64,000 bases of DNA from the NCBI GenBank assembly GCA_022842935.1, contig JALHOP010000001.1, positions 186,001-250,000 of the forward strand, read 5' to 3'. The position numbers were made by a program, and so were the translations under genes. The stretch is from Myxococcota bacterium (GTDB lineage: Bacteria; Myxococcota; XYA12-FULL-58-9; JALHOP01). Shown here piece by piece: positions 1 to 64,000 of the stretch. The notes beneath the pieces were generated by a model. The model was not told where the DNA came from. It saw nothing but the letters and a program-made list of their open reading frames with translations, and searched no databases. Position 1 is the stretch's first letter; each line of letters opens with the position of its first letter.

Positions 1-1
1 G

Positions 2-613
2 GCTCGCGCGGGGGGACCCGGCGCGCAGAGTGCTTTCATCAACGAGGTCGTGAAGTCCCGCGAGAAAGACGCTCTTCTCAATGCCACGCGCCGCATGACG
101 GCGGCCGATAGCTGGCTGATGCCGTTGTTGATGGCCGCGATCGACGGCCGCATGGGAGAGTTCGACGGCAAGCTCGCGGCCCGCGTTCTTTGGGAGCACT
201 TTCCGGTCGACGCCCAAGCCGTCACCGAGGCGAAGCTTGCTCGGGTTTCCGATCGTACGGCGTTTGCTTTAGCGGAGCAGCAGGCCCACGCTGGTAAACT
301 TACCCCCGCAGGCAAACGGGTCCTCGACAAGCACATGTGCGCGAAGCTCGAGGCCGGGCGCTGGGGCGTCCTGCTTACCAAAATGAAGCCGGAGTACGAG
401 CACGACCCCGTCGACGCCGAGCTCAACGATGTTAGCTATGCGTGTGAGGGGAGCCCGGCGGCCCGCGGGCTCGAGCCGGGCGATACCATTCTGCTGATCG
501 ATGGTGAGCGTGTCCGGGGCGATCTCGTGTTGGCCCGTTTTCGCGAGAAGAACCGCGCAACGGTCCGGCTTCGTCGTGGTGGTGTGGAGCACGACGTGTT
601 GATCGAGAGATAG
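2..613 (+). CDS. C-terminal part of a PDZ-domain protein (cut by the window edge)
   Basis: The reading frame is open to the left edge, so this is the 3' end of a longer gene; the GTG at 50 is only the first internal start codon. The last 60 or so residues look like a PDZ domain: the motif SPAARGLEPGDTILLIDG is the usual carboxylate-binding and strand B region seen in periplasmic proteases and M61-type aminopeptidases. The 110 residues before it are helical, charged and not recognised. The gene converges on the minus-strand gene at 624-1118 with only 10 bp between them. A peptidase role would need the missing N-terminal part, so I call only the PDZ domain. Confidence 0.7.
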   Translation, partial: ARAGGPGAQSAFINEVVKSREKDALLNATRRMTAADSWLMPLLMAAIDGRMGEFDGKLAARVLWEHFPVDAQAVTEAKLARVSDRTAFALAEQQAHAGKLTPAGKRVLDKHMCAKLEAGRWGVLLTKMKPEYEHDPVDAELNDVSYACEGSPAARGLEPGDTILLIDGERVRGDLVLARFREKNRATVRLRRGGVEHDVLIER

Positions 614-623
614 CGCTCCGGCC

Positions 624-1118
624 TCAATCGAGAGTCGCCAGATACCTCGCGAAGACCTCGGTGGTGAGCACCGCTTGCAGGTCGTGTCGCTGCACGTCTT
701 CGGCGATGGAGGCCGGCAGCTTTGGTGAGCCGCTCAAGACGCGCACGTTCTCTCGACCCGCAAACGGCACGTAGCCGCGGCCGGTTGGAAGCGCCCGCGC
801 CGGATCCGTTTCGCGCCTGCCCAGAAAAAACACGATGCGCGAGCCAGGCTCGAGTCCAGAGCCCGCGTCGAGACGCCATGCCGATTCGGCGATGACCCGA
901 ATCACTGGGTCGACGTCTCCTTTGAGGACCTCGTGGACCTGGATGTCGGCGAACCGACGACCTTCGCTCATGACGACGCCCTGAACCTCGCCAATCACCG
1001 CTGCTTCGGCGTGACGATAAAGCTCATCGAGCGTGAAGCGCACGGTGCGCGCGGAGGCGACCTCTGGAACCAACAGGATGAGGCCAACGGACGCACCGGC
1101 GTGAGTTGCGTTCTCCAC
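624..1118 (-). CDS. Exported protein of unknown function
   Basis: About 164 residues. I chose the GTG at 1118 because a good Shine-Dalgarno (AGAGG) lies 7 bases upstream and the product then begins with a short hydrophobic export signal ending at VASA. An ATG at 1157 would add 13 polar residues in front of that signal. After the signal comes TVRFTLDELYRHAEAAVIGE, followed by a beta-rich domain (ADIQVHEVLKGD, RIVFFLGRRE, GYVPFAG). This resembles secreted proteins of deltaproteobacteria that begin with a region predicted to be OB/TIMP-like, but I do not recognise a named family. Location is probably periplasmic. Confidence 0.6.
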   Translation of the reverse strand: MENATHAGASVGLILLVPEVASARTVRFTLDELYRHAEAAVIGEVQGVVMSEGRRFADIQVHEVLKGDVDPVIRVIAESAWRLDAGSGLEPGSRIVFFLGRRETDPARALPTGRGYVPFAGRENVRVLSGSPKLPASIAEDVQRHDLQAVLTTEVFARYLATLD

Positions 1119-1202
1119 GATGAGACCTCTTTGGTTGTGGAACTCACCATCGGACACAACCGGGGGGCTCGTAAGTGATGGTCATCACATGGAGTCAGCG
1201 CC

Positions 1203-1240
1203 AAAAAAAACGGGCCCGGTGAAACGGGCCCGCTTTGCGT
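1203..1240 (-). terminator. Rho-independent terminator after tsf
   Basis: The self-complementary octamer CGGGCCCG occurs at 1211-1218 and again at 1225-1232, giving a GC-rich stem with a 6-base loop. On the minus strand it is followed directly by eight T residues (1203-1210 read in reverse), 24 bp after the tsf stop codon. This ends the rpsB-tsf transcript. The plus-strand flank has only a broken T tract, so bidirectional action is less certain. Confidence 0.85.
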
Positions 1241-1263
1241 TTCCTAAAGAAGCGGAATGGGCC

Positions 1264-1917
1264 TTACGAGCCCTGAACCTGCTTCTGCACTTCCGCGGCG
1301 AAGTCTTCGGACTTCTTCTCGATTCCTTCGCCTAGCTGGAACCGCACGAAGCGGCGAACAACGATCTTCTCACCGATCTTTGCGACGAGCTCGGTCAACA
1401 TTTGGTCGACGCTCTTGTCGGGGTCTTTCACGAACGGCTGCTCCATCAAGCAGATGTCCTTGAAGAACTTGTCGATCTTGCCGGTGACGATCTTGTCGAC
1501 CATGTTCGCTGGCTTGCCGGACTCGAGCACCTGCGCGCTCAAGATGCTCTTCTCCTTCTCGACGACGTTTGCCGGCACTTCCTCGCGGCGCACGTACTGC
1601 GGCGACGCTGCGGCGATGTGCATCGCGACGTCCTTCACGAAGGACTGGAACTCGGGGTTGCGAGCAACGAAGTCGGTCTCGCTGTTCACTTCCACCAGCA
1701 CGCCGATCTTGCCGCCGGCGTGGATGTAGCTCTGCACCAAGCCTTCGGCAGCGATACGGTCTGCTTTCTTTGCCGCGGCGGACAGGCCCTTCTTGCGTAG
1801 CCACTCGACGGCTTTCTCGAAGTCGCCAGCGCTCTCGGCTAGTGCCTTCTTGCAGTCCATGATGCCGGCGCTGGTCTTAGCGCGCAGCTCGGAAACCATC
1901 TTCGCATTCACTTCCAT
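1264..1917 (-). CDS. tsf: Elongation factor Ts
   Basis: Guanine-nucleotide exchange factor that recycles EF-Tu from GDP to GTP form in the cytoplasm. The N-terminal UBA-like domain reads VSELRAKTSAGIMDCKKAL, and the core contains the family signature NSETDFVARN. At 217 residues it is shorter than the E. coli protein (about 280) and closer to the short Thermus-type form. The ATG at 1917 was chosen because GTGGAG sits 5-10 bases upstream; the in-frame GTG at 1932 overlaps that Shine-Dalgarno. It follows rpsB in the same direction with a 93-base spacer containing a hairpin, the classic rpsB-tsf pairing, and ends in a strong terminator. Confidence 0.97.
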   Translation of the reverse strand: MEVNAKMVSELRAKTSAGIMDCKKALAESAGDFEKAVEWLRKKGLSAAAKKADRIAAEGLVQSYIHAGGKIGVLVEVNSETDFVARNPEFQSFVKDVAMHIAAASPQYVRREEVPANVVEKEKSILSAQVLESGKPANMVDKIVTGKIDKFFKDICLMEQPFVKDPDKSVDQMLTELVAKIGEKIVVRRFVRFQLGEGIEKKSEDFAAEVQKQVQGS

Positions 1918-1944
1918 ACGCTGAGTCTCCACAAACTTCTCCAG

Positions 1945-1971
1945 GTCACCGCGACGCGTGGCCGCGGTGAC
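1945..1971 (-). promoter_or_regulatory. Hairpin in the rpsB-tsf spacer
   Basis: A perfect 9-bp stem (GTCACCGCG at 1945-1953 pairing with CGCGGTGAC at 1963-1971) with a 9-base loop lies between rpsB and tsf, just before the tsf Shine-Dalgarno. It is not followed by a T run on the minus strand, so it is not a complete intrinsic terminator. It could be an attenuator, an RNA-processing site or a stabilising element that sets the tsf:rpsB ratio. E. coli also has a regulatory structure in this spacer; the comparison is inference. Confidence 0.5.
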
Positions 1972-2010
1972 ATCAGATTGGCGTTCTAATCGGGGAAAGA
2001 GACAACTCCG

Positions 2011-2880
2011 TTATTGCGGAGCCATGGCCTCTTCTTTGGTCGGGGCGCGGACGACTTCGACCTGCGGACCACCCTCGGGGCGCTCGCGCTGCTCGCCGCC
2101 ACGGTCACGACCGCCGCCGCCGGAGCTTGCATCACGGCCACCGCTCTGGGCTCGACGCGCGGCCTCTTCGGCCTTCTGGGTCGCGAGCACCTTCTGGTAC
2201 GCCGAGTTGCCGTCGGCGCACGCGTCAGCGGCGCGGGTCACGAAGATGCGGATGGCGCGAATGGCGTCATCGTTACCTGGAATGATGTAGTCGACTTCGT
2301 CTGGATCGCAGTTCGTGTCGACGACCGCCACCACCGGGATACCGAGCTTGCGAGCCTCGGCGACGGCGATGTGCTCCTTCTTGGTGTCGATGACGAACAC
2401 CGCGCCTGGGAGCTTGGTCATGTCCTTGATACCGCCGAGGTTCTTCTCGAGCTTCTGGCGCTCGCGCGTCAGGCGGAGGACTTCCTTCTTGGTGAGCTTG
2501 TCGAAGGTGCCGTCTTGCTCCATCTTTTCGATGGCGCGCAGGCGGTCGATCGACGCCTTCACGGTGCGGTAGTTGGTGAGGGTGCCGCCCAGCCAGCGGT
2601 TGTTGACGAAGAATTGCTCGCCACGTGCCGCCTCTTGCTGGATGACTTCCTGCGCCTGCTTTTTGGTGCCGACGAAGAGCACCTTCTCGCCGCGCGACGT
2701 GATGTCGACGAGGAAGCGATAAGCCTTCGAGAAGAGGGGAACCGTCTTCTGCAGGTCGACGATGTAAATGCCGTTACGGGCACCGAAGATGTAAGGCTTC
2801 ATCTTCGGGTTCCAACGGTTGGTTTGGTGCCCGAAGTGTACGCCTGCTTCGAGCATCTCACGCATAGTGAGCTCGGCCAT
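2011..2880 (-). CDS. rpsB: 30S ribosomal protein S2
   Basis: Small-subunit protein needed for late 30S assembly and for S1 docking. The N-terminus [19 protein letters not shown] and the motifs [10 protein letters not shown] and [15 protein letters not shown] are diagnostic. The ATG at 2880 is preceded by GGAG; the longer reading frame to 2958 adds a non-conserved stretch and is not used. The product is 289 residues. Its last 50 residues form a Gly/Arg/Glu-rich disordered tail ([11 protein letters not shown]) ending in KEEAMAPQ, longer than in E. coli S2. It is the first gene of the rpsB-tsf operon. Confidence 0.97.
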
Positions 2881-3216
2881 CTTGACTTCTCCGCGGTTCT
2901 TTCGCTCGCCGGAACTTAGGGATGTCGACCGTTCAACCCGTGGGATTCCCACGAGCACCGCACAGTCGAGCCGTTACGGCGTGGTTGTTATTGTTGAATC
3001 CGAGACCAAAAGGACCGCTGCTCACGGCAACCTTCGAGGACCAGATTTTGCCATGGACGAACACCGCGTGCCCGCCGAGTTATCGGCGTGATCGCAAAGT
3101 CCGCCCGAAGGCGGCGACGGCCTACCAAATCGAGACCACGATCGCAACCAGATCCAGCCGCGCGTCCCTTCTCGGTCGGTCTTTACTTGGTGCCACACGG
3201 GCTCCAGGGCTAGAAT
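2881..3216. other. 336-bp gene-free region between divergent rpsB and the 3217 gene
   Basis: This region should hold the rpsB promoter and leader. I see a perfect 15-base palindrome, CGTGGGATTCCCACG, at 2939-2953, 58 bases before the rpsB start. I also see two compact hairpins: CGCCGA/TCGGCG with a GTTA loop at 3073-3088, and CCGCC/GGCGG with a CGAA loop at 3101-3114. Neither hairpin is followed by a T run. I could not place a convincing rpsB promoter. No tRNA or coding sequence is supported here. Confidence 0.5.
3187..3216 (+). promoter_or_regulatory. Possible promoter abutting the 3217 gene
   Basis: TTGGTG (3187-3192) is followed after 18 bases by TAGAAT (3211-3216). The -10 hexamer touches the annotated TTG start codon at 3217. 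Initiation 6-8 bases downstream would exclude that TTG from the mRNA, so either translation begins slightly downstream (for example the CTG at 3226) or this is not the promoter. Confidence 0.4.
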
Positions 3217-4665
3217 TTGTGCACTCTGAGCCCACTTCGTCTACGCATTGCGTTATTTGCGGCGGTTTCCTTCGTTTGCGCCACCGTGCATGCCCAGGCG
3301 CCGCAAGCGCGTGCAGGTCTGCCGACCATCGTCGTCATTCCGACCCGTACGCCTGGCGGGCCCGACCTGTCGAAGGACATGGGCAGCTTATTTGAGACAC
3401 CGCTCGCCAAGAACACCACCGTGTTGCCGTTCGAGAGCTACCGACGCGCCGTGCTCGCGAATGGGTACCTCGCGCGCGACGCCGCAGACCTCGCCGTCAT
3501 CAAGGCGGTCGGCCCCCTGGTGGGTGCCTCACACGTCGTGGTGGTGAAGGGCGCGTCGGTGACCGAGAGCGACCGCGGCCGTGCGGTGCAGGTGAATGTC
3601 GCCGACGTCGCGCTGATCAGCACAGCCGGCGAAACGCTCTATACGACGCGACGGCCACTCGTCGGCACGCGCCTCACGCGGAGCGCCGCGCTGCCCGTGG
3701 TCGCTGCCATCTCGGGGAAACTCGCGACCCTCCCCTCGGCTCCCAGCGCGGCAACGACGGTACCCGACGCGGTTGCTTCCGTGCCTGTGCCGCCGTCCGT
3801 CCCGGAAACTCTGCCCGTCGAGGCAGTGCCTCCACCTCCCGTCAGCGTCAAAGAGCCTGACCCACCGGTCGTTCTCGCGCATGAGCCAACGTTTGCCGAC
3901 GATCACCGCCTTGCTGCGCCAATCGCCGTCGACCAGGCGCCAACGCGACGCGACGTCGTTGATGTCGAGCCCACATTCGAGGGGCGTCTCGGCGTGCTCA
4001 CACTGCAGCGCGACGGTCGTGTCCGCTCTAGCGGAGGACGCGCGTCGTATGACGGTCCGCTGCTCGCGACCAGCATGTCGTTCGCGTATTTCCCTTGGGC
4101 CGAGCAATCGCGGGAGCGAGCGTCGCGCGGCGTCGGCTTCTACGGGGAGGGCTACCTCACGCGCGCCTCGACCGACTTCCGTGCCGGCGACACCTCGAGC
4201 GACAGCACGGTCGCGGGCGGCGAGGTTGGGGCGGCTTACCGATTCGCTCTCGGAGAGACGACGCGCGCTCCGGCCATCGCGCTGCAAGCCGGTTACGCCT
4301 ACGCGACCTTTCCCATGAGCGGCCTGCCGTTCCCGTCGACGCGCTATTCCTCCGCGGCGGTCGGCTTCATGCTCGACATCCCGCTCGCCAAGCACTTCGC
4401 GGCGTTCGCAGGTGGGCGCTTTTACCCATGGATGGCAACGAGCAACGACGCCCTGGGCGAAAAGGAATCGCTTTTCGCCATGCGAGCCGAGCTTGGTTTG
4501 CGCGCGGTCATCAAGCGCGTCGAGTTGGTCGTCGCCGGACGCCTCCAGCAATACAACGGACGATTCAGTGGCGTGACCAACTTGGTGCTCGCGAGCCAGC
4601 TCGAGGATGCGAGGCTCCTCGACCGGTACTATGGTGGAATCTTCAGCCTCGGGTATGTGTTTTGA
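3217..4665 (+). CDS. Secreted protein: TolB/CsgG-like head plus outer-membrane barrel
   Basis: 482 residues. An N-terminal signal peptide ends near VHAQA (residue 27). Residues about 35-165 form an alpha/beta domain of the CsgG/TolB-N/FlgO style: PTIVVIPTRTPGG, then GASHVVVVKGASV and LISTAGETLYTTRRPL. A Pro/Val-rich linker (about 180-250) follows. Residues from about 260 to the end alternate like transmembrane beta-strands and finish in GGIFSLGYVF, the aromatic end expected of an outer-membrane barrel. The start is TTG at 3217, but a -10-like TAGAAT directly before it makes CTG 3226 possible. The architecture resembles the protein at 19509. Function is unknown; an envelope sensor or export component is a guess. 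Confidence 0.7.
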   Translation: MCTLSPLRLRIALFAAVSFVCATVHAQAPQARAGLPTIVVIPTRTPGGPDLSKDMGSLFETPLAKNTTVLPFESYRRAVLANGYLARDAADLAVIKAVGPLVGASHVVVVKGASVTESDRGRAVQVNVADVALISTAGETLYTTRRPLVGTRLTRSAALPVVAAISGKLATLPSAPSAATTVPDAVASVPVPPSVPETLPVEAVPPPPVSVKEPDPPVVLAHEPTFADDHRLAAPIAVDQAPTRRDVVDVEPTFEGRLGVLTLQRDGRVRSSGGRASYDGPLLATSMSFAYFPWAEQSRERASRGVGFYGEGYLTRASTDFRAGDTSSDSTVAGGEVGAAYRFALGETTRAPAIALQAGYAYATFPMSGLPFPSTRYSSAAVGFMLDIPLAKHFAAFAGGRFYPWMATSNDALGEKESLFAMRAELGLRAVIKRVELVVAGRLQQYNGRFSGVTNLVLASQLEDARLLDRYYGGIFSLGYVF

Positions 4666-4684
4666 CCCACAGGCGGCGATCGCA

Positions 4685-4713
4685 TTGTCAATCGCGCACG
4701 CGGAGCGTAACTT
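4685..4713 (+). promoter_or_regulatory. Sigma-70 type promoter of the Fe-S carrier gene
   Basis: TTGTCA (4685-4690), a 17-base spacer and TAACTT (4708-4713) precede the ATG at 4740 by 26 bases. A GGAGG-like Shine-Dalgarno lies in the leader, so this transcript has a conventional short 5' UTR. Confidence 0.6.
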
Positions 4714-4739
4714 AGCCGCTCTGGAGGCTCGTACCCGTC

Positions 4740-5132
4740 ATGGCTCAGGTAGAAGGTCTTTCCCCCGCTCCCACCCCATTTCACATCGATTTGCCGGCGA
4801 CTCCAAGCCCGGTGAAGCTCACCGAGAAGGCTGCGGATATGGTCAAGCGCGCCATGGCGGACGAGAAGATGATCGACCATGGCCTGCGCGTTGGCGTCAT
4901 CGGTGGCGGCTGCTCGGGTCTCCAGTATCTGCTCGACTTTACGCCGAAAGCGACGGGCGAGGACTTCGTCGATGAGCAGTTCGGGATCCCGATCTTCGTC
5001 GACCAGTACAGCGCTGGCCATCTGATGGGGACAACCATCGACTACGTTGACGGCCTGGCTGGCTCGGGCTTCAAGTTCGAGAACCCGAACATCCAGCGCG
5101 CGTGTGGCTGTGGCAGTAGCTTCAGCACCTGA
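4740..5132 (+). CDS. A-type iron-sulfur cluster carrier (IscA/ErpA/HesB family)
   Basis: Small cytoplasmic carrier that receives a Fe-S cluster from the assembly scaffold and passes it to apo-proteins. The three conserved cysteines are visible: one in IGGGCSGLQY (about residue 58) and two in the C-terminal ACGCGSSF (about 121 and 123). The family core is about 105 residues; this protein of 130 has a 20-residue N-terminal extension rich in Pro. It stands alone, without iscS/iscU or suf genes nearby, which is more typical of ErpA-like carriers, but the subtype cannot be fixed from the sequence. It is served by the promoter at 4685. Confidence 0.95.
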   Translation: MAQVEGLSPAPTPFHIDLPATPSPVKLTEKAADMVKRAMADEKMIDHGLRVGVIGGGCSGLQYLLDFTPKATGEDFVDEQFGIPIFVDQYSAGHLMGTTIDYVDGLAGSGFKFENPNIQRACGCGSSFST

Positions 5133-5208
5133 CCCTCGGCTGACGGCGCACGAGGCTGTTTGAAACGTAGCGCTCGGCGCCAGTTTGCGGCAGTCTGCCT
5201 GCCCACCC

Positions 5209-5490
5209 ATGACCGTCGAGCTATCGCAACGCGAGGCCGCGGCGCTCGATGCCTGCGCCCGGCTCATCCACGCCCGTCGGCTGACGACGCCGGCGCTGCT
5301 GCTGCTTGGCGCCATGCGCCCGGTCCAACGCCTCACCGACGCCTCCATGCGGATGGCTTTGCCCTACATCGAAGCCGTCGCCCCAACGGACATGGTGCAA
5401 GCAATAAGGGCGTTGTTGAACAGGCCGAACGGCGGGCGACTGCTTTGTGACCTCTTGTCCCAGCGCTTGGACGTATTGGACCGCGCATGA
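5209..5490 (+). CDS. Small protein opening the DUF6754-type operon
   Basis: 93 residues, cytoplasmic by composition. ATG 5209 (MTVELSQREAAALDACARL) is taken as start; a longer frame from 5185 adds eight non-conserved residues. No strong Shine-Dalgarno is visible. The stop codon overlaps the next start as ATGA (5487-5490), so the two genes are translationally coupled. The protein is helical with two Leu/Met-rich helices (TPALLLLGAMRPVQRLT and ASMRMALPYIEAV). I do not recognise a family. Its position at the head of a five-gene coupled operon suggests that it is a soluble partner or regulator of the membrane proteins that follow. Confidence 0.7.
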   Translation: MTVELSQREAAALDACARLIHARRLTTPALLLLGAMRPVQRLTDASMRMALPYIEAVAPTDMVQAIRALLNRPNGGRLLCDLLSQRLDVLDRA

Positions 5491-8400
5491 GTCGAGTCAT
5501 CGCGGTCGCTATTGTTCTCTTTCCCTTTACTCTCGACGCGCAGACGCCCGCGGTCGAAGCCGTCGCCGAGCGCACACAGGTCGGAAGTCTCGCCCGCACG
5601 GCCGCAGCGTTGCACAACACGCTCGACGTGTATCGCCTGGCGCTTTCAGAGCTCGTGCCCGCGACACACGTCGTGCGCGAAGCGGGGGAGACCGAGGGCG
5701 CATCTCCCGAGACGCCGATCCCGCCGGCCGCAACTGAAGTCTTCGCGCGGCTCGCGCGCGTGGTGCCACTGCGCGCCGCCGCAGAGGCTTTGCCGGCCAT
5801 CAGTCGCGGCTACCATGCCGAGGCCCTCGACGCGCTCGAGGCACTCGCGGCCGCGCGTACGTTGGGAGAGACCGGCGCGCCGCTCAGCGCCCTCTCTCGT
5901 GCTCTCGAGCGACTCGAGCGCGGCGCCGCCGACATCGTCGACTTGTTTTCGCGCCAGCGACCGATGCAGGTCCGTATCGTCGACCCGGAGACGGCCCTCG
6001 ACGATGTAAACGAAGCCCTCGACGAAGTCGCTGCAGCAGAACAGCGCATCGGCGATCTGCGCGCGTCACGGGGAACACCAGCCGACCAGCTGCGCGCCTT
6101 CATGCGTCTCGAGGTCGCGCTTGGTCACGCGCTCGACCTCATCGCCGCCGCCGAGGAGTCGGGTGTGCGCATCGGCTTCGACATGCAGAAGCCGACGGCC
6201 ACGTTCGCACATGTGGCGGGTGAGATGGTGAGTCTTCGCCAAGCCTTGTCGAGTGCCGTGGCGGACCTGACCGTCGCGCCAACGCTTGCTCTCGCGTCGG
6301 TCCATGCGCACGAGACCACAGCGCTCTCCGAAGACGGCAACCAACGCTATCGCAATCTGAGCGTTTCTTTCAGCGGGGCGCGCGCCGCGAACGTCGCGGC
6401 GGTACGCGTTGAACGTCTCGCCAATGCCGACGACGTGACTCTAGCCTTGTTGCAGCAGACCTTGTGTCTCGGCGCCGACTTCGCGCAGGCGCAGGCGCGT
6501 ACGCGCGAGGCCACCGTGGAGCCGTCGCGGGGGCGTCTCACCGATCTGACCCTCACCGAAGGGCGGTATCGCGCGAGCTTCGTCGAGCCGCCTGGGGAAT
6601 CGGCCGTGCGTTCGGAGATCGTGCTCACGCCGGTAAGCGCTTTCGGCGTCACGGGAGAATCCACCCGCGTCCCGGTCGCGCATCTCGCGCGAGACGTCGG
6701 CGAACCGCGCGCCCTGCGGGCTTCACTCGAGCGGGTCGACCCGCGTGAGCCGCGCTTCTATCGCGACTTCGACGCCGTGCGCGTCGCGTGGGCGCGGTCC
6801 ATCAGTGACGTTGCACCGGATGACCGTCTGGCGAGCACGGCCCGCTCGAACCGCGCGAGTGTCGTGACCGCTTATCGCGTTGCCCGTATCTCCGGTCAGA
6901 AGGCCATCGTCGTCGGTAAGACCGCCGCGGGTGTCACCGAGCTCGTCGACCGCCCGAGTGTCGCTGAGCTCGCTGCGGGAGTGCGCTATCGCGTAACTGC
7001 TCTTGCAGGCAACGGGGTCGAGGTCGTCAGCAACGAGGCATGCGCTCCGCAGGTGCAAGTCGATCTTCGCGATGACGTGCAGCTGGCGCGTCTGGGAGCC
7101 GGGAGCTTGTCACGTCCCGCGAGCTTCGAGCGCATCGTCGAACACGAGCTCGAGAGTGACGTCACCCTCGCGAAAGCACGAGCCGCGTTCGAGATGCGCG
7201 GCGCGGCCCAGCAGGAAGCGCTGCTCGCGCGTTGGTGGCGGGGCGTTCCTATGCGTGAGCGGACGGCGTGGCTTGCGCGCTGGCCTTTGCTCATGAGCCA
7301 AACCGAACGCGAGGCTTGGCTCTCGAAGGCCCACGAAGGCATGCGCCCGGAGGACTTCGAAGCATGGGCGCTCCCCGAGCTGTACCTCGCCGACCAACCA
7401 GAAGAGGTGCGCAACGAGGTCGACCGCTGGTGGTCTCTCATCGGCGTCAAGGCGCGCACCGCGAGCTACAACCGCTGGATCGCGAGCCTCTCGTCGAGCC
7501 ACCGCGTCTACGTCGAGCGCAATGCCCGGGCTGCCGGCCAAGAAGGCCTGGATGCGACACGCCCACTGCAAGTCATGGTCTGGTGGGCCTCGCGTGGAGA
7601 GACCGAACACCAGCGGGCCCGCGCCTGGTGGGAACGCCTCGACACCGACGCGCAGCGTTTGCGTATGCAAGCCTGGATGACGCGTCTCGATCCGGTGGTG
7701 CAAGTCGCCGCCCGCTGGCCCGATCTCGAAGTGCGTGCTGTGAGCGAGCGCGACGCGCTCTTCGCTACCGCCTATCGCGACCTGCCTGACGCTCTCTGGC
7801 GGCGCGCGCTCGCGTGGATGGCCTGGGAAAACATGGACAGCGCTGCCCGCGCCGGCATCGTGCGCAGCGAGGTCCCCGCGCTCGCACGACTTGCTGCCCA
7901 GATTGCCTACGCAGTGCGACCACTCGACGCCGGGCTTGGCTTCAATCTTCGCATGTTGCTCGCGTTTTCGGTCTTCTCGACGATATTCGCCGCGGCGGTC
8001 CGTCGCGTCGTCCGCTCGCGCGGAGCCCTGAAGCTGCGTCGCCCCCCGGCGTTCGACGCCTTCGACCGCATGGCCGCTGCGGCACACGCCACTGCCGGGC
8101 CGGTTGTTGCGGTACCCGGCGTCAACTCCGTAAACGATGCGCAGACGCTCGCAGGTCTGTACCTCATCGATCGAGCGGCCGACGTCACGGCGACACACGA
8201 GACGACCCTGGTCGTCGCCGACCGCGAGCCCTTTGTCCGTCATAGCGGTTCCGAAGAAGGCGTGTCGGGGGCCGGCTATGCGCTCGATGAGCACCGCGCC
8301 ATCGCCGCGAACGCCATTCCGTTCTTGCCAAGCGGTCGCGAGGTCATCACGCAGACTCCCGGAACCGCCGCCCTGTTCGTCGGCCGCCTGCCGCCCGAGA

Positions 8401-8654
8401 CCTTGCTGGTCACGAGCGCGCTGCGTCCAGATGCCGTCTCGCTCACCGCCACTGACGAGCACGCGTCTCTCGCGGTCGCGGCTGCGAGCCAAGGCGAGGT
8501 TCTCGTGGGCGACGCCGTGTATGCGGCGGCGGCCGACAGCTCACGCGCGCCTGCGCTGCTTGCTACTGTGCTCGCGGGCGACCGCATGAAGATCCTCCTC
8601 ATCGCGGTTCTCGGGGTGTTGGTGATCTTGGCGAGCAGTGGAGCGTTCGGGTGA
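5487..8654 (+). CDS. Large DUF6754-like membrane protein with FN3-like and Trp-rich regions
   Basis: 1055 residues. Signal peptide at 1-19 (ends TLDAQ). A helical part runs to about 260. About 280-540 is beta-rich and resembles fibronectin-III-like repeats (RYRNLSVSFSGARAANVAAV, GVRYRVTALAGNGVEVVS). About 575-790 is unusually rich in Trp (WW, RW, AW pairs). A transmembrane helix follows at about 818-840, then a domain like the C-terminal DUF6754 domain (FDRMAAAAHATAGPVVAVPG, then NDAQTLAGLYLIDRAADV), and a last helix at 1034-1055. DUF6754 proteins of Chloroflexota, Planctomycetes and archaea have the same order: FN3, TM, then a domain beginning with a GRPVLYVPG-like motif. No function is known. 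The start overlaps the previous gene and its stop overlaps the next (GTGA). Confidence 0.75.
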   Translation: MSRVIAVAIVLFPFTLDAQTPAVEAVAERTQVGSLARTAAALHNTLDVYRLALSELVPATHVVREAGETEGASPETPIPPAATEVFARLARVVPLRAAAEALPAISRGYHAEALDALEALAAARTLGETGAPLSALSRALERLERGAADIVDLFSRQRPMQVRIVDPETALDDVNEALDEVAAAEQRIGDLRASRGTPADQLRAFMRLEVALGHALDLIAAAEESGVRIGFDMQKPTATFAHVAGEMVSLRQALSSAVADLTVAPTLALASVHAHETTALSEDGNQRYRNLSVSFSGARAANVAAVRVERLANADDVTLALLQQTLCLGADFAQAQARTREATVEPSRGRLTDLTLTEGRYRASFVEPPGESAVRSEIVLTPVSAFGVTGESTRVPVAHLARDVGEPRALRASLERVDPREPRFYRDFDAVRVAWARSISDVAPDDRLASTARSNRASVVTAYRVARISGQKAIVVGKTAAGVTELVDRPSVAELAAGVRYRVTALAGNGVEVVSNEACAPQVQVDLRDDVQLARLGAGSLSRPASFERIVEHELESDVTLAKARAAFEMRGAAQQEALLARWWRGVPMRERTAWLARWPLLMSQTEREAWLSKAHEGMRPEDFEAWALPELYLADQPEEVRNEVDRWWSLIGVKARTASYNRWIASLSSSHRVYVERNARAAGQEGLDATRPLQVMVWWASRGETEHQRARAWWERLDTDAQRLRMQAWMTRLDPVVQVAARWPDLEVRAVSERDALFATAYRDLPDALWRRALAWMAWENMDSAARAGIVRSEVPALARLAAQIAYAVRPLDAGLGFNLRMLLAFSVFSTIFAAAVRRVVRSRGALKLRRPPAFDAFDRMAAAAHATAGPVVAVPGVNSVNDAQTLAGLYLIDRAADVTATHETTLVVADREPFVRHSGSEEGVSGAGYALDEHRAIAANAIPFLPSGREVITQTPGTAALFVGRLPPETLLVTSALRPDAVSLTATDEHASLAVAAASQGEVLVGDAVYAAAADSSRAPALLATVLAGDRMKILLIAVLGVLVILASSGAFG

Positions 8655-9277
8655 CCAAGGCAGGAGCCCCCATCGTTTGTGCCATGGTCGCGGCTACCTA
8701 TTGGGCGCTCGAGCCAGTCATCGACGTCGCGCGCGATGGGTGGCTCAAGACGTTTGCCGCCGACCTCGTTGTCGCAATCATCGCTGTCGTGACACTCGTC
8801 GCTATCGCCGGCGTCGTCGCGCGCGAGGGAGGTAAGGTTCTACGGCGCGAAAGCGGACATTTGAGCTCGGCCATCGTGCTCGTTGCCTTCGCCGTGACGT
8901 TCGCCATTGGTGTCGCTCAGGGCCCCGCTGGCGATTGGTTCGTGTGGATCTTCGACTACGTTTACGCGCCGCTCGAGAGCAGCCTGCTTGCACTTGTGGC
9001 GTTCGCGCTCGTCGACACGGCGCTGCGTCGCATGCGCGCTCGCTCTGGCGAGACCGCCCTGATCATCGCCACCGCTGCCATCGTCATGTTGGGTCGGGCG
9101 CCGGCGACCAGCGCGGCCGCAACGCTGCTGACTCCGGTTGCTGACTGGCTCACGCGCGTTCCGAACGTCGCGGGGCAACGCGTGCTGCTCATCGGCGCCG
9201 CTATTGCTGCCTGCTCGACGTTGTTGCGCCTCTTGCTTGGTGTCGAACGCGACTACCTCGGGGAGCGCCGCTCGTGA
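8651..9277 (+). CDS. Polytopic membrane protein of the DUF6754-type operon
   Basis: 208 residues with about six hydrophobic segments, for example DLVVAIIAVVTLVAIAGVV, SSAIVLVAFAVTFAIGV, LLALVAFALV and LLIGAAIAACSTLLRLLLG. Starts at GTG overlapping the previous stop (8651-8654) and ends overlapping the next start (9274-9277). There are no transporter signatures or charged pore residues that I can name. In operons with DUF6754 proteins a polytopic partner of this size is usual as far as I recall. It probably forms a complex with the 5487 and 10116 proteins in the inner membrane. Confidence 0.75.
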   Translation: MTKAGAPIVCAMVAATYWALEPVIDVARDGWLKTFAADLVVAIIAVVTLVAIAGVVAREGGKVLRRESGHLSSAIVLVAFAVTFAIGVAQGPAGDWFVWIFDYVYAPLESSLLALVAFALVDTALRRMRARSGETALIIATAAIVMLGRAPATSAAATLLTPVADWLTRVPNVAGQRVLLIGAAIAACSTLLRLLLGVERDYLGERRS

Positions 9278-10119
9278 CGCGCTGGCTCGCCATCGCTGCT
9301 CTCGTCGTCGCCGTGGCTGTCGGTCTCTGCTCGACGCGTCCCGCGCCCCGCGCGGGCATCGCTCCACAGGTGACTCAAGCGCATGCCGCGATCGCGGAGC
9401 TGACGACCGGCGATCTGCTCGTGCTTGCGGTCGACTTCGACCCCGCCAGCGTTCCCGAGCTTGGCCCCTTCGTGCGCCTTACGCTCGACATCGCTCTCAT
9501 GCGCGGTGCGCGTGTGATTACCGTGAGCCTGACGCCACACGGGGCCATGCTCGCTGAGCGTTTCTTACGTGAGGCTCTCGCCAGTCGCAAAGCGACCTAC
9601 GGTCGCGATGCCATCAACCTGGGGTTCCTCGAAGGGCGGAGCGCCGCTGTCCACCTCACCGGAATCCCACTCCAGCGTATGGCCAGCCGTGATCACGCTG
9701 GCAATGCCCTCGGTGATTTACCGCTCGCTGCCGAGGTCTCTCGCCTCGCGGACGCCGCGTCGTTCGTGGTGGCCGCGAGCGGCGCCCCGGGCGCGTTCGA
9801 GTGGTTGCTGCAGGGGCAGGGGCGATTCGCGCGTAAGTTGGTCATCGCGACGACGAGCATCGATGGGCCGCAGCTAGCGGCGTTTCACGCCAGCGGACAA
9901 ATCTCTGGGCTCGTTGCCGGTGCTCGCGACGTGGCCGCTTTCGCGGACATCGCCGCGAATGACCCCCGATTACGAGGCGATAGCGATGCCGTTGGCCATT
10001 TGCGCGAGCTCGCAGCGCAAATGCGGGCGCAGCGCTGGGCGCATCTCGCGCTCGTTCTCTGCTTGGTCGCGGGTCAGGGCCTCACTCTCTGGCGGGGCCG
10101 CAAGAAGGGGGCTACGTGA
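9274..10119 (+). CDS. Bitopic protein with an alpha/beta domain, DUF6754-type operon
   Basis: 281 residues. One transmembrane helix at each end (about 4-20 and about 256-272) brackets a 230-residue alpha/beta domain. The domain begins TTGDLLVLAVDFDPASVPEL, continues with RGARVITVSLTPHGAMLAE and NLGFLEGRS, and has GQISGLVAGARDVAAFADI near its end. This matches a widespread uncharacterised family I remember as starting with a SFDYDPAS-EL-PM motif and encoded beside DUF6754 proteins. No catalytic residues are evident. It is coupled by 4-bp overlaps on both sides, so the domain probably works in a fixed stoichiometry with its neighbours. Confidence 0.75.
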   Translation: MTRWLAIAALVVAVAVGLCSTRPAPRAGIAPQVTQAHAAIAELTTGDLLVLAVDFDPASVPELGPFVRLTLDIALMRGARVITVSLTPHGAMLAERFLREALASRKATYGRDAINLGFLEGRSAAVHLTGIPLQRMASRDHAGNALGDLPLAAEVSRLADAASFVVAASGAPGAFEWLLQGQGRFARKLVIATTSIDGPQLAAFHASGQISGLVAGARDVAAFADIAANDPRLRGDSDAVGHLRELAAQMRAQRWAHLALVLCLVAGQGLTLWRGRKKGAT

Positions 10120-10877
10120 TCGGGCCGCTCATCGCTTTGCTGCTGACCTTCGCGGTGCTTTCCTTCGTGTGGCGCGACAATCCGCTATATCGGGTGGCGG
10201 AGGGACTGTTCCTGGGGGTCGCCCTCGGCCTCTTCGCGGCCTTCGAGGTACGTCAGGTGCTTCTGCCGCGCATCTGGGACCGTCTTGCCGCAGGTCCCGC
10301 GACGGGCCCCGCCTGGGTGACCACTCTGCTCGTCGTCCTCGGGTTAGCGCTGATGCTCGCCCGGCGAGTGCCACCGCTCGCCTGGCTGGGTCGGCTACCC
10401 GTCGCGGTCGCGGTCGGGTCGCTCGCCGGGATGGCCGCCGCCGGGTTTGCGCGTACGGTGCTCGTTCCGCAGGTCGGGGCATCGGCGGCGTCTCTCGTCA
10501 TCACCGACAGCCTGTCACACGAACGGAGCGTCTGCTTGCTCGAGTCACAGCCGGCCAACGCGCTCACCAATATCGTCTGTAGCTTTGGTCCCTATCTCAA
10601 CCAGCTGCTGATCCTTTTCGCCGTCGTCGCCGGACTCGTGTATTTCGTTTTTTCTCGCCGTGAGAACAAAGGCTTACGGGCAGTGAGTCGATTTGGCGGC
10701 TGGATCGTCATGATGACCTTGGGAGTGACCCTCGGCAGCATGGCGATGGCACATTTTGCCGTCACCATCGGCCGGGCCCAGACGATGATGGAGACGCCAG
10801 GACTTGCCGTTTTGGCCCTGGCAATCGTGGTTTTGACACTATTGTATCTGCGGCGTGACCCGCCCCGGGCCGTCTGA
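10116..10877 (+). CDS. Seven-helix membrane protein closing the DUF6754-type operon
   Basis: 253 residues, about seven hydrophobic helices: IGPLIALLLTFAVLSFVW, GLFLGVALGLFAAFEV, TTLLVVLGLALML, LPVAVAVGSLAGMAAAGFA, LLILFAVVAGLVYFVF, GGWIVMMTLGVTLGSMAMA and LAVLALAIVVLTLLYL. The loop between helices 4 and 5 is polar and contains two cysteines (SVCLLES, NIVCSF). GTG start overlaps the previous stop. It is the last gene of the coupled set; the next gene follows after a gap with a perfect -35-like TTGACA. No known transporter family is recognisable. Confidence 0.75.
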   Translation: MIGPLIALLLTFAVLSFVWRDNPLYRVAEGLFLGVALGLFAAFEVRQVLLPRIWDRLAAGPATGPAWVTTLLVVLGLALMLARRVPPLAWLGRLPVAVAVGSLAGMAAAGFARTVLVPQVGASAASLVITDSLSHERSVCLLESQPANALTNIVCSFGPYLNQLLILFAVVAGLVYFVFSRRENKGLRAVSRFGGWIVMMTLGVTLGSMAMAHFAVTIGRAQTMMETPGLAVLALAIVVLTLLYLRRDPPRAV

Positions 10878-10924
10878 CGTTGACAGTTCGAAAGGATTCC
10901 TGGCAACTGCCGGGGCCAAACGCG

Positions 10925-11566
10925 ATGCAACACCCCCACGCAGTAAGTAAGCAGGCCTTCGCGAGCCCATTGCTCGAGCGTCTGAGCCGCTGTCATCCGG
11001 TGGTGCCGGCACTCATGTGGGTGCCCGTCTCGGCATATCTATCTTATCTTGGCGTAAGCCAGGGGCTTTCGCTTCTGACATCGGCCGGTCTTTGGGGCGG
11101 CGGCTTTTTCTTGTGGACCTTCTGCGAGTACCTGCTTCATCGCTGGGTCTTCCACTTCGAATTCAAGAACCCGGCCCTTCAGAAGATCTGGTACCCCGTG
11201 CACCGTTTGCACCACGACGTGCAGGAGTGGGATCGCTTGGTCGCGCCGCCGCTCATGTCGGTGCCTCTGTTCTTCGTCTTCCTTGGTCTGTTTTACGCCT
11301 GGCCCGGCGCGCCGTTGATGATGCCGCTCTTCTCGGGCTTCATTGTCGGCTATTTGGGCTACGACTACGTCCACTATTACACACACTTCGCCCGCCCGAC
11401 CTCGTCGATTGGCAAGGGCCTGCGCAAGCGCCACTTGCAGCATCATTTCGCGTTCAAAGATCGATGGTATGGGGTTAGCTCGCCATTGTGGGACTACGTC
11501 TTCGGGACGTACGTCAAAGATGGCGAGCGTTCGCGCCGCCGTGAGGCTTCGGAGTCAGTCGCGTAG
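10925..11566 (+). CDS. Fatty acid (2-)hydroxylase / sterol desaturase family
   Basis: Integral membrane di-iron hydroxylase; in this context it probably 2-hydroxylates the fatty-acyl chain of ceramides. The eight-histidine pattern is present: HRWVFH (about 76-81), HRLHHD, HYYTH and HLQHH, with hydrophobic pairs between them. I use ATG 10925 (213 residues). An in-frame TTG at 10880 coincides with a perfect TTGACA and is more likely a -35 element, although the hexamer 17 bases on (GCAACT) is a poor -10. The C-terminus ends in the family-typical LWDYVFGTY followed by a short basic tail. Serine palmitoyltransferase follows 21 bp downstream, which supports the sphingolipid role. Other FA-hydroxylase members act on sterols or carotenoids. 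Confidence 0.88.
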   Translation: MQHPHAVSKQAFASPLLERLSRCHPVVPALMWVPVSAYLSYLGVSQGLSLLTSAGLWGGGFFLWTFCEYLLHRWVFHFEFKNPALQKIWYPVHRLHHDVQEWDRLVAPPLMSVPLFFVFLGLFYAWPGAPLMMPLFSGFIVGYLGYDYVHYYTHFARPTSSIGKGLRKRHLQHHFAFKDRWYGVSSPLWDYVFGTYVKDGERSRRREASESVA

Positions 11567-11587
11567 CGACCAGGCAGGGATGTAACG

Positions 11588-12823
11588 ATGGATATCTTCG
11601 ATAAGTGCTACGCGTATAACGACCCGCCGCTCGCGCGCTCGCACAACATCTACCCGTATTTTTCGGTCATCGACGAGACCTTCGGCACCGAGGTCATGAT
11701 CGACGGTAAGCGCGTCATCATGGCGGGCTCGAACAACTACATGGGTTTGTCGAGCGACCCACGCGTGAAGGAAGCCGCTATCGCGGCCATCAAGAAATTC
11801 GGCTCGACCTGCTCCGGGTCGCGCTTGCTGAACGGCACGCTATCGCTGCACGCCGAGCTCGAAGAGAAGTTCGCCGCCTTTTTGAAGCGTGATGCGGCTG
11901 CGGTCTTCTCGACCGGCTACACCGCGAACCTGGGCTCGTTGAGCTCGCTTCTCGGCAAGGGCGACATCGTCTACATGGACAAGGGCGATCACGGCTCGAT
12001 CGTCGACGGCGTGCGCTTGGGCGCGGCCGACATGAAGCGCTTCCGTCACAACACGCCCGAGCATCTCGAGCTCTTGTTGCGTGAGGCAGCCCCGGACGCC
12101 GCCAAGATGGTGGTCGTCGACGGTGTCTTCAGTATGGAGGGCGACGTCGCCCCGCTCGACCAGTATGCGGCTCTGCGCAAGCAGTACAATTTCCGCCTCA
12201 TGGTCGACGAGGCGCACAGCATGGGTGTCTTCGGCAAACACGGCCGCGGTACCGCTGAGCACTTCGGTGTCGAAGACGACGTCGACCTCGTCATGGGGAC
12301 GTTCAGCAAGGCCTTCGCATCGCTCGGCGGCGTGATCGCTGGCCCCGCGAAGGTCATCGAGTTCATCAAGCACAAGGCGCGCTCGATGATTTTCCAGGCG
12401 AGCATGACACCTGGAGCCTGTGGCGCTTGCTTGAAGTCGCTCGAAATCGTCCAGGCCGAGCCGGAACGCCGCGAGCGCTTGTTCGCTAACGCGGACCATG
12501 TCCGCAAGGGCTTCAAGGCACTCGGGTTCAACACGCTGCACAGCAACACGCCCGTCGTTCCGGTCGTCATTGGGGATGACCTCAAGACCTTCTCGTTCTG
12601 GCGCGCGTTGCTCGACGCCGGCGTGTTCACGAACCCGGTCATCAGCCCGGCGGTGGCACCTGGACAGCAACTCATCCGCACCTCGTTCATGGCGACGCAC
12701 ACGACCGAGCAGCTCGACCGCGTGCTCGAGACCTTCGACGTGATCGGCCGCAAGTTCGGCATCATCGGCGAGAGCAAGGGGCAGCAGACGAGCTTCGTCA
12801 TCCAGGGTCGTCTCGCCGGCTAG
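11588..12823 (+). CDS. spt: Serine palmitoyltransferase (alpha-oxoamine synthase)
   Basis: PLP enzyme that condenses serine with a long-chain acyl thioester to give 3-ketosphinganine, the first step of sphingolipid synthesis; soluble or peripheral. 411 residues, a typical length. The PLP lysine lies in GTFSKAFASLGG (about K241). VDEAHSMGVFG carries the Asp that binds the pyridine nitrogen, and GDHGSIVDG the ring-stacking His. The whole family also contains KBL, BioF and HemA, which look similar. I assign SPT because of the N-terminal NNYMGLSSDPRV region and because a fatty-acid hydroxylase, a GNAT-type acyltransferase and an epimerase-like reductase lie around it. A GGAT Shine-Dalgarno precedes ATG 11588. 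Confidence 0.9.
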   Translation: MDIFDKCYAYNDPPLARSHNIYPYFSVIDETFGTEVMIDGKRVIMAGSNNYMGLSSDPRVKEAAIAAIKKFGSTCSGSRLLNGTLSLHAELEEKFAAFLKRDAAAVFSTGYTANLGSLSSLLGKGDIVYMDKGDHGSIVDGVRLGAADMKRFRHNTPEHLELLLREAAPDAAKMVVVDGVFSMEGDVAPLDQYAALRKQYNFRLMVDEAHSMGVFGKHGRGTAEHFGVEDDVDLVMGTFSKAFASLGGVIAGPAKVIEFIKHKARSMIFQASMTPGACGACLKSLEIVQAEPERRERLFANADHVRKGFKALGFNTLHSNTPVVPVVIGDDLKTFSFWRALLDAGVFTNPVISPAVAPGQQLIRTSFMATHTTEQLDRVLETFDVIGRKFGIIGESKGQQTSFVIQGRLAG

Positions 12824-12919
12824 AGCTCACGTAAGGTTTCGCGAGCCAACGCGTCGTCGTGACCTGCCGTCACGGCTGAGGCGCGGACCTCTTGCGAGTC
12901 GCCTGCCGATAAGGCGCGC

Positions 12920-13819
12920 ATGTCAGTCCGTACGCCTGCGATTGCCGAGTTGTCGTCTCGACCGGTGACATTGACTCAGCTGGTTCCGCAGGAGCTCTTG
13001 CCCGTACCGGTCGCGGCGCGCGAACCGTCGACGAGCGCCAAGAAGCTCTTCATCCTCGCCGACCGGCTCGTCAGCGACACGCATGAAGCGGCGCTCGGCA
13101 AGGGGAGCTACTTCGGCGAATCAACGCCCCAGTGGCTTCTCAGGACCATGCCGGTTTGGGGTACGGCGCTCGTGGTGGGCGCGGGTGTCGCGCTCGGAAC
13201 CACCTTGGGTTGGGACGAGCCGACTCCGTTTTTCGCGGGCTTGGTCGGTGGCTGCCTATCTTTGGCCGCCATCGGCTTGGGCCTCGAGCGGTGGCAGGGA
13301 CCCGCGCGCGCGAAGCCCATCCCGGTCACCGAAGCGCGCCCGTACCTTGACGCGTTCAAGGCCGGCGAGGCGCAGACCCAGGCCCTGGTGACGCGCCTCG
13401 CGACGAGCGCTTCGAGCCTGGTCGCGGCGAAGGGGGTGGCTGGGCAGGAGTTTCGCCGCCAACTCGACGAGCTCGCTGCCGTGAATGTCCAGCTCGACAG
13501 CGCTGCCACGAACCGCATCGACGCGCTCTGCGAGCTCGCGAACAGCATGCCCCGCAAACATCGGCTCGAGGCAACGTCCACACGTCTCATCCTCGCGGCG
13601 TTCGAAAGGCTCGACGTTGCTGACCGTGCGGAGCTGGCGCCGCTCTTGCTCGCGCACCTGTTCAAAGGCGAACGTTTGCGCTGGGCTTTCCGCGACACAA
13701 CGAGCAGCGCGCAGCTCTACAACGCTCTCATCGCCATGCACCCGAGCGGCGTGACCTCGCGCGAGGAGCTGCAGAAGCTCGTCGCTCCCGTGCCTTCGCA
13801 GACGCGCCCGCACGACTGA
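12920..13819 (+). CDS. Unknown protein with two membrane helices (tandem paralogue 1)
   Basis: 299 residues. The first 40 are disordered and Pro/Ala/Ser-rich with no signal peptide. Two hydrophobic helices follow (VWGTALVVGAGVALGTTLG and FAGLVGGCLSLAAIGLGL), then a helical domain of about 190 residues. That domain is clearly related to the next gene's product: compare ARPYLDAFKAGEAQTQALV, GVAGQEFRRQLDELAAVN and LLAHLFKGERLRWAF with the equivalent parts of the 13933 protein. No Shine-Dalgarno is visible. TGCCGATAAG lies 7 bases before the ATG and could be an extended -10 of a leaderless mRNA. I do not recognise the family. It sits inside the ceramide cluster but need not belong to it. Confidence 0.65.
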   Translation: MSVRTPAIAELSSRPVTLTQLVPQELLPVPVAAREPSTSAKKLFILADRLVSDTHEAALGKGSYFGESTPQWLLRTMPVWGTALVVGAGVALGTTLGWDEPTPFFAGLVGGCLSLAAIGLGLERWQGPARAKPIPVTEARPYLDAFKAGEAQTQALVTRLATSASSLVAAKGVAGQEFRRQLDELAAVNVQLDSAATNRIDALCELANSMPRKHRLEATSTRLILAAFERLDVADRAELAPLLLAHLFKGERLRWAFRDTTSSAQLYNALIAMHPSGVTSREELQKLVAPVPSQTRPHD

Positions 13820-13932
13820 GCACTGATCGGTCAATTCCGCAGCGCTGCGGGCGAGCTTGGCGTTCCACATGCCTGACCCTTCGTCAGAGCGCTGGCGAGC
13901 ATCCGCCCGCCGCTCGCGCCGATATGGTCAGC

Positions 13933-14835
13933 ATGATGACGACCGAAACGCCCGCGGCTATTGCGCCAGTGTCGCGCCTCGCCAGTGGTAGCGTAGGCCT
14001 CTTTGCCGCTGACCTCGGTCGCGGCGCCGTCGTGCCCGTGATGGGCGCGGCATCGAGCCCCGTCGCACGCGGCTTCGCGCTCGATGATGCCATGTGCCGA
14101 GCGACGTCACCCCTTGGCGCTAGCGGCCGGCGGGGCGTGATTGCATTCCTTTCGGCGGGAACGGATGCTAGCGAAACACTGGCGGCTGTCGGCGCTGTTG
14201 CCTCGCTTGTCGGTTGTGGCGGCTTGGGACATGCGGTGTTGGGCGGAGGCGGCGGAGTCCTGCTTGGCCTTCTCGCCGGAGTCTGCCTCATCGGCGCATC
14301 CATTGCGCTCGTGCTACGAACCGATCAGCGCGCTGCCGAGGCCCCTCTCGATGCCCGTCACGTGCAGCCATTCGTCGAAGCGTTTCGGGAAGGCGATGCG
14401 CCAACGCGCGTTCTCGTCGCGACGATGGCCAAGCGTTGGGAAGGTGTGGTGCGGGCGCGCGGAATCGTCGGCCAGCACGCGCGCGCGCAACTCGCCGAGC
14501 TCGCCGCGGCAACTCCGCAGCTCGACGACGCTCGGGCCAAGTCGATCGATGCAGTCGCCGGTGTGCTCGCGGAGCTCCGGGACGAGAACGGCAGGCACGT
14601 GACGGAGCTCGGCAAGGGTTCGTGCGAGAGGCTCATGAGCCTCGTGGCGCAGCTCGTGCCCGAAGACCGTGTGCACGTGAGCGCGTTCTTGCGTGAGCGC
14701 TTGTTCGATGGCGAGCGGCCGCGTCTTAAGGCCGAGGATCAGCCGAGCTATCTGAGGCTCTACGAGGTCGTTAGCGACAAGGCGATGTTCCCGCTCGTGA
14801 CCGCCGCACAGCTCCAGGGCCGCGACGCAGCCTAA
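13933..14835 (+). CDS. Unknown protein with membrane helices (tandem paralogue 2)
   Basis: About 300 residues, a tandem relative of the preceding protein: ARHVQPFVEAFREGDAPTRV, GIVGQHARAQLAELAA and LRERLFDGERPRLKAEDQ align with it. The N-terminal 80 residues are low-complexity and unrelated, followed by a Gly-rich hydrophobic stretch of 60 residues (ETLAAVGAVASLVGCGGLG, VLLGLLAGVCLIGASIALV). I place the start at ATG 13933 (13936 and 13924 are also in frame) because CCGATATG at 13919-13926 resembles a -10 and overlaps the 13924 codon. No Shine-Dalgarno is seen for any of them. Function is unknown. Confidence 0.65.
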   Translation: MMTTETPAAIAPVSRLASGSVGLFAADLGRGAVVPVMGAASSPVARGFALDDAMCRATSPLGASGRRGVIAFLSAGTDASETLAAVGAVASLVGCGGLGHAVLGGGGGVLLGLLAGVCLIGASIALVLRTDQRAAEAPLDARHVQPFVEAFREGDAPTRVLVATMAKRWEGVVRARGIVGQHARAQLAELAAATPQLDDARAKSIDAVAGVLAELRDENGRHVTELGKGSCERLMSLVAQLVPEDRVHVSAFLRERLFDGERPRLKAEDQPSYLRLYEVVSDKAMFPLVTAAQLQGRDAA

Positions 14836-14969
14836 AAAGAGACACGCCGTTAGGCCCTTACGGACCTGGTTTGGTTCGCTTGGCTCGTTCATCCAAGCTC
14901 GAACGCGTAAGCCCAGCCCCTTGCTTTTCGCTCGCCAGTGCGTTCAATCCGGCCGCAGGAGCGACAGCG

Positions 14970-16085
14970 ATGGTTGAGATCACGACGGTCACTGGTAAGG
15001 GCGACCGCGACGCCTTCATCAAGTTTCCCTGGTCCATCTACGCGGGCGATACGCGTTGGGCACCGCCGCTCCTCATCGAGCGCAAAGAGTTTCTCGACAC
15101 CAAGAAGAACCCCTTCTTCGAATACGCCGAGGTCGCGCACTTTCTCGCTAAGCGCTCTGGTAAGGTCGTCGGCCGTATCAGCGCCGTTCACGACAAGAAG
15201 TACAACGACTTTCACGGCGTCCAACACGTTGGCTTCGGCATGTTCGAGGCCGTGAACGACGTCGAGGTGTCACGGGCTTTGTTTGCCGCTGTCGAGAAAT
15301 GGGGCAGGGAGCGCGGGCTCGCGGCAGTCTGGGGACCCGTGAGCTTCTCGACGAACCACGAGTGCGGGCTTCTGGTCGACGGCTACGACGACATGCCGGC
15401 CATCATGATGACGTACAACCCCACCTACTACGAAAGGCTCGTCGAGGACGCTGGCTACGCGAAGTCGCGCGACTTGTGGGCCTGGGAGCTGTCCGCGCAC
15501 GCATCGGTCCCCGAGAAGATTGGCCGTATCGCCGAGAAGATCCGCGAGCGCGAAGGCATCGTGGTGCGCGGCGCCAACATGAAGAAGTGGGACGAAGAGG
15601 TCGACCTCGCTTTCCAGATCTACAATGAGGCCTGGGAGAAGAACTGGGGCTTCGTGCCCATGTCGCGCGCCGAATTCGATAAGCTCGCCAAGGAAATGAA
15701 GCAGATCGTCAAGCCCGAGCTCGTCCTCATCGCCGAGGTTAAGGGCGAGGTCGCCGGTTTCTCGTTCACCATTCCCGACGTTAACCCAGCCATCGCCAAG
15801 GCCAACGGGCGTCTTTTGCCGTTTGGGCTGCCGAAGATGCTCATGCACTTGAAGAAGTGCGACCGCGCGCGCCTGGTGCTCCTCGGCATGCGGCCGAAGT
15901 TCCGCAAGCGCGGTATCGACGCGATCCTCTACAAGGACACGCTCGAGAAAGCTGGCAAGCTCGGTTTCCGTCGCGGCGAGATTGGCTGGACGCTCGACAA
16001 CAACGACCTCGTCAATCGAGCCATCGAGAGCATGGGCGGCAAGAAGTCGAAGACGTACCGCATGTACGAGAAGTCGCTCTCGTGA
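14970..16085 (+). CDS. cerS: GNAT-superfamily acyltransferase, probable bacterial ceramide synthase
   Basis: 371 residues. N-acyltransferase fold; probably transfers a fatty-acyl group to the amine of 3-ketosphinganine (bacterial CerS, which evolved separately from the eukaryotic enzyme). The N-terminal half has conserved features such as FPWSIYAGDTRWAPPLL and VWGPVSFSTNHECGLLVDG. The C-terminal GNAT half carries ELVLIAEVKGEVAGFSF and GMRPKFRKRGIDAILYK, an acyl-CoA pyrophosphate-binding-like loop. ATG 14970 has AGGAG at 14956-14960; the longer frame from 14871 is not conserved-looking. The stop overlaps the next start (GTGA). The link to ceramide rests on context (SPT upstream, CerR-like reductase coupled downstream), as in Caulobacter, and on recollection of the family. 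Confidence 0.75.
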   Translation: MVEITTVTGKGDRDAFIKFPWSIYAGDTRWAPPLLIERKEFLDTKKNPFFEYAEVAHFLAKRSGKVVGRISAVHDKKYNDFHGVQHVGFGMFEAVNDVEVSRALFAAVEKWGRERGLAAVWGPVSFSTNHECGLLVDGYDDMPAIMMTYNPTYYERLVEDAGYAKSRDLWAWELSAHASVPEKIGRIAEKIREREGIVVRGANMKKWDEEVDLAFQIYNEAWEKNWGFVPMSRAEFDKLAKEMKQIVKPELVLIAEVKGEVAGFSFTIPDVNPAIAKANGRLLPFGLPKMLMHLKKCDRARLVLLGMRPKFRKRGIDAILYKDTLEKAGKLGFRRGEIGWTLDNNDLVNRAIESMGGKKSKTYRMYEKSLS

Positions 16086-17074
16086 AGGCGCTCGTGACCG
16101 GCGCTAACGGCTTCGTTGGCACGCATCTCGTCGAGGCGCTGATTGAGCGTGGGCACGACGTGCGGGCACTGGTGCGAAAGACGAGCGACCTTACGCATCT
16201 GCCGAGAGAACGCGTCGAGCTTGCCTACGGCGATGTTACCGATGCAGCAAGCCTGCCGTCCGCGATGGCGGGCATAGACGTCGTCTATCATGTCGCGGGT
16301 ATTACGAAGGCTCGTTCGCTCGCCGAGTTCGTGCGCGTGAACCGCGACGGGACCACCAATGTCATGTCCGCTGCGGCGGATATGGAGAGGCCCCCGAAGG
16401 TCGTCTTCGTCTCGTCTATCGCCGCTGCTGGCCCGTGTGGCACTGACCGACCACTCGAGGAAGGTGACGCCTGCAAGCCCGTGAGCCGCTACGGCACTAG
16501 TAAGGCGCTGGCCGAAGAGAAGGTGCGCGAGTACGCCGCGAGAGTTCCAGTCACGATCGTTCGGCCGCCCATTGTCTATGGGCCGCGCGACCGCGACGTG
16601 TTCGAGCTGTTCAAAATGGCTGCGGGTGGGCTCGTCGTGCAAGCGGGATTCGCGGCGCGACGCTTTTCCGTCGTGCACGTCCACGATCTCGCGGTCGGCC
16701 TTGCCCTTGTGGGCGAGCGCGGGGCCACCTTGAGCGAGGAAGACGCTGGACGCGGGATCTACTACATCGCCGACGACGGCCCCTTCTTGTGGCGCGAGCT
16801 CGGCGAGGCGGCAGCTGCGGGCTTCGGTCGGCGCGCGCGCACCATCCGGGTGCCAGACGTCATCACCTTTATCGCCGCGTACATCGGCGAGCTCATCGGC
16901 ATGATCCGCAAGAAGCCGTTCGTTGTGAACCTCGACAAGGCGCGCGAGGGGACGGCTGGCCACTGGGTGTGCAGCTCGGCGCGTGCGCGCGAGCTTGGCT
17001 TTGCTGTAGCGAAGCCACTTGGCGAGCGCTTCCGCGAGACAGCCGTTTGGTATCGCGACAACGGCTGGATCTGA
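16082..17074 (+). CDS. cerR: NAD(P)-dependent epimerase/reductase, probable ceramide reductase CerR
   Basis: 330 residues, extended SDR family. TGANGFVGTHL at the N-terminus is the nucleotide-binding GxxGxxG loop, and SRYGTSKALAEE holds the catalytic YxxxK (about Y137/K141). VYHVAGITK and VTIVRPPIVYGPRD are also typical. A hydrophobic segment near residue 265 (VITFIAAYIGELIGMI) may anchor it to the membrane. GTG 16082 overlaps the stop of the acyltransferase gene, so the two are translationally coupled. In Caulobacter an enzyme of this class, CerR, reduces the 3-keto group of ceramide after N-acylation, which fits this gene order. NAD-epimerases of sugar metabolism are the alternative. Confidence 0.8.
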   Translation: MKALVTGANGFVGTHLVEALIERGHDVRALVRKTSDLTHLPRERVELAYGDVTDAASLPSAMAGIDVVYHVAGITKARSLAEFVRVNRDGTTNVMSAAADMERPPKVVFVSSIAAAGPCGTDRPLEEGDACKPVSRYGTSKALAEEKVREYAARVPVTIVRPPIVYGPRDRDVFELFKMAAGGLVVQAGFAARRFSVVHVHDLAVGLALVGERGATLSEEDAGRGIYYIADDGPFLWRELGEAAAAGFGRRARTIRVPDVITFIAAYIGELIGMIRKKPFVVNLDKAREGTAGHWVCSSARARELGFAVAKPLGERFRETAVWYRDNGWI

Positions 17075-17131
17075 CGCGGTGACAGGGGTGGCTGCGAAGT
17101 CGACCCCAAGCGTGCGCCGATACTCCGGGCC

Positions 17132-17977
17132 ATGTCGGCGCCAATCGATCCGAAGCTCTTCTCCGGTACCCACGGCATCAAGGTCGACCATGATGGCGGT
17201 GTCGTGGGTGTCCTCGAGCCGACGGATGTGGTTTCCACGATCGGTGGCGACAAGCTCGACTGGGACCATCCCGACTACGTCGCCGCACGCGATGCCTTCA
17301 GACGCACGGAGTCGGTCTTGCGCTCGGCGTCGAGCTCGCTCGACGGGCTCGTATGCGGCCTCGAACCTCCGCGTACCGATGTTCGCAAGCGTCGCTGCGC
17401 TGCTGTCCAGGCCGGCCGCGTGAGCCCCCAGACGGTGACCGAGGCACAGACAACCGCCCGCGCCGCCTTGGAGGCGCCTACCTCACCCGCTCTGCGCTGC
17501 TCTGCGCACAGGCTACTTGCTTGGGGCGAAGCCATCACTCTTCAGCACTACATCGTGCTGCCGTGGAATCGACTCGAACCCGGACGCAAAGCGCTCGCCC
17601 ACTTGCAGGCTGCGATGCGAGAGAATCCAAACGACGCGGCCGCCGCCTCCACGTACACCATGGCGCTTCTCGGTATTCGGGCGAGCGCGTTCCGGAGCAC
17701 GGCCGAGAAGAACCTTCCCATTCAGACGACACCAGAGCTCGAGCGCGTGGCGCGTCGGCTCGCCCGCTTCAACGATGATCTCAAGGCTCAGACCCTCTTG
17801 GGAATGGCCCTCGATGACCTGCGTCGCGAAGATGCATTGTCGGCCGAGCTCGCAAATCTCGGTGGGGGCCTGCGCGAGCGAGTCGAACGCCTGCGTGCCC
17901 GGAGCGTCGCGGTGACAGAAGAAGTCGACGATGCGCTTCTCGAGATGCGCGACCGCGTCGCCGCCCACCGTCAGTAG
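17132..17977 (+). CDS. Unknown helical protein, TPR-like repeats
   Basis: 281 residues with no signal peptide or membrane helix. The first 60 residues (HGIKVDHDGGVVGVLEPTDV) are followed by an all-helical part resembling TPR units: LEPGRKALAHLQAAMRENPN, then AAASTYTMALLGIRAS. The end is coiled-coil-like (LRERVERLRARSVAVTEEV). No Shine-Dalgarno is seen. CCGATACT lies 7 bases before the ATG, similar to the hexamers before 12920 and 13933. It is the first gene after the ceramide cluster and not obviously part of it. Not recognised. Confidence 0.6.
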   Translation: MSAPIDPKLFSGTHGIKVDHDGGVVGVLEPTDVVSTIGGDKLDWDHPDYVAARDAFRRTESVLRSASSSLDGLVCGLEPPRTDVRKRRCAAVQAGRVSPQTVTEAQTTARAALEAPTSPALRCSAHRLLAWGEAITLQHYIVLPWNRLEPGRKALAHLQAAMRENPNDAAAASTYTMALLGIRASAFRSTAEKNLPIQTTPELERVARRLARFNDDLKAQTLLGMALDDLRREDALSAELANLGGGLRERVERLRARSVAVTEEVDDALLEMRDRVAAHRQ

Positions 17978-18016
17978 CGACTCGCCCGGCAGTCCGAGCG
18001 ATGCCATGATGAGACT

Positions 18017-19171
18017 CTGAGAATTCTGGACGTCGGCATCATCGGCGCCGGCACCGCCGGCAACGCGGCTGCGATCATTCTGGCGCGCGACGGTCATCGT
18101 GTGACCCTGTACGAGAGAGCACCCACGCCGGGTCCTGTTGGCGCGGGCTTACTCATGCAGCCGAGTGGGCTCGCGGTGCTCGCGCGGCTGGGACTCGATA
18201 AACCCATCCGTGAAAGCGGAGCGCGCATCGACCGCCTGCGTTGTGTGACGACGACCGGCGGCTCGGTGTTCACGCTCGACTATCGCGACCTCGCAGTGGG
18301 TCTGCACGGCGTTGGTCTGCATCGCGGCGTTCTCTTTTCGACCCTCTTCGACGCGGCGCGTGCTAGCGGCATGACGCTCGTGACGGGGGTGACGATCGCG
18401 AGCCTCGTCAATCATGGCCGCGGCAAGGTGCTCGTCGGCGACGACGGCAAACGCTACGGGCCGCACGATCTCGTCATCATGGCCGCAGGGTCGCGCAACG
18501 CTGTCGCGGACGACGAGGCTCCAGTGCGTCGGCCCATCCCCTACCCGTGGGGAGCGCTGTGGTTCGTCGCCAAGACCGCACGGGTCGAGCCCGAGCTATT
18601 TCAGGTCCTGCGCGGAACGCGGCGTATGTTTGGTCTCTTGCCGGTCGCGAGTGACCTCGTGACCGTTTTCTGGAGTGTACCGGTTGCGACCCACGAGCAG
18701 GCCCGCGCGACGATGCGCGCCGATATCGCGAACCACTACCCAGCAGCCGCGAGCCTCATGTCGTCGGACACGCCGGTGCTCTTCGCGACGTACACCGACG
18801 TGCGCATGCCACGTTGGGACGTCGGATGTGTGCTGTACCTTGGCGATTGCGGACACGGCATGAGCCCGCAGCTCGGTCAGGGAGCAAACCTCGCGCTCAT
18901 CGATGCCTATACTCTCGGCGAGGTACTGCGGACGCAGCCAGACCTACCGAGTGCGCTCGCTGCCTACTCGCGCAGGCGCCGCTTGGCGCTGCACTACTAC
19001 CAGCTCGTCACGCGCTGGCTGACGCCGTTCTTCCAGAGCGACGCTACTTTCCTCGGACCGCTCCGCGATGCCATGATGGGGCCGCTCACCCGCATCCCAC
19101 CGCTGCGGTGGCTGATGCTCCAAAGCATGGCAGGGTTCCATGGGCGCGAAGCTCGAAGCCGTCTTGGGTAA
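18017..19171 (+). CDS. FAD-dependent monooxygenase (PHBH/UbiH-like) with probable CTG start
   Basis: About 384 residues. FAD-binding oxidoreductase of the aromatic-hydroxylase class. The dinucleotide loop [12 protein letters not shown] lies upstream of the first conventional start (GTG 18101), so the gene must begin earlier. The frame is open back to the stop at 17975-17977 and contains no ATG, GTG or TTG; CTG at 18017 gives the natural N-terminus [34 protein letters not shown] is the second FAD motif (GD), with the Pro/His environment typical of the family. The substrate is unknown. A non-AUG start or a one-base sequence error near 18010 are the alternatives; both leave the protein intact. 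Its 3' end overlaps the macro-domain remnant. Confidence 0.8.
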
Positions 19172-19395
19172 CATCGTCGATCAGAAAGTCGACATCCTCG
19201 TCACTGCCGCCAACGCTGAGCTCACGGGTGGAGGTGGCGTCGACGCCATCATTCACGAAGGCGCGGGGCCCGAGTTGCAGCATCGCTTTCCCCTTGTTGT
19301 CCGCCGGAGCGTACGGATATCCACTGCGCGAGGCTGCGGCCATCGCCGTCGCCTACGACGAGAAGGCGCTCGAGGGGTTGCGCGTGGTGCGATGA
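19140..19395 (+). pseudogene. Remnant of a macro-domain (ADP-ribose-binding) gene
   Basis: The frame from ATG 19140 encodes a perfect macro-domain N-terminus: [20 protein letters not shown], then [19 protein letters not shown] typical macro domain then has about 55 residues (ITxG, VIHTVGPVW) before the second ligand loop. Those are missing here. Instead a different frame continues with [20 protein letters not shown], the conserved second loop, and stops at 19395. The gene has therefore lost an internal segment of about 160-170 bases plus the reading frame. Possible C-terminal traces ([11 protein letters not shown], back in the first frame near 19430) extend to about 19460. The start overlaps the FAD gene by 32 bp. 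The product would not be functional. Confidence 0.8.
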
Positions 19396-19508
19396 ATCCG
19401 TTGCAAGCGACGGCGGATGCGCGCCGATTCAAGAGAGTCATCCACGTTGTGACGTTCGCGCTGTCGATTGTCTGCTCTTCGCGCGGTCGCAGGGAGGGTC
19501 GGGACTGA

Positions 19509-20708
19509 ATGGTCATCACATCGCTGGTCTTGTCGATTGCACTGGTGGCCGACGCAAAGACGGGTCCGGCCCCGCTCGATGTCTTGGTCCTCGATTTGGT
19601 TGCCCGCGATGTCTCGCCAGAGGTTGCCGATGAGGTCACCGACCTCGTGGCCCTCGAGCTGACGAAGCTCGAGAACGTGGCGGTCGTTACGCGCCGCGAC
19701 CTCAAGGCCAACATCGAGCACGCGGTCATCGAGCAGCTCCTCGGGTGCGAGACGGAAGGGGACTGCAGTTTCGACGTCACCAAGCTCGATGCGGGTACTC
19801 GGACGCACATCGTCTACGGTTCTGTAGCCCAGGTTGGTAGCGAGACGACGCTCACGCTCTCTATCCTCGACGCCAATGAGGGGGTCGTCGCGGGGCGCAG
19901 TACGCAGCTCTTCGGTGGCGATGCCTCACGGATCCTCGGCGCTGTCCAGGCTGCGGTCTTCAACCTGGTGACAGCCGTGCGTGGCGGCGGCGAGCGCGCC
20001 GTGTCGCTCGCGACCATCGAGGCGATCCGCGTCGCGCAGACCCCCAAGCGCTGGGATGTTCACGGGAGCCTCGGCACGTCGCTCTATATCGACACGCAGA
20101 GCAGTGGTCTCGTGAACACGCCCGGTTTGTCAGCGAGGCTCGGTGCCGACTACAGCCTCGACGACAACTGGATGGTTGGGGGTGCCTTCGCCCTCGAGTC
20201 TGTCGAGTCGACGCGGCGCCGACCCGCAACCGTGATCTCGCTCGCCACGGGTGACCAGGCCTCCGAGAGCACCATCTTGCAGAATCAAGAACGTAGCGAA
20301 GCCCAGGTGCGTGTCTTCGGCCTGCTTGGCCGCCTCACCTACAGACGCGCCTACGGTTTGGTTCTCCCGTTCGTCGGCGTTGGCGCTGGGGTGGCCTACA
20401 ACGACGTCAAGCTGGGGCGCGAGATCTTGGAGCCCATCAATCCCGACGAGCAACTCCCCACCCAACCCGGCGTGTTCGATGTCGAGCGCAGCGACCCTCG
20501 AGGTTGGTCGCCAATGTTCGAGGCGGGCGGTGGCGTTCAGCTCATGGTGACGCGCACTTGGGCTTTACTCGTCGACGCGCGTTTCTGGACCAGTCTTCAC
20601 AACCTCGAGACGACGCGAACCTTCGTCACCGTTGGTGAGTCATCGCGGGAGGACCTGCCTTCGTTCTACGGCATGGCGCTACGGGTGGGAGTGCTATTCC
20701 AGCAATGA
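19509..20708 (+). CDS. Secreted protein: TolB/CsgG-like head plus outer-membrane barrel
   Basis: 399 residues with signal peptide (VITSLVLSIALVADA). Residues about 20-160 are a CsgG/TolB-N-like domain: PLDVLVLDLVARDV, LTKLENVAVVTRRDL, LDAGTRTHIVYGSVAQVG and TLTLSILDANEGVVAGRST. A short segment with a Cys pair (LGCETEGDC) lies inside it. From about 190 the sequence alternates like beta-strands (WDVHGSLGTSLYIDTQSSG, LVLPFVGVGAGVAYNDVKL) and ends MALRVGVLFQQ. ATGA overlap (20705-20708) couples it to a lipoprotein gene. It has the same general plan as the 3217 protein. Function is unknown; the lipoprotein is a likely partner. Confidence 0.7.
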   Translation: MVITSLVLSIALVADAKTGPAPLDVLVLDLVARDVSPEVADEVTDLVALELTKLENVAVVTRRDLKANIEHAVIEQLLGCETEGDCSFDVTKLDAGTRTHIVYGSVAQVGSETTLTLSILDANEGVVAGRSTQLFGGDASRILGAVQAAVFNLVTAVRGGGERAVSLATIEAIRVAQTPKRWDVHGSLGTSLYIDTQSSGLVNTPGLSARLGADYSLDDNWMVGGAFALESVESTRRRPATVISLATGDQASESTILQNQERSEAQVRVFGLLGRLTYRRAYGLVLPFVGVGAGVAYNDVKLGREILEPINPDEQLPTQPGVFDVERSDPRGWSPMFEAGGGVQLMVTRTWALLVDARFWTSLHNLETTRTFVTVGESSREDLPSFYGMALRVGVLFQQ

Positions 20709-21757
20709 CGCGGAAAAGGAACATCGTCTTGGGCGCGGTTGCTGCCGCCCTCTGCGGCTGCGGCTTGGTCGGCGCGGTCGATGAAGGCTTGCCGCCAGTC
20801 CAGCCCTACGTGGAGGTCGTCATGGCGAGCGGCGAGCACTTCGAGGTGCCGCAGGTCGGTGTGTGGGCTTACCATGATGTGCCACCCAAGCGCTGGGGAC
20901 GGCACACCGACCTGACGCTCAACCTGAGCCTGGTTGGTGACCTGCGCACCTTCGCCATGCTGGTCAGTGTTCCTCCTGGGACCCCCGCTAGCAGTTCGTT
21001 GACGTCGCGATGGTCAATCTTGCCAACCAGCGCTTACGCCTGGCTGCGGCTCAATGACCGCGATGGGCAGAACGTCTTGCTCGCCGAGTCCGGCCAGTTC
21101 GACGTGCAACGCAGTGTCGAAGATGACGGCGCCGAATACGTTCAAGTCGCGGGTGCGGATCTGGTTTTCAGCGACGCATGCGGTGCGTCCCTCACCATGA
21201 GCAGCTTTCGCGGAGCTTTCCGCGTCGGTGAAGATGACCTGCTCAACAAGTTCACACCCGAGCTGCTCGAGGACATCGCCACCATCGACGAGGGAGCGGG
21301 CGACGGCAGTACCATCCAAGTCGATGGAATGAAGCAGCACGAGGGGAGTATCGGCATCTACCGGGAGGGTGGTGGACAGGGCGTTCTGAGCTACGTGGCG
21401 TCGTTTCCCGATGTTTGTGGCACACAGCTCAGCGGAGTGTTCGCGACGTTCCCCTTCGACCCATCGCTGCAAGTCGTGCGCACCGCGTCGAGCGTCGTGT
21501 TGACCTACGACGACCCGAGCGCGCCGGATGGGTTCGACTTCTGGGTGAGCGATGTGCGTGTCGCATACACCATCGAACATTGGCCATCGGCGCCCGGCGA
21601 CTACGCGACATTCGACCTGGTCGGGCCCATCACGGTTTACCGGGCGCGCATCGTAGATGACGCGCTTGAGCTCGACTTCACCCGCAGTCGCTTGCTCGAA
21701 ACACTTCGTATCACTGCCGATCTCGACGCGGACTGCAGACCTGGGTCGTGTGACTAA
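20705..21757 (+). CDS. Lipoprotein of unknown function, coupled to the 19509 barrel protein
   Basis: 350 residues. The N-terminus MTRKRNIVLGAVAAALCGCG has a basic start, a hydrophobic core and a Cys suited to lipidation, though the lipobox is not perfect. The rest is beta-rich and acidic, with internal Cys residues (VFSDACGAS, PDVCGTQ, DADCRPGSCD) that could form disulfides, which suggests a periplasmic or surface location. The start overlaps the barrel gene's stop (ATGA). The unusually acidic, beta-rich sequence gives no family. It converges on the minus-strand muramidase-like gene 34 bp away. Confidence 0.65.
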   Translation: MTRKRNIVLGAVAAALCGCGLVGAVDEGLPPVQPYVEVVMASGEHFEVPQVGVWAYHDVPPKRWGRHTDLTLNLSLVGDLRTFAMLVSVPPGTPASSSLTSRWSILPTSAYAWLRLNDRDGQNVLLAESGQFDVQRSVEDDGAEYVQVAGADLVFSDACGASLTMSSFRGAFRVGEDDLLNKFTPELLEDIATIDEGAGDGSTIQVDGMKQHEGSIGIYREGGGQGVLSYVASFPDVCGTQLSGVFATFPFDPSLQVVRTASSVVLTYDDPSAPDGFDFWVSDVRVAYTIEHWPSAPGDYATFDLVGPITVYRARIVDDALELDFTRSRLLETLRITADLDADCRPGSCD

Positions 21758-21791
21758 CGATCGCTTCACCCGCGCCGCGCGAGCACTGGGG

Positions 21792-23681
21792 TTAGTAACC
21801 CTCGTGGCGCGTTCCGTAGAGCTTCCAGGCGTTGTCCGGATTGCCGTAGCGGTCCTTGATGTAGGCGAGCATGCCGGCTGCCTCTTGGAGAGGGACGCCA
21901 ATGCCCTCGCGGCCGTTTGGGTAGTAAACGTCGACGTTGCGCAAGAGAAGCTGGCCGAGCCCGGTCGCCGAGGACTTGGCGCGGATGATCCCCTTGCGCA
22001 GGTCCGCGTGAATGTCCCTCCACACGTCGAGTGGCAGCTGGGTTCCGTAGGTGTAGTTGGGGATGCCGACCACTCCCCCGCGTGACTCCTTTTGTAGGAT
22101 CTCGTGGAGGCCGACCGAGCGCGCCCAAGTTTTCGGTACACCCGCGAGCACCGCGGCCCGTTCGAACAAGTCGATGCAGGCGTCCGTCCTTGGCGCATAC
22201 ACGCTACCCGGCGCGTACAGTGCGAGACCTTCTGGGGTCGTCGCTGGCCCCGAAAGCTGCGGCAGCGCGCCGCGCATGGGACTGCTCGGGCCGGCCGAAC
22301 CTCGACTTGACGGGCGCACCGCACTCGCGGCCCCGTCAGGAACGCGAGCGCCGCGCTCCGGCTTCAGGGGCTCGTCGTCTGGTTTCGGCTTGCCCCTGCT
22401 CTCGAGCCAGCCGATCGCTCGCTGGGGAAGCTCGAGCACAGCGGTCCCGAGCTGCTCGTGTGCGGTGCGGTTCAAGCGCGCATCGCGTACCTCTGCGGCC
22501 ACGAGCGTGTTGAGCACCGTTAGCCGGACCGGCGAACCAGCGCGCTCGAGCAAGTACAGCGTTCGCGCCAGCGCTTCGGTGTGGCCGACCACGCGGCGCA
22601 GCTCGCCGTGGACGCGCGCCAGCGCTACGATGCCGGGGTCCGTGGGGGCCCAGCGGGAAAGAACGGACATGGCGTGGAGCGCCGCAGCTGTCGTGTTGTG
22701 CTCGGCGGCGAGGACATGTTGGTACGCGGACGCGAGTGCTTCGGGGTCACGGCGCAGGTGCGGCGGGGCGCTCTTCATCACGGCGAGGACCGCGATGTTG
22801 TCGTCGTCTCGACCCTCCACCGACTGCACTGCGGCGTAGGCGCGCATCCAGGCGGTGATGTTCGGCTCACTGCCGTCGGGAGCGATGCCGTCGAGCTTCT
22901 CCATCGCTGCCTCCGCGCGGGGCACGCTGCGATGGGCGGCGACCAAGCCAATCCAGGCCTTGGTGAGCTCTGCTTCGGGCACCGATGGGTAGGTACGCGC
23001 CAAGCTACCAAAGACGCGTTGCACAGCGGCCTCGGCGTCATCGGCGTCTCCGTACGCGATGACGGATGCATAGACTTGTGCCGCGAGACGGACGTCGCGA
23101 TCGCGCACCACCGCGACCTCATGCGCGACGCGTAGACCCTCGAGGGCTCGGCTCGCGGCTCCGTCTTTTAGCAAGCGCGTTGTAGCAACCCAGGCGCGTG
23201 TCACCCTGTCGCCGCCCGTCGGTTCAGTGGGGGTCGCAGCAAGGACGGTCACGTACGCATCGACGGCCGCATCGAGCGAAACCTGGGGATAACGTTCGAC
23301 GAACGCGATGACGTTGCGATACGCGGCGTCGACACCCCGGGCTCCGACGCTCGGGTGAGCAGCGAGCGCCTCACGCAGGCGTACGCGTGCTGCGACAGAC
23401 GCCTCGACGTGACGGCGGAAGGCGTCGAGAGTCGGTGGCGGTTTCTTGCCGCGCTCGAGCCAGGCGAGCGCGGCGCGACTCTCTGGCGCGCTGGCGCGCT
23501 CGTCGTCGTCCCGCAACCTGCCGATGAGGGGAGTAACCTGTTCGATCGTGGCGCGCAGGCCTTCGGCCATGTTGCGCAGGTCATCGCGGGGCGCGGCTTC
23601 GGCCCCGTTGACGAAGTCGGCCAAGCGCTGGGCTGCTCGTTGCCCGAGGCCTTGCACGTTGGGGGAGCCGCCGTCGCCCAC
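21792..23681 (-). CDS. Large protein with C-terminal lysozyme/transglycosylase-like domain
   Basis: 629 residues, GTG start, no signal peptide. About 1-450 is helical and repeat-like (TPR/HEAT-like stretches such as TKAWIGLVAAHRSVPRAEAA). A Pro/Ser/Arg-rich linker of about 70 residues follows. The last 130 residues resemble a lysozyme-like (SLT/muramidase) domain: VGLHEILQKESRGGVVGIPN with candidate catalytic Glu, AKSSATGLGQLLLRNVDVYY, AAGMLAYIKDRYGNPDNAW and HEGY at the very end. The substrate would be peptidoglycan. The lack of an export signal implies release by lysis, a dedicated secretion system or a holin-like partner; the small membrane protein gene 15 bp upstream (23697) is a candidate. 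Confidence 0.7.
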   Translation of the reverse strand: MGDGGSPNVQGLGQRAAQRLADFVNGAEAAPRDDLRNMAEGLRATIEQVTPLIGRLRDDDERASAPESRAALAWLERGKKPPPTLDAFRRHVEASVAARVRLREALAAHPSVGARGVDAAYRNVIAFVERYPQVSLDAAVDAYVTVLAATPTEPTGGDRVTRAWVATTRLLKDGAASRALEGLRVAHEVAVVRDRDVRLAAQVYASVIAYGDADDAEAAVQRVFGSLARTYPSVPEAELTKAWIGLVAAHRSVPRAEAAMEKLDGIAPDGSEPNITAWMRAYAAVQSVEGRDDDNIAVLAVMKSAPPHLRRDPEALASAYQHVLAAEHNTTAAALHAMSVLSRWAPTDPGIVALARVHGELRRVVGHTEALARTLYLLERAGSPVRLTVLNTLVAAEVRDARLNRTAHEQLGTAVLELPQRAIGWLESRGKPKPDDEPLKPERGARVPDGAASAVRPSSRGSAGPSSPMRGALPQLSGPATTPEGLALYAPGSVYAPRTDACIDLFERAAVLAGVPKTWARSVGLHEILQKESRGGVVGIPNYTYGTQLPLDVWRDIHADLRKGIIRAKSSATGLGQLLLRNVDVYYPNGREGIGVPLQEAAGMLAYIKDRYGNPDNAWKLYGTRHEGY

Positions 23682-23696
23682 GATGGACCGCCAGGG

Positions 23697-24065
23697 TTAC
23701 CGCAGGTTGAGCGTGGGGCGCTTCGCCGCTGCGGCTTGACCGCCCCCGAAACCGCCGCCGAGGAGGTACGACATCGCCGTGCAGGCTCCGGTGTAGGCCG
23801 CTGCGATGCTGTTCTCGATGGCACCAATGGTCAGCGTGATGTTCGGGTCGACGAAGTGCAGAAGACTTGGGCCGCTATAGCTGACAGCACCAAACGTGGC
23901 GGCACTGACGAGGATGGTCGTGACGCCACAGGTAATTGCTTTCGCCTTGGAAGAGGCGTTCGCCGGCGTCACCGCCTTGGCGAACCAGCCGGCCATGCCC
24001 ACTCCAGCGCCAGCCAGGCCGACCGTCGTACTCAACATACTTCGAACGTTGTCAGTCAATCGCAT
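23697..24065 (-). CDS. Small membrane protein, possibly holin-like, next to the muramidase gene
   Basis: 122 residues with about three hydrophobic segments (STTVGLAGAGVGMAGWF, ITCGVTTILVSAATFGAV, SIAAAYTGACTAMSYLLGG) and a basic C-terminal tail (AAAAKRPTLNLR). It ends 15 bp before the start of the muramidase-domain gene, so the two are probably co-transcribed. Size, helix number and neighbour are what a phage holin or a toxin-permease partner would show, but no holin signature is recognisable. The start ATG 24065 has no clear Shine-Dalgarno. Confidence 0.6.
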   Translation of the reverse strand: MRLTDNVRSMLSTTVGLAGAGVGMAGWFAKAVTPANASSKAKAITCGVTTILVSAATFGAVSYSGPSLLHFVDPNITLTIGAIENSIAAAYTGACTAMSYLLGGGFGGGQAAAAKRPTLNLR

Positions 24066-24225
24066 GAATGCAATCCCACGTGTTCGGCATCGCCGTTGTG
24101 TGGGGGGGTATCGGGCACGAGGGCGCTTGGGTTGCCGCAGTGGAACCCGACAGCCTGTCAGGACGCTGCGATGTCAGGAGGGAACCCCAGCAGAGGAATC
24201 GAACCAGGCGGGGCCGTCGCGAAGG

Positions 24226-26007
24226 TTAGGCGAGCACTTCGTTACGCAGGCCCAGCTCTTCACGCGCGGTGCTACGCAAGACGTCGAGGTCGCCGGACAA
24301 GCCCAGCTCGACTGCCTTGGCGACGCTTTCGCCGGCTAAAACCGATGGTTGGATCACGAAATCGGCGCCCACGTCGTAGAGCTCGCGCGCGTGGGTGGTG
24401 CGCTCCGCGGTGACCAGGACCTTGGCGTGCGGACACAACTTGCGCACGAGGTCGACGAGCTTCTTGTTGTTGGTGCCCTTCAGGAAGGCGTCCGGGATGG
24501 TGCACAACACGAGCTGCGCGTGGTGGATGTTTGCGTGGTGCAACGTGTCGGCGTTGCTCACGTCGCCGTAGACGCACGCGACGCCCATGCTGGTGAGCTT
24601 CTCGCGGACCTCGGGGTTGAAGTCGACGACCTTGATCGACTCCTTGAGGTGCGGATGTTTGCGCAGAACCTCGTCGAGGAATGCGCTCGCGATGCGGAAG
24701 AACCCGAGCATGACGATGGGATGACTGTTGTCGCCGCCGCTCTCCTCCTTGACGCTCGCAAGGTCGCGGATGCCAACGGCATTCAGGGCGACACTCATGC
24801 CGCGCTGCAATGGATGGCTGTAGGTGATCCCGTAGGTCGAAGCCACGGCGAGCAGCGCGAATACCCAGGTGATGGTCGTCAGCGTGTCGCTCTCGATGTG
24901 TCCGAGAGAGACGCCGAGCGTCAGGATGACCAGCGCGAACTCGCTGATCTGCGCGAGGTTGATGGTGGCAAGGAGCGACGCGCGGTGGCCGCTATTCAAG
25001 CTGTAGAGCACGCCGAAGATGCCGAAGAAGCGCACCGCGATAGCGATGAACGCGACCAGCGACGCGATGACCAGGACGTTGCCTTGCGGCAAGGGGATCG
25101 TCATGCCGAGCGCCACGAAGAACAGGGTGATGAAGAAATCGCGAATCGAGACGACCTTGGCAATGACGTCGACGTTGTATGGGAACGTTGCGAGCGAGAC
25201 GCCGGCGATGAGCGCGCCCATCTCCATCGACAGGCCAACCTGTGGCAGCGCCGCAACCAGCGCGACGAGGAAGCACCAGCCCAGCGAGATGACCAGCAAG
25301 AGCTCGGGGACGCGGGCGACGGTTCGGTACACGATCGGTAGTACGTAGCGCGAGGCGAGCAGCGCCGCGCCGACGAGCAGCGCGCCGCGCAGGAAGGTAA
25401 GGGCGATCTGACCGACCTGTGGATCGGCGAAGTTCGGCTGCACAGCGAGCACCATGATCGCCCAGATGTCCTGGAAGACGAGGATGCCGATGGTGATGCG
25501 GCCGGGCAGAGTGTCGAGCTCGAACTTGTCGAAGAGCAGCTTCACGACGATCATCGTGCTGCTCATACTGATCGCGATGGCGCAGTAGAGCTCCGCGTAA
25601 ACGGAGTCACCCACCGACAACCCCATGGCTTTCATGCCGTGGAAGGCCAGGTAGCCCGCGCCGAGACAAAGTGGGAACTGAAGCACGCCTGGAACGATGA
25701 CCTTGGCGCCTGCCGACAGCATCTTCTTCAAGTCGATCTCGAGACCGATCATGAAGAGCAACAAGATGAGCCCGATTTCTGCGATGGTCGCGATGTCTGA
25801 GTTGTCGGTGATGAGGCGAAGCCCAATGGGGCCGATCACGACGCCCGCTAAAACGTACCCCAAGATGAGCGGTTGTTTCGTGAGCTTCATGACGAAGCCC
25901 AGAACGCTGGCCGCGACAACGCACAACGCGATGTTGCCGATGACCGCGTGGCCATCGTCACCGGACGTTACGAGCAAGTTCGAAAGAGCTACAGCGAGGG
26001 AACCCAT
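24226..26007 (-). CDS. Kef-type monovalent cation:proton antiporter with RCK/TrkA-N domain
   Basis: 593 residues. CPA2-family inner-membrane transporter. The membrane part (about 20-410) contains the hallmark stretches LGYVLAGVVIGP, IAEIGLILLLFMIGLEID and LVFQDIWAIMVLAV. A cytoplasmic TrkA-N domain follows at about 425-560 (KVVDFNPEVREKLTSMGVAC, YGDVSNADTLHHANI). Its dinucleotide loop reads IVMLGFFRIASAFL, which lacks the normal GxGxxG, so NAD(H) binding may be altered. It may exchange K+ or Na+ for protons. The gene stands alone, with 160 bp upstream of it on one side and an unrelated small gene on the other. Confidence 0.88.
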   Translation of the reverse strand: MGSLAVALSNLLVTSGDDGHAVIGNIALCVVAASVLGFVMKLTKQPLILGYVLAGVVIGPIGLRLITDNSDIATIAEIGLILLLFMIGLEIDLKKMLSAGAKVIVPGVLQFPLCLGAGYLAFHGMKAMGLSVGDSVYAELYCAIAISMSSTMIVVKLLFDKFELDTLPGRITIGILVFQDIWAIMVLAVQPNFADPQVGQIALTFLRGALLVGAALLASRYVLPIVYRTVARVPELLLVISLGWCFLVALVAALPQVGLSMEMGALIAGVSLATFPYNVDVIAKVVSIRDFFITLFFVALGMTIPLPQGNVLVIASLVAFIAIAVRFFGIFGVLYSLNSGHRASLLATINLAQISEFALVILTLGVSLGHIESDTLTTITWVFALLAVASTYGITYSHPLQRGMSVALNAVGIRDLASVKEESGGDNSHPIVMLGFFRIASAFLDEVLRKHPHLKESIKVVDFNPEVREKLTSMGVACVYGDVSNADTLHHANIHHAQLVLCTIPDAFLKGTNNKKLVDLVRKLCPHAKVLVTAERTTHARELYDVGADFVIQPSVLAGESVAKAVELGLSGDLDVLRSTAREELGLRNEVLA

Positions 26008-26115
26008 GAGCGCGGGCGCAACTTAGCAGCTCTTGCGAGTTCTCCCAACCCCGACGTCGCGGGGCTGGGCGGCCGAATCTGCGCCAAACGACAACGATAA
26101 GGCGGGCGGCGCGCT

Positions 26116-26457
26116 TCAGCTCGCCAAGGAGTCGACCTCAGCGCGGGCGTCGGCGATCTGTGCCTCGAAGTGGCCGGCCACCGCGTCGTAGGCCTCGCCC
26201 ATGTCACGAGCGACGTTTTCGGCCAGGCGTTCGAGCTCGCGCAGGCGGGCCGAGGCCAGCTTGAAGCTGGCGGAGGTTCGCGGAGCCGCAAGGCCTGCGG
26301 TGTTGCTGGCCAGGGTCGGGATGAGCTGTGACTGGCGGGGCGGCAGAGCTGCCTGGGCAAGCACGGGCCGCGCGGTGCTCGGGGCGGCGCGCTCCGTACT
26401 TGGGGACTCCGCTCGGGGCTGGGGGCTGACAACGGCATCGACGCGCGGAAAGGTCAC
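26116..26457 (-). CDS. Small helical protein with disordered N-terminus
   Basis: 113 residues if started at GTG 26457, which has AGGAG 8 bases upstream; the longer frame to 26640 is less likely. Residues 1-55 are Pro/Ala/Ser-rich (PQPRAESPSTERAAPSTARP). The rest is a single amphipathic helix region (SASFKLASARLRELERLAEN, then YDAVAGHFEAQIADARAEV) that could form a coiled coil. No signal peptide, no family recognised. The design (disordered Ala/Pro head, helical tail) recurs in other unknown genes of this window. Confidence 0.5.
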   Translation of the reverse strand: MTFPRVDAVVSPQPRAESPSTERAAPSTARPVLAQAALPPRQSQLIPTLASNTAGLAAPRTSASFKLASARLRELERLAENVARDMGEAYDAVAGHFEAQIADARAEVDSLAS

Positions 26458-26681
26458 CGAGAGCTCCTGGACCCAAGGCGCGCAAGCTGAGGCGCGCAAT
26501 GAACCACCAACAGTATCGATGCGCGCATGCGGATGGTTGCGCGTCAACCCGGCACGGTTCCGCGGCGGGTCTGTGGCGCGACGCGTCGTTGAGAGCAGAC
26601 CCGGATGGAGAATTCGTCCCCCCCGGGGTGGCATCGCCACTGGGCTGACCTAGCTTAAGAGTCCATGGGGAAGGGCGGGCC

Positions 26682-27242
26682 ATGAGCCATTCGGACGACG
26701 CCGACCGCGTCTTGGTGTACGAAAACGACCCGATCACGGGTGCACGGGTGACCGCGATGTTCGCCATGGGCACTTTCGTCTTCTCGCTGCTCTTAGGCGG
26801 CTACGTGTTCACGCGCATGACCTGGGGTGGGCAGCTCGCGCCGCTCGGGTCGCGGTTGGGTTGGTCAGGGGTGCTCGTTGGCGGCGGTGTCGCGTTTCTT
26901 GCGTGGGCTTGGCTCCACAACCGCAAGGTCACCGAGCGTATTTTCTACAAGGCGCGCGGCGAGCTTCTCGAGCTCGAGCATCCGTCCCTCTTCGGAAGCG
27001 CGACACGCAACGTCCCGTTCGCCTCTCTCGAAAACGCAGATTTTCACTCGGGCGACCCGCGCGGCGAGAAGCGTGTGAACGTTCCGTGGATACGCATCGG
27101 AGTGCACCATGGCCGCTCGTTCATCGTGAATCTGCCGGGCCAAGTCCACCGCTATGACGTCTTCGTTCGTATGCTCGAGCGCGCGGGCTTCGACGCGCAA
27201 GAAGCGTTAGCGAAACAAGATGTCGTTGAGCAGCGCGGCTAG
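26682..27242 (+). CDS. Membrane protein with PH-like cytosolic domain, unknown function
   Basis: 186 residues. Two transmembrane helices (AMFAMGTFVFSLLLGGYVF and SGVLVGGGVAFLAWAWL) are followed by a 110-residue beta-rich part: RIFYKARGELLELEHPSLF, RNVPFASLENADFHSG, RIGVHHGRSFIVNLPG. This looks like the bacterial PH-like membrane-protein pattern (two helices then a beta-sandwich), though no named motif is certain. The ATG at 26682 was used; GGGC is the only ribosome-binding hint. Same strand as the carboxylase operon 90 bp downstream, without evident functional link. Confidence 0.65.
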   Translation: MSHSDDADRVLVYENDPITGARVTAMFAMGTFVFSLLLGGYVFTRMTWGGQLAPLGSRLGWSGVLVGGGVAFLAWAWLHNRKVTERIFYKARGELLELEHPSLFGSATRNVPFASLENADFHSGDPRGEKRVNVPWIRIGVHHGRSFIVNLPGQVHRYDVFVRMLERAGFDAQEALAKQDVVEQRG

Positions 27243-27332
27243 ACGCCTGATTCGTCGCTTTTGCCTCTACGCCCGCGTCCCGTCGCGAGCAGCTTGCGCG
27301 CGAAGCCACACCCGTGGTCTGAACCGCGAGCA

Positions 27333-28940
27333 ATGGACGTGCTGCAGAGCCGTATTCGTACCGGCGACCCGGCCTTTCGTGACAACCGCAGGCATCACGA
27401 AGCCCTGGTCAAACAGCTACGCGAGCGCCTCGCCTTGGTGCGCGCCGGTGGCAGCGCCGACGCCAAGAAGGTGCAAGAGGGTCGCGGCAAGCTCATGCCC
27501 CGCGCTCGTATCGAGCGCCTTCTCGACCCCGATACGCCTTTCCTCGAGCTGTCTGCTTTGGCGGCCTTCGGACGGCATGACGGCCAGGTCCCCTCGGCTG
27601 GGATCATCACCGGTATCGGCGTGATTCACGGTCGCGAGTGCATGATCGTCGCCAACGACTCGACCGTGAAGGGCGGCTCGTACTACCCCGAGACCGTCAA
27701 GAAGCACGTTCGCGCCCAAGAGATTGCCGCTGAGAATCGCTTGCCCTGTGTGTACCTCGTCGACTCGGGTGGTGCCTTCTTGCCGCTCCAGTCCGAGGTG
27801 TTCCCGGACAAGGAGCACTTTGGCCGCATCTTTTACAACCAAGCCACGATGAGCGCCCGCGGTATCCCCCAGGTCGCGGTCGTGCTGGGCATGTCGACCG
27901 CAGGTGGGGCGTATGTTCCCGCGATGGCGGACGAGAACATCATCGTCAAGAACCAGGGAACCATCTACTTGGCAGGGCCCCCGCTGGTTAAGGCGGCGAC
28001 CGGCGAAGAGGTGAGCGCCGAAGATCTGGGTGGCGGCGAGATGCATTCGAAGATGTCCGGGGTCACCGACCATCTTGCCGCCGACGAGCCCGAGGCGCTG
28101 CGTATCTGTCGCAACATCGTCGAGAGCTTGAACACCGTGAAGCGCGTCAGCATCGACATTGCCGAGCCAGAAGAACCGCTTTACCCAGCCGATGAGCTCT
28201 ACGGGATCCTGCCGGTCGACAATCGTCACCCCTACGACGTGCGCGAGGTCATCGCCCGGCTCGTCGACGGTTCGCGCTTTCACGAGTTCAAGGCCAACTA
28301 CGGTGCGACCCTGGTCTGCGGCTTCGCACGCTGGCTGGGCTACCCGGTTGGTATCGTCGCCAACAACGGCGTGTTGTTTAGTGAAAGCGCGTTGAAGGGT
28401 GCGCACTTCATCAACATGTGCGACCAGCGCGGTGTTCCGATTTTGTTCTTGCAGAACATCACGGGCTTCATGGTCGGGAAGCGCTACGAGCAAGGTGGTA
28501 TTGCCAAAGATGGCGCCAAGATGGTGCAGGCCGTGGCCACGGCGACCGTCCCGCGTCTAACCCTGCTCATCGGTGGCTCGCACGGTGCCGGCAACTACGC
28601 CATGAGCGGACGCGGCTACTTGCCTCGCTTCCTGTTCACCTGGCCGAACTCGCGTGTCTCGGTCATGGGCGCCGAGCAGGCGGCACGGGTGCTTGCGCAG
28701 GTTCGTCGGGAGAAGCTCGCGCGAGACGGGCAACAGATGTCCGCTGAAGAAGAGCAGGTCATCATGAAGCCGGTCATCGAGAAATACGAGCGCGAAGGCG
28801 ACCCGTATTACGGCACGAGCCTTCTTTGGGACGACGGCATCATCGAGCCCGCGCAGACCCGCCAGGTGGTGGGACTAGCACTGTCGGCGGCCTTGAACGC
28901 GGAGCCCCGCGAGCGGCGCGCTCCGGTCTTCAGGATGTGA
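27333..28940 (+). CDS. liuB: Methylcrotonyl-CoA carboxylase carboxyltransferase (beta) subunit
   Basis: 535 residues, the usual length for MCC beta. Transfers carboxyl from carboxybiotin to 3-methylcrotonyl-CoA in leucine breakdown. The acyl-CoA carboxylase signatures are present: [48 protein letters not shown], and [19 protein letters not shown] near the end. ATG 27333 gives the normal N-terminus; the earlier frame from 27261 is not conserved. It heads an operon with enoyl-CoA hydratase, biotin carboxylase and biotinyl carrier, all for leucine or isovalerate use. Propionyl-CoA carboxylase beta is the alternative but is less like these motifs. Confidence 0.92.
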
Positions 28941-28945
28941 AGAGC

Positions 28946-29734
28946 ATGGAATCAACGTCCGCGGCTGATTCGGGCCGCACCATTCGCGTCGAGCGCGACG
29001 CCGGAATCGTCACCGTCAATCTGGCGCGCCCGGACGTGCGTAACGCCTTCAACACGGCGCTCATTCATGAGCTCATCCAGACGTTCGCCGACATCGATGA
29101 CAGTGCGCGTGTCGTCATCTTGCAGGGCGACGGCGCGGTGTTCTGTGCGGGCGCCGATCTCGCGATGATGCGAGAGAGTACGGGGCATTCGTTCGAGCAG
29201 AACGTCAGCGATGCGAGGACCATGGCCAAGGTCTTCGAGGTCGTCGACCGCTGTCCCGTCCCAGTGATCGGCCGCATCCACGGCGCCGCCATGGGCGGAG
29301 GTCTCGGTCTCGTCGCTTGCTGTGACATCGCAATCGCGGACGATCAATCGAAGTTTGCGCTCACAGAGGTGAAGCTGGGTCTCGTGCCTGCGGTCATCGC
29401 GCCCTACGTCATCGCGAAGATTGGCGTGGGTGCCGCGCGACGCTATTTCACGACCGGCGAGGTCTTTGATGCCCGTACCGCCAAGGACATTGGCCTCATC
29501 CACGAGGCCGTTGACGGTGAATCGCTCGACGACCAGGTCATGCTCTGCGTCGACGCCATCCGCGCCAACGGCCCGAAAGCAGTGCGCGCCGCGAAGAAGC
29601 TCGTTCACGACGTCGCCGGGCGCCCCGATTTGACGGCCATGACGACGCAGCTCATCGCAGACCTGCGCGTCTCGGCCGAAGGGCAAGAGGGTCTTACAGC
29701 CTTCCTCGCCAAAAGAAAGCCGAGCTGGTCGTGA
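28946..29734 (+). CDS. liuC: Enoyl-CoA hydratase, probably methylglutaconyl-CoA hydratase
   Basis: 262 residues from ATG 28946. A GTG at 28937 overlapping the liuB stop (GTGA) is also possible. Crotonase fold: FCAGADLAMMRESTG and GRIHGAAMGGGLGLVACCDI form the oxyanion hole, and TEVKLGLVPAVIAPYV holds the catalytic Glu region. Its position between the two MCC subunits indicates hydration of 3-methylglutaconyl-CoA to HMG-CoA. The next gene starts at GTG 29731, overlapping its stop by 4 bp. Confidence 0.9.
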   Translation: MESTSAADSGRTIRVERDAGIVTVNLARPDVRNAFNTALIHELIQTFADIDDSARVVILQGDGAVFCAGADLAMMRESTGHSFEQNVSDARTMAKVFEVVDRCPVPVIGRIHGAAMGGGLGLVACCDIAIADDQSKFALTEVKLGLVPAVIAPYVIAKIGVGAARRYFTTGEVFDARTAKDIGLIHEAVDGESLDDQVMLCVDAIRANGPKAVRAAKKLVHDVAGRPDLTAMTTQLIADLRVSAEGQEGLTAFLAKRKPSWS

Positions 29735-31182
29735 GGATCCTGGTCGCCAATCGCGGCGAAATCGCGTGTCGCCTGATCGCCGGTATTCGCGAGCTGGGAC
29801 ACGAGGCCGTGGCGGTGTTCACCGACGTCGATTCCGACGCGCCGCACGTCAAGCTCGCCGACCACGCCATCGGGCTAGGTGAGCCGCGCGCCTACCTCGA
29901 CATCGCGAAGCTCATCGCCGCGATGAAGGCTAGCGGTGCCAAGGCGGTCCACCCGGGCTATGGCTTCGTGTCGCAGAGCGCCGAGTTCGTAGAAGCGTGC
30001 GACAGGGCCGGCGTGATCTTCATCGGCCCGTCCGCCAAAGCGATGCGCGCGCTCGGCGACAAGCGTGGGTCGCGTCAGCTCGCCGAGGGCGCGCAGGTGC
30101 CGGTGGTACCTGGCGACAAGAGCATCGAAGACCCGGCGGCGGCCGAGCTCATCGCCGCCCGCATCGGTTACCCGGTGTTGCTCAAGGCGTCTGGTGGTGG
30201 CGGGGGCAAGGGCATGCGCCGCGTCGATGACGCCAAGCAAGTCGCGGAGGCCTTCGCCGCCGCCCAGCGCGAGGCAAAAGCAGCCTTTGGCGACGATCGT
30301 ATGCAGATCGAGAAGTATGTTCACCCCGCGCGCCACGTCGAGGTCCAGATACTCGGTGACGGCAAGCGCGCCATCGCGCTCGGTGATCGCGAGTGCTCGC
30401 TCCAGCGACGCTATCAGAAGATTATCGAAGAAGGTCCCTCGGCCGCCATCAGCGACGAAACGCGTAAGGCGTTGCACGCAGCGGCGGTTCGCCTCGCGGA
30501 GGCTGCCGGGTACGCTTCAGCGGGCACAGTCGAGTTCATCGTGGGTCCGGATGGTGGGTTCTATTTTCTCGAGGTGAATACGCGCCTACAGGTAGAGCAC
30601 CCGGTCACCGAGCTCATCACCGGCTTCGACATCGTCCGCGCGCAGATCGAGCTCGCGCTTGGGGGCTCCCTTCCCGCGGGCCCGCCACCGTCGCGCGGAC
30701 ACGCGATCGAAGCGCGCTTGAACGCTGAAGACCCTTACCATGGCTTCTTGCCTCAGACGGGCAAGCTTCTCGTGGTCGAGTGGCCGCGTTTGCCGGGTGT
30801 GCGCGTCGACGCGGGCGTGGCGACCGGCTCCGAGGTGACGCCGGCCTACGACTCGCTTTTGGCCAAGATCATCGCACACGGTTCGACGCGGGAAGAAGCG
30901 CGTGGTCGCCTGCTAGCCGCTCTGCGCGCGACCACCGTCCTCGGGGTCGTAACCAACCAAGTCTTTCTCGCTCAGTTGCTCGAGAGTGAAGCGTTCGTAA
31001 CCGCGCAGACCTTCACGACGACTGTCGAGAACGCGACGTGGGCCGAGCCGCCCGTGCCAGTCTACGTCGAGGAGCTAGCCAACGCCGCTGCGGTCACCGT
31101 ACGCAAAAGCGTCGCAACCGGCGCTGACGTTTACTCGCCATGGCAGCGCCTCGGCGCTTTTCGAATGAGCACAGGCACATGA
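29731..31182 (+). CDS. liuD: Biotin carboxylase subunit of methylcrotonyl-CoA carboxylase
   Basis: 483 residues. ATP-grasp enzyme that carboxylates biotin. Features: ILVANRGEIACRLIAG at the N-terminus, VHPGYGFVSQSAEF, the Gly-rich loop KASGGGGGKGMRRV, RDCS-like GDRECSLQRRYQKIIEE, and FLEVNTRLQVEHPVTELI. Classical MCC alpha subunits (about 660 residues) carry the biotinyl domain at their C-terminus. Here the protein stops after a 30-residue tail and the carrier domain is encoded by the next, overlapping gene. GTG start within the liuC stop (GTGA). Confidence 0.92.
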   Translation: MRILVANRGEIACRLIAGIRELGHEAVAVFTDVDSDAPHVKLADHAIGLGEPRAYLDIAKLIAAMKASGAKAVHPGYGFVSQSAEFVEACDRAGVIFIGPSAKAMRALGDKRGSRQLAEGAQVPVVPGDKSIEDPAAAELIAARIGYPVLLKASGGGGGKGMRRVDDAKQVAEAFAAAQREAKAAFGDDRMQIEKYVHPARHVEVQILGDGKRAIALGDRECSLQRRYQKIIEEGPSAAISDETRKALHAAAVRLAEAAGYASAGTVEFIVGPDGGFYFLEVNTRLQVEHPVTELITGFDIVRAQIELALGGSLPAGPPPSRGHAIEARLNAEDPYHGFLPQTGKLLVVEWPRLPGVRVDAGVATGSEVTPAYDSLLAKIIAHGSTREEARGRLLAALRATTVLGVVTNQVFLAQLLESEAFVTAQTFTTTVENATWAEPPVPVYVEELANAAAVTVRKSVATGADVYSPWQRLGAFRMSTGT

Positions 31183-31541
31183 GCTTCCGCATCATCGAAC
31201 ACGAAGGCCGTCGCATCCGCGTCGCGGTGGTGCGCACCCCCAAGGGGGCATGGGTAGGCTATCCGGGGGGCGCGAAGTTCTTCGCCGATGCGTCCGCTAC
31301 AGCGGGTGGCACGGTGGCGAGTGCCGATGCCGTCGTCGCACCCATGACCGCCAAGGTCGTACAGGTGCGCACCCGCCCCGGCGCCAAGGTCGCCGAGGGT
31401 GATCTCTTGCTGGTGCTCGAGGCCATGAAGATGGAGTACCGGCTCACCGCTCCACGCGACGGTGTCGTCGCCGAGGTTGCCTGCGGTGAAGGCGAGCTCG
31501 TCGATCTCGGCTCGACGCTGGTGCGACTCGAGACCCTGTAG
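31179..31541 (+). CDS. Biotinyl carrier domain protein of the MCC complex
   Basis: 120 residues. Carries biotin on Lys in EAMKMEYRL (the MKM motif) and shuttles carboxyl between the carboxylase and transferase subunits. The fold signature is complete: VVAPMTAKVVQVRTRPGAKV, EGDLLLVLEAMKME, and EGELVDLGSTLVRLE at the end. The first 50 residues resemble the linker/BT region of MCC alpha. ATG 31179 overlaps the biotin carboxylase stop (ATGA), so the two halves of the usual alpha subunit are made as separate, coupled chains. A frame starting at 31140 is also open but lies inside the previous gene. Confidence 0.9.
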   Translation: MSFRIIEHEGRRIRVAVVRTPKGAWVGYPGGAKFFADASATAGGTVASADAVVAPMTAKVVQVRTRPGAKVAEGDLLLVLEAMKMEYRLTAPRDGVVAEVACGEGELVDLGSTLVRLETL

Positions 31542-31582
31542 CCCCAGTTGCATCACCCGCGTCCGCGGCGCTCACCACGAGC

Positions 31583-31837
31583 TCACTCGCCCTTCGGTCC
31601 ACCGAAGGGGCGCAGGTGGTAGCAGGGCGGCCGATTGCCACCGATGCCAAGCAGTGACGGGTGGAAAGGTGGTGGCCAGCAAGGATCCAGGCGAGGCCGG
31701 CGGGGTTCACGCGTATCCCGGTCCGGGGGTGGCGGCGTGAGTGGGGATGGCGCCGGAGAGGACGGAGGCGTCGCTGGCGCCGGCACGGCGCGAGCGGGGA
31801 AAACGCCTTTCTTCTGGTCGACGGATTCGACTGCCAT
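31583..31837 (-). CDS. Possible small Pro-rich protein (weak call)
   Basis: 84 residues from ATG 31837, with AGGAT 9 bases upstream. The sequence is Pro/Arg-rich (TPPPPDRDTREPRRPRLDP) and ends CYHLRPFGGPKGE. It converges on the biotinyl-carrier gene. No family is recognised and the codon evidence is not decisive. It is listed because the 464-bp stretch 31542-32005 otherwise holds no supported gene; the overlapping plus-strand frame (31635-32111) is Gly/Arg junk. Confidence 0.3.
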   Translation of the reverse strand: MAVESVDQKKGVFPARAVPAPATPPSSPAPSPLTPPPPDRDTREPRRPRLDPCWPPPFHPSLLGIGGNRPPCYHLRPFGGPKGE

Positions 31838-32005
31838 GAGGCACATCCTGGTGGTTGTGTGCCGCATTTTCGGCGCGCCGCTGGTGTTGGCCTCCCGCCG
31901 GTCCCGACAGGTTGTCAGAGGGCGCGGCATCCGGTGTGACCGGTCCGGTTCCCGCCTTCGTGGCGCCGCGCTATTGGCTGCGATGCGTTTGCGGGGCGCA
32001 AGCCC

Positions 32006-33100
32006 TCAGCGCCCGAGCCCGAGGCGTTTGAGAAGGTTCTCGAGTCCCGTGAGGTCGTGGATGGCTTGGCGCGGGCCTTCTTTGCGGCTCGGCAAGAGGG
32101 AGCCAAGCTGAGAGGCCCAGGTGCTGGGCCCTCCGAGCGCGACTTGGACGCCGTGCCAGGCGAGATGCGCGAGAACGTCGCGCGCGGGTACGGACGTGCC
32201 GGTCGGGGTGTAAAATCGCGTGCCCATCTTCGTGGCGCGTTCCAGGCGCTCGCTATAGCGGTTGCGTTCGTCCTGTGAGAGGGCGGTGATGACAGCGACC
32301 CGCGACTCTTGGGCGCGAGCCGCCTCGGTGGCTTCCGCCTTGCGCTGCTCGTCGAGGGCTCGCAGCTCCGTGAGTTGGTCTTCGAGCGATGGCTGCATCG
32401 CGTCGCGGCGCGCGACGAGGCTCGTAAGCCCAGCACGAAGCACTTCGAGCTTGTCGTGCTCGGCGCCGAGGGCGTTCGCAGCCCCGGTGAGGAGTGTTTG
32501 CAGCTCGACGTTTTGTCCGTCGAATGTGGCGAAGAGCGCCGATACGCCGCTCTCGGCGCGCTGACGCAAGTGAGCGGGCTGTGCACGCAGGGCATCGAGC
32601 TTGTCGAGCTCACGGCGCAGGACCTCGAGTCGGCTGCGCGCCGCGTCGGCGAGCTTCGCTCCAGGAGAACGTTGCTCGAGCTTCTCGGCCGCGATGCGAA
32701 TGTTCTTGCGTACAGCGTCGACTGCCTTCGGCTTGATGCCGCCGGTGGCATCGCTCGCGAGCGACGCTACGAGGTTTCGGACCGACAGCTCGCCGTTCTT
32801 GGCGAGCCCCAGCACGAGGCTTGCGAGGCGCTGGTCGCTGGGCACGGTCACCAGACCAGCATCGATGACGATGTGGTCATAGCGGCCGTCGAGACCGGGC
32901 TCCGGGCGGCCAAAAAGGCTCCAGGTCATGCGCTGCCATGCACTCGGCGGGCGCGGCGGGGTCCACACGGCCAACGACGTATTGGTGGAGGGGGCTTTCG
33001 GGGGTGGCGGAGCCGACGTTTCACTCTCGAGTGGGTTTTCCGTGGGCGCGACGGTGACGAGGCCGCGCGCTAATCCCGACACTGGTGGTGAGGCCGACAT
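32006..33100 (-). CDS. Unknown coiled-coil-rich protein
   Basis: 364 residues, no signal peptide or membrane helix. The first 60 residues are disordered and Pro-rich (SETSAPPPPKAPSTNTSLAV). Residues about 70-130 are mixed, then about 130-290 is strongly coiled-coil (ARSRLEVLRRELDKLDALRA, LEDQLTELRALDEQRKAEAT). The C-terminus is helical (IHDLTGLENLLKRLGLG). ATG 33100 lacks a Shine-Dalgarno. The family is not recognised. The Ala/Pro-rich head and lack of export signal are shared with the next gene (33226) and others in the window. Confidence 0.6.
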   Translation of the reverse strand: MSASPPVSGLARGLVTVAPTENPLESETSAPPPPKAPSTNTSLAVWTPPRPPSAWQRMTWSLFGRPEPGLDGRYDHIVIDAGLVTVPSDQRLASLVLGLAKNGELSVRNLVASLASDATGGIKPKAVDAVRKNIRIAAEKLEQRSPGAKLADAARSRLEVLRRELDKLDALRAQPAHLRQRAESGVSALFATFDGQNVELQTLLTGAANALGAEHDKLEVLRAGLTSLVARRDAMQPSLEDQLTELRALDEQRKAEATEAARAQESRVAVITALSQDERNRYSERLERATKMGTRFYTPTGTSVPARDVLAHLAWHGVQVALGGPSTWASQLGSLLPSRKEGPRQAIHDLTGLENLLKRLGLGR

Positions 33101-33225
33101 AGGGTCAGTTTTTCGGAGCGATAGCGTGAGGGTTGCGGATCGGTGAGCGCCAGCCGGTCAGCGGCTCGGCACGGGCCCGCCTGTTTCGGGTTCGCCGGGC
33201 CTTGGACCGGGCTTTCGGGGGGGCG

Positions 33226-34383
33226 TCAGGCCTGTCTGCGGGCGAAACGCGCTTTGTGAAGTGATTCGCGCGACTTTCCGTTCACCCACTCGGCGTCGAT
33301 GCCGGCGCGATCGATGGAGATGAACGCGGTGCCCATGCGCTGGCTGAAAAACTCGGTCTTCGGCGTGCGCCAGCTCACCCGCTCTTCGCCAGCGGAGCCA
33401 CTCACCATCAGGGGGAGACCCCTCTGTGTGCGCAGCAGCTGGAGGTTGTGGTCGTGGCCGCACACGTACATGTCGGCTTTGCCCTCGAGCAGGGGCATCA
33501 GAAGCTTCTCCATGTGGGGCAAGACCCCGTGCAACCCGGCGGAATAGATGGGGTGATGCCCGAACACGAGGGTGTAGTCGGCGCCTTTTTCGACCTCGCG
33601 CTTGATCCAGGCGAGCTGTAGCGGGTCGACGGCGATGGTCGACGTGTCCAAGAAAAGAGCCCGTATGGTCATCCCGTCGACGATGAAACGGCGGCTGTAG
33701 TAGCGCTGCGGAATGCGTGCATCGCCTGCTTGGCCCGTGCGAGCCGCCTCGAGCCAAGCCTCGGGGACGCCAGCCCCTCGACTGTCCCCGTATTCGTGGT
33801 TGCCGTACATCAGGTGGACTTCGCGGAGCGCGCCGTAGGGCTTGAGGTAGAGCGCCTCGAGCTTGGGGTCGCTGGCCGAGGTCAGGCCGCGCGGATAGAT
33901 GATGTCGCCGACCAGCATGTTGGCGTGGATGCCACGCTCCTTGGCCATCGCGACGATATTCTCCGCCACTTCGAACTGTGCGGCGGTGCCCTTACCGGTG
34001 TCCCCGAAGACTTGAAAACGCGCTTGCGACCCTTCGATGTAGAGAGGCGGCAGCTCCTCGCCACCGGGAGCGAGAAGGTCGGGAATGGCGATTTCGCCCC
34101 AGCGTTCGATCTGGACCTCGCGCCCATCGGGGCGCCGGTGAGTCTTGAACACGAAGCCGGACAGATCGATGAGCGGCTCCGGCTTGGTGCTCTCCGACAG
34201 CGCGCGGCGCCCCAGAGCGTTCACCCAGGCGGGGGGTGGCAGGGGCGGCGTGGGGAAGTCGGCCGCTTGGCGCGAGGGCGCACGCGTTGTCTTGGGATGC
34301 TGCGGGGCGGCCGTCTCAGGATGAGAGAGCGATGTCCGGGTGGTACGCACGGCCGGGAGATGTTCGGCACCCGCATGTGCCAT
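33226..34383 (-). CDS. Calcineurin-like metallophosphoesterase with disordered N-terminus
   Basis: 385 residues. All metal-binding motifs are in order: FGDTGKGT, MLVGDIIYPRG, MYGNHEYGD (GNHE), VFGHHPIYSAG and CGHDHNLQ (GHxH). They resemble purple-acid-phosphatase-like phosphoesterases. The N-terminal 60 residues are Pro/Thr-rich with no signal peptide (PQHPKTTRAPSRQ), odd for a family that is often secreted. Substrate unknown. It is divergent from the HMG-CoA lyase gene; 68 bp separate the two starts. A 125-bp spacer separates its stop from the 33100 start of the gene downstream. Confidence 0.85.
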   Translation of the reverse strand: MAHAGAEHLPAVRTTRTSLSHPETAAPQHPKTTRAPSRQAADFPTPPLPPPAWVNALGRRALSESTKPEPLIDLSGFVFKTHRRPDGREVQIERWGEIAIPDLLAPGGEELPPLYIEGSQARFQVFGDTGKGTAAQFEVAENIVAMAKERGIHANMLVGDIIYPRGLTSASDPKLEALYLKPYGALREVHLMYGNHEYGDSRGAGVPEAWLEAARTGQAGDARIPQRYYSRRFIVDGMTIRALFLDTSTIAVDPLQLAWIKREVEKGADYTLVFGHHPIYSAGLHGVLPHMEKLLMPLLEGKADMYVCGHDHNLQLLRTQRGLPLMVSGSAGEERVSWRTPKTEFFSQRMGTAFISIDRAGIDAEWVNGKSRESLHKARFARRQA

Positions 34384-34416
34384 GTTGTGTGGGATCGTGT
34401 CCCGACCGCATGACGC

Positions 34417-34445
34417 TTGTACCCCTGGCGATGCGGATGCATTTT
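34417..34445 (+). promoter_or_regulatory. Promoter of the HMG-CoA lyase gene (near-leaderless)
   Basis: TTGTAC (34417-34422), a 17-base spacer and CATTTT (34440-34445) end 6 bases before ATG 34452. Initiation at the usual 6-8 bases downstream would fall on or next to the start codon. The -10 matches the consensus at three positions only, so the call is moderate. Confidence 0.45.
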
Positions 34446-34451
34446 GGACGC

Positions 34452-35312
34452 ATGGCGGTCGTCATCGAAGTAGGCCCCCGCGACGGCCTGCAAAACGAAG
34501 CGCGAACGATACCCACCGACGTCAAGGTGGCTTACGTCGACGCGCTCACGGCCGCTGGTCTGCTCGAGATCGAGGTCAGCGCTTTCGTATCGCATCCCCG
34601 TATCCCGCAGCTCGCCGATGCGGAGCTGGTCTTCCAGCGTATCGTCCGCCGGCCCGGCATGATGGCGATTGCGTTGGTGCCGAACGTGCAGGGCTTAGAA
34701 CGCGCGCTCGCCAGCCGCGTGGACGCTATCGCGGTCTTCACCGCGGCGAGCGAGACCTTCAATCAGAAGAACATCAACACCAGTATCGACGGCAGCTTCG
34801 AGCGCTTCGTGCCCGTCATGACCCGCGCCCGCGCCGAGCGCCTGCGTACCCGCGGCTACGTATCGACCGCCTTCTGGTGTCCCTATGAAGGAAAGATTGA
34901 GCCGGCCAAGGTCGCCCTCGTGGCCAAACGTTTGGCCGATCTGGGCTGCGACGAGATCTCCATTGGCGACACTATCGGCAAAGCGAGCCCCGACGAAGTG
35001 CGTGCGCTGCTCGACGTGCTCTTGCCCGTCGTCCCAGCCGCGCGGCTTGCCTTGCACTTCCACGACACCTTCGGGAATGCGCGCGCCAACGTCCTTGCGG
35101 GCTTGCCCTATGGGGTCGTGCGGTACGACGCGAGCGCCGGTGGCATCGGCGGTTGCCCCTATGCGCCGGGCGCGCGTGGCAACATCGCTACCGAGGTCTT
35201 GATCCGTACCCTTCGCGGGGCTGGCGCTGCCGTCCCTTATGACCTCGCGGCTATCGACAAAGCTCGGGCAATCATTGCGCCTTACGTTGGACACCCCTTG
35301 AACGCCGCCTGA
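34452..35312 (+). CDS. liuE: Hydroxymethylglutaryl-CoA lyase
   Basis: 286 residues. Cleaves HMG-CoA to acetyl-CoA and acetoacetate, the last step of leucine degradation. HMGL/DRE-TIM family: VEVGPRDGLQNEARTI-type start (here VVIEVGPRDGLQNEA), the metal site LHFHDTFGNARANVLAGL, and the signature GGIGGCPYAPGARGNIA with the catalytic Cys. ATG 34452 starts the conserved sequence; upstream in-frame ATGs at 34411, 34432 and 34438 overlap the promoter. It completes the liuB-C-D set 3 kb upstream but is separated from it by two unrelated minus-strand genes. The EVE gene follows 19 bp downstream. Confidence 0.92.
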   Translation: MAVVIEVGPRDGLQNEARTIPTDVKVAYVDALTAAGLLEIEVSAFVSHPRIPQLADAELVFQRIVRRPGMMAIALVPNVQGLERALASRVDAIAVFTAASETFNQKNINTSIDGSFERFVPVMTRARAERLRTRGYVSTAFWCPYEGKIEPAKVALVAKRLADLGCDEISIGDTIGKASPDEVRALLDVLLPVVPAARLALHFHDTFGNARANVLAGLPYGVVRYDASAGGIGGCPYAPGARGNIATEVLIRTLRGAGAAVPYDLAAIDKARAIIAPYVGHPLNAA

Positions 35313-35331
35313 GGCTACGCGATTGAGCGGC

Positions 35332-35799
35332 ATGGCCTATTGGTTGTTCAAGTCCGAACCGGACGTCTTCTCCTTCGATGACCTCATGAAGGCGAAGAAC
35401 AGAACCACCTTCTGGGAAGGTGTCCGCAACTACCAGGCGCGCAACTTCCTGCGTGACCAAATCAAGAAGAGCGACGGCGTACTCTACTATCACTCGAACG
35501 CCGAGCCCAAGGCCATCATCGGTACGGCCAAGGTCGTGCGTGAGGGCTACCCGGATCCCACGCAGTTCGATCCGAAATCCGACTACTACGACGAGGACGC
35601 CAAGCGCGACGAGCCGCGCTGGTACGGCGTCGACATCCAGGCCGATCGCGCGTTCAAGCAGGTGGTGACCTTGGAAGAGATCAAACAGACCGGAGCGCTC
35701 GCCGGCATGATGCTGGTAAAGAAGGGCGCGCGTCTTTCGGTTCAACCGGTGACGCCCGAGCAGTGGCGCCACATTTTGTCGATGGGAGGTCTGAAGTGA
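35332..35799 (+). CDS. EVE-domain protein
   Basis: 155 residues, the full length of a single EVE domain (PUA-like fold that binds modified bases in nucleic acid). Motifs: YWLFKSEPDVFSFDDL, FWEGVRNYQARNFLRD, DGVLYYHSN and VVREGYPDPTQFDPKSDYYD. ATG 35332 preferred over TTG 35323. The stop overlaps the next GTG (35796-35799). Physiological substrate unknown. Such proteins are common next to housekeeping genes as well as in modification-dependent defence loci; nothing here points to defence. Confidence 0.92.
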   Translation: MAYWLFKSEPDVFSFDDLMKAKNRTTFWEGVRNYQARNFLRDQIKKSDGVLYYHSNAEPKAIIGTAKVVREGYPDPTQFDPKSDYYDEDAKRDEPRWYGVDIQADRAFKQVVTLEEIKQTGALAGMMLVKKGARLSVQPVTPEQWRHILSMGGLK

Positions 35800-36476
35800 G
35801 CTTTTCCTCGGTCATCTTCGATGTCGATGGGACCTTGGTCGACTCGGTCGACCTTCACGCTCGGGCTTGGCAGGAAGCGTTCGATCACTTCGGCAAGCAG
35901 GTGGCCTTCGACGCACTACGCGCCCAGATCGGCAAGGGCGGCGACCAGCTCATTCCTCACTTCTTGAGCCCGCGTGAGGTGTCCGCGATCGGCGACAAGC
36001 TCGACAAGTTCCGTGGCGAGATCTTCAAGCGCAACTATCTCCCTCAGGTCCGCGCGTTTCCGCGGGTCCGGGAGCTTTGCGAGCGTCTCGCTGGCGACGG
36101 CGTGAAGCTGGCACTTGCCTCATCGGCGAAGCCACACGAGCTCAAGCACTATGTCGAAGTGGCGCGCGTCGGTGATCTCATCGACGCGAAGACGGCTGCG
36201 GGGGATGTCGAGAACACAAAGCCCGATCCCGAGGTTGTCCGGGTGGCTATCGAGCGGCTCGGCAAACCTGCGCCGGCCAAGGTGCGCATGGTTGGTGACA
36301 GCCCATGGGACGTTCAGGCTGCGCACGCCGCCGGGGTCGCCTGCGTCGGGGTCCTTTGCGGCGGGTTTCCCGAGACGGACCTCAAGCGCGCGGGCAGCAA
36401 CGGCATCTTCGCGGGGCCCGCGGATCTCATCGAGAGCTATCAGCGCTTCCGCGCGACGCCACCACTCGAGGCCTGA
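35796..36476 (+). CDS. HAD-superfamily phosphatase (phosphoglycolate phosphatase / beta-PGM type)
   Basis: 226 residues, HAD subfamily I with a helical cap. Motif I is FDVDGTLVDSVD (nucleophile and general-acid Asp), motif II is LALASSAKPHELK, the Lys region is NTKPDPEVVRVA, and motif IV is MVGDSPWDVQAA. GTG 35796 is used since it overlaps the EVE stop (GTGA) and starts right before motif I; the frame from 35763 lies inside the EVE gene. Substrate unknown, perhaps a sugar phosphate or phosphoglycolate. Confidence 0.9.
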   Translation: MSFSSVIFDVDGTLVDSVDLHARAWQEAFDHFGKQVAFDALRAQIGKGGDQLIPHFLSPREVSAIGDKLDKFRGEIFKRNYLPQVRAFPRVRELCERLAGDGVKLALASSAKPHELKHYVEVARVGDLIDAKTAAGDVENTKPDPEVVRVAIERLGKPAPAKVRMVGDSPWDVQAAHAAGVACVGVLCGGFPETDLKRAGSNGIFAGPADLIESYQRFRATPPLEA

Positions 36477-36497
36477 CCGCGCGCGCTGCGCGACGCA

Positions 36498-37748
36498 CTA
36501 CTTGAAGACGTTCGCGAGCCCCGTGATGAACAGGGCGTTCGTGAAGTCGATGAGAAAACAGCCGACGATGGGCACGACGATGAAAGCTCGGGGGGCTGGT
36601 CCGTACTTCTTCACCAGCACGTCCATACAGGCCATCGCATTGGCGGTGGTGCCGAGCATGAATCCCGTGAAGCCACCCGCCATGACGGCCGCTTCGTAGT
36701 CGCGGCCCATCACGGTGAAGACGAGTCCGAGAACCATGACCACCACGAGGATGATCTGGCAAACCAGCATGACGAGGAAGGGGCCGGCCAGGTCGACGAG
36801 CTTCCACAGCTGCAAGGTCATGAGCGCCATGACGATGAAGATCTGCAGCGCGACGTTGCCGACGGCGTCCATGCGGTGCTGCTGGATTTTTAGCCAACCG
36901 AGCTTCTCGTCGAGGTTGCGGATGACAGCCGCGACGATCATGGCGCCGATGTACATGGGTACCGTCACCCCCGCATGCGCAATAGCCTTGCTTGCGAGTG
37001 TGCCCAGGCCCATCGCGAGACCGACGGCGATCACCGTGCGCAGCAGCGCATTCTCCTCACCTTCGCTCTCGTCGTGCATCGGCACAGGGGCCTCGATGCT
37101 GGCGGGTTCACCCTGGTAGGCGACCGCCTCCGCTTCAGCGGTCACTGGCGTCGGCGATGTGCCCTTGCCGCGCTCGAGCTTTTTGCCCTCGATGAGCCTG
37201 CCGCCGAGAAAGCCGCCCAGCAAGCCACCCGCCGAGATGCCAAACATCGCCGCCGCGACACCGATGGCGCTAGCGCCCGCGACACCCATGTCCTCGAAGG
37301 TCTTGCCGAAGGCGAGCGCCGTCGCTGGGCCACCGGTGAGAGCTACGGAGCCCGCGACGATGCCCAAGAGCGGTGATACCCCGAGGACCTTCGCGAGCCC
37401 GATGCCGAGCAGGTTCTGTAGCAATGCGCCTGCGGAAGCGATGGCGAAGAAGACTGCGACCTGAACGCCACCCCGCTTGAGCAGCGAGAGGCTCGCGCCC
37501 ATGCCGACGGTGGTGAAGAAGGCCACCATCAAGATGTCCTGCAGCGCGTTGTCGAGCTTCACATTGAGGACGCGGTCGCGCATCAATAGGATGCTCACAG
37601 CGAAGATGAGGCCGCCTACGATCGGCGCCGGGATGTTCAACCGGTCGAAGATCGGCGCGCGGTGCTTGATGAACGTTCCCAACAGGACGCCGAAGCACGC
37701 GAGCGCGAGCACCTGAACGGCAGACAGCTCGATGAGCGGGGTTTCCAT
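36498..37748 (-). CDS. gltS: Sodium/glutamate symporter
   Basis: 416 residues (E. coli GltS 401). Inner-membrane Na+-coupled glutamate uptake. Two homologous halves with the GltS signatures GSVALTGGPATALAFGKTF and GGFTGFMLGTTANAMACM are visible. A cytoplasmic loop of about 45 residues between the halves is acidic and longer than usual (VTAEAEAVAYQGEPASIEAP). About ten to twelve helices. Promoter and a 7-bp inverted repeat lie directly upstream (37751-37787), placing the ATG about 4 bases from the expected transcription start. Stands as a single gene. Confidence 0.93.
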   Translation of the reverse strand: METPLIELSAVQVLALACFGVLLGTFIKHRAPIFDRLNIPAPIVGGLIFAVSILLMRDRVLNVKLDNALQDILMVAFFTTVGMGASLSLLKRGGVQVAVFFAIASAGALLQNLLGIGLAKVLGVSPLLGIVAGSVALTGGPATALAFGKTFEDMGVAGASAIGVAAAMFGISAGGLLGGFLGGRLIEGKKLERGKGTSPTPVTAEAEAVAYQGEPASIEAPVPMHDESEGEENALLRTVIAVGLAMGLGTLASKAIAHAGVTVPMYIGAMIVAAVIRNLDEKLGWLKIQQHRMDAVGNVALQIFIVMALMTLQLWKLVDLAGPFLVMLVCQIILVVVMVLGLVFTVMGRDYEAAVMAGGFTGFMLGTTANAMACMDVLVKKYGPAPRAFIVVPIVGCFLIDFTNALFITGLANVFK

Positions 37749-37750
37749 GT

Positions 37751-37787
37751 GGTGCCCGACCTATAGATCGGCACCGTTGGGCACCAA
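37751..37787 (-). promoter_or_regulatory. gltS promoter with flanking inverted repeat
   Basis: On the minus strand TTGGTG (37787-37782), 16 bases, TATAGG (37765-37760). The -10 ends 11 bases before the gltS ATG, so the leader would be about 4 bases. GGTGCCC (37751-37757) and GGGCACC (37779-37785) form an inverted repeat that spans the spacer and -10, a likely operator position for a repressor. Confidence 0.55.
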
Positions 37788-37886
37788 AGAGCTTTTTCGT
37801 AGCGGGTGAGTTGCGCGGACATCCCCGTGCCTGGCTCGGCACTCTGGAAAGCGCTCACCCGGCGCCGGTGTCGTTCGGAGGGCGAG

Positions 37887-38843
37887 TCAAGGCGTCAGGG
37901 GCGGACGCGGCGTGAGCCCGAGCTTCGACAAGAAGCTCTCCTTGCCTGCTCCGTTGAGCTCCCAATAAGCGAGACGCTCCGTCTTTAATAGCTCGGCGAC
38001 TTCGCCGTTGGTTCGCTGCCACTTTACGATGCGTCGCGCGGGCGCCGTCTCGACATAAAACGTTGTGGTGTCGCCGCCTTCGATCTCGGCGGTGAGTACC
38101 TCGACCTCGTAGGGCGTGCCGCGCACCTCGATGGTTGCCTTGTCGGGCAAGCGGACGAGGGTTGCCTTTTCCCAGACGAGGGGTTGATGGCGCAGTCGTA
38201 CGGTCTCGAGGCCGCGCAGCAGGCGGACCTGGCGTGACTCACCTGGCGCGAGCATGGGTGCCGCAAAGCCACGTGCCCATGCGTAGAGCGATTCACTTGC
38301 GATGCCAGATTCGGGGTAGGCGAGTGTCTCGTCCCTGTCCGCTTCACCGTCGAAATAGCTGTGTGCGCTCGAGCGGACAGACTGCCCGTCGAAGGCAACC
38401 TGATGATAGGTCATGCCGCACCACTCTTGAGCCGAGAAGGCAACCTTCGTGGCGAAGCCAGCCGGTCGTTCGTGCATTGGCGCCAGCGCGATGAAGGCGC
38501 TCGTCATGAGGTTGTAGTCGTAAATGCCGGTAGGGAAGTCCTTCATCAGGTTGAGCTTGAGCACCGGGAAGACTTGATGGTCGGGGTGTTTACCCGGATC
38601 GGCCTTCACGCGAGGACCGTCGGCAAAGTCCTCGGTAACGAAGATGGTGACCGCTACGCCATGGCGGAGCTCGTCGTAGCGGGGCGTCACGAGGTCGTAG
38701 CCAGAAAGCTCGGCGCGCCCGTCGTGCCAGACCTCCCAGAAGGCGTCGTCGTAGACGGGAGCTGCGAGGGACGCGACCGCGGTCGGCGGCTCACGGGCAA
38801 CACAAGCTGCGGTCGCCGCCAGTAGAAACGCGCCGCCTCTCAC
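37887..38843 (-). CDS. Lipoprotein of a conserved secreted family, unknown function
   Basis: 318 residues. N-terminus RGGAFLLAATAAC ends in a lipidation Cys. The mature part matches a family I know from myxobacteria and other bacteria: AFWEVWHDGRAELSGYDLVT, FVTEDFADGPRVKADPGKHP, SAQEWCGMTYHQVAF, SYFDGEADRDETLAYP and GFAAPMLAPGESRQVRLL. The role is unknown and automatic database names for it are unreliable. Its start overlaps the stop of the PilZ gene (ATGA), so it is translated with RNase J and PilZ in one operon. Confidence 0.75.
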   Translation of the reverse strand: MRGGAFLLAATAACVAREPPTAVASLAAPVYDDAFWEVWHDGRAELSGYDLVTPRYDELRHGVAVTIFVTEDFADGPRVKADPGKHPDHQVFPVLKLNLMKDFPTGIYDYNLMTSAFIALAPMHERPAGFATKVAFSAQEWCGMTYHQVAFDGQSVRSSAHSYFDGEADRDETLAYPESGIASESLYAWARGFAAPMLAPGESRQVRLLRGLETVRLRHQPLVWEKATLVRLPDKATIEVRGTPYEVEVLTAEIEGGDTTTFYVETAPARRIVKWQRTNGEVAELLKTERLAYWELNGAGKESFLSKLGLTPRPPLTP

Positions 38844-39511
38844 AGCCGTCCCTGCGGGCCGTGGATCTCGAGCGACTGGTTGACCTGTTCGTCCAGACGG
38901 TCGACGAACGCTTCGAAGCGCGTCTTGGCATGCGGGTTTGGAAATGCGAATCGCACGGCAATACCTCCTCGCGCTTTGCTGTTCCAGACGACCTCACCGT
39001 AGAAGCGCAGCGCGAAGAGCTCGCCTTCCGGTTTGAGCTTGATGTCGATCTCTGTACCAGGTGCAAGCATCTTGTCGCTCGACAGGAAAGCGCCGCTCTT
39101 GCTGAGGTCTTCAGTGACCTCGTTGGCGACGAGCTCGCCCGTCGCGAAGGATACGGCGTGCATGACGGGCAGGCGTCGATCGCGACGGTCCTTCAAGTCG
39201 ACGTTTCTGCCGCGTACGTAGGTAAGGATGAGGTCACGCGTTGGCTCATCGTGCTGGGCCAGCTCGACGGCGAGGCCCGCGGGCAACGCGTGGCCTTGGC
39301 TGTCGCGCTTCCAACGGACTGTACCGCGCGTCGAGAAGCTGCGCGGCCCGTCGACGAAGAGGACGCCGAGGTCGACACGCATGCCCGGCGCGAGATTCGT
39401 CGTACCCGGCAGGAAGATGCTGGTCACGCCGTCTCGGTCGATGAGCGAGCGCGTGAAGTCGCGACGCTCAGGAAGCTTGAGGATGACGGTCGGTCGTAGA
39501 CGGAGGGTCAT
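38840..39511 (-). CDS. Protein with two PilZ-type domains
   Basis: 223 residues. The second half carries the c-di-GMP-binding signature: KDRRDRRLPV (RxxxR) followed by EDLSKSGAFLSSD (D/NxSxxG). The first half resembles a degenerate PilZ/YcgR-like beta-barrel (RRDFTRSLIDRDG, TRGTVRWKRDSQG) without a complete RxxxR. Probable cytoplasmic effector of c-di-GMP, similar in plan to myxobacterial tandem-PilZ proteins. It overlaps RNase J upstream (ATGA, 39508-39511) and the lipoprotein downstream. Confidence 0.85.
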   Translation of the reverse strand: MTLRLRPTVILKLPERRDFTRSLIDRDGVTSIFLPGTTNLAPGMRVDLGVLFVDGPRSFSTRGTVRWKRDSQGHALPAGLAVELAQHDEPTRDLILTYVRGRNVDLKDRRDRRLPVMHAVSFATGELVANEVTEDLSKSGAFLSSDKMLAPGTEIDIKLKPEGELFALRFYGEVVWNSKARGGIAVRFAFPNPHAKTRFEAFVDRLDEQVNQSLEIHGPQGRL

Positions 39512-41163
39512 TGGCGCATCACCAGGGGGACGACCAAGGGCTTCTTGCCGAGCTCGCGTCGGAAGAATCGCCGCACCGCGACGCGCATCGCTTCCGCGAT
39601 CACCTCGTCGTCATTTTCTGACACGTCTTGCAGGGCCTGGCGTGCCTCGTCTTTCACCGCAGCGAGCAAATCGACGCTCTCATCGACGTGAACCACGCCG
39701 CGCGTCGCGATCTCGGGGCCCGAGACCAGGTCACCTCGTTCATTGAGCACGGCGACACACACCACGATGCCGGTTTCCGCCAGAATCCGCCGGTCGCGCA
39801 AGACCACTTCGCCGACTTCTCTGTAGCCCTCGCCTTCGAGGAAGACGAAGCCGTGTGGCACCGGTTCTTCCCGGGACACTCTGATGCGGGAGCCGTCGCC
39901 GCGAAGGAGCAGAGGCTGCCCGTCCGCGATCATGTGAATGTTTTCCCGGGCTACGCCTTGGCCTTCGGCGATCTTCGCGTGAGCCACCATGTGACGGTGC
40001 TCGCCGTGGACCGGGACGAAGTGCATCGGCCGGACCCACCGTATCATGTCGGCCAGCTCGTCCGCGAAAGCGTGTCCCGTGGTGTGGATACGATCGATGC
40101 GTTCGTCGATGAGCTCGATACCGGCGCGCAGAAGATTGTTGGTCACCGCGGCGATGGCGATCTCGTTGCCGGGAATCTGACGGGAGGACCAGAGCACGCG
40201 GTCACCTGCGTCGAGACGCACGTAACCATGTGTACCCGCGGCGATGCGCGTCATCGAGCTCTGCGGCTCTCCCTGTGAGCCGCTCGCGATGACCGTTACG
40301 TGCGAGCGCGGCATGTCCTCGAAGTAGGTTGGGTCGGCGAGCGCACCATGCTCGGCTTTCAAGTAGCCCCGCTCGAGCGACATCTGAACGTTCTGTGCCA
40401 CGCTGCGGCCGACGGGGATAACCGTACGCCCAGCTGCGTACGAGGCGTCCAGGACCGCCTGGATGCGGTGGATGTGACTCGAGAAGGTCGTGAGGCAGAC
40501 GCGATTCGGCGCATTCGCGATGAGTCTGTGGATAGTTTTCGAGACGATGCTCTCGCTCAAGCTCCGTCCAGGGCGCTCGGCATTCGTCGAGTCAGAGAGT
40601 AATGCCACGACACCTTGGTCGCCGAGCTCCTTGAAGCGTTTGGCATTCGTCAGTCGGCCATCGAGTGGTGTTTCGTCGAGCCTGAAGTCACCTGTCATGA
40701 CCACGACGCCCACGGGGGTCGTGATGGCTAGCGCGACGGGGTCGGGGATCGAGTGTGTCACCGCGATGGGCTCGATGACGAAGTCACCGATACGGACTGG
40801 CTCGTTATCGCGGAGACGCCGCAGCTCGGGGTCGACCGCGCCAGGGCGGTCTCCAAACTTCATGCTGATGAGGGCGAGGGTGAAGCCCGTGGCGTAGATT
40901 GGCGCGGGCATCTTCGTGACGACGTGGGTCAACGCCCCGATGTGGTCCTCGTGGCCATGGGTTACGACGTAGGCTCGGAGCTTGTGGCGGCGCTGAGCGA
41001 GATACGTCGTGTCTGGGACGAGGTAATCCACGCCCGGGTGCTCGATGCCCGGGAACAACATACCGCAGTCGACCACCACCAGATCGGTGGGGGTCTCGAA
41101 AATCATCAGGTTCCCCCCGATTCGACCCAAACCGCCCAACGGGGTGATGCGTAGCTCCGTCAT
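39508..41163 (-). CDS. rnj: Ribonuclease J
   Basis: 551 residues. Metallo-beta-lactamase/beta-CASP RNase with 5'-exo and endonuclease activity in mRNA decay and rRNA maturation. THGHEDHIGAL is the HxHxDH motif; HSIPDPVALAI, VVMTGDFRLDETP, TTFSSHIHRIQAVL and HTTGHAF mark the beta-CASP region, and MHFVPVHGEHRHM holds the C-terminal metal-binding histidines. A C-terminal dimerisation domain is present. First gene of the RNase J-PilZ-lipoprotein operon, divergent from the sensor kinase gene; about 247 bp lie between the starts. Confidence 0.95.
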   Translation of the reverse strand: MTELRITPLGGLGRIGGNLMIFETPTDLVVVDCGMLFPGIEHPGVDYLVPDTTYLAQRRHKLRAYVVTHGHEDHIGALTHVVTKMPAPIYATGFTLALISMKFGDRPGAVDPELRRLRDNEPVRIGDFVIEPIAVTHSIPDPVALAITTPVGVVVMTGDFRLDETPLDGRLTNAKRFKELGDQGVVALLSDSTNAERPGRSLSESIVSKTIHRLIANAPNRVCLTTFSSHIHRIQAVLDASYAAGRTVIPVGRSVAQNVQMSLERGYLKAEHGALADPTYFEDMPRSHVTVIASGSQGEPQSSMTRIAAGTHGYVRLDAGDRVLWSSRQIPGNEIAIAAVTNNLLRAGIELIDERIDRIHTTGHAFADELADMIRWVRPMHFVPVHGEHRHMVAHAKIAEGQGVARENIHMIADGQPLLLRGDGSRIRVSREEPVPHGFVFLEGEGYREVGEVVLRDRRILAETGIVVCVAVLNERGDLVSGPEIATRGVVHVDESVDLLAAVKDEARQALQDVSENDDEVIAEAMRVAVRRFFRRELGKKPLVVPLVMRQ

Positions 41164-41410
41164 GGGTTGTCGCGTCTCTCTCGAATTCGAATTTCATGAC
41201 GACAGGCAGGGTTTTGGCTACCCTGGTTTGTCTGGACCCGGGAGGCGCAAACCGGGTCAAGGCGCATCACCACGCCAGCCACAGCCAGGTAAGCGTTCTG
41301 TCTCACGCAGGCGCGGCGCGGCGCTTGCAGATGTGCGACCTCGAGCATTGTTCCCTACGGGTGGAGTCCGCGTGACCATCGCACGAGCGGTGGCGGCGGA
41401 GCGAGAGCGA

Positions 41411-42934
41411 ATGAGCAGCGTGATCGACACCGATCTGCCAATCCTGTTCGTCGATGACGAGGCGTCGATCCTGCGCGCGCTCGAACGGACCGCCCAGGCA
41501 GCTGGGTGGGTTGCCGAAGCCGTCGAAGCGCCCCAACAGGCGCTCGAGCGTCTGCAAACACGTGAATACGCCGTCGTCGTGAGCGACTTCCGGATGCCGA
41601 GCATGGATGGTGTCGAATTCCTCTCGCAGGTGCGCGAGCGCTGGCCCGAGACCGAGCGAATCCTCCTGACCGCTTACGCGGACGAAGAGGCGCTCGAACG
41701 CGGCATCAACGACGCAGGTATCAGCCGCTTCTTACGCAAGCCCTGGAAGCGCGAGATGCTGGTCGCCATTCTCGGCCAAGCCGTCCAGCAGTCGCGTCTG
41801 CGCCGCGAGAACGCAGTTCTGGTTTCACGTCTGTCGAACCGCAACTCCGAGCTCAGCTACCTCAACGAGCTGTTGCAGACACGAGTCCAGGAGAGCGACG
41901 CGACCTTGATGGGCTTTCGTCGGCGCTGGGACGTGGCTCTCAACGCCATCTCGGATCCCATCGTCATGGTCGACCAGGACCTGCGTATCGAAGGTTGCAA
42001 CACGGCTGCGGCGCGGCTCGCGGGCGCCGAAGGGGCCTCACTCGAGGGTCGCAAGTGTCACGAGTCGTTGTTCAAGCGCAGTACGCCGTGCGCCAACTGC
42101 CCGATCGGGGCGCGCGAGGGCTCGACCTCGCGGGTGTCACGAGACGTCGACGGCGAGCAAGCGCTGTTCGAAGTACACGCGTACCGCCTCCCAGCCGAGC
42201 ATCCAACCCACTTGTGTAGCTACCGCGACGTCACACGCCACCTGCAGGTCGAGCGCGAGATGGCCAACGTCGACAAGATGGCGGCAATCGGACGCCTAGC
42301 TGGCGGGGTTGCTCACGAGATCAACAACCCACTTCACGGCATCCTGAGCTTCGTCCAGCTGGCGCAGAAGCCAGACGTGACGGGCGAAAAACTTGTCCGC
42401 TATCACGAGGTCATCAAAGAGTGTGCGCTGCGCTGCCGCGACATCGTTCAGTCGTTGCGCGACTTCTCGCGCCAAGCCAAGAGCACCGACCGCGCGAACA
42501 TCGAGCTCAATCAAGTTTGCGAGAAAGCCATGGTCCTGTTCGAGAACGCTATCGACCGACGCTTCGAGCACGTGCGCTTCCCATCGGAAGCAGTGGCCTT
42601 CGCCAATAGCAACCAACTGCAACAGGTGCTGGTGAACCTCATCCAGAACGCCTCTGACGCCTCGCCCCAGGGCGGGCTCATCCGGGTCGCGGTCGAGAGC
42701 GACGACAATGAGTGGGTCCTCTCGGTCGAGGACCAGGGTGCCGGCATTCCCGAGCTCGAGCGTCGCAAGATCTTCGAGCCGTTCTACACCACCAAGCCAC
42801 AAGGGCAGGGCACCGGCCTCGGTCTGTCCATCTCGCACAACATCATGCGGGAGCATGGCGGCTCGCTCCGCGTCGGGACCGCGAGCATCGGTGGTGCGCG
42901 TTTCGAAGCCAGGCTGCCACGAGGCAGCGCCTAG
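41411..42934 (+). CDS. Hybrid sensor histidine kinase (REC-PAS-HisKA-HATPase)
   Basis: 507 residues, cytoplasmic. An N-terminal receiver (LFVDDEASI, phospho-Asp about D59 in VSDFRMPSMDG, Lys in FLRKPW) is followed by a coiled coil (130-165) and a PAS domain. The PAS contains a Cys cluster, KCHESLFKRSTPCANCP (about 216-232), of unknown cofactor. The H-box is GGVAHEINNPLHG (about H301); the N, G1 and G2 boxes are NLIQNASDAS, VEDQGAGIPE and GQGTGLGLSI. ATG 41411 is used; GTG 41372 is also in frame. The sigma-54 activator gene follows 22 bp downstream and is the probable partner. Confidence 0.92.
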   Translation: MSSVIDTDLPILFVDDEASILRALERTAQAAGWVAEAVEAPQQALERLQTREYAVVVSDFRMPSMDGVEFLSQVRERWPETERILLTAYADEEALERGINDAGISRFLRKPWKREMLVAILGQAVQQSRLRRENAVLVSRLSNRNSELSYLNELLQTRVQESDATLMGFRRRWDVALNAISDPIVMVDQDLRIEGCNTAAARLAGAEGASLEGRKCHESLFKRSTPCANCPIGAREGSTSRVSRDVDGEQALFEVHAYRLPAEHPTHLCSYRDVTRHLQVEREMANVDKMAAIGRLAGGVAHEINNPLHGILSFVQLAQKPDVTGEKLVRYHEVIKECALRCRDIVQSLRDFSRQAKSTDRANIELNQVCEKAMVLFENAIDRRFEHVRFPSEAVAFANSNQLQQVLVNLIQNASDASPQGGLIRVAVESDDNEWVLSVEDQGAGIPELERRKIFEPFYTTKPQGQGTGLGLSISHNIMREHGGSLRVGTASIGGARFEARLPRGSA

Positions 42935-42956
42935 AACCGGTTAGGAGAACTCGAAC

Positions 42957-44423
42957 ATGAGCCCGAAGGTCAGCATCAAAGCGCGCATCGCCATCGTTGA
43001 CGACGAACGCGTCATTCTCGAATCATGGAAAGAAGTGCTCGGCGACACTTACGAGGTTCATTTGTTCGCCGACCCGATCGCTGCTCAACGCTTCTTCGAC
43101 GCCGAAGACGTTGATGTCGCCATCCTCGACGTACGAATGCCGGGCATGGATGGCATGCAACTCCTCGAGCATCTCCAGCGCGCTCAGCCCCGCGCGGAGG
43201 CGATCATGGTCACCGGGCACGGTACCATTCAAACCGCCGTCCAGGCGATTCGCCAGGGCGCCTACGACTTCATGTGCAAGCCAATCGACGATCTCGATGC
43301 TGCGGTGCGCCGCATCGACAGCGCGCTCGAGCGCAAGAAGTTGCGTCAGGTGAACGCGAACCTCCGCGAGCAGCTTGATGCATTCACGCCCGATACCAAC
43401 CTCATCGGCCAGAGCCGCGGCATCTCGCAAGTCCGCTCGCTCATCGATCAGATCGCCGACTCGACGGCGCCAGTGCTCATCTGTGGCGAGAGCGGTACGG
43501 GCAAGGAGCTCGTCGCCCGCGCTCTCCATATGCGCAGCAACCGCCGTGACAAGCCCTTCTTGGCCATCAACTGCGCGGCAATGAGTGAGCAGCTCATCGA
43601 CAGCGAGCTGTTTGGTCACGAGCGCGGCGCCTTCACCGGTGCGGTAGCGTCGCACAAGGGTCTCTTCGAAGCAGCCGACGGCGGAGTATTGTTCCTCGAC
43701 GAGATCGGCGATGTCCCACTCCAGACGCAAGTACGTCTGCTGCGTGCCCTTCAGGAGGGCGAAGTCCGCCCGGTTGGCGCGACGCGCTCTCGGATCGTCG
43801 ACGTGCGCGTCTTGTGCGCCACGAACGTCGACCTCGAGCGCGCCATGCGTGAAGGGAAGTTCCGCGAAGATCTCTACTACCGCGTCAGCACCTTCCGCGT
43901 GTCGTTACCGCCGCTGCGCGACCGGCGCGACGACGTGCCGCTCATCGCGCAATACCTTCTCGACAAGACGCAACGGCGCAGCGGTCGGCAGGTGCGCCGC
44001 TTCGGCGACGAGGCGCTGGGCGCGATGGTGGCCTACGACTGGCCCGGCAACGTGCGCGAGCTCAACAACGCCGTCGAGCACGCGGCGACCCTCTGCGTGG
44101 GCGAAGCCATCGAAGTCGAGCACCTGCCGTCTTTCGTGACCTCGGGCGCCGCGGCGCGGGGGCAGCGTCGAGCTCAAGCTGCTGCGAGCGGCGGCGGCGC
44201 TGTCGTGGTGGGGTCGGTTTCGAGTACGACGTACAGCGAAGCCCGTACCCAGCTCATCGACGACTTCGAGCGGCGCTATCTCGAAGACTTGCTGGTCGCG
44301 TGCGAGGGAAATCTGTCCGAAGCATCTCGCCGCAGCGGCATCGATCGCAGTAATCTCCGACGCATGTTGCGCCGCCATAGCATCAAGGCAGCAGGGTTCC
44401 GCGCGGAAGAGGACGTGGCCTGA
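42957..44423 (+). CDS. NtrC-family sigma-54-dependent response regulator
   Basis: 488 residues. Receiver domain ([11 protein letters not shown], phospho-Asp in [11 protein letters not shown], Lys in CKPID), AAA+ sigma-54 activator domain with Walker [15 protein letters not shown], the sigma-54 contact loop GAFTGA, and Walker [13 protein letters not shown], then a C-terminal Fis-type helix-turn-helix ([20 protein letters not shown]). A low-complexity linker ([19 protein letters not shown]) precedes the HTH. ATG 42957 has AGGAG 10 bases upstream. It should activate sigma-54 promoters when phosphorylated by the kinase encoded just before it; its targets are not evident in the window. Confidence 0.95.
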
Positions 44424-44563
44424 AAAATCAAGAATCTCTTTAGGGGAAAGACGGCGCTACCCAGCGCATCTTTACGTCGTCGTCAGCCGTTCACTGCGAC
44501 CAGCCCCACTTTAGGTGCGCAACGATATTGCAAAGCTGCGGGCCGTGACGCAATGAACGCCCC

Positions 44564-46543
44564 GTGACCACTCTCTTGTTGCTTGCGGTGCTGGCCGCCG
44601 AGTCCCCGAACTATGAGACCGTGGTACGTGCAACCGGCGCGCAGTTGTCGGCCGACGCCTTGCCCTTTGCGACGACAGTGGTCGAGCCCGATCGCATACG
44701 GGACGGCCGCCAAGAAGCGACGCTCGCGGAGGCATTGATCTCGGTGCCAGGCGTGTCCGCGGTGAACCGGGATGACTTCGCGCAAGACCTCCGCCTCTCC
44801 ATCCGCGGCTTCGGGGCGCGCTCGAGCTTTGGGGTGCGGGGCGTCACCATCATCGTCGACGGGATTCCGCAGTCGCTCGCCGACGGTCAGGCGCAGCTCG
44901 ACGCCATTGACCCGTCCGTGCTCGGCCGCCTCGAGCTCCTGCGTGGGCCGGCCGGCGCGCTCTATGGCAACGCGGCGGGGGGCGTGCTGCTCATCGAGAG
45001 CAGCATGGACGATACGGGTGTGTCCGCCAACGCGCACGGTACTGTCGGCGCCTACGGGGGACGCAAGGTGGTTGGTCTCTTTCAGGGCACCATCGACGAC
45101 ACCGGTATGCATGCGAGCGTCGCGCATTACGCAACCAGCGGCTACCGCGACCATGCGGGTGCCGCGACCACCAACGCGCGCCTCAAGCTCAAGCAGCGCC
45201 TGTGGACCGCGACGGACGTGAGCGTCACGGTCGCTTACAGTAATGCCCCCAAGGCCGATGACCCAGGCGGGCTCACCGGCACAGAACGCCACTTCACGCC
45301 GCGGCTCGCTTCTCCCGCTGCGCTAACGTTCGACACCGGTGAGGCGCTGGAAGAGGCGCAGGCGGGGGCGGTCCTGACGACCGCGTTGACGGACACGCAA
45401 CATCTGCGCGTCTCGGGGTTCTTCTTGCGCCGCGACTTCTCGAGTCGGGTGCCGACGCGTACCATCGACTTCGACCGAAATTTCTTCGGCGGTGGAGCCC
45501 ACTATGTTTGGAACCCCGAGGTCGCTGGGCGCACGCACACGCTAGGCGTTGGCCTCGACGTGCGCCAGCAAGCGGACGATCGCATCAACGACACCAACGC
45601 GGGCGGCAACGCAGTCGAGCCTCGCTTGATCGACCAGCGTGAGACAGTACGATCCCTAGGCGCTTACGTTCACGGCCTCGCGCGCTTGAGTGAAGCTCTG
45701 GCGTTGCTCGCGAGCGCTCGGCACGACAATGTTCGCTTCAGCGTCGACGACAACTTGGGCGCTGGCTCTGGCGCCCGCACCTTGCAGGCGACGACCTTCC
45801 TTGGCGGTGCGAGCTATGCGTTTGCCGCGTCGCACAACGTCTACGCGAATGTCTCCCAGGCTTTCCAGACACCGACCACTGTCGAGCTCGCTCTGCCTGG
45901 CGGAGGCCTGAATCGCGACCTGCAGGCCGAGCGCGCGCTGAGCAGTGAGATCGGAGCGCGCGGCAAGGTCTTCGGACTCCGCTATGACGTCGCGGCGTAT
46001 TACATCCGGCTGACGGACGAGCTCATCCCGTTTCAGGACGCCGACCAGCGGACGTTTTATCGCAACGCGGGCAAGTCGAGGCGTTGGGGCGCCGAAGCGT
46101 CCATCGGAGCCAAACCGGTACGCGGCCTCTCCGTGAACGTCGCGGCGACGGTCCTCGATGCACGCTTCGTCGCGTATGAAAGCAACGGCGTCGACCGTAG
46201 CGGCAACCGCGTTCCAGGCATCGAGCCGCTCCGCTTGGGCGGAACCATCGCGTATGTCGCGCCCTGGGGGACCTTCGCCGGAACCGACATGGCCTATGTG
46301 GGTCACAGCTTCGCCGACGACGGCAACACCGTAACCAATCGGTCGGCAACCATCGTCGATGTTCGCCTCGGTCAGCGCAACACGTTCGGTTCGTTCTCCG
46401 CCGAGCTCTTCGTGGGGCTGCGCAACCTTCTCCTCGACCGCTATGACGACAACGTTCGCATCAACGCAGCGGGCGGCCGGTTCTTCGAGCCGGCCGCGCC
46501 GCGTACCGCATACGCGGGCGGCGGCGTGACCTGGGCGTTCTGA
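44564..46543 (+). CDS. TonB-dependent outer-membrane receptor
   Basis: 659 residues, GTG start and a short signal peptide (TTLLLLAVLAAES). The plug domain (about 15-130) reads TVVEPDRIRDGRQEATLAEA, SIRGFGARSSFGVRGV, IIVDGIPQSLADGQAQLDAI, RLELLRGPAGALYGNAAGGV. A 22-strand barrel follows and the chain ends in the outer-membrane signal VTWAF. The plug pattern is like FecA/PupB-type siderophore or catecholate receptors. No TonB box is clear and no ABC transporter, ExbBD or siderophore gene is nearby. It lies 140 bp after the sigma-54 activator gene. Confidence 0.93.
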   Translation: MTTLLLLAVLAAESPNYETVVRATGAQLSADALPFATTVVEPDRIRDGRQEATLAEALISVPGVSAVNRDDFAQDLRLSIRGFGARSSFGVRGVTIIVDGIPQSLADGQAQLDAIDPSVLGRLELLRGPAGALYGNAAGGVLLIESSMDDTGVSANAHGTVGAYGGRKVVGLFQGTIDDTGMHASVAHYATSGYRDHAGAATTNARLKLKQRLWTATDVSVTVAYSNAPKADDPGGLTGTERHFTPRLASPAALTFDTGEALEEAQAGAVLTTALTDTQHLRVSGFFLRRDFSSRVPTRTIDFDRNFFGGGAHYVWNPEVAGRTHTLGVGLDVRQQADDRINDTNAGGNAVEPRLIDQRETVRSLGAYVHGLARLSEALALLASARHDNVRFSVDDNLGAGSGARTLQATTFLGGASYAFAASHNVYANVSQAFQTPTTVELALPGGGLNRDLQAERALSSEIGARGKVFGLRYDVAAYYIRLTDELIPFQDADQRTFYRNAGKSRRWGAEASIGAKPVRGLSVNVAATVLDARFVAYESNGVDRSGNRVPGIEPLRLGGTIAYVAPWGTFAGTDMAYVGHSFADDGNTVTNRSATIVDVRLGQRNTFGSFSAELFVGLRNLLLDRYDDNVRINAAGGRFFEPAAPRTAYAGGGVTWAF

Positions 46544-46753
46544 ATCGAGCGATCAGGGGGCTCGGTGCTTGTGAGGCTCCACGTGTTGGCGCTGGGAGCT
46601 TGGCCCGGGGGTTGGAGCCGGGTTGTTGTCCGGGCGACGGGTTGTCAGTCGAGCGCTTACGAAGTTGGACAACTCGCTTCCGTCGCCGTCGATAAACCGG
46701 AAGCTACCCAAGTGCGCTCTTGCCACCCGAGCGCCTCGCGTAGCCCATAATCC

Positions 46754-47296
46754 ATGTCCATTTTCCCGGTAGCCACGGTCCCCCCCAGCGACGGCGCGCT
46801 CCAGGCGCACTCAGCGGGCTTGCCCGCGACCATCGCGGACGACGCGTCGCTGATGAGGTTCTCCGACGTCGCCAAGAAGGACAGGGCGCTCGCCGAGCGA
46901 CTTCAAGCAGTCGCGCAGTCCCTCGTACGGTCGGGCTCGACCACGTCGCTCGATGCCATCGAGCACGTCACGCGCCGTACACTCGCTGCGGCGTCTCCTG
47001 CAGATGCGACGCGCTTCTTTTCGGTGCTCGATAGCTTCGAGACGTCGAAGTCGCGAGCGCTCGTGCTGCACCAGCAGGCTGCCTCGATCAAGGATACCGC
47101 CAAAGCAGTCGGCACAACCTTGCTCGACGCCACCCTGTTTCCGTTCATTTCACCCGCGCTCACCGGGGCCGCCGTCATCGCTTTCAGCTCAACGCCGTTC
47201 GGTTGGCCGCTTGTCATCGGTGCTGGAGCCGCGACTCTCGTTCACGGTGTCGCTTCGTTCACTTATTACCACCGGGTGAAGCGCTGGTTCCATTAG
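46754..47296 (+). CDS. Small protein with C-terminal membrane helices, unknown
   Basis: 180 residues. The N-terminal 25 are disordered, the middle is helical (SPADATRFFSVLDSFETSKS), and residues about 110-170 contain two hydrophobic helices (TLLDATLFPFISPALTGAAV and LVIGAGAATLVHGVASFTYY) ending in a basic tail (RVKRWFH). No signal peptide. The plan (disordered head, helices, hydrophobic hairpin) recalls the 12920/13933 and 50615 proteins. CATAAT sits only three bases before the ATG, too close to be a normal -10. Confidence 0.55.
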   Translation: MSIFPVATVPPSDGALQAHSAGLPATIADDASLMRFSDVAKKDRALAERLQAVAQSLVRSGSTTSLDAIEHVTRRTLAAASPADATRFFSVLDSFETSKSRALVLHQQAASIKDTAKAVGTTLLDATLFPFISPALTGAAVIAFSSTPFGWPLVIGAGAATLVHGVASFTYYHRVKRWFH

Positions 47297-47407
47297 GCAC
47301 GTCGCGACGTACGGGCCTCGGTCTTCCGTTTCGGATGAGAATCGGGCCATTGGGTTCGGCCATCCGCATTAGCGCGAGTCGCACCCTCCTGGGTCACACG
47401 CGATACG

Positions 47408-47436
47408 TTGTCCCCGCATGCCCTTCGGACTAAGTA
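47408..47436 (+). promoter_or_regulatory. Promoter of rng (near-leaderless)
   Basis: TTGTCC (47408-47413), 17 bases, TAAGTA (47431-47436), then 9 bases to ATG 47446. Expected start of transcription is 47443-47444, leaving a leader of about two bases. No Shine-Dalgarno precedes the ATG. Confidence 0.5.
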
Positions 47437-47445
47437 CGGGCTTGC

Positions 47446-49005
47446 ATGTCGAACTCCCTGGTCATCAACAGCTCCCCCTCCGAAGTTCGCGTCGCGCTCC
47501 TCGAGAACGACGTGCCTTGCGAGGTCTACATCGAGCGTCAGGGAGACCGTGGGGTGGTCGGCAACGTCTACCGCGGAAAGGTCGTACGGGTGCTGCCTGG
47601 GATGCAGGCAGCTTTCGTCGAGATTGGCCTCGAGCGCACGGGCTTTCTCTACGTAAACGACGCGCTGCCCATGGCGCTGACCGCCGAAACGGACCACGAG
47701 GACGAGCCTGAAGAGCGCCGCGACGGCGATGACGAAGACCCCGAGGTCGAGTCCCCCCGCGAGCGTCGCCCGAGTCGCACCCAGCCAGCCGCCAACATCG
47801 CCGACGTCCTCAAACAGGGTCAGGAGATCTTGGTCCAGGTGCAGAAGGAGCCGCTCGGCACCAAGGGCGCGCGCCTCACCCGGCACGTCAGTATTCCCGG
47901 CCGCCACCTCGTCTACATGCCATTTTCGCAGCACATCGGCGTCTCGCGGCGCATCACCGATCCCATGGAGCGCGAGCGGCTCAAGCAGGCCGTCACCAAA
48001 CACCGCGATGGCGCCGGCGGTTTCATCGTGCGCACGGCGACCGAGGGCATCGAAGACGCCGAGATCGAGCGCGAGGCGCGCATGTTGCGTCAGCTCTGGC
48101 GTGACATCGAAAAGCGCGGCGCGAGCGGGCCTACGCCTCGGGTTGTCTACGAAGACCTCGACCTCGTGCTGCGCGCGACGCGCGACCTCTTCATCGAGAG
48201 CATCGACAGGGTCATGGTCGACCGTGAAGAGGACTTCGAACGGGTCAAATCGTTCGTCGCGGGTTTCGCCCCGGAGCGCGAGAGCAAGATCGAGCTTTAC
48301 CGCGCCATGGAGCCGATCTTCGACCACTACGGCATCGAGGTCGAGATCGAGCGCGCGCTCGAGCGTCGTGTTTGGCTCAAATCGGGGGGCTACATCGTTA
48401 TTGACCAGGCCGAGGCGCTCACGGTGGTCGACGTCAATTCGGGGCGCTTCGTCGGTAAGTCCTCGCTCGAGGAGACCATTACCCAAATCAACCTCGAGGC
48501 CGTCAAAGAGGTGGTCTTCCAGATCCGCCTGCGCAACATCGGCGGCATCATCATCATCGACTTCATCGACATGGCGCGGGCCGAAAACCGCGAGAAGGTG
48601 CTCGCCGCCCTCCAGGAAGCGCTTAAGCGCGATAAGGCCAAAACCACCATCGTGCGCATGAGCGAAATCGGCCTGGTCGAGATGACCCGAAAGCGGGTCC
48701 GCGAGAGCCTGGGCCATCTACTCACCGAGACTTGCTCGTATTGTAAGGGTCGCGGCGCGGTGAAGAGCGAGCGGACGGTCGCCAACGAGATCTTGCGGGC
48801 GATAGCGCGTCACCTCGCCCGAGAGCCCGCCGGCACCGTGTTAGTGAACATGCAGCCCGCGATTGCCGATTATCTCTACGCTACAGAAAACGTGCAGATT
48901 GAAGAGCTGGAAAAGCGCTATCAAGCTCGCATCGTTCCCGTGGCGCGCGAAGGGTATCACCGGGAGAACTGGGAGCTGGTGACGACGCCGAAGCGCACTC
49001 CTTGA
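47446..49005 (+). CDS. rng: Ribonuclease E/G family endoribonuclease
   Basis: 519 residues, RNase G-like length. Endonuclease for mRNA turnover and rRNA maturation. The S1 domain (about 37-150) starts GNVYRGKVVRVLPGMQAAFV and is split by an acidic/Arg-rich insertion of about 35 residues (from 82). Catalytic Mg-binding Asp residues lie in LTVVDVNSGRF (about 328) and GGIIIIDFIDM (about 371). The Zn-link CSYCKGRG is at about 430-433. No long C-terminal degradosome scaffold follows, so RNase G rather than E. The S41-like gene follows 18 bp downstream. Confidence 0.95.
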   Translation: MSNSLVINSSPSEVRVALLENDVPCEVYIERQGDRGVVGNVYRGKVVRVLPGMQAAFVEIGLERTGFLYVNDALPMALTAETDHEDEPEERRDGDDEDPEVESPRERRPSRTQPAANIADVLKQGQEILVQVQKEPLGTKGARLTRHVSIPGRHLVYMPFSQHIGVSRRITDPMERERLKQAVTKHRDGAGGFIVRTATEGIEDAEIEREARMLRQLWRDIEKRGASGPTPRVVYEDLDLVLRATRDLFIESIDRVMVDREEDFERVKSFVAGFAPERESKIELYRAMEPIFDHYGIEVEIERALERRVWLKSGGYIVIDQAEALTVVDVNSGRFVGKSSLEETITQINLEAVKEVVFQIRLRNIGGIIIIDFIDMARAENREKVLAALQEALKRDKAKTTIVRMSEIGLVEMTRKRVRESLGHLLTETCSYCKGRGAVKSERTVANEILRAIARHLAREPAGTVLVNMQPAIADYLYATENVQIEELEKRYQARIVPVAREGYHRENWELVTTPKRTP

Positions 49006-49023
49006 GCGGCTGAGGGTTTCCCA

Positions 49024-50556
49024 ATGAAAGCACTGCAATGCCTGCGGTTTTTGGCCTTGGCGTGCGCCATTGCTGCCCCCTTGTCGCTGTCGGCAGGCGA
49101 CCTCTCCTGGCGGGACAAGGCCGAGCGTGATCTCGCGGCCTTGAAGGTCGCCATCGAAGATAGCCACCCGGGCTCTATCGACGCCGAGAATCCCGGTTTT
49201 CGGGTCTGGCTCAACGAGGGCTACATCAAGGCCCGGCAGAAGCTGCCGCAAATCCAGGACGGCCCGGGGTATGCCGCCGTGCTGCGCTACTACGTCAACG
49301 GCTTCAAAGACGTGCATTTGCAGGTGAAGCTCAGCGGCGTCGGCAAGTTCCGCACCCCCGGTTTCATGGTGAAGCTCGACAAGGGCGAATACGTCGTCGC
49401 TAACCGCATGAACCTCGAGTCCAAGGTTCCACCCATCGGCAGCAAGCTCCTGTCGTGTGACGGCAAGTCCGCGATGATGCTCGCGAGCGAAAACCTCGAC
49501 CCGTATTTCACGGTGACGCAGCTCAACGCCCACCGCTGGATGGCGGCGCCGTACCTGCTCGTCGACGACGGTAATCCCTTCGTGAAGCAGCCCGAGAGCT
49601 GTACCTTCCAGACGCCGAGGCAGGGCGAGCAGCAATACGTGTTGCAGTGGAGCGACGTGTCGGGTGTCGCCGTCGACAACGCGGTGAGCGGTATCCTCGA
49701 CTGGAACCCGAACCTCGGCGTGCGCAAGCTCGGCAATCGCGGCTACTGGATCACCGTGCCGACCTTGCTTGCCTCGTCGGACAACCCCTTGTTTCACGAC
49801 CTCATCGCCGACATCGAAAAGAACGTGAAGGCGATTCGCGCGGGCGACGTCTTGGTGATCGATGTTCGCTCGAACGCTGGTGGCTACCACCCCTGGGGCG
49901 CCGCTATCGCGTACGCCATCTGGGGCGAGAGCTACGTGAAGCGACGCGCGCCAGACGCGGTCTTGGATGCCCGGGTCTCGGCGGCGAACGTGTCGTTCCT
50001 AGGCACGCCGGAGGCCAAGAAGGAGAGCGCCGCCTTCGCGAAGCTCGAGAGTTCGAACCGCATCCTTGGCGAAGAGCTCCGCGCCGCCTACGACGCCAAG
50101 CGCCCGTGGGTGAGCTTCCCCATCTACCCGACTGCAAAGCCGAAGGCGCGCCTGTCGGAGAGCCCCGTGAAGGGGAAGGTCGTCTTGCTGACCGACAGCT
50201 GGTGTACGAGCGCTTGCCTCATGTTCGCGGACCTCGTCTTCGAGCTCGGCGACGTGCTGCACGTTGGCCAGCCGACGAACGCCGACACGCTCTACACAGG
50301 CGTGCGCAAGCAGAAGCTCGAGTCGAAACACGCCTCGCTCATGTTGCCCACCGAGGTCTTCCGCCGCCGCAAGCGTGGGTCCAACCAAACCTACGTGCCG
50401 AAACACGTCTTCCGCGGCGAGATGAGCGACACCTACGAGCTTGAGCGCTGGATCTTGGCGCTCACCGCGCCCGAGCCGCGCGCAAAGCTCGCGACGAGCC
50501 GCGAGACCGCGAGTCGTGCCGCGCCTGTCTCGCGGCGGCCGATTTCGTCGCGCTAG
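49024..50556 (+). CDS. Secreted S41-family peptidase-like protein
   Basis: 510 residues with signal peptide (LACAIAAPLSLSAG). Periplasmic or extracellular. An N-terminal helical domain (DLAALKVAIEDSHPG, YAAVLRYYVNGFKDVHLQVK) precedes an S41/tail-specific-protease-like core: LVIDVRSNAGGYHPWG, then the candidate nucleophile Ser in LTDSWCTSACLMFADL (about S397), followed by GQPTNADTLYTG. A catalytic Lys is not obvious, and the PDZ domain of CtpA proteins is absent. It may therefore be a distinct S41 subgroup. ATG 49024 has GAGGG 9 bases upstream; likely co-transcribed with rng. Confidence 0.85.
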   Translation: MKALQCLRFLALACAIAAPLSLSAGDLSWRDKAERDLAALKVAIEDSHPGSIDAENPGFRVWLNEGYIKARQKLPQIQDGPGYAAVLRYYVNGFKDVHLQVKLSGVGKFRTPGFMVKLDKGEYVVANRMNLESKVPPIGSKLLSCDGKSAMMLASENLDPYFTVTQLNAHRWMAAPYLLVDDGNPFVKQPESCTFQTPRQGEQQYVLQWSDVSGVAVDNAVSGILDWNPNLGVRKLGNRGYWITVPTLLASSDNPLFHDLIADIEKNVKAIRAGDVLVIDVRSNAGGYHPWGAAIAYAIWGESYVKRRAPDAVLDARVSAANVSFLGTPEAKKESAAFAKLESSNRILGEELRAAYDAKRPWVSFPIYPTAKPKARLSESPVKGKVVLLTDSWCTSACLMFADLVFELGDVLHVGQPTNADTLYTGVRKQKLESKHASLMLPTEVFRRRKRGSNQTYVPKHVFRGEMSDTYELERWILALTAPEPRAKLATSRETASRAAPVSRRPISSR

Positions 50557-50614
50557 AAGCGGCCGTCATTTCGCATCGAGGCTGGAATGCATCGGTGCGG
50601 CGTAGCCGAGGCCC

Positions 50615-51187
50615 TCAAGCCTCAGACGAGTCAGTCGGTCGGGGTGCCGGCAAAGCGCGAAGCGCATCCGTCACGTTGTCGAAGCGTTTCTGGCCCTCTT
50701 CGGCATAGGAGCTCGCGGGAATGGACGCGAAAGCCGCCGCGCATCCCGTACAGAACACCGCGCCGACCGCGACCAACCAGGCTGGGGCCGAAGCTAAAAC
50801 GCCAACACCAGCGCTGACCCCGAGAGCGACACCGACGGTCCACCGCATAATCTGGCTCGCTGTCGACCGGTGGTCCTCACGCTCCCGCACACCTTTGTGA
50901 ATGAGATCGAATCGCTCGAGCTCCCGCGCATCGAGTACGGCGTAAGCATCACGGGCCGAAACACGCGAACCACCATCGGCAACCTCGGTGAAGTCGAGAC
51001 GCGCGCGCAGGGCGTTGGCCACGTCGCGGTCGTGATGAGCGATGTCGGCAAGCTCAATTAGCGCTCGTCCCTGAGCGGCGGAGACCCGAGGTTTCGCTTG
51101 ATGCAGTGCAACCTCGTGCGAGGCGACGGGCGGCACGACGGCGACGCTTGCGGCGAAGGCGCTAGGACTTTTGACGGCAGAACTCAT
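50615..51187 (-). CDS. Unknown protein with C-terminal membrane hairpin
   Basis: 190 residues from ATG 51187, with GAGG 9 bases upstream; the longer frame to 51427 is unlikely. Disordered Ala/Val/Pro-rich head (KSPSAFAASVAVVPPVASH), helical middle (AYAVLDARELERFDLIHKG), then two hydrophobic helices (IMRWTVGVALGVSAGVGVLA and LVAVGAVFCTGCAAAFASI) and a short polar end. No signal peptide. Similar in plan to 46754 and to the tandem pair at 12920/13933, but without clear sequence identity that I can see. Confidence 0.6.
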   Translation of the reverse strand: MSSAVKSPSAFAASVAVVPPVASHEVALHQAKPRVSAAQGRALIELADIAHHDRDVANALRARLDFTEVADGGSRVSARDAYAVLDARELERFDLIHKGVREREDHRSTASQIMRWTVGVALGVSAGVGVLASAPAWLVAVGAVFCTGCAAAFASIPASSYAEEGQKRFDNVTDALRALPAPRPTDSSEA

Positions 51188-51411
51188 GAGCGCAACCTCG
51201 TTGTGCGGACGGTTATCGGTCCACCCGAGTGCACGATGCCCGGCCGCGTGCTGACTGGGCGTCAGCGCCGCACTCGAGCAAGGCCACCACCCGAACCTTG
51301 CTTGGCCAACACGAGCCACGGAACGACGTCGGGAGTTGGCTCCGACCTGGTGTTTGACGGACTTGCTCGAAAGAGTCACGCGACTGCTGTACGGCATGAC
51401 CTGGAATCGCG

Positions 51412-52578
51412 TTAGTTGATCGTCCACGTATCGTCCCAGAGGCGTTGCAGAAAGACGTCCCAGGGGAGAAAGATGACCCCGCCAGCGCGTCGCTCGATGC
51501 GGTCATGCGAGACCACGATCGCTTGTTCGACCAAACGTTCCTCCTGAAAGGCGCGCAGGTGCCGAGCGTCTCGATCGGTGGCGTTTGTCGTCGCCTTCAC
51601 TTCGATCGCAAGCGTTCGGCCGACGACGAAGTCGACCTCTTGTTGGTGGGTCGAGCGCCAGTAGCGTAACGCAGCATCGCTGCGGCGGTAGCTCAAATAG
51701 GCTCGGAGCTCGATGGCGATGAACTGCTCGAATGCGGCACCATAAAGGTTCGAATTGCGATCGATGGCGCGGGTCTGTGCGAGCGCGTGCGTGACGCCTG
51801 TGTCGAAAAAATAGAGCTTCGCCGTGCTGATGGCTTTGCGCTGTGTCGTCTCGGTGAACGGCTCGAGTTGAAACGCCACGAGCGTGTCTTCGAGAACGGA
51901 CACATACTGGCGAATCGTGCTCGGGGAGACCTGCGCATCACTTCCGAGCGCGGTGTAGTTGATGAGCTGTCCGTTCGCGAGCGCTGCCGTCTTCAAGAAG
52001 CGGGCGAACGGAGGCAGCTTTCGAATGATACCCTCCGCGATAACCTCCTCGCGCACGTACGTGTCGACGTACGCCGTAAGGTCTTCGTGAGGCTCGTCAC
52101 TGAGCGCCACCAGCGGCAGGCCACCCCAGCGCAAGTGATGGTCGAGCGCGAACTTGCCGGCGTTCGCTAGCTCATGGAAGGTCAGCGGAAATAAGTTGGC
52201 GGTTCGCGCGCGGCCCGCGAGGAGATTGGCGCCGCCATGCTTGAGCTTGCGAGCGCTGCTTCCCGTCAGGAGAAAGCGCCAATGCCGCTGTTCGATGAGG
52301 CGATGCACTTCGTCGAGAAGCGCTGGAACCTTTTGCACCTCGTCGATGACGACGACTTGTTGACCTGAAGCGGCATCAAGCATCCCTTCGAGCTCGGACG
52401 GATTCGCGGACAGGCGCAGGAATACGTCGCCGCGGAGCAAGTCGATGACCGGCACGCTGGGGTCGAGCTGGCTCCGGATGAGCGAGCTCTTGCCTGTCGC
52501 CCGCGCCCCGAAAAGGAAGTGCGAGCGCTTCTCTAGGAGAGCGCGAAGATCGAGCGTTCGCGGGAGCGGTCTCGACAT
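51412..52578 (-). CDS. AAA ATPase with DUF4143 (archaeal-type ATPase family)
   Basis: 388 residues. The N-terminal AAA_14 domain has Walker A LFGARATGKSSLI and Walker B QQVVVIDEVQKVPALLDEV, and sensor-like FLLTGSSARKLKHGGANLLA. The middle has a winged-helix-like part (QLINYTALGSDAQVSPSTIR). DUF4143 at the end contains the PD-(D/E)xK-like motif YWRSTHQQEVDFVVGRTLAI followed by EVKAT, so a nuclease-like fold is present. These genes are patchily distributed and often mobile; their function is unknown. The AT-rich region upstream with an inverted repeat suggests its own regulated promoter. Confidence 0.9.
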   Translation of the reverse strand: MSRPLPRTLDLRALLEKRSHFLFGARATGKSSLIRSQLDPSVPVIDLLRGDVFLRLSANPSELEGMLDAASGQQVVVIDEVQKVPALLDEVHRLIEQRHWRFLLTGSSARKLKHGGANLLAGRARTANLFPLTFHELANAGKFALDHHLRWGGLPLVALSDEPHEDLTAYVDTYVREEVIAEGIIRKLPPFARFLKTAALANGQLINYTALGSDAQVSPSTIRQYVSVLEDTLVAFQLEPFTETTQRKAISTAKLYFFDTGVTHALAQTRAIDRNSNLYGAAFEQFIAIELRAYLSYRRSDAALRYWRSTHQQEVDFVVGRTLAIEVKATTNATDRDARHLRAFQEERLVEQAIVVSHDRIERRAGGVIFLPWDVFLQRLWDDTWTIN

Positions 52579-52582
52579 ACGG

Positions 52583-52621
52583 CACTACTGATGTCACAAA
52601 AACGAATAATCAGCAATAGTG
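52583..52621 (-). promoter_or_regulatory. AT-rich upstream region with imperfect inverted repeat (DUF4143 gene)
   Basis: CACTACTGAT (52583-52592) and ATCAGCAATAGTG (52609-52621) form an imperfect inverted repeat, with three extra bases in the second arm, around an AT-rich centre (acaaaaacgaata). The repeat ends 5 bases before the ATPase start and is far less GC-rich than the surroundings. It looks like a promoter/operator, perhaps autoregulated. No confident -35/-10 pair. Confidence 0.35.
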
Positions 52622-52679
52622 TTGCTGGTTAAACGCGTGGCGCTGCCACTTTCGTGGTCGGCGGCCCGCCATGTCAGAC

Positions 52680-53516
52680 CTAAGGTGGCAGTGCTTCCGC
52701 GATGCGGGTCAACTCCAGAAGCGACAGAGTCTCGGCCCTGCGTTGAGGCTCGATGCCTGCTCTCGTTAGGATGGCATCCGCTTCAGCGGACGACGTGCCG
52801 AGTCCGCCCGCAAGGGAGTTCTTTAGAGTCTTGCGCCGAGCGCTGAAACCAGCCCGCGCGACCGCGACGAGCTTGGCGTCGAGCTCGGCGGGCAGGCGAT
52901 CATGTTTGAGCGCGAGAGTGACAACCGCAGAGTGGACCTTGGGCGGTGGGTGGAAGGCGCCGGGCGGCACTTCGAAGACGATGCTCGCGTCGAAGGCGCG
53001 TTGCACGAGTACCGAGAGCAAACCGTACGTGCGACTGCCGGCGGGGGCGACCAGGCGTTCGGCGACCTCGCGCTGCACCATGAGAACGGCGCGTGCCACA
53101 TGCGGCTGCGCGTCCGCGAGAGAGACAATGATGCGGCTCGAGATTTGGTAGGGGAGGTTTCCGGCGACCGTTAGTGGGCCTCCGCTTTGGCGGGCAAGTT
53201 CCGCGTAGTCGAGCTCGGCGGCGTTCGCTTCGAGGATGGTGAGGTCACCCACACCCGCGAGGTTCTCGCGCAGGAGCGGCACCATCTCGCGGTCGCGCTC
53301 GACCGCCACGACCTTGGCGCCACGCGTGAGCAGGTGATGGGTGAGGGCGCCCATACCAGCCCCGAGCTCGAGGATGGGCTCCCCGGGCCCGACCTTGGTG
53401 GCGGCGGCGATACGGGTGAGGACACTCTCGTCCTTCAGAAAGTTCTGACCCCAGCTCTTCTTGGCTTTGAGGCCCGCGCGTGACAGCAGCGCCTTGGCGT
53501 CGGTGGGTGAGCTCAT
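52680..53516 (-). CDS. rsmA: 16S rRNA dimethyladenosine transferase
   Basis: 278 residues. Dimethylates two adjacent adenosines near the 3' end of 16S rRNA. Motifs: KKSWGQNFLKDESVLTRIAA, SAM-binding ILELGAGMGALTHHLL, catalytic GNLPYQISSRII, and VLMVQREVAERLVA. ATG 53516 overlaps the tsaD stop (ATGA); the long frame to 53867 lies inside tsaD and is not used. C-terminal domain ends in the usual short helix (LSLLELTRIAEAL). Convergent spacing with no gene downstream for about 100 bp. Confidence 0.96.
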   Translation of the reverse strand: MSSPTDAKALLSRAGLKAKKSWGQNFLKDESVLTRIAAATKVGPGEPILELGAGMGALTHHLLTRGAKVVAVERDREMVPLLRENLAGVGDLTILEANAAELDYAELARQSGGPLTVAGNLPYQISSRIIVSLADAQPHVARAVLMVQREVAERLVAPAGSRTYGLLSVLVQRAFDASIVFEVPPGAFHPPPKVHSAVVTLALKHDRLPAELDAKLVAVARAGFSARRKTLKNSLAGGLGTSSAEADAILTRAGIEPQRRAETLSLLELTRIAEALPP

Positions 53517-54571
53517 CGGACGGCCTCGGGCTTGGTCTTGCGGTTCTTGATGCGGACCCGGGTGTCGAGCGCGTTGCCTAGCGGCCAGCGCGAGGTCACC
53601 GAGGTCGCGAAGTCGTCGTGTTCGCCGCGTGACAGACGCATCCACCCGGCAGCCGCGATCATGGCGGCGTTGTCGGTGCACAGCACCTTCGGCGGCACGA
53701 AACACCAAAGGCCAGCTCCGGCGCAGCGTTCCTCGAGGAGGGTACGGAGGCGACCGTTCGCGGCGACTCCGCCGGCGACCGCGACCCCGCCGGCGCCGAT
53801 GCGCTTGGCCGCACGCACCGCTTTGGCGGATAACACGTCGACGATGGCTTCTTGTACTGAGGCGCACAGGTCGGCGAGCTCGCGGCCCTCGAGCTGCGGG
53901 CGCTCGCGCAAGTAGCTCGCGACCGAGGTCTTCAAGCCCGAAAACGAAAATTCGAGGGACGCGCGCTGTCGCAGCGCCCGGGGGAAGTCGATGGCGGCGG
54001 GGTTACCGCCGATGGCCGCACGCTCGAGGAGCGCTCCGCCCGGGTACCCAAGCCCGAGGAGCTTTGCGACCTTGTCGAACGCCTCGCCAGCCGCGTCGTC
54101 GCGCGTACCGCCGAGTAGCGCGTAGTCACCGAAGTTGCGTACGGCGTAGAGATGCGTGTGGCCCCCGCTGACAACCAGCGCCACGTGCGGATACGTCGGA
54201 GGTCGGTCGGCGAGCAGTGCGGCAGCGACGTGACCCTCGAGGTGATTGACGCCGAGCCATGGGATGCCGCGAGCAAGCGCAATTCCCTTGGCCATCTGCA
54301 CACCGACGAGCAAGGCCCCGACGAGCCCGGGGCCGCGCGTGACCGCCACCGCGTCGATGGTCTGGATGCCGCCGACGGGCGCCACGGCTTGCTCGATGAT
54401 GTCGACGAGCCGGGCCACGTGTTCGCGTGAAGCAACCTCGGGGACGACTCCGCCAAAGCGGGCATGCGCCGAGTTCTGCGAGTGGATGACGTTGGTGACG
54501 AGCTTGGGCCCGTCGTCGACTACGGCGGCCGCCGTTTCGTCGCAGCTCGTCTCGATGCCGAGGACACGCAT
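53513..54571 (-). CDS. tsaD: tRNA N6-adenosine threonylcarbamoyltransferase
   Basis: 352 residues. Catalytic subunit for t6A37 in ANN-decoding tRNAs (with TsaB, TsaC, TsaE; none in the window). ASKHA fold: LGIETSCDETAAAVV, metal-binding histidines in LGVNHLEGHVAAALLAD, VSGGHTHLYAVRNFGDYALL, KVAKLLGLGYPGGALLERAA. ATG 54571 shares one base with the stop of the lipoprotein gene upstream (TAATG); the frame to 54739 would run into that gene. Translationally coupled to rsmA. Confidence 0.96.
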   Translation of the reverse strand: MRVLGIETSCDETAAAVVDDGPKLVTNVIHSQNSAHARFGGVVPEVASREHVARLVDIIEQAVAPVGGIQTIDAVAVTRGPGLVGALLVGVQMAKGIALARGIPWLGVNHLEGHVAAALLADRPPTYPHVALVVSGGHTHLYAVRNFGDYALLGGTRDDAAGEAFDKVAKLLGLGYPGGALLERAAIGGNPAAIDFPRALRQRASLEFSFSGLKTSVASYLRERPQLEGRELADLCASVQEAIVDVLSAKAVRAAKRIGAGGVAVAGGVAANGRLRTLLEERCAGAGLWCFVPPKVLCTDNAAMIAAAGWMRLSRGEHDDFATSVTSRWPLGNALDTRVRIKNRKTKPEAVR

Positions 54572-54942
54572 TAGTCGCAGGTCTCCGGCGCTTCGCAGTC
54601 GCCGTCGCAGGACTCGAGCGTCACCTCGACGCTCCGTTCGCGCGAGAAGCCCATGGGACGCACCACCTTGCGGTAGCCCTCTTTGCTGACGCGGACGGCG
54701 TAGGGTGCCTGGTCGCAGTCGAAGGCACCAAACTCGCATTCGTTCCAGACGATCTCGGCGACGCCGTCATCGAGCGACAGCTGGCAGAGCTCGTCGTCGT
54801 CGAATTCGTCCATGTCGAGGACAACGACCGCTTCGGCAACGGGGACGCGCACCGCGTCGCGCACGCGAACCGTAAACGAGGTCTCGGCCCCGTCGAGGGT
54901 ACAGGCTGTGACCAACATGGTGCAGGGGAGGAGCCAGCGCAT
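54571..54942 (-). CDS. Lipoprotein, beta-rich, coupled to tsaD
   Basis: 123 residues. Lipobox LVTAC (Cys about 14) after a short hydrophobic stretch. The mature part starts SFTVRVRDAVRVPVAEAVVV and resembles a carboxypeptidase-regulatory-like (CarboxypepD_reg/Ig) sandwich, with an acidic DMDEFDDDELCQL turn and several Cys (FDCDQAP, SCDGDCEAPETCD) that may form disulfides. Function unknown. It precedes tsaD by one-base overlap, probably by chance of operon packing; divergent from the DUF1460 gene at 55010. Confidence 0.65.
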   Translation of the reverse strand: MRWLLPCTMLVTACTLDGAETSFTVRVRDAVRVPVAEAVVVLDMDEFDDDELCQLSLDDGVAEIVWNECEFGAFDCDQAPYAVRVSKEGYRKVVRPMGFSRERSVEVTLESCDGDCEAPETCD

Positions 54943-55009
54943 GGGAGCCGCTCCTTACCCGAGTAGCCACAAACTTGTAAGTTCCGCGGGCATATCGCAC
55001 ACCAACAGG

Positions 55010-55924
55010 GTGCGCTTCCTCTTGCCCCTCTTGCTCGTTGTGGGTTTCGTCCATCCGGCATGGGCGAGCGACCCCTACGTTTGGGCTCCTGACCAGCGGA
55101 CCATCGCCGACGACTGGTTGCGCGCCGTCGGGAAGCGTAAGCCCAATGAGTCCTTGGGTGAGCTTGCGGTTCGCGCGGGTAAGCTGCGCCTCGGAACGCC
55201 CTATCTCGATCCCGCGCAGCTCGACGTTCCCGAAGAGCTCCACATCGAGCTGGCGACGCTCCAGTGCCAATCGTTCGTCGAAAGCAGCCTCGCGATCGCG
55301 CGCTGCGTTTGGAACGAGACGCCAACCGCCGACTGCATGGCGTCCGAGGTTCGTGACCTCCGCTATCGCGACGGCGTCGTCGCTGGTTTCGCCTCGCGTC
55401 TGCACTACTTCAACGACTGGCTGACGGACAACGCGCGGCGCGGGAGCCTCGTGCTGCTCGGCGACAAGGTGGCCACCAAGGCCTGGACGCAACGCTTCGA
55501 CTACATGTCGAAGCACCACAAGCGTTACCCGCAGCTCGCCCACGCCGATATCCTGGAGGCGATTAGCGCCGCTGAGAGTCGGCTCACGTCCACCGAGTAT
55601 CGCATCGTGCCCAAGGAGCAGATCGCCGCCGCCGAGAAAGAGCTGCAGACCGGCGATGTCATCGCCTTCATCACCAGTCAAAAGCCGGGTCTCATGATCT
55701 CGCACACCGGCTTCGTCGTGCGGGGAGCCTCGGGTGCTCTGCACGTCATGCACGCCTCGAGCTACCATCAAAAAGTCATCATCACCCGCACCGACCTTGC
55801 CGGCTACCTGAACGCGCGCGACGACCGTCAGGGCATTATGGTTGCGCGACCGCAGCCGCCGCTCGCACCGCAGCGGGCAGCGGCGGAGCCAGTGTCGACC
55901 CCGACCGCCAACGCAAAACGCTGA
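55010..55924 (+). CDS. DUF1460-family amidase-like protein, secreted
   Basis: 304 residues from GTG 55010, with signal peptide (VRFLLPLLLVVGFVHPAWA). NlpC/P60-related DUF1460 fold: the candidate nucleophile Cys in ELATLQCQSFVESSLAIAR (about 85) and His in LMISHTGFVVR (about 228), with GDVIAFITSQKPG before it. Some members are N-acetylmuramoyl-L-alanine amidases, so cell-wall or peptide hydrolysis is likely. The chain ends in a Pro/Ala-rich tail. The longer frame from 54812 overlaps the divergent lipoprotein gene and would bury the signal peptide. No clear Shine-Dalgarno. Confidence 0.8.
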   Translation: MRFLLPLLLVVGFVHPAWASDPYVWAPDQRTIADDWLRAVGKRKPNESLGELAVRAGKLRLGTPYLDPAQLDVPEELHIELATLQCQSFVESSLAIARCVWNETPTADCMASEVRDLRYRDGVVAGFASRLHYFNDWLTDNARRGSLVLLGDKVATKAWTQRFDYMSKHHKRYPQLAHADILEAISAAESRLTSTEYRIVPKEQIAAAEKELQTGDVIAFITSQKPGLMISHTGFVVRGASGALHVMHASSYHQKVIITRTDLAGYLNARDDRQGIMVARPQPPLAPQRAAAEPVSTPTANAKR

Positions 55925-55956
55925 ACGACGAACCTTCGGTTCCGCGCGCCGGATCA

Positions 55957-55985
55957 TTGCCAGACCGCAATTCGTCCCACACAAT
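55957..55985 (+). promoter_or_regulatory. Promoter of rlmE (near-leaderless)
   Basis: TTGCCA (55957-55962), 17 bases, CACAAT (55980-55985), then 11 bases to ATG 55997. The predicted leader is about four bases, with no Shine-Dalgarno. Confidence 0.5.
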
Positions 55986-55996
55986 CGACGGTCTCG

Positions 55997-56584
55997 ATGA
56001 CGCGTGGCCGTGATCCCGACCATTTCAGCCGTAGAGCCCAGAAAGAAGGCCACGCCGCCCGTTCGATTTACAAGCTCGAGGAGATCGACCAGCGCTGGAA
56101 ACTTCTGAAGAAGGGCCAACGCGTGCTCGACCTCGGGTGCTCGCCTGGGTCGTGGATGCAATACGCGGTGGCCAAGGTGGGGCCCACCGGCAAGGTGCTG
56201 GGAATCGATCTCAAGCCAGTGACCGCGACGTTTCCGCCCCACGCCGAGGCGCGTGTCGCGGACATTTACAAGCTCGACCAAGCGACCATTGGCGACGCCT
56301 ACGACGTCGTGCTCTCCGATATGGCGCCGTCGACGATGGGCGACCACAAAACAGATGCGCTGCGCTCAGCGGCGCTCGCCGAACAAGCCATCACTGTTGC
56401 AGACGCCTTTCTGAAGCCTGGCGGCGCTATGGTGGTCAAAGTGCTCGAGGGTGGCGAGATTCAGAACCTGGTGGCGCTCATGCGCCGCATCTTCGACAAG
56501 GTCGAGCGCTTACGGCCGCAGGCGACGCGGCAACGTTCGACCGAGATTTTTCTCGTGGGCTTGACTCGCAAGCCGAAAGCTTAA
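55997..56584 (+). CDS. rlmE: 23S rRNA (uridine-2'-O-)-methyltransferase
   Basis: 195 residues, FtsJ/RrmJ family. Methylates the 2'-O of U2552 (E. coli numbering) on 50S particles. SAM loop VLDLGCSPGSWMQYA; the K-D-K-E tetrad is visible as Lys in ARSIYKLEEID, Asp in LSDMAPSTMGDH, Lys in MVVKVLEGGE and Glu in RSTEIFLVGL. The first 13 residues are shorter than in E. coli. The M16 peptidase gene starts 14 bp downstream, same strand. Confidence 0.95.
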   Translation: MTRGRDPDHFSRRAQKEGHAARSIYKLEEIDQRWKLLKKGQRVLDLGCSPGSWMQYAVAKVGPTGKVLGIDLKPVTATFPPHAEARVADIYKLDQATIGDAYDVVLSDMAPSTMGDHKTDALRSAALAEQAITVADAFLKPGGAMVVKVLEGGEIQNLVALMRRIFDKVERLRPQATRQRSTEIFLVGLTRKPKA

Positions 56585-56597
56585 GGACGACGATATC

Positions 56598-59156
56598 GTG
56601 ACGGTTACACGCACCCGCTTCGACAACGGCCTGACACTGCTCACCCAAGAGCAACACGCAGCCCCAGTCGTCGCCATCCAAGTTTGGGTCAACGTCGGTT
56701 CTGCCGACGAGACCGACGAAATCGCCGGCATCGCCCATGTTCACGAGCACATGTTGTTCAAGGGCACCGAGCGCCGTGGCCTGGGTGAGATCGCCCGCGC
56801 GGTCGAAGGCGCTGGCGGCGAGATCAACGCTTGGACCTCGTACGACCAGACCGTCTACCACGTGGTGCTCGCAGCCGATGAAGCCGCGACCGGTCTCGAC
56901 ATCCTTAGCGACGCCATCCGCCATAGCGCCTTCGATGCCGAAGAGCTCAAGCGCGAGATCGAGGTCATCATCGAAGAGATTCGCCGCGCCGAGGACGCGC
57001 CTTCACGCCGTATCGCGAAAGCCCTGTTTGCCTTGGCGTACCAGCAGCACCCCTACCATCGACCCGTCATTGGTAGCGAAGCGACGGTCCGCGCACTCAC
57101 GCGCGAGCGCATCCTGCAGTTCTTCCGCGACCACTACCGTCCAGACAATGTCACCGTCGTGGTGACCGGCGCCTTCGAGACCGAGCAGATGGTCCAGCTC
57201 GTGCGCCGCTACTTTGGCGACTGGCGGGCGAGCGGTACGCGGCGTCTGCCGCCTCGCGCAGGCGAAAGCGAACAGGCCGATCTGCGACTGCGCGTCATGA
57301 GCGAGCAGGTGAAGGAGTCGCGCGTCTCGGTTGCGTGGCACATTCCGGGTCTCGTTCACAAAGACATCGCGGCCATCGATGTGTTGTCGGTCATCCTCGG
57401 CCATGGCGATAGCTCTCGGCTCTACGTGAAGACACGGCGTGCCGAAGAGCTCGTGAATGATGTCTACGCTTATGCGTACACACCGCGCGACCCCGGCGTG
57501 TTCATCGTTGGCGCGGGCCTGAAGGCCGCGACCATGGAGCCCGCGCTCGAGTCCGTACTGTCGACGGTCTACGATCTAAGGCATCGCTTGGTTGGGGCCG
57601 ATGAGCTCGAGAAAGCGAAAGTGATCGTTCTTTCCGAGTCGGCCTATCAGCGCGAGACCGTCCAGGGCGAAGCGCGCAAGCTCGGCTTCTTCGAGACCGT
57701 GGCCGGCGACTTCCAGTTCGAGAAGTCCTACGACGCCGCGCTTCGCAAGCTGACTCCTGAAGACGTTCGCGAGGCTGCGCGTGCCTACCTCACACGCGCG
57801 CCCAGCATCGTCATGCAGCAGCCTCCCGAGGCGGCGGTACCGGGCCTCGAGCAGGTTCAACGTTTGGTCGAGCGCGCCTGGAGTAAGGCGGGCGAGCGTT
57901 TGCATCGCGGCACGCGCGGCGAGCTCGATGTGACGCGCGTGACGCTAGCGAACGGATGCACACTCCTCGTACGCGAAGAAGACACCCCTGTGGTTGCGGC
58001 CCGCGCCGTCGCTCTGGGTGGTGTGCTTTGGGAGAGCGCCCAAAACAGCGGCATCGGTAACCTCCTTGCTTCCGTGTGGGGCGCTGCGACCACACGCTAC
58101 GGTGCTGAAGAGCTGTCCGCTAAAGTCGCTCGAATGGGCGGGACCCTGGCCGCCTTCAGCGGTCGCAACAGCATTGGTCTGCGCACCGATGTCATCCGCG
58201 AGAACGCCGTCGAGGGTCTTACGCTGTTTTGCGATGCGCTGCTCACTCCCGAGCTGACCCGCGACGATATCGAGCGCGAACGCCAGGTGATTATCGAGCG
58301 CATCAAGAACCGCGAAGACAATCCAGCGGGTTACGCCTTCGACATGTTCTCGTCGACTCTCTTTCCTGGCCATCCCTACGGCTTTCGCATGACCGGGACC
58401 GAAGAGAGCATCGCGAGCATCGATCAGGCCGCGTTGATGCGTCACCTGTCGCTGCTTTGTACGCCGGACAAGCTGGTGATTTGCGTTACCGGCGGTATCG
58501 AGGTCGACCGCGTGCTCGATGCCCTCGCCACGAGACTCGAAGCGATACCGCGAGGTGAATCGTTGCCTCCAGCACCGACCATGGCCGCCATGGCGGATGG
58601 GCCCCGAGAGAAGAAAGCAACTCTCGACAAGAAGCAGTCGCACGTCCTCATCGGCGGCCGCGGCACTACGGTCGACGACCCCGATCGGTTCGCGCTCGAG
58701 GTTCTTACGACCGTCCTGTCGGGCCAGAGCGGTCGCCTCTTCATGGACCTACGCGACCGTCAGAGTCTCGCGTACTCGGTGAGCAGCACTGCCGTCGAGG
58801 GGCTGCAGCCGGGTCACCTGCTCGTGCACATGGGGACGAGCCCGGAGAAGGTCGAGCTTGCGGTCAAGGGACTCTTCGAGCACCTGTCACGCATCGTCAC
58901 CGACCCGGTGAGTGACATCGAGCTCATGCGCTCGAAGCGTTATCTCATTGGGACGCACGCCATCGAGCTGCAGCGTACGGGTTCTCGCGCGACGAGCATG
59001 GCGCTCTCCGAGCGCTTCGGTCTCGGTTACGCCGCTCAGGCCAAGTACGCCGATGCGATTCGTGCTGTAACGGCGTCACGGGTTCTCGAAGTCGCGCGAC
59101 GTTATCTCGACCCTGCCAAGCTCATTCAGGTCGTGGTTGGTCCGCGGGGCGCATGA
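56598..59156 (+). CDS. M16-family zinc metallopeptidase, two fused units
   Basis: 852 residues, no signal peptide. The first half (about 1-420) has the inverted zinc motif HVHEHMLFKG (HxxEH, about 47-51) and the distal Glu in EVIIEEIRRAEDAPSR. The second half starts near residue 435 (VTLANGCTLLVREEDTPVVA) and has no HxxEH (GILNNLLA-like GIGNLLASVWGAAT), as expected for the inactive half of a clamshell peptidase. Active sites close around unfolded peptides. GTG 56598 has AAGGA 8 bases upstream. Overlaps the lipoprotein peptidase gene by 4 bp. PqqL/pitrilysin-like; location is probably cytoplasmic. Confidence 0.92.
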   Translation: MTVTRTRFDNGLTLLTQEQHAAPVVAIQVWVNVGSADETDEIAGIAHVHEHMLFKGTERRGLGEIARAVEGAGGEINAWTSYDQTVYHVVLAADEAATGLDILSDAIRHSAFDAEELKREIEVIIEEIRRAEDAPSRRIAKALFALAYQQHPYHRPVIGSEATVRALTRERILQFFRDHYRPDNVTVVVTGAFETEQMVQLVRRYFGDWRASGTRRLPPRAGESEQADLRLRVMSEQVKESRVSVAWHIPGLVHKDIAAIDVLSVILGHGDSSRLYVKTRRAEELVNDVYAYAYTPRDPGVFIVGAGLKAATMEPALESVLSTVYDLRHRLVGADELEKAKVIVLSESAYQRETVQGEARKLGFFETVAGDFQFEKSYDAALRKLTPEDVREAARAYLTRAPSIVMQQPPEAAVPGLEQVQRLVERAWSKAGERLHRGTRGELDVTRVTLANGCTLLVREEDTPVVAARAVALGGVLWESAQNSGIGNLLASVWGAATTRYGAEELSAKVARMGGTLAAFSGRNSIGLRTDVIRENAVEGLTLFCDALLTPELTRDDIERERQVIIERIKNREDNPAGYAFDMFSSTLFPGHPYGFRMTGTEESIASIDQAALMRHLSLLCTPDKLVICVTGGIEVDRVLDALATRLEAIPRGESLPPAPTMAAMADGPREKKATLDKKQSHVLIGGRGTTVDDPDRFALEVLTTVLSGQSGRLFMDLRDRQSLAYSVSSTAVEGLQPGHLLVHMGTSPEKVELAVKGLFEHLSRIVTDPVSDIELMRSKRYLIGTHAIELQRTGSRATSMALSERFGLGYAAQAKYADAIRAVTASRVLEVARRYLDPAKLIQVVVGPRGA

Positions 59157-60442
59157 AGCGCTTTACGCTGCTCGCACTACTCGTCGCCTCCGCGTGTGGT
59201 GATAGCGATGAGGGCTCGGGACTGGCCGCGGAGCTCGCAGTCGTGCCGGGGTTGGATGTCCTGGCCGCCGACACGTGGAGCGACGGCCGTACGCGGGTCA
59301 TTGCCGACTTCGAACAACCAGTCGATCACGATGATCCGAGCAGTCCGACGTTTCGCCAGCGCCTCATCATCTTTCATCATGACGCAGCCGCGCCGACCGT
59401 GATGTCGACTCAGGGCTACGACATCGGACTAGGTCTTGGCACTACCGAGCCGACGGCTATTCTGGTCGCCAACGAGGTGCAGGTCGAGCACCGTTTTTTC
59501 GGGAGCTCGGTCCCTGAGCCCGCCGACTGGAGCAAGGTGACCATCTCCCAGGCGGCGGGGGATCATCACGCCGTGGTGGCGGCGCTGTCTGTCTACTATA
59601 GTGGACCATGGGTGTCGACGGGAGCCAGTAAAGGTGGCGTCGCGGCGCTCGCGCACCGCCGCTTTTATCCCGACGACGTCGCGGGGACGGTGGCCTACGT
59701 GGCGCCGTTCTCCGTGGGACTCGCGGACCCTCGCTACAGCAGCTACGTCCAAGATCTGGGCGCGAGCAGCTGCGGCGCTGCACTGCGCGACTTTCAAGAA
59801 GACGTGCTCACCGAGCCGCGACGCGGGGAGCTTGTGGCAAGTCTCGATGAGACCATGAACCAGCGCGGCTTCGGGACGAGCACGCTCGGGGCTGACCGGA
59901 TCCTCGAGCTGACCACCGTCGAGACGGCCTTTACCTTCTGGCAGTATGGAGGCGTCGACGACTGCCGGCTCATCCCCGATGTCGCAGACGACAGCGACAA
60001 CGAAGTCCTCGCGTTCATCGATGCCACCAACCGATTCGCATTATGGAGCGATGAGGGTATCGAGGCAGACCAAGGCTATTGGCTCGCGGTCGTCGGTGAG
60101 CAGGGCTATCCGGCCGTCCCCAAGGGCCACCTCGGCGGACTGCTCCGTCATGACGACCAACCGACACCGCTTCAGATGATCACTGCTACGAGCTCCCCGC
60201 CTGCTTACGACCCCGCACCCATGCAAGACGTCGCCGACTGGGTCGCAACGCAGGCTAGCAACGTCGTTCTCGTCTACGGGGCTCGCGATCCGTGGACGGC
60301 CGGGGCGTTCACTGTGTCTGGCATCAACGACACCAGCAGCCACCTCGTCGCTGGGGGCAATCACCTCGCGCGCTTGCAAAGCCTTCCGCAGAGCGAGCGG
60401 GATGCCGTCATCGACAGGTTGCGGGCGTGGGTCGCTCGGTAG
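59153..60442 (+). CDS. Lipoprotein serine peptidase, S37 (PS-10) type
   Basis: 429 residues. Lipobox LVASAC at the N-terminus, followed by an acidic spacer. Alpha/beta-hydrolase fold: QPVDHDDPSSPTFRQRL is typical of S28/S37 prolyl tripeptidyl peptidases, VEHRFFGSSVPEPADWS also. The candidate triad is Ser in VSTGASKGGVAALAHRR (about 158), Asp in VYGARDPWTAG (about 377) and His in VAGGNHLARL (about 402). ATG 59153 overlaps the stop of the M16 gene (ATGA), which couples two peptidases of different compartments. Peptide scavenging in the periplasm is a reasonable guess. Confidence 0.85.
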   Translation: MKRFTLLALLVASACGDSDEGSGLAAELAVVPGLDVLAADTWSDGRTRVIADFEQPVDHDDPSSPTFRQRLIIFHHDAAAPTVMSTQGYDIGLGLGTTEPTAILVANEVQVEHRFFGSSVPEPADWSKVTISQAAGDHHAVVAALSVYYSGPWVSTGASKGGVAALAHRRFYPDDVAGTVAYVAPFSVGLADPRYSSYVQDLGASSCGAALRDFQEDVLTEPRRGELVASLDETMNQRGFGTSTLGADRILELTTVETAFTFWQYGGVDDCRLIPDVADDSDNEVLAFIDATNRFALWSDEGIEADQGYWLAVVGEQGYPAVPKGHLGGLLRHDDQPTPLQMITATSSPPAYDPAPMQDVADWVATQASNVVLVYGARDPWTAGAFTVSGINDTSSHLVAGGNHLARLQSLPQSERDAVIDRLRAWVAR

Positions 60443-60466
60443 CCGTCTGCGAGCTTTCGGAGCCCC

Positions 60467-61813
60467 ATGCGCGCTAGCTTACTCGGCCACGCCTGCCTCA
60501 TTGTCGAAGCTGGGCCGACCCGAGTCCTCACAGATCCGCTCTTCTTTGCGCCTGGCGAGCGGACGCTCGACCCTTGCCCGAAACGTATCGTGCACCTCGA
60601 GGCGCTCGGCCGTTTCGACGCCATCGTCATCTCCCACCGTCATCTCGACCACTTCGACGGCGAGTCCTTGGACCGCCTCGACCGCCGTCTACCGGTCTAC
60701 ACGCCGTGCGACCCAGAGCTTACTACGATGGTGCGCGCCAGGGGGTTTAGCGATGTGACTCAGCTTGACCCCTGGGAGGAGGCCACCCTCGGTGCTCTCA
60801 CGCTGGTCGCGACCCCATCGCACAGGGGTGACGTCGCCGAGATGGGCATGTTGTTCATTGCTCCCGAAGCGAACCTCTGGAACCAAGTCGATACGGTTGT
60901 CGACCAGGCGACGTGCCTGCGTGTGCTGAAGCGGACTGACGGAACGCTCGATGTCGTGTTTTGCGCCTACAATCCACTCCTCGAACACGCAACCATGTGG
61001 TACGCTGAAACGGATTTCCCGCAGGCGCGCTATGAACGCCTTCTCGAGATGGCGTCGTGTAGCGAAGGGCGTCTGGTCGTGCCAGGGTCGTTCGGTCTTC
61101 GCATGGTAGGAAAGCACGCGCACTTCAACCAACGCTGCTATCCAGTCAGTCGAGAGCGCTTCGTCGCCGACTTCAAGAGGCTCGTCCCCGAGCGCGAAGC
61201 GTGGGTCTTGAACCCTGGCGAGGGCGTTGCGGCGGAGCGCGGTAAGGCGCCTAGCAAGTTCACGACGCCTTACGCGAGCACCGTCGATGACGACACTCAC
61301 CTCACGCGCTTCGCGCCCGACACCCCCATGCCCGAGGTCGTCGACGACAACCCGACGCGTTTTCCCGAGCGCGAGCTCACGCGTGGCCTCGAGCACATCA
61401 TCGTGCGGGTGTGGCCTCAGCGCGCTACCGAGCTGCTTGCCCAGGGCGTCGGTGGACCACTACGCACGTTGCAAGCCCGGCGCGCCGTCCTCGACATCGA
61501 AGTGGTCTTCCCGAGTGCTCATCGTCGCTATCGCCTCACCAGCTGGGCGCCGCGTCTCGAGGTGCAGGAGGTGGTGGCCGACGACGAGGGGGCGGACTAC
61601 GTCTTCACCTATATCGCCTCGCAGGTGTACGCGGTCGCGGTGGGTCGGCCCTACCAGGCGCCCGAGATTCTGGCGCGCCGGTCGCGCGCGGCCCGGGCTG
61701 GTGGTCTCTTGCCCATCGACCCAGCGCGGCTCGCTGGCGTCGACGCCTATTCTACGACGGACGAGAACTTCGGTTGGTCGCCACTCGATGTCCTCGAAGG
61801 GATGCGTTTGTGA
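60467..61813 (+). CDS. MBL-fold metallohydrolase (UlaG/NAPE-PLD-like)
   Basis: 448 residues. Beta-lactamase fold in the N-terminal 250: GHACLIVEAGPTRVLTDPLF, VISHRHLDHFDGESL (HxHxDH), SHRGDVAEMG, and HFNQRCYPVSRERF. The last 180 residues form a separate beta-rich part (VVFPSAHRRYRLTSWAPRLE, DYVFTYIASQVYAVAVGRP) resembling the C-terminal part of CMP-Neu5Ac hydroxylase-like MBL proteins. The substrate is unknown. GGAG lies 5 bases before ATG 60467. It overlaps the start of the damaged CRP-like gene (GTGA), so regulator and enzyme were probably one unit. Confidence 0.8.
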   Translation: MRASLLGHACLIVEAGPTRVLTDPLFFAPGERTLDPCPKRIVHLEALGRFDAIVISHRHLDHFDGESLDRLDRRLPVYTPCDPELTTMVRARGFSDVTQLDPWEEATLGALTLVATPSHRGDVAEMGMLFIAPEANLWNQVDTVVDQATCLRVLKRTDGTLDVVFCAYNPLLEHATMWYAETDFPQARYERLLEMASCSEGRLVVPGSFGLRMVGKHAHFNQRCYPVSRERFVADFKRLVPEREAWVLNPGEGVAAERGKAPSKFTTPYASTVDDDTHLTRFAPDTPMPEVVDDNPTRFPERELTRGLEHIIVRVWPQRATELLAQGVGGPLRTLQARRAVLDIEVVFPSAHRRYRLTSWAPRLEVQEVVADDEGADYVFTYIASQVYAVAVGRPYQAPEILARRSRAARAGGLLPIDPARLAGVDAYSTTDENFGWSPLDVLEGMRL

Positions 61814-62483
61814 GCGCGACTATTCTCGACATCATCAAGTCACGCTGCGACACCGTCGAGTCGTCGTCGTCGGTCTTCTATGCCCACGACGGCAGCGCCT
61901 CACGCGTCCGCGCTGGGCAGGTTTTGTTCCACGCCGATGACCCCAGCGACAGCGTCTACTTCCTGGTCGACGGCGACGCGAAAGGATGTCTCGGGGAAGG
62001 TGACGTGCTCGTCACAACGTCGCTCTTGCGAGCGCCTGCGGTGTTCGGCGACCGCGACGTGCTGGCGGGTTGTCCCGCGCGCGAGACGGTGCAGTTCGTC
62101 ACCTCGGGTCGCGTCGTCTGTGGGAGCGGCAGCGCTTCCTCGATGCGTGGCGACATGACGCTGAGCTACGCGAGCTGCTTGCGGTCGACCTCGCGCGCCG
62201 TCATGTCGCAAGCCTCCAGCTCGAAGCGCTGCGACGCCTTCCGAGCGAAGCGCGTGTCGCGCACCTCTTTCACACGTTTCAGCGTAGCTCGGCGACGGCC
62301 GACAAGGACGAGATCATGGGTGCAAGTGGCCTATCGAGGCGCGCGTTCGCGCGGTGCTTGACGGCTCTGCGGCGCGCAAAAATCCTCTCAGGCAAGGGGA
62401 GCGACTTGCGTGTCGATCTCACGTCGCTCGCGACCAGCGACATGGTGTTCGAAGCAATCTTCCACTCGCTGCGCCTTACGTGA
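61810..62483 (+). pseudogene. CRP/FNR-family regulator disrupted by a frameshift
   Basis: From GTG 61810 (overlapping the MBL stop, GTGA) the first frame encodes a cyclic-nucleotide-binding-like domain: SRVRAGQVLFHADDPSDSVY, FLVDGDAKG, LLRAPAVFGDRDVLAG, RETVQFVTSGRVV. The normal continuation is then found in a second frame that runs to 62483: ERQRFLDAWRHDAELRELLA, DLARRHVASLQLEALRRLPS, and a Crp-type winged helix near [20 protein letters not shown]. The switch falls at about 62100-62125 and corresponds to loss of one base. A real mutation, a sequencing error or programmed -1 frameshifting are all possible. Intact length would be about 224 residues. Confidence 0.8.
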
Positions 62484-62628
62484 ATGCCAGGTTCGCGGCA
62501 AGGTGCCGAAAACATTGGCAAAACGCCGCTTCCATGCGCTCTTCTTTGGGTTGACCCGAAGACGGCACCCGGTGATGGTCGTGCTTCTCGATAGCCCGCA
62601 GATTCGCGGTCGGATCAGCCAAACTAGC

Positions 62629-62657
62629 TTGACAACCAGGGTGGCGTTCTTTAGAAC
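62629..62657 (+). promoter_or_regulatory. Strong sigma-70 promoter of rplM-rpsI
   Basis: Perfect -35 TTGACA (62629-62634), optimal 17-base spacer, TAGAAC -10 (62652-62657). ATG 62683 is 25 bases downstream with GAGGGG in the leader. The best conventional promoter in the window. Confidence 0.8.
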
Positions 62658-62682
62658 CGCGCGCTCTTTGAGGGGTTTCTCC

Positions 62683-63111
62683 ATGAAGACTGTCAGCGCC
62701 AAGAAAGAAGCAGTGGCGCGCAAATGGTACATCGTCGACGCCAAGGGGCTGGTCCTGGGGCGTATGGCGACGCGTATCGCCACCGTCCTCCGTGGCAAGC
62801 ACAAGACGACCTACACGCCGCATGTCGACACCGGCGACTTCGTCATCGTCATCAACGCCGACAAGGTCAAGCTGACGGGTAACAAAGAAGAAGACAAGAT
62901 GTACTACGACCACACCGGCTGGGCTGGTGGCATCGTCGAGCGCAACGCGGCCAAGCTGCGCGAGCGCGAGCCGACCGCGATGGTGGAGCGTGCCGTTGCC
63001 GGCATGATCCCACGCGGCAACCTCGGTAACGCCGTCATCTCGAAGCTTCGCGTCTACGCCGCCGGCGAGCATCCGCACGCTGCGCAGAAACCCGAACCGC
63101 TTCCGCTCTGA
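62683..63111 (+). CDS. rplM: 50S ribosomal protein L13
   Basis: 142 residues, standard length. Early 50S assembly protein. Motifs: [61 protein letters not shown] 62683 has GAGGGG about 8 bases upstream; the frame from 62410 is not conserved. Followed by rpsI 49 bp downstream, the usual rplM-rpsI pair, under the promoter at 62629. Confidence 0.97.
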
Positions 63112-63160
63112 ATTTGCATCGCCCGCCACTCGAAGCGGGACGAAACAGGTTGAAATCTAA

Positions 63161-63556
63161 ATGGCTCAGGCACAACGCTTTTACGGTACCGGTCGTCGCA
63201 AAGAGTCGACAGCGCGCGTTTGGTTGAAGAACGGCGAAGGCACCATCACCATCAACAAGCGCTCCATGGACGACTACTTCGGCCGCGAGACGCTGAAGAT
63301 GATCCTCCAGCAGCCGCTCGACATCACTGAGCAGCGTGGCAAGCTCGACATCACTGTCAACGTGAAGGGCGGCGGCCTTTCTGGCCAGGCTGGCGCCATC
63401 CGCCACGGCATCACCCGCGCGTTGATGGAGATGAACCCGGAGCTGCGTACGACCTTGAAGAAGGCCGGCTTCGTGACCCGCGACCCGCGCGCCGTCGAGC
63501 GCAAGAAGTACGGTCGGCCGGGCGCCCGCAAGCGCTTCCAGTTCAGCAAGCGCTAA
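63161..63556 (+). CDS. rpsI: 30S ribosomal protein S9
   Basis: 131 residues, standard length. Binds the head of the 30S subunit; its C-terminal tail reaches the P-site tRNA. Motifs: [40 protein letters not shown], and the universal end [17 protein letters not shown]. Last gene of the rplM-rpsI operon, with a terminator 38 bp after the stop. Confidence 0.97.
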
Positions 63557-63593
63557 GCAAAGAACATCGCCCTACGGGGCCAGACGAAGCGAG

Positions 63594-63638
63594 AGCCCTC
63601 GTGCTTGCATTGGCGGCACGAGGGCTTTCGTGTTTTTT
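63594..63638 (+). terminator. Rho-independent terminator after rpsI
   Basis: AGCCCTCGTGC (63594-63604) pairs perfectly with GCACGAGGGCT (63616-63626) over an 11-base loop, followed by a T-rich tail ending in TTTTTT (63633-63638 region). It ends the rplM-rpsI transcript and lies 31 bases before the stop of the convergent lipoprotein gene. Confidence 0.88.
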
Positions 63639-63668
63639 GCGCGAGAGCGTAACGCTGACGTCGACAGG

Positions 63669-63995
63669 CTAGGACTTGCGGAAGCGGAAGACGTGCGTGT
63701 GGCCGTCGGTGTTGCTCGTGATCTTGTTGATCGTCTCGCCCGCTTGGATCTGCTGAACCTCGCTCTGGGTCAGCGCCACTTGGTGCACGTGACCGTCGTC
63801 CAAGGTCGTCGCGCCACTCAGACCCGCCGACGGCGGCGAGACCAGTTGCTGCGCTGTGATCTGAAAGGAGTGGACGTGGTCGTCGGCGCACGCAGACGTC
63901 ACCGTGAGCTCGGTGCCAGTGAGCACGACGCCGTTCTCGTCGTCACACTGCGCGCCGTTCTCTTCGCCGCCGCCGCAACCCGTCTGGAGCAGCAC
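63669..63995 (-). CDS. His-rich small lipoprotein with three HxH repeats (5' end near window edge)
   Basis: 108 residues from GTG 63995; the frame is open to the window edge, so the true start may lie outside. The N-terminus (LLQTGCGGGEENGAQCDD) places a lipidation-type Cys close to the start, so part of the signal peptide is probably missing. Three related motifs, ADDHVHSF, LDDGHVHQVAL and NTDGHTHVFRF, are spaced through the beta-rich chain and suggest metal binding (Cu, Zn or Ni). The last motif is near the C-terminus. Function unknown; an envelope metal chaperone is a guess. Confidence 0.65.
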   Translation of the reverse strand: MLLQTGCGGGEENGAQCDDENGVVLTGTELTVTSACADDHVHSFQITAQQLVSPPSAGLSGATTLDDGHVHQVALTQSEVQQIQAGETINKITSNTDGHTHVFRFRKS

Positions 63996-64000
63996 CCAAC

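Follow-up and report, generated by a model that had tools for sequence, protein, structure and literature searches.

A putative ATPase-free form of a conserved seven-gene DUF6754 system in a Myxococcota bacterium

Background

Group II ECF vitamin transporters have one ATPase module that is common to several substrate-binding subunits (PMC4820897). The gene cluster described here has a similar arrangement in its canonical form, with a shared ATPase for several membrane modules, and this likeness is one of logic and not of descent. The ECF ATPase is an ABC ATPase, whereas that of the canonical cluster is of the ASKHA/GlmL type; the canonical cluster differs further in having two polytopic subunits and large ectodomains. 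Two of the protein families concerned carry names, PF20539 (DUF6754) and PF13941 (GlmL/MutL). A search of open-licence PMC papers found none on DUF6754 or its combinations, and the seven-gene DUF6754/GlmL system is apparently undescribed so far.

The window analyzed here is a stretch of 64,000 nucleotides from a Myxococcota bacterium (assembly GCA_022842935.1, contig JALHOP010000001.1, positions 186,001 to 250,000 of the forward strand). An original prediction, made from the letters of this stretch, drew attention to five consecutive coupled genes around a DUF6754-like protein. We compared these genes, named A, D, E, F, and G below, with relatives sought across bacterial and archaeal genomes.

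Results

The canonical cluster in relatives

With E as the query, a scan of 84,980 species genomes from bacteria and archaea yielded 418 tblastn-confirmed relatives. Their loci are spread over more than a dozen phyla, most of them uncultured. The loci of the best 80 of the 418 were read, and these include WOR-3, Stahlbacteria, Eisenbacteria, Zixibacteria, Latescibacterota, and Fermentibacteria, as well as Planctomycetota, Cloacimonetes, Deltaproteobacteria, and others. The order D-E-F-G is common to most of the 80, the remainder being mostly truncated by contig ends, and tandem D-E-F-G modules are common among them. A subset carries A-B-C immediately upstream, and the complete clusters, first recognized in two complete loci (L003 and L006), read A-B-C-D-E-F-G. 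The predicted partnership of the gene with the DFDPAS motif (F) and DUF6754 genes in distant phyla is seen in these loci, and the five families co-occur in other genomes in the conserved order A, D, E, F, G. The proposal of a five-gene system thus holds for the conserved D-E-F-G module and fails for five as the full set, which numbers seven genes with B and C. This gene order fits a D-E-F-G complex and may reflect one.

B is a GlmL/MutL-family ASKHA ATPase (PF13941, 432 bits), with the GlmL and Or-4 accessory proteins as its nearest NCBIfam models. C is a barrel-sandwich protein for which RnfC_N is the only match, and a weak one; no NCBIfam names exist for D, E, F, or G. A long frame in another locus (L111 1-2244, contig 7 of G190) holds a GlmL/MutL-like region of 282 bits and a C-like region of 101 bits, and is likely a B-C fusion paralogue. 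A second PF13941 match falls on similar long frames (880-1033 aa) in G199, G207, G208, and G215.

A glycine cleavage P-protein was found upstream in 8 of the 70 flanks scanned, and a lipoate-protein ligase downstream in 11 of 66. Glycine cleavage genes (gcvPB, at times gcvT/H), often with lplA, adjoin loci L011, L022, L038, L042, L045, L051, L061, L064, L065, L066, and L068. Some of these flanked loci are near relatives of one another, but the gcvPB link spans loci of WOR-3, Fermentibacter, and Scalindua. Just upstream of A, a protein of ~155 aa with a hydrophobic N-terminal half is encoded in ten loci (L006, L011, L022, L042, L051, L061, L064, L066, L069, and L077).

The window locus

The window carries the locus A-D-E-F-G on the forward strand at 5209-10877, as five intact ORFs over 5.7 kb (Table 1). 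Its D, E, F, and G homologues are adjacent, in the same order and on the same strand as in the core module, and A adjoins D directly where B and C sit canonically. Profiles built from relatives only, with the window rows left out, match all five ORFs (A, 3.5e-10; D, 5.3e-19; E, 3.1e-40; F, 2.6e-48; G, 1.1e-43), which identifies them as real conserved genes. The A profile was drawn from 20 relatives, and window A also matches the A protein of L003 (phmmer, 1.1e-6). The B and C profiles gave no match among the window ORFs. The codon-position G+C of the window genes has the pattern of coding genes. A promoter and terminator scan was uninformative.

Table 1. Features of the A-D-E-F-G locus and of the genes downstream of it, in window coordinates
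Feature	Position	Strand	Description
A	5209-5490	+	ATG start, 93 aa, soluble; precedes B in relatives
ATGA overlap A/D	5487-5490	+	position of B and C in the canonical order
D	5487-8654	+	ATG start, 1055 aa; signal/anchor, ~800-aa ectodomain, TM, DUF6754, TM
FN3-like domain of D	6771-7067	+	residues ~429-527; relatives' ectodomain model
Trp-rich region of D	7119-7886	+	residues ~545-800; helical by eye
DUF6754 domain	7962-8636	+	D residues 826-1050; PF20539, 61 bits
GTGA overlap D/E	8651-8654	+	read directly from the sequence
E	8651-9277	+	GTG start, 208 aa, six-helix membrane protein
GTGA overlap E/F	9274-9277	+	read directly from the sequence
F	9274-10119	+	GTG start, 281 aa, Rossmann-like domain between N- and C-terminal helix, DFDPAS motif
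GTGA overlap F/G	10116-10119	+	read directly from the sequence
G	10116-10877	+	GTG start, 253 aa, seven-helix membrane protein, DNPxY motif after helix 1
FA-hydroxylase family	10880-11566	+	start possible 3 bases after G
Serine palmitoyltransferase-like	11588-12823	+	NF047600, 3a2b
~300-aa protein	12920-13819	+	similar layout to its neighbour
~300-aa protein	13924-14835	+	similar layout to its neighbour
GNAT-family protein	within 14871-16085	+	
SDR/epimerase-family	16079-17074	+	

The junction letters ATGA, GTGA, GTGA, and GTGA confirm that the five consecutive genes each overlap their neighbour by 4 bp. Among relatives, such overlaps were observed at 5 of 96 D/E junctions, 15 of 97 E/F junctions, and 34 of 88 F/G junctions. 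These counts indicate that gene order is conserved and exact coupling is not, so the exact translational coupling that had been read as a property of the system does not carry over to relatives; genuine as they are, the overlaps are nothing unusual in an operon. Hydropathy agrees with six helices in E and seven in G, and in D it gives a signal/anchor and two helices either side of DUF6754. The description of F as bitopic does not hold in the strict sense, since hydropathy places one helix at each end, two in total.

Protein D scores above the curated gathering cutoff of PF20539 (E=1.3e-16; cutoff 27 bits), which places its C-terminus in the DUF6754 family. The prediction had been staked on such a match and on the co-occurrence of the families in other genomes, and both were found. 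It had also called the window version divergent, and indeed the PF20539 match is distant and 35 of the 53 near-invariant positions (at least 95% conserved in 41 relatives) are lost, with 18 kept. The ectodomain is much longer than in canonical D proteins. An ectodomain model from 39 relatives matches the FN3-like domain weakly (18-20 bits), and the same D-family profile matches titin FN3 structures; of the FN3-like repeats originally proposed, this one domain stands, and a second is suggested only by eye. The Trp-rich region has eighteen tryptophans in about 200 residues, seemingly in a helical repeat, and finds no counterpart in the aligned D relatives. When the window's own D was used in a pattern scan of the 84,980 genomes, no relative appeared, and thus no close copies of this variant are available. 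Another divergent full-length DUF6754 was observed in G208 (contig 5, 16239-16946; 109 bits), a genome with seven DUF6754 copies whose other full-length ones score 317-424 bits.

Distribution of B and C

For the genomes without B near D-E-F-G, all reached through loci from the best 80 of the 418 matches, a PF13941 search found B elsewhere in the genome in 24 of 24 cases. Full-length B mostly occurs once per genome, compared with one to seven copies of DUF6754, and canonical genomes usually have several D-E-F-G modules for a single B, beside which the fixed stoichiometry originally suggested from the coupling is no more than a conjecture. DUF6754 is present in 4 of the 195 genomes of the window's phylum. 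Exactly three of the 195 have PF13941, namely the other DUF6754 genomes, one of which (G090) also belongs to the 24. Meanwhile, the window genome has no PF13941 match in the locus or on any contig, and no match to C even at E<=1; as positive controls, three relatives from this phylum returned C at E<1e-160. The absence of both genes rests on searches of an assembly of 46 contigs that is 97.43% complete. Of the 27 different DUF6754 genomes in which B was sought, the window genome is the sole exception, and the form without B and C is known from this one genome so far. It has a single copy of E, and its glycine cleavage P-protein lies on a different contig from the locus.

Constraint and phylogenetic placement

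To explore whether the window preferentially retains positions that are at least 95% conserved in relatives, we compared them with the other columns of each family. E keeps 15 of 27 near-invariant positions (p=0.0035), F keeps 16 of 24 (p=6e-5), and G keeps 18 of 29 (p=0.0067), in each case above other columns. DUF6754, the most conserved of the compared families among relatives (52% mean identity), keeps its near-invariant positions no better than other columns (p=0.5), and the difference in preferential keeping between D and E, F, and G together was also significant (p=0.0026). This contrast is our main argument: constraint kept in E, F, and G and lost in DUF6754 points to a membrane core that is still working and a cytoplasmic domain that has changed its job. 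In a tree of E, F, and G, the window is nested in a group of eight rows that has full support, the others being canonical and mostly from Myxococcota and Deltaproteobacteria. With 2.2 changes per site in FastTree and 4.6 in IQ-TREE, the window branch far exceeds the median end branch of about 0.3, which makes the placement only indicative.

Predicted folds and topology

An AlphaFold2 model of a canonical DUF6754, taken from the relative at L007 and not from the window, has a pLDDT of 84.7. Its best VIA matches are a sirtuin (Sir2; Z 12.5, rmsd 3.5 over 141 residues), transhydrogenase domain III (Z 10.2), and a CODH component (Z 9.1), at about 10% identity; Foldseek returned E-values of only about 1e-3 to 1e-2. 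We take all three to be DHS-like NAD/FAD-binding domains, and the relative's model suggests that DUF6754 has a putative DHS-like NAD/FAD-binding Rossmann fold. The model of window F (pLDDT 89.9) has a Rossmann-like domain between two helices, with VIA matches to MT0777 (Z 10.0), CODH epsilon (9.2), and Sir2 (8.9) and low Foldseek TM-scores of 0.2-0.4. The model suggests a Rossmann-like fold for F less specifically than for DUF6754, and we give F no enzyme class, as its fold matches are only middling. A HAD phosphatase and a GldG-type domain, both considered for F, were absent among the matches listed.

The predicted DUF6754 and F domains share the same order of strands and helices. This is a likeness of predicted fold only, as profile comparison of D and F finds nothing past a helix; E and G are likewise not alike. 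Searched against the PDB, the sequence profiles of C, E, F, and G found no convincing relative, and FN3 of D was alone in matching; F had no match among plasmids. From the positive-inside rule, we infer that DUF6754 is cytoplasmic and that the F domain lies on the outer side.

Downstream genes

Directly after G, a run of same-strand genes occupies 10880-17074 and is a probable sphingolipid-synthesis cluster. The serine palmitoyltransferase-like protein scores 492 bits against NF047600, below that model's cutoff of 640, and 3a2b is its closest solved relative. The two ~300-aa proteins matched nothing in Pfam or NCBIfam. Bacterial ceramide synthesis involves Spt, the acyltransferase bCerS, and the reductase CerR; which flippase moves sphingolipids and what supplies periplasmic CerR with reductant are open questions (PMC11087976). 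A search for empty-site synteny in the same order found no orthologous downstream gene.

Discussion

The window locus matches the canonical cluster in the homology and order of A, D, E, F, and G, in a DUF6754 domain above cutoff, and in an FN3 domain in the ectodomain. It differs in that no B or C was found in locus or genome, in its lost DUF6754 positions and much longer ectodomain, and in being a single module without gcv or lplA neighbours. With its composition and gene order, the lack of B and C in the assembly, and the constraint pattern established as above, we lean towards reading it as a derived, ATPase-free form of the seven-gene system, whose membrane core most likely works without ATP input. 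The loss of the B/C pair favours an ATP-independent membrane complex, and this mode of operation is proposed by analogy.

A simpler account is that the canonical system is intact and that B and C are just missing from the assembly, which is in 46 contigs and slightly incomplete, and in many relatives these genes do lie away from D-E-F-G. We consider this very unlikely: two genes would both need to be missing, the 4-bp A/D overlap falls exactly at the canonical B/C site, and a loss of DUF6754 constraint would be unexpected if B and C were still present. Neither does a decaying relic, in which the remaining genes are under relaxed selection after the loss of B and C, seem likely to us. The long branch of E, F, and G, the indifferent retention of conserved DUF6754 positions, and the patchy distribution, with one such genome in the phylum, are in keeping with decay. 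However, the five ORFs are intact and tightly overlapping, their codon-position G+C is that of coding genes, D has an enlarged, not a reduced, ectodomain, and E, F, and G preferentially keep canonical residues.

Other readings concern what the complex does. It could be a transmembrane sensor in which FN3 and the F domain act as receptors for an external ligand, E and G relay the signal, and DUF6754 (canonically B) is the output. A large ectodomain with FN3, Rossmann-like domains inferred on both sides of the membrane, and one shared cytoplasmic partner for many modules would suit this role, but no recurrent output domain, such as a kinase, cyclase, or DNA-binding domain, turned up in the scanned flanks of canonical loci, and to our knowledge known sensors need fewer than two polytopic subunits; on balance we find a sensor rather improbable. 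Recruitment of the complex to sphingolipid synthesis, where it would move a lipid intermediate or bring reducing power across the inner membrane, is suggested by the FA-hydroxylase, Spt-like, GNAT-, and SDR-family genes directly downstream on the same strand, by the open flippase and CerR reductant steps (PMC11087976), and by the resemblance of the L007 DUF6754 model to transhydrogenase domain III. We regard it as quite doubtful, given that it is seen in one genome only, that canonical loci adjoin gcv and lplA and not sphingolipid genes, that the downstream genes are only candidates for bCerS and CerR, and that FA-hydroxylase relatives in the same order are too remote for synteny to be usable. 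The narrower proposal that a core freed from its ATPase was recruited as the missing trans-membrane step of the downstream pathway, by lipid flipping or by delivery of electrons or reductant, is a long shot. It nevertheless offers, for one lineage, a testable connection of this core to sphingolipid genes.

Under the ATPase-free reading that we prefer, D-E-F-G would canonically form a membrane complex with E and G as its embedded core. DUF6754, as the DHS-like Rossmann domain of D, would face the cytoplasm, and the FN3 ectodomain of D and the Rossmann-like domain of F would face outwards. The cytoplasmic pair of B, the GlmL-family ASKHA ATPase, and C would energize or assemble this complex, with one pair serving several modules. 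In the window lineage, B and C would have been lost, A joined to D, and the ectodomain of D enlarged. DUF6754 would thereby have been freed from its canonical constraint, most simply through no longer docking B and C, a presumed role. The retained core might then be a carrier or channel driven by a gradient, or serve as a sensor or scaffold at the cell envelope.

Hundreds of genomes, spread over more than a dozen phyla, carry the canonical cluster, which combines a GlmL-family ATPase with a membrane core of two subunits. The window form amounts to an internal experiment, a natural loss of the ATPase and its partner in a form where only DUF6754 has lost canonical constraint, which makes DUF6754 the likely interface with B and C. 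It predicts a self-standing D-E-F-G complex, which would be a smaller system for reconstitution and may show what the membrane part does alone.

Follow-up and report, generated by a model that had tools for sequence, protein, structure and literature searches.

The core genes and chemistry of bacterial ceramide synthesis are already known, and the enzymes considered here are of known kinds. In Caulobacter crescentus, spt is CC_1162, cerR is CC_1164 and cerS is CC_1154 (PMC11324152; PMC9386255), and yghO is listed as an ortholog of CC_1154 (PMC9386255). The serine palmitoyltransferases (SPTs) of Bacteroidetes and those of the delta type (Myxococcus, Stigmatella, Sorangium) are described as forming a subgroup of their own, distinct from the AcpR-dependent Rhodobacteria, and distant AcpR homologs are reported in the delta genomes Myxococcus, Stigmatella and Sorangium (PMC9386255). 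Two models have been published for the order of the two later steps, and acylation of the amine comes first in one of them (PMC11087976; PMC11324152). Moreover, functional FA2H-like 2-hydroxylases have been described from myxobacteria (PMC10002949, citing Ring, Schwar and Bode, 2009, a paper whose title links 2-hydroxy acids to sphingolipids), and, since this goes back to 2009, the 2-hydroxy link in these organisms was already known.

The locus analysed here lies in a genome of 6.28 Mb in 46 contigs, within a stretch of 64,000 nucleotides (the window; contig C1:186001-250000). It is very probably a ceramide cluster of the myxobacterial type with 2-hydroxylation of a fatty acid or of the N-acyl chain, for which we infer the catalytic steps, the acyl donor and the 2-position. 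The genes and their order are as follows:

10925..11566, + strand: fatty-acid hydroxylase (FAH), 213 aa; probable 2-hydroxylase of the FA2H/Scs7 type, PF04116, without a cytochrome b5 domain
11588..12823, + strand: Spt, 411 aa; serine palmitoyltransferase, assigned to the Bacteroidetes/delta type from NF047600, PDB matches and trees
12920..13819, + strand: orfA; function unassigned, paralogous to orfB, with hydrophobic segments in which two membrane helices are discernible by eye
13924..14835, + strand: orfB; second member of the orfA family, 36% identical to orfA
14970..16085, + strand: CerS, 371 aa; bacterial ceramide synthase (bCerS)/YghO family, tandem GNAT, CoA-type loop R-x-x-G
16082..17074, + strand: CerR, 330 aa; extended SDR, PF01370, Rossmann glycine motif from residue 7

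The hydroxylase, Spt, CerS and CerR genes, which the earlier note had recognised, are open frames at these positions, all on the + strand, and the overlap of 4 bp that it reported between CerS and CerR is present (16082-16085); a codon-usage gene caller, trained partly on those same genes, also calls the four. The cluster had been described as compact, which overlooked the two + strand genes orfA and orfB: because they sit between the SPT and CerS genes, it is less compact than claimed. The orfA and orfB products share 36% identity across 171 aa (E 1e-19), and at the thresholds applied neither is matched in Pfam or NCBIfam, save for one hit below the cut-off. The family has four copies in the genome, and of 178 other genomes two gave weak matches. 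Since its two remaining copies, on contigs C9 and C21, stand amid apparently unrelated genes that do not resemble sphingolipid genes, we judged it unlikely that orfA and orfB are parts of the pathway; they look like lineage-specific bystanders. An Rfam search of the window gave no match.

The product of the 11588-12823 gene has the Pfam domain Aminotran_1_2. Its best NCBIfam model is the SPT model NF047600, at 492 bits, under the curated equivalog cut-off of 640, followed by a second SPT model (400) and by those for BioF (380) and glycine C-acetyltransferase (357). In the PDB, the best match is to SPT (3a2b/8guh; E 9e-117), ahead of a dual BioF/KBL entry (2.8e-89) and of single-activity KBL entries (6.6e-72 or weaker). 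In a careful tree of 17 rows, SPTs are split at 98/100 from the genome's own KBL, E. coli Kbl and BioF, and the window enzyme falls within a set of seven rows (96/93) together with those of the actinobacterium Bailinhaonella and of five genomes belonging to the window's phylum; a larger set of 76 rows was analysed by a quick tree. An AU test did not reject the joining of the window SPT to Kbl/BioF (p 0.278), and gave p 0.0447 for its placement with two rhodobacterial SPTs. The KBL of this genome is a separate gene adjoining one for a zinc alcohol dehydrogenase that we take to be Tdh, and, because the genome's other close SPT homolog is the one beside this Tdh-like gene, KBL is accounted for. 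Thus, the identification of this product as SPT in the earlier note is borne out by the ranking above the KBL and BioF models and by the split in the tree, with a score below the cut-off and an AU test that tolerates the alternative grouping. Judged from its sequence, the enzyme is assigned to the Bacteroidetes/delta-type subgroup and not to the AcpR-dependent Rhodobacteria type. It would form 3-ketodihydrosphingosine by condensing serine with a fatty acyl thioester, for which acyl-CoA is the likeliest candidate. An alpha-oxoamine synthase acting on cysteate or alanine would instead lead to a non-ceramide lipid, of the sulfonolipid/capnine type or a 1-deoxyceramide, and a cysteate-C-fatty acyltransferase (28eh) does match the product at 234.6 bits, while 1-deoxyceramides occur in bacteria (PMC11334938); however, the match to SPT entries is much stronger (393.6 bits) and the top NCBIfam models are those for SPT, so that such a product is very improbable.

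The product of the 14970-16085 gene contains a GNAT domain (PF00583, E 4.3e-07) and aligns over its full length with E. coli YghO (34% identity, residues 1-370, E 1e-67) and with a homolog encoded on a Sphingomonas plasmid (36.7%). A search of the PDB by sequence returned no relative of bCerS (best E 0.47). The AF2 model, obtained from an alignment of 51 rows (pLDDT 94.4), predicts a tandem GNAT, and tandem GNATs head both the Foldseek and the VIA lists; the top Foldseek match is 7q3a (2.3e-14; VIA Z 24.0 over 304 residues, 3.6 A), and N-myristoyltransferases, which also move long acyl chains, come next in VIA with Z about 16. The earlier note had proposed a comparison with CerS sequences as the test of its assignment; in that comparison, the product groups with CerS/YghO homologs, in a tree whose deep forks are mostly open and in which no starred set includes the window row. 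The gene lies near those for SPT and CerR, as in many bCerS loci elsewhere. The tandem-GNAT enzyme would place the second fatty acid on the amine.

CerR has an NAD-dependent epimerase domain (PF01370, E 1.9e-34), and homologs with 38-44% identity directly follow CerS in many Myxococcota loci. As an extended SDR that adjoins CerS recurrently in the phylum, the protein keeps the identity first given to it. Its N-terminus, which begins at the Rossmann motif, leaves no room, by eye, for a signal peptide, although the Caulobacter CerR, which likewise has no predicted transmembrane segment, is reported to be periplasmic (PMC11087976). CerR would reduce the ketone, before or after N-acylation. That N-acylation precedes keto reduction had been taken as established; it is disputed, being one of two models (PMC11087976; PMC11324152), and gene order is no test of it. 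Nor does Caulobacter provide the template for the order of the genes, as had been assumed: CC_1162, CC_1164 and CC_1154 form no single spt-cerS-cerR run, and the order in the window is the one common in Myxococcota loci.

The hydroxylase belongs to the FA_hydroxylase family PF04116 (E 1.1e-18), and yeast Scs7 is its sole match in the PDB by sequence (6.7e-19). Its model, built from four rows, is of low confidence (pLDDT 68.2); with this model, Foldseek returned Scs7 (E 2.2e-07, TM 0.73 over the query) as the only match below E 2. The motifs HxxxxH, HxxHH, HxxxH and HxxHH are kept in all 16 aligned rows, a set that includes duplicates. A match to Scs7 alone favours 2-hydroxylation, without proving it, because other PF04116 enzymes may have no structures. 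The family also includes sterol desaturase/SUR2-type enzymes, and a hydroxylase of the same ceramide core could therefore act on the long-chain base (at C4, as in phytosphingosine). The 21 bp between the hydroxylase stop and the Spt start fit either reading, the PDB discriminates poorly between C2 and the long-chain base because no SUR2 structure is among the matches, and the overlap of 4 bp seen in Bailinhaonella joins the hydroxylase to SPT and not to CerS. Hydroxylation of the long-chain base nevertheless seems unlikely, since both sequence and fold lead in the PDB only to Scs7, a ceramide fatty-acid hydroxylase, and the characterised myxobacterial relatives are 2-hydroxylases (PMC10002949). 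On the same two grounds, the prediction of 2-hydroxy species in the earlier note remains the likeliest role for this gene: a di-metal, Scs7-like hydroxylase that would introduce a 2-hydroxyl into the fatty acid or the N-acyl chain.

The company kept by these genes in other genomes bears on whether the hydroxylase belongs to the cluster at all. From at least 581 confirmed matches to CerS we kept 80 named loci, of varying length, and SPT is near CerS in at least 54 of them, CerR in at least 45 and FAH in at least 3, so that most CerS clusters are without a hydroxylase. The nearest named relatives of the window CerS are mostly from Myxococcota. In the phylum, at least 136 of 179 genomes have a relative of CerS and at least 127 a relative of FAH, and FAH and CerS are at most 2 kb apart in at least four other genomes (G039, G040, G041 and G043), against a rough chance expectation (10 kb in 7 Mb for each FAH) of well under one genome. 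One of the three named loci with FAH (L079) is the same contig as that in G043. In a Spartobacteria bin, FAH precedes an SPT-like gene, a CDP-alcohol phosphatidyltransferase and CerS, the SPT-like gene falling outside the main clade of SPTs. On a Roseomonas plasmid, CerS shares 4 bp with an annotated sterol desaturase whose identity to the window FAH is 28% (7e-13), and on an Acidisoma plasmid another adjoins SPT, its likeness to the window FAH being one of annotation. An apparent fusion of SPT and CerS in an Ignavibacterium bin (L146) was discarded, as direct translation shows a stop codon between the genes.

It is conceivable, then, that the hydroxylase closes an upstream run (5487-10877), placed beside SPT by accident and serving another lipid: it begins 47 bp after the gene at 10116-10877, on the same strand, and the other FAH genes of the phylum are mostly on separate contigs or distant from CerS. 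Against this stand the 21 bp to SPT in the window and the occurrence of FAH next to SPT or CerS in f15 genomes, in Bailinhaonella and in the Spartobacteria bin, to which annotation adds Roseomonas (beside CerS) and Acidisoma (beside SPT), and we consider an accidental placement quite unlikely. The preferred reading is a hydroxylase joined here to the ceramide genes; a literature search confined mostly to non-subscription journals returned no report of a bacterial hydroxylase-ceramide operon. Among seven other genomes of the order, the best match to CerS (E 9.1e-23, 24% identity) and that to SPT (36% identity) are not close. Consequently, no near relative confirms the cluster, and horizontal gain was considered; in any event, the predicted sphingolipid pathway of this locus lies in a lineage for which close homologs are lacking from the seven other order members sampled.

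The acyl donor can be approached from the genes that are present and from CerS itself. The earlier note had remarked on the absence of the ACP and acyl-ACP synthetase that accompany these genes in Caulobacter. Within the window (C1:186001-250000) there is indeed no AasR-like ligase, phosphopantetheine-binding domain or AcpR-like protein, and AcpR and AasR were not found together with SPT, the combination that marks the rhodobacterial AcpR/AasR-dependent system. An AcpR query of the genome gave a best match of only 2.1e-4. The best FAAL of the genome (38%, 2.8e-92) and its ACP are on contig C10, among genes for a chalcone/stilbene-synthase-like protein, an ICMT-type methyltransferase and an FAD enzyme; the chalcone/stilbene-synthase-like company points to a type III PKS cluster, and the pair was rejected as AasR/AcpR. 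With these candidates so placed, and with an SPT assigned to the Bacteroidetes/delta subgroup, the missing ACP genes are no gap.

Motif A is a known feature of the GNAT family, and the window CerS has an intact CoA-type loop R-x-x-G (FRKRGIDA). Of 118 CerS rows, which are non-independent and in some cases identical, 108 have this motif-A loop in one form or another. The ten rows without it are all nine YghO-type Pseudomonadota rows, which have inserted residues within the loop, and one Ignavibacteria row (L091), in which G is changed to A; Ensifer CerS, a distant homolog also from Pseudomonadota, has kept the loop. By annotation, four of the nine motif-less Pseudomonadota loci have ACP and FAAL nearby, one ACP only and one FAAL only, with unlabelled genes at one and neither ACP nor FAAL at two. 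That the CoA motif is kept here and lost in nine of nine YghO-type Pseudomonadota homologs suggests that the acyl donors may differ. Possibly, though we hold this with some doubt, bCerS fall into two donor classes, one with the loop kept (R/Q-x-x-G) that would use acyl-CoA, and a Pseudomonadota (Rhodobacteria) type, with the loop lost and a three-residue insertion, that would use acyl-ACP in line with the AcpR/AasR dependence of its SPT; the window would then encode a fully CoA-driven 2-hydroxy-ceramide pathway. The loss of the motif is a lead and not a test, because the nine Pseudomonadota rows may share one ancestral loss, and the distant AcpR homologs of the delta genomes speak against a clean split of donors (PMC9386255). 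A second literature search, of the same scope as the first, listed no report of donor motifs in bCerS, for whose acyl donor the loop would be a putative and testable sequence marker.

Among known systems, Caulobacter crescentus (CC_1154 and CC_1162-1165) has the same three core enzyme types, as compared by their descriptions, and differs in the presence of AcpR and AasR beside spt, in gene order and in the subgroup of its SPT. Yeast Scs7p (4zr0/4zr1) resembles the hydroxylase in sequence (E 6.7e-19), in its histidine motifs and, on a low-confidence model, in fold (TM 0.73), but the cytochrome b5 domain of Scs7p is missing from the window enzyme. The myxobacterial FA2H-like 2-hydroxylases (PMC10002949) come from the same kind of organism and share the histidine motifs and the link to sphingolipids. 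The loci of the Myxococcaceae type (Myxococcus, Corallococcus, Archangiaceae) are without orfA and orfB and, among those fetched and with the exception of the f15 loci, without the hydroxylase, and their SPT is extended at the C-terminus by about 103-131 aa relative to the window enzyme. These loci nonetheless have, in many cases, the same SPT, CerS and CerR genes in the same order and on the same strand, with identities to the window proteins of 53-65%, 50-60% and 38-44%, respectively.

In the ceramide synthase (CerS) tree, two actinobacterial sequences, from Bailinhaonella and from a Streptomyces plasmid, group with Myxococcaceae rows (SH-aLRT support of 99 for the pair, and of 88 and 98 for the nodes above it).

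L120 7474-11073 and L177 5763-10289: actinobacterial CerS genes (Bailinhaonella, Streptomyces plasmid)

This branching suggests that CerS may have been transferred between these actinobacterial and Myxococcaceae lineages. Among the matches listed, several Myxococcota genomes (loci L037 and L040; genomes G093-G101, G130 and G131) carry two neighbouring CerS-like genes, in some with the ceramide reductase gene between them; the extra gene is a second, putative N-acyltransferase.

The best match in the source genome to AasR, the Caulobacter acyl-ACP synthetase, is the FAAL of a type III PKS-like cluster.

L164 6255-10903 (contig C10): run of genes for a type III PKS-like protein, an ICMT-type methyltransferase, an ACP, an FAAL and an FAD enzyme

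Thus, myxobacterial homologs of AasR and AcpR may be components of clusters of this kind and not of the sphingolipid pathway.

orfA and orfB are two of four paralogues that contain hydrophobic segments; their family is almost restricted to the source genome.

Window 12920-14835: orfA and orfB
C9 290849-291631: third member
C21 46884-47675: fourth member

Of the 73 serine palmitoyltransferase rows, 29, nearly all from Myxococcota (loci L033-L050, L068-L079, L168 and L169), share a C-terminal extension that is conserved and about 103-131 aa long (..DAVETLTWRAxNLxPxDL..); the enzyme of the window lacks it.
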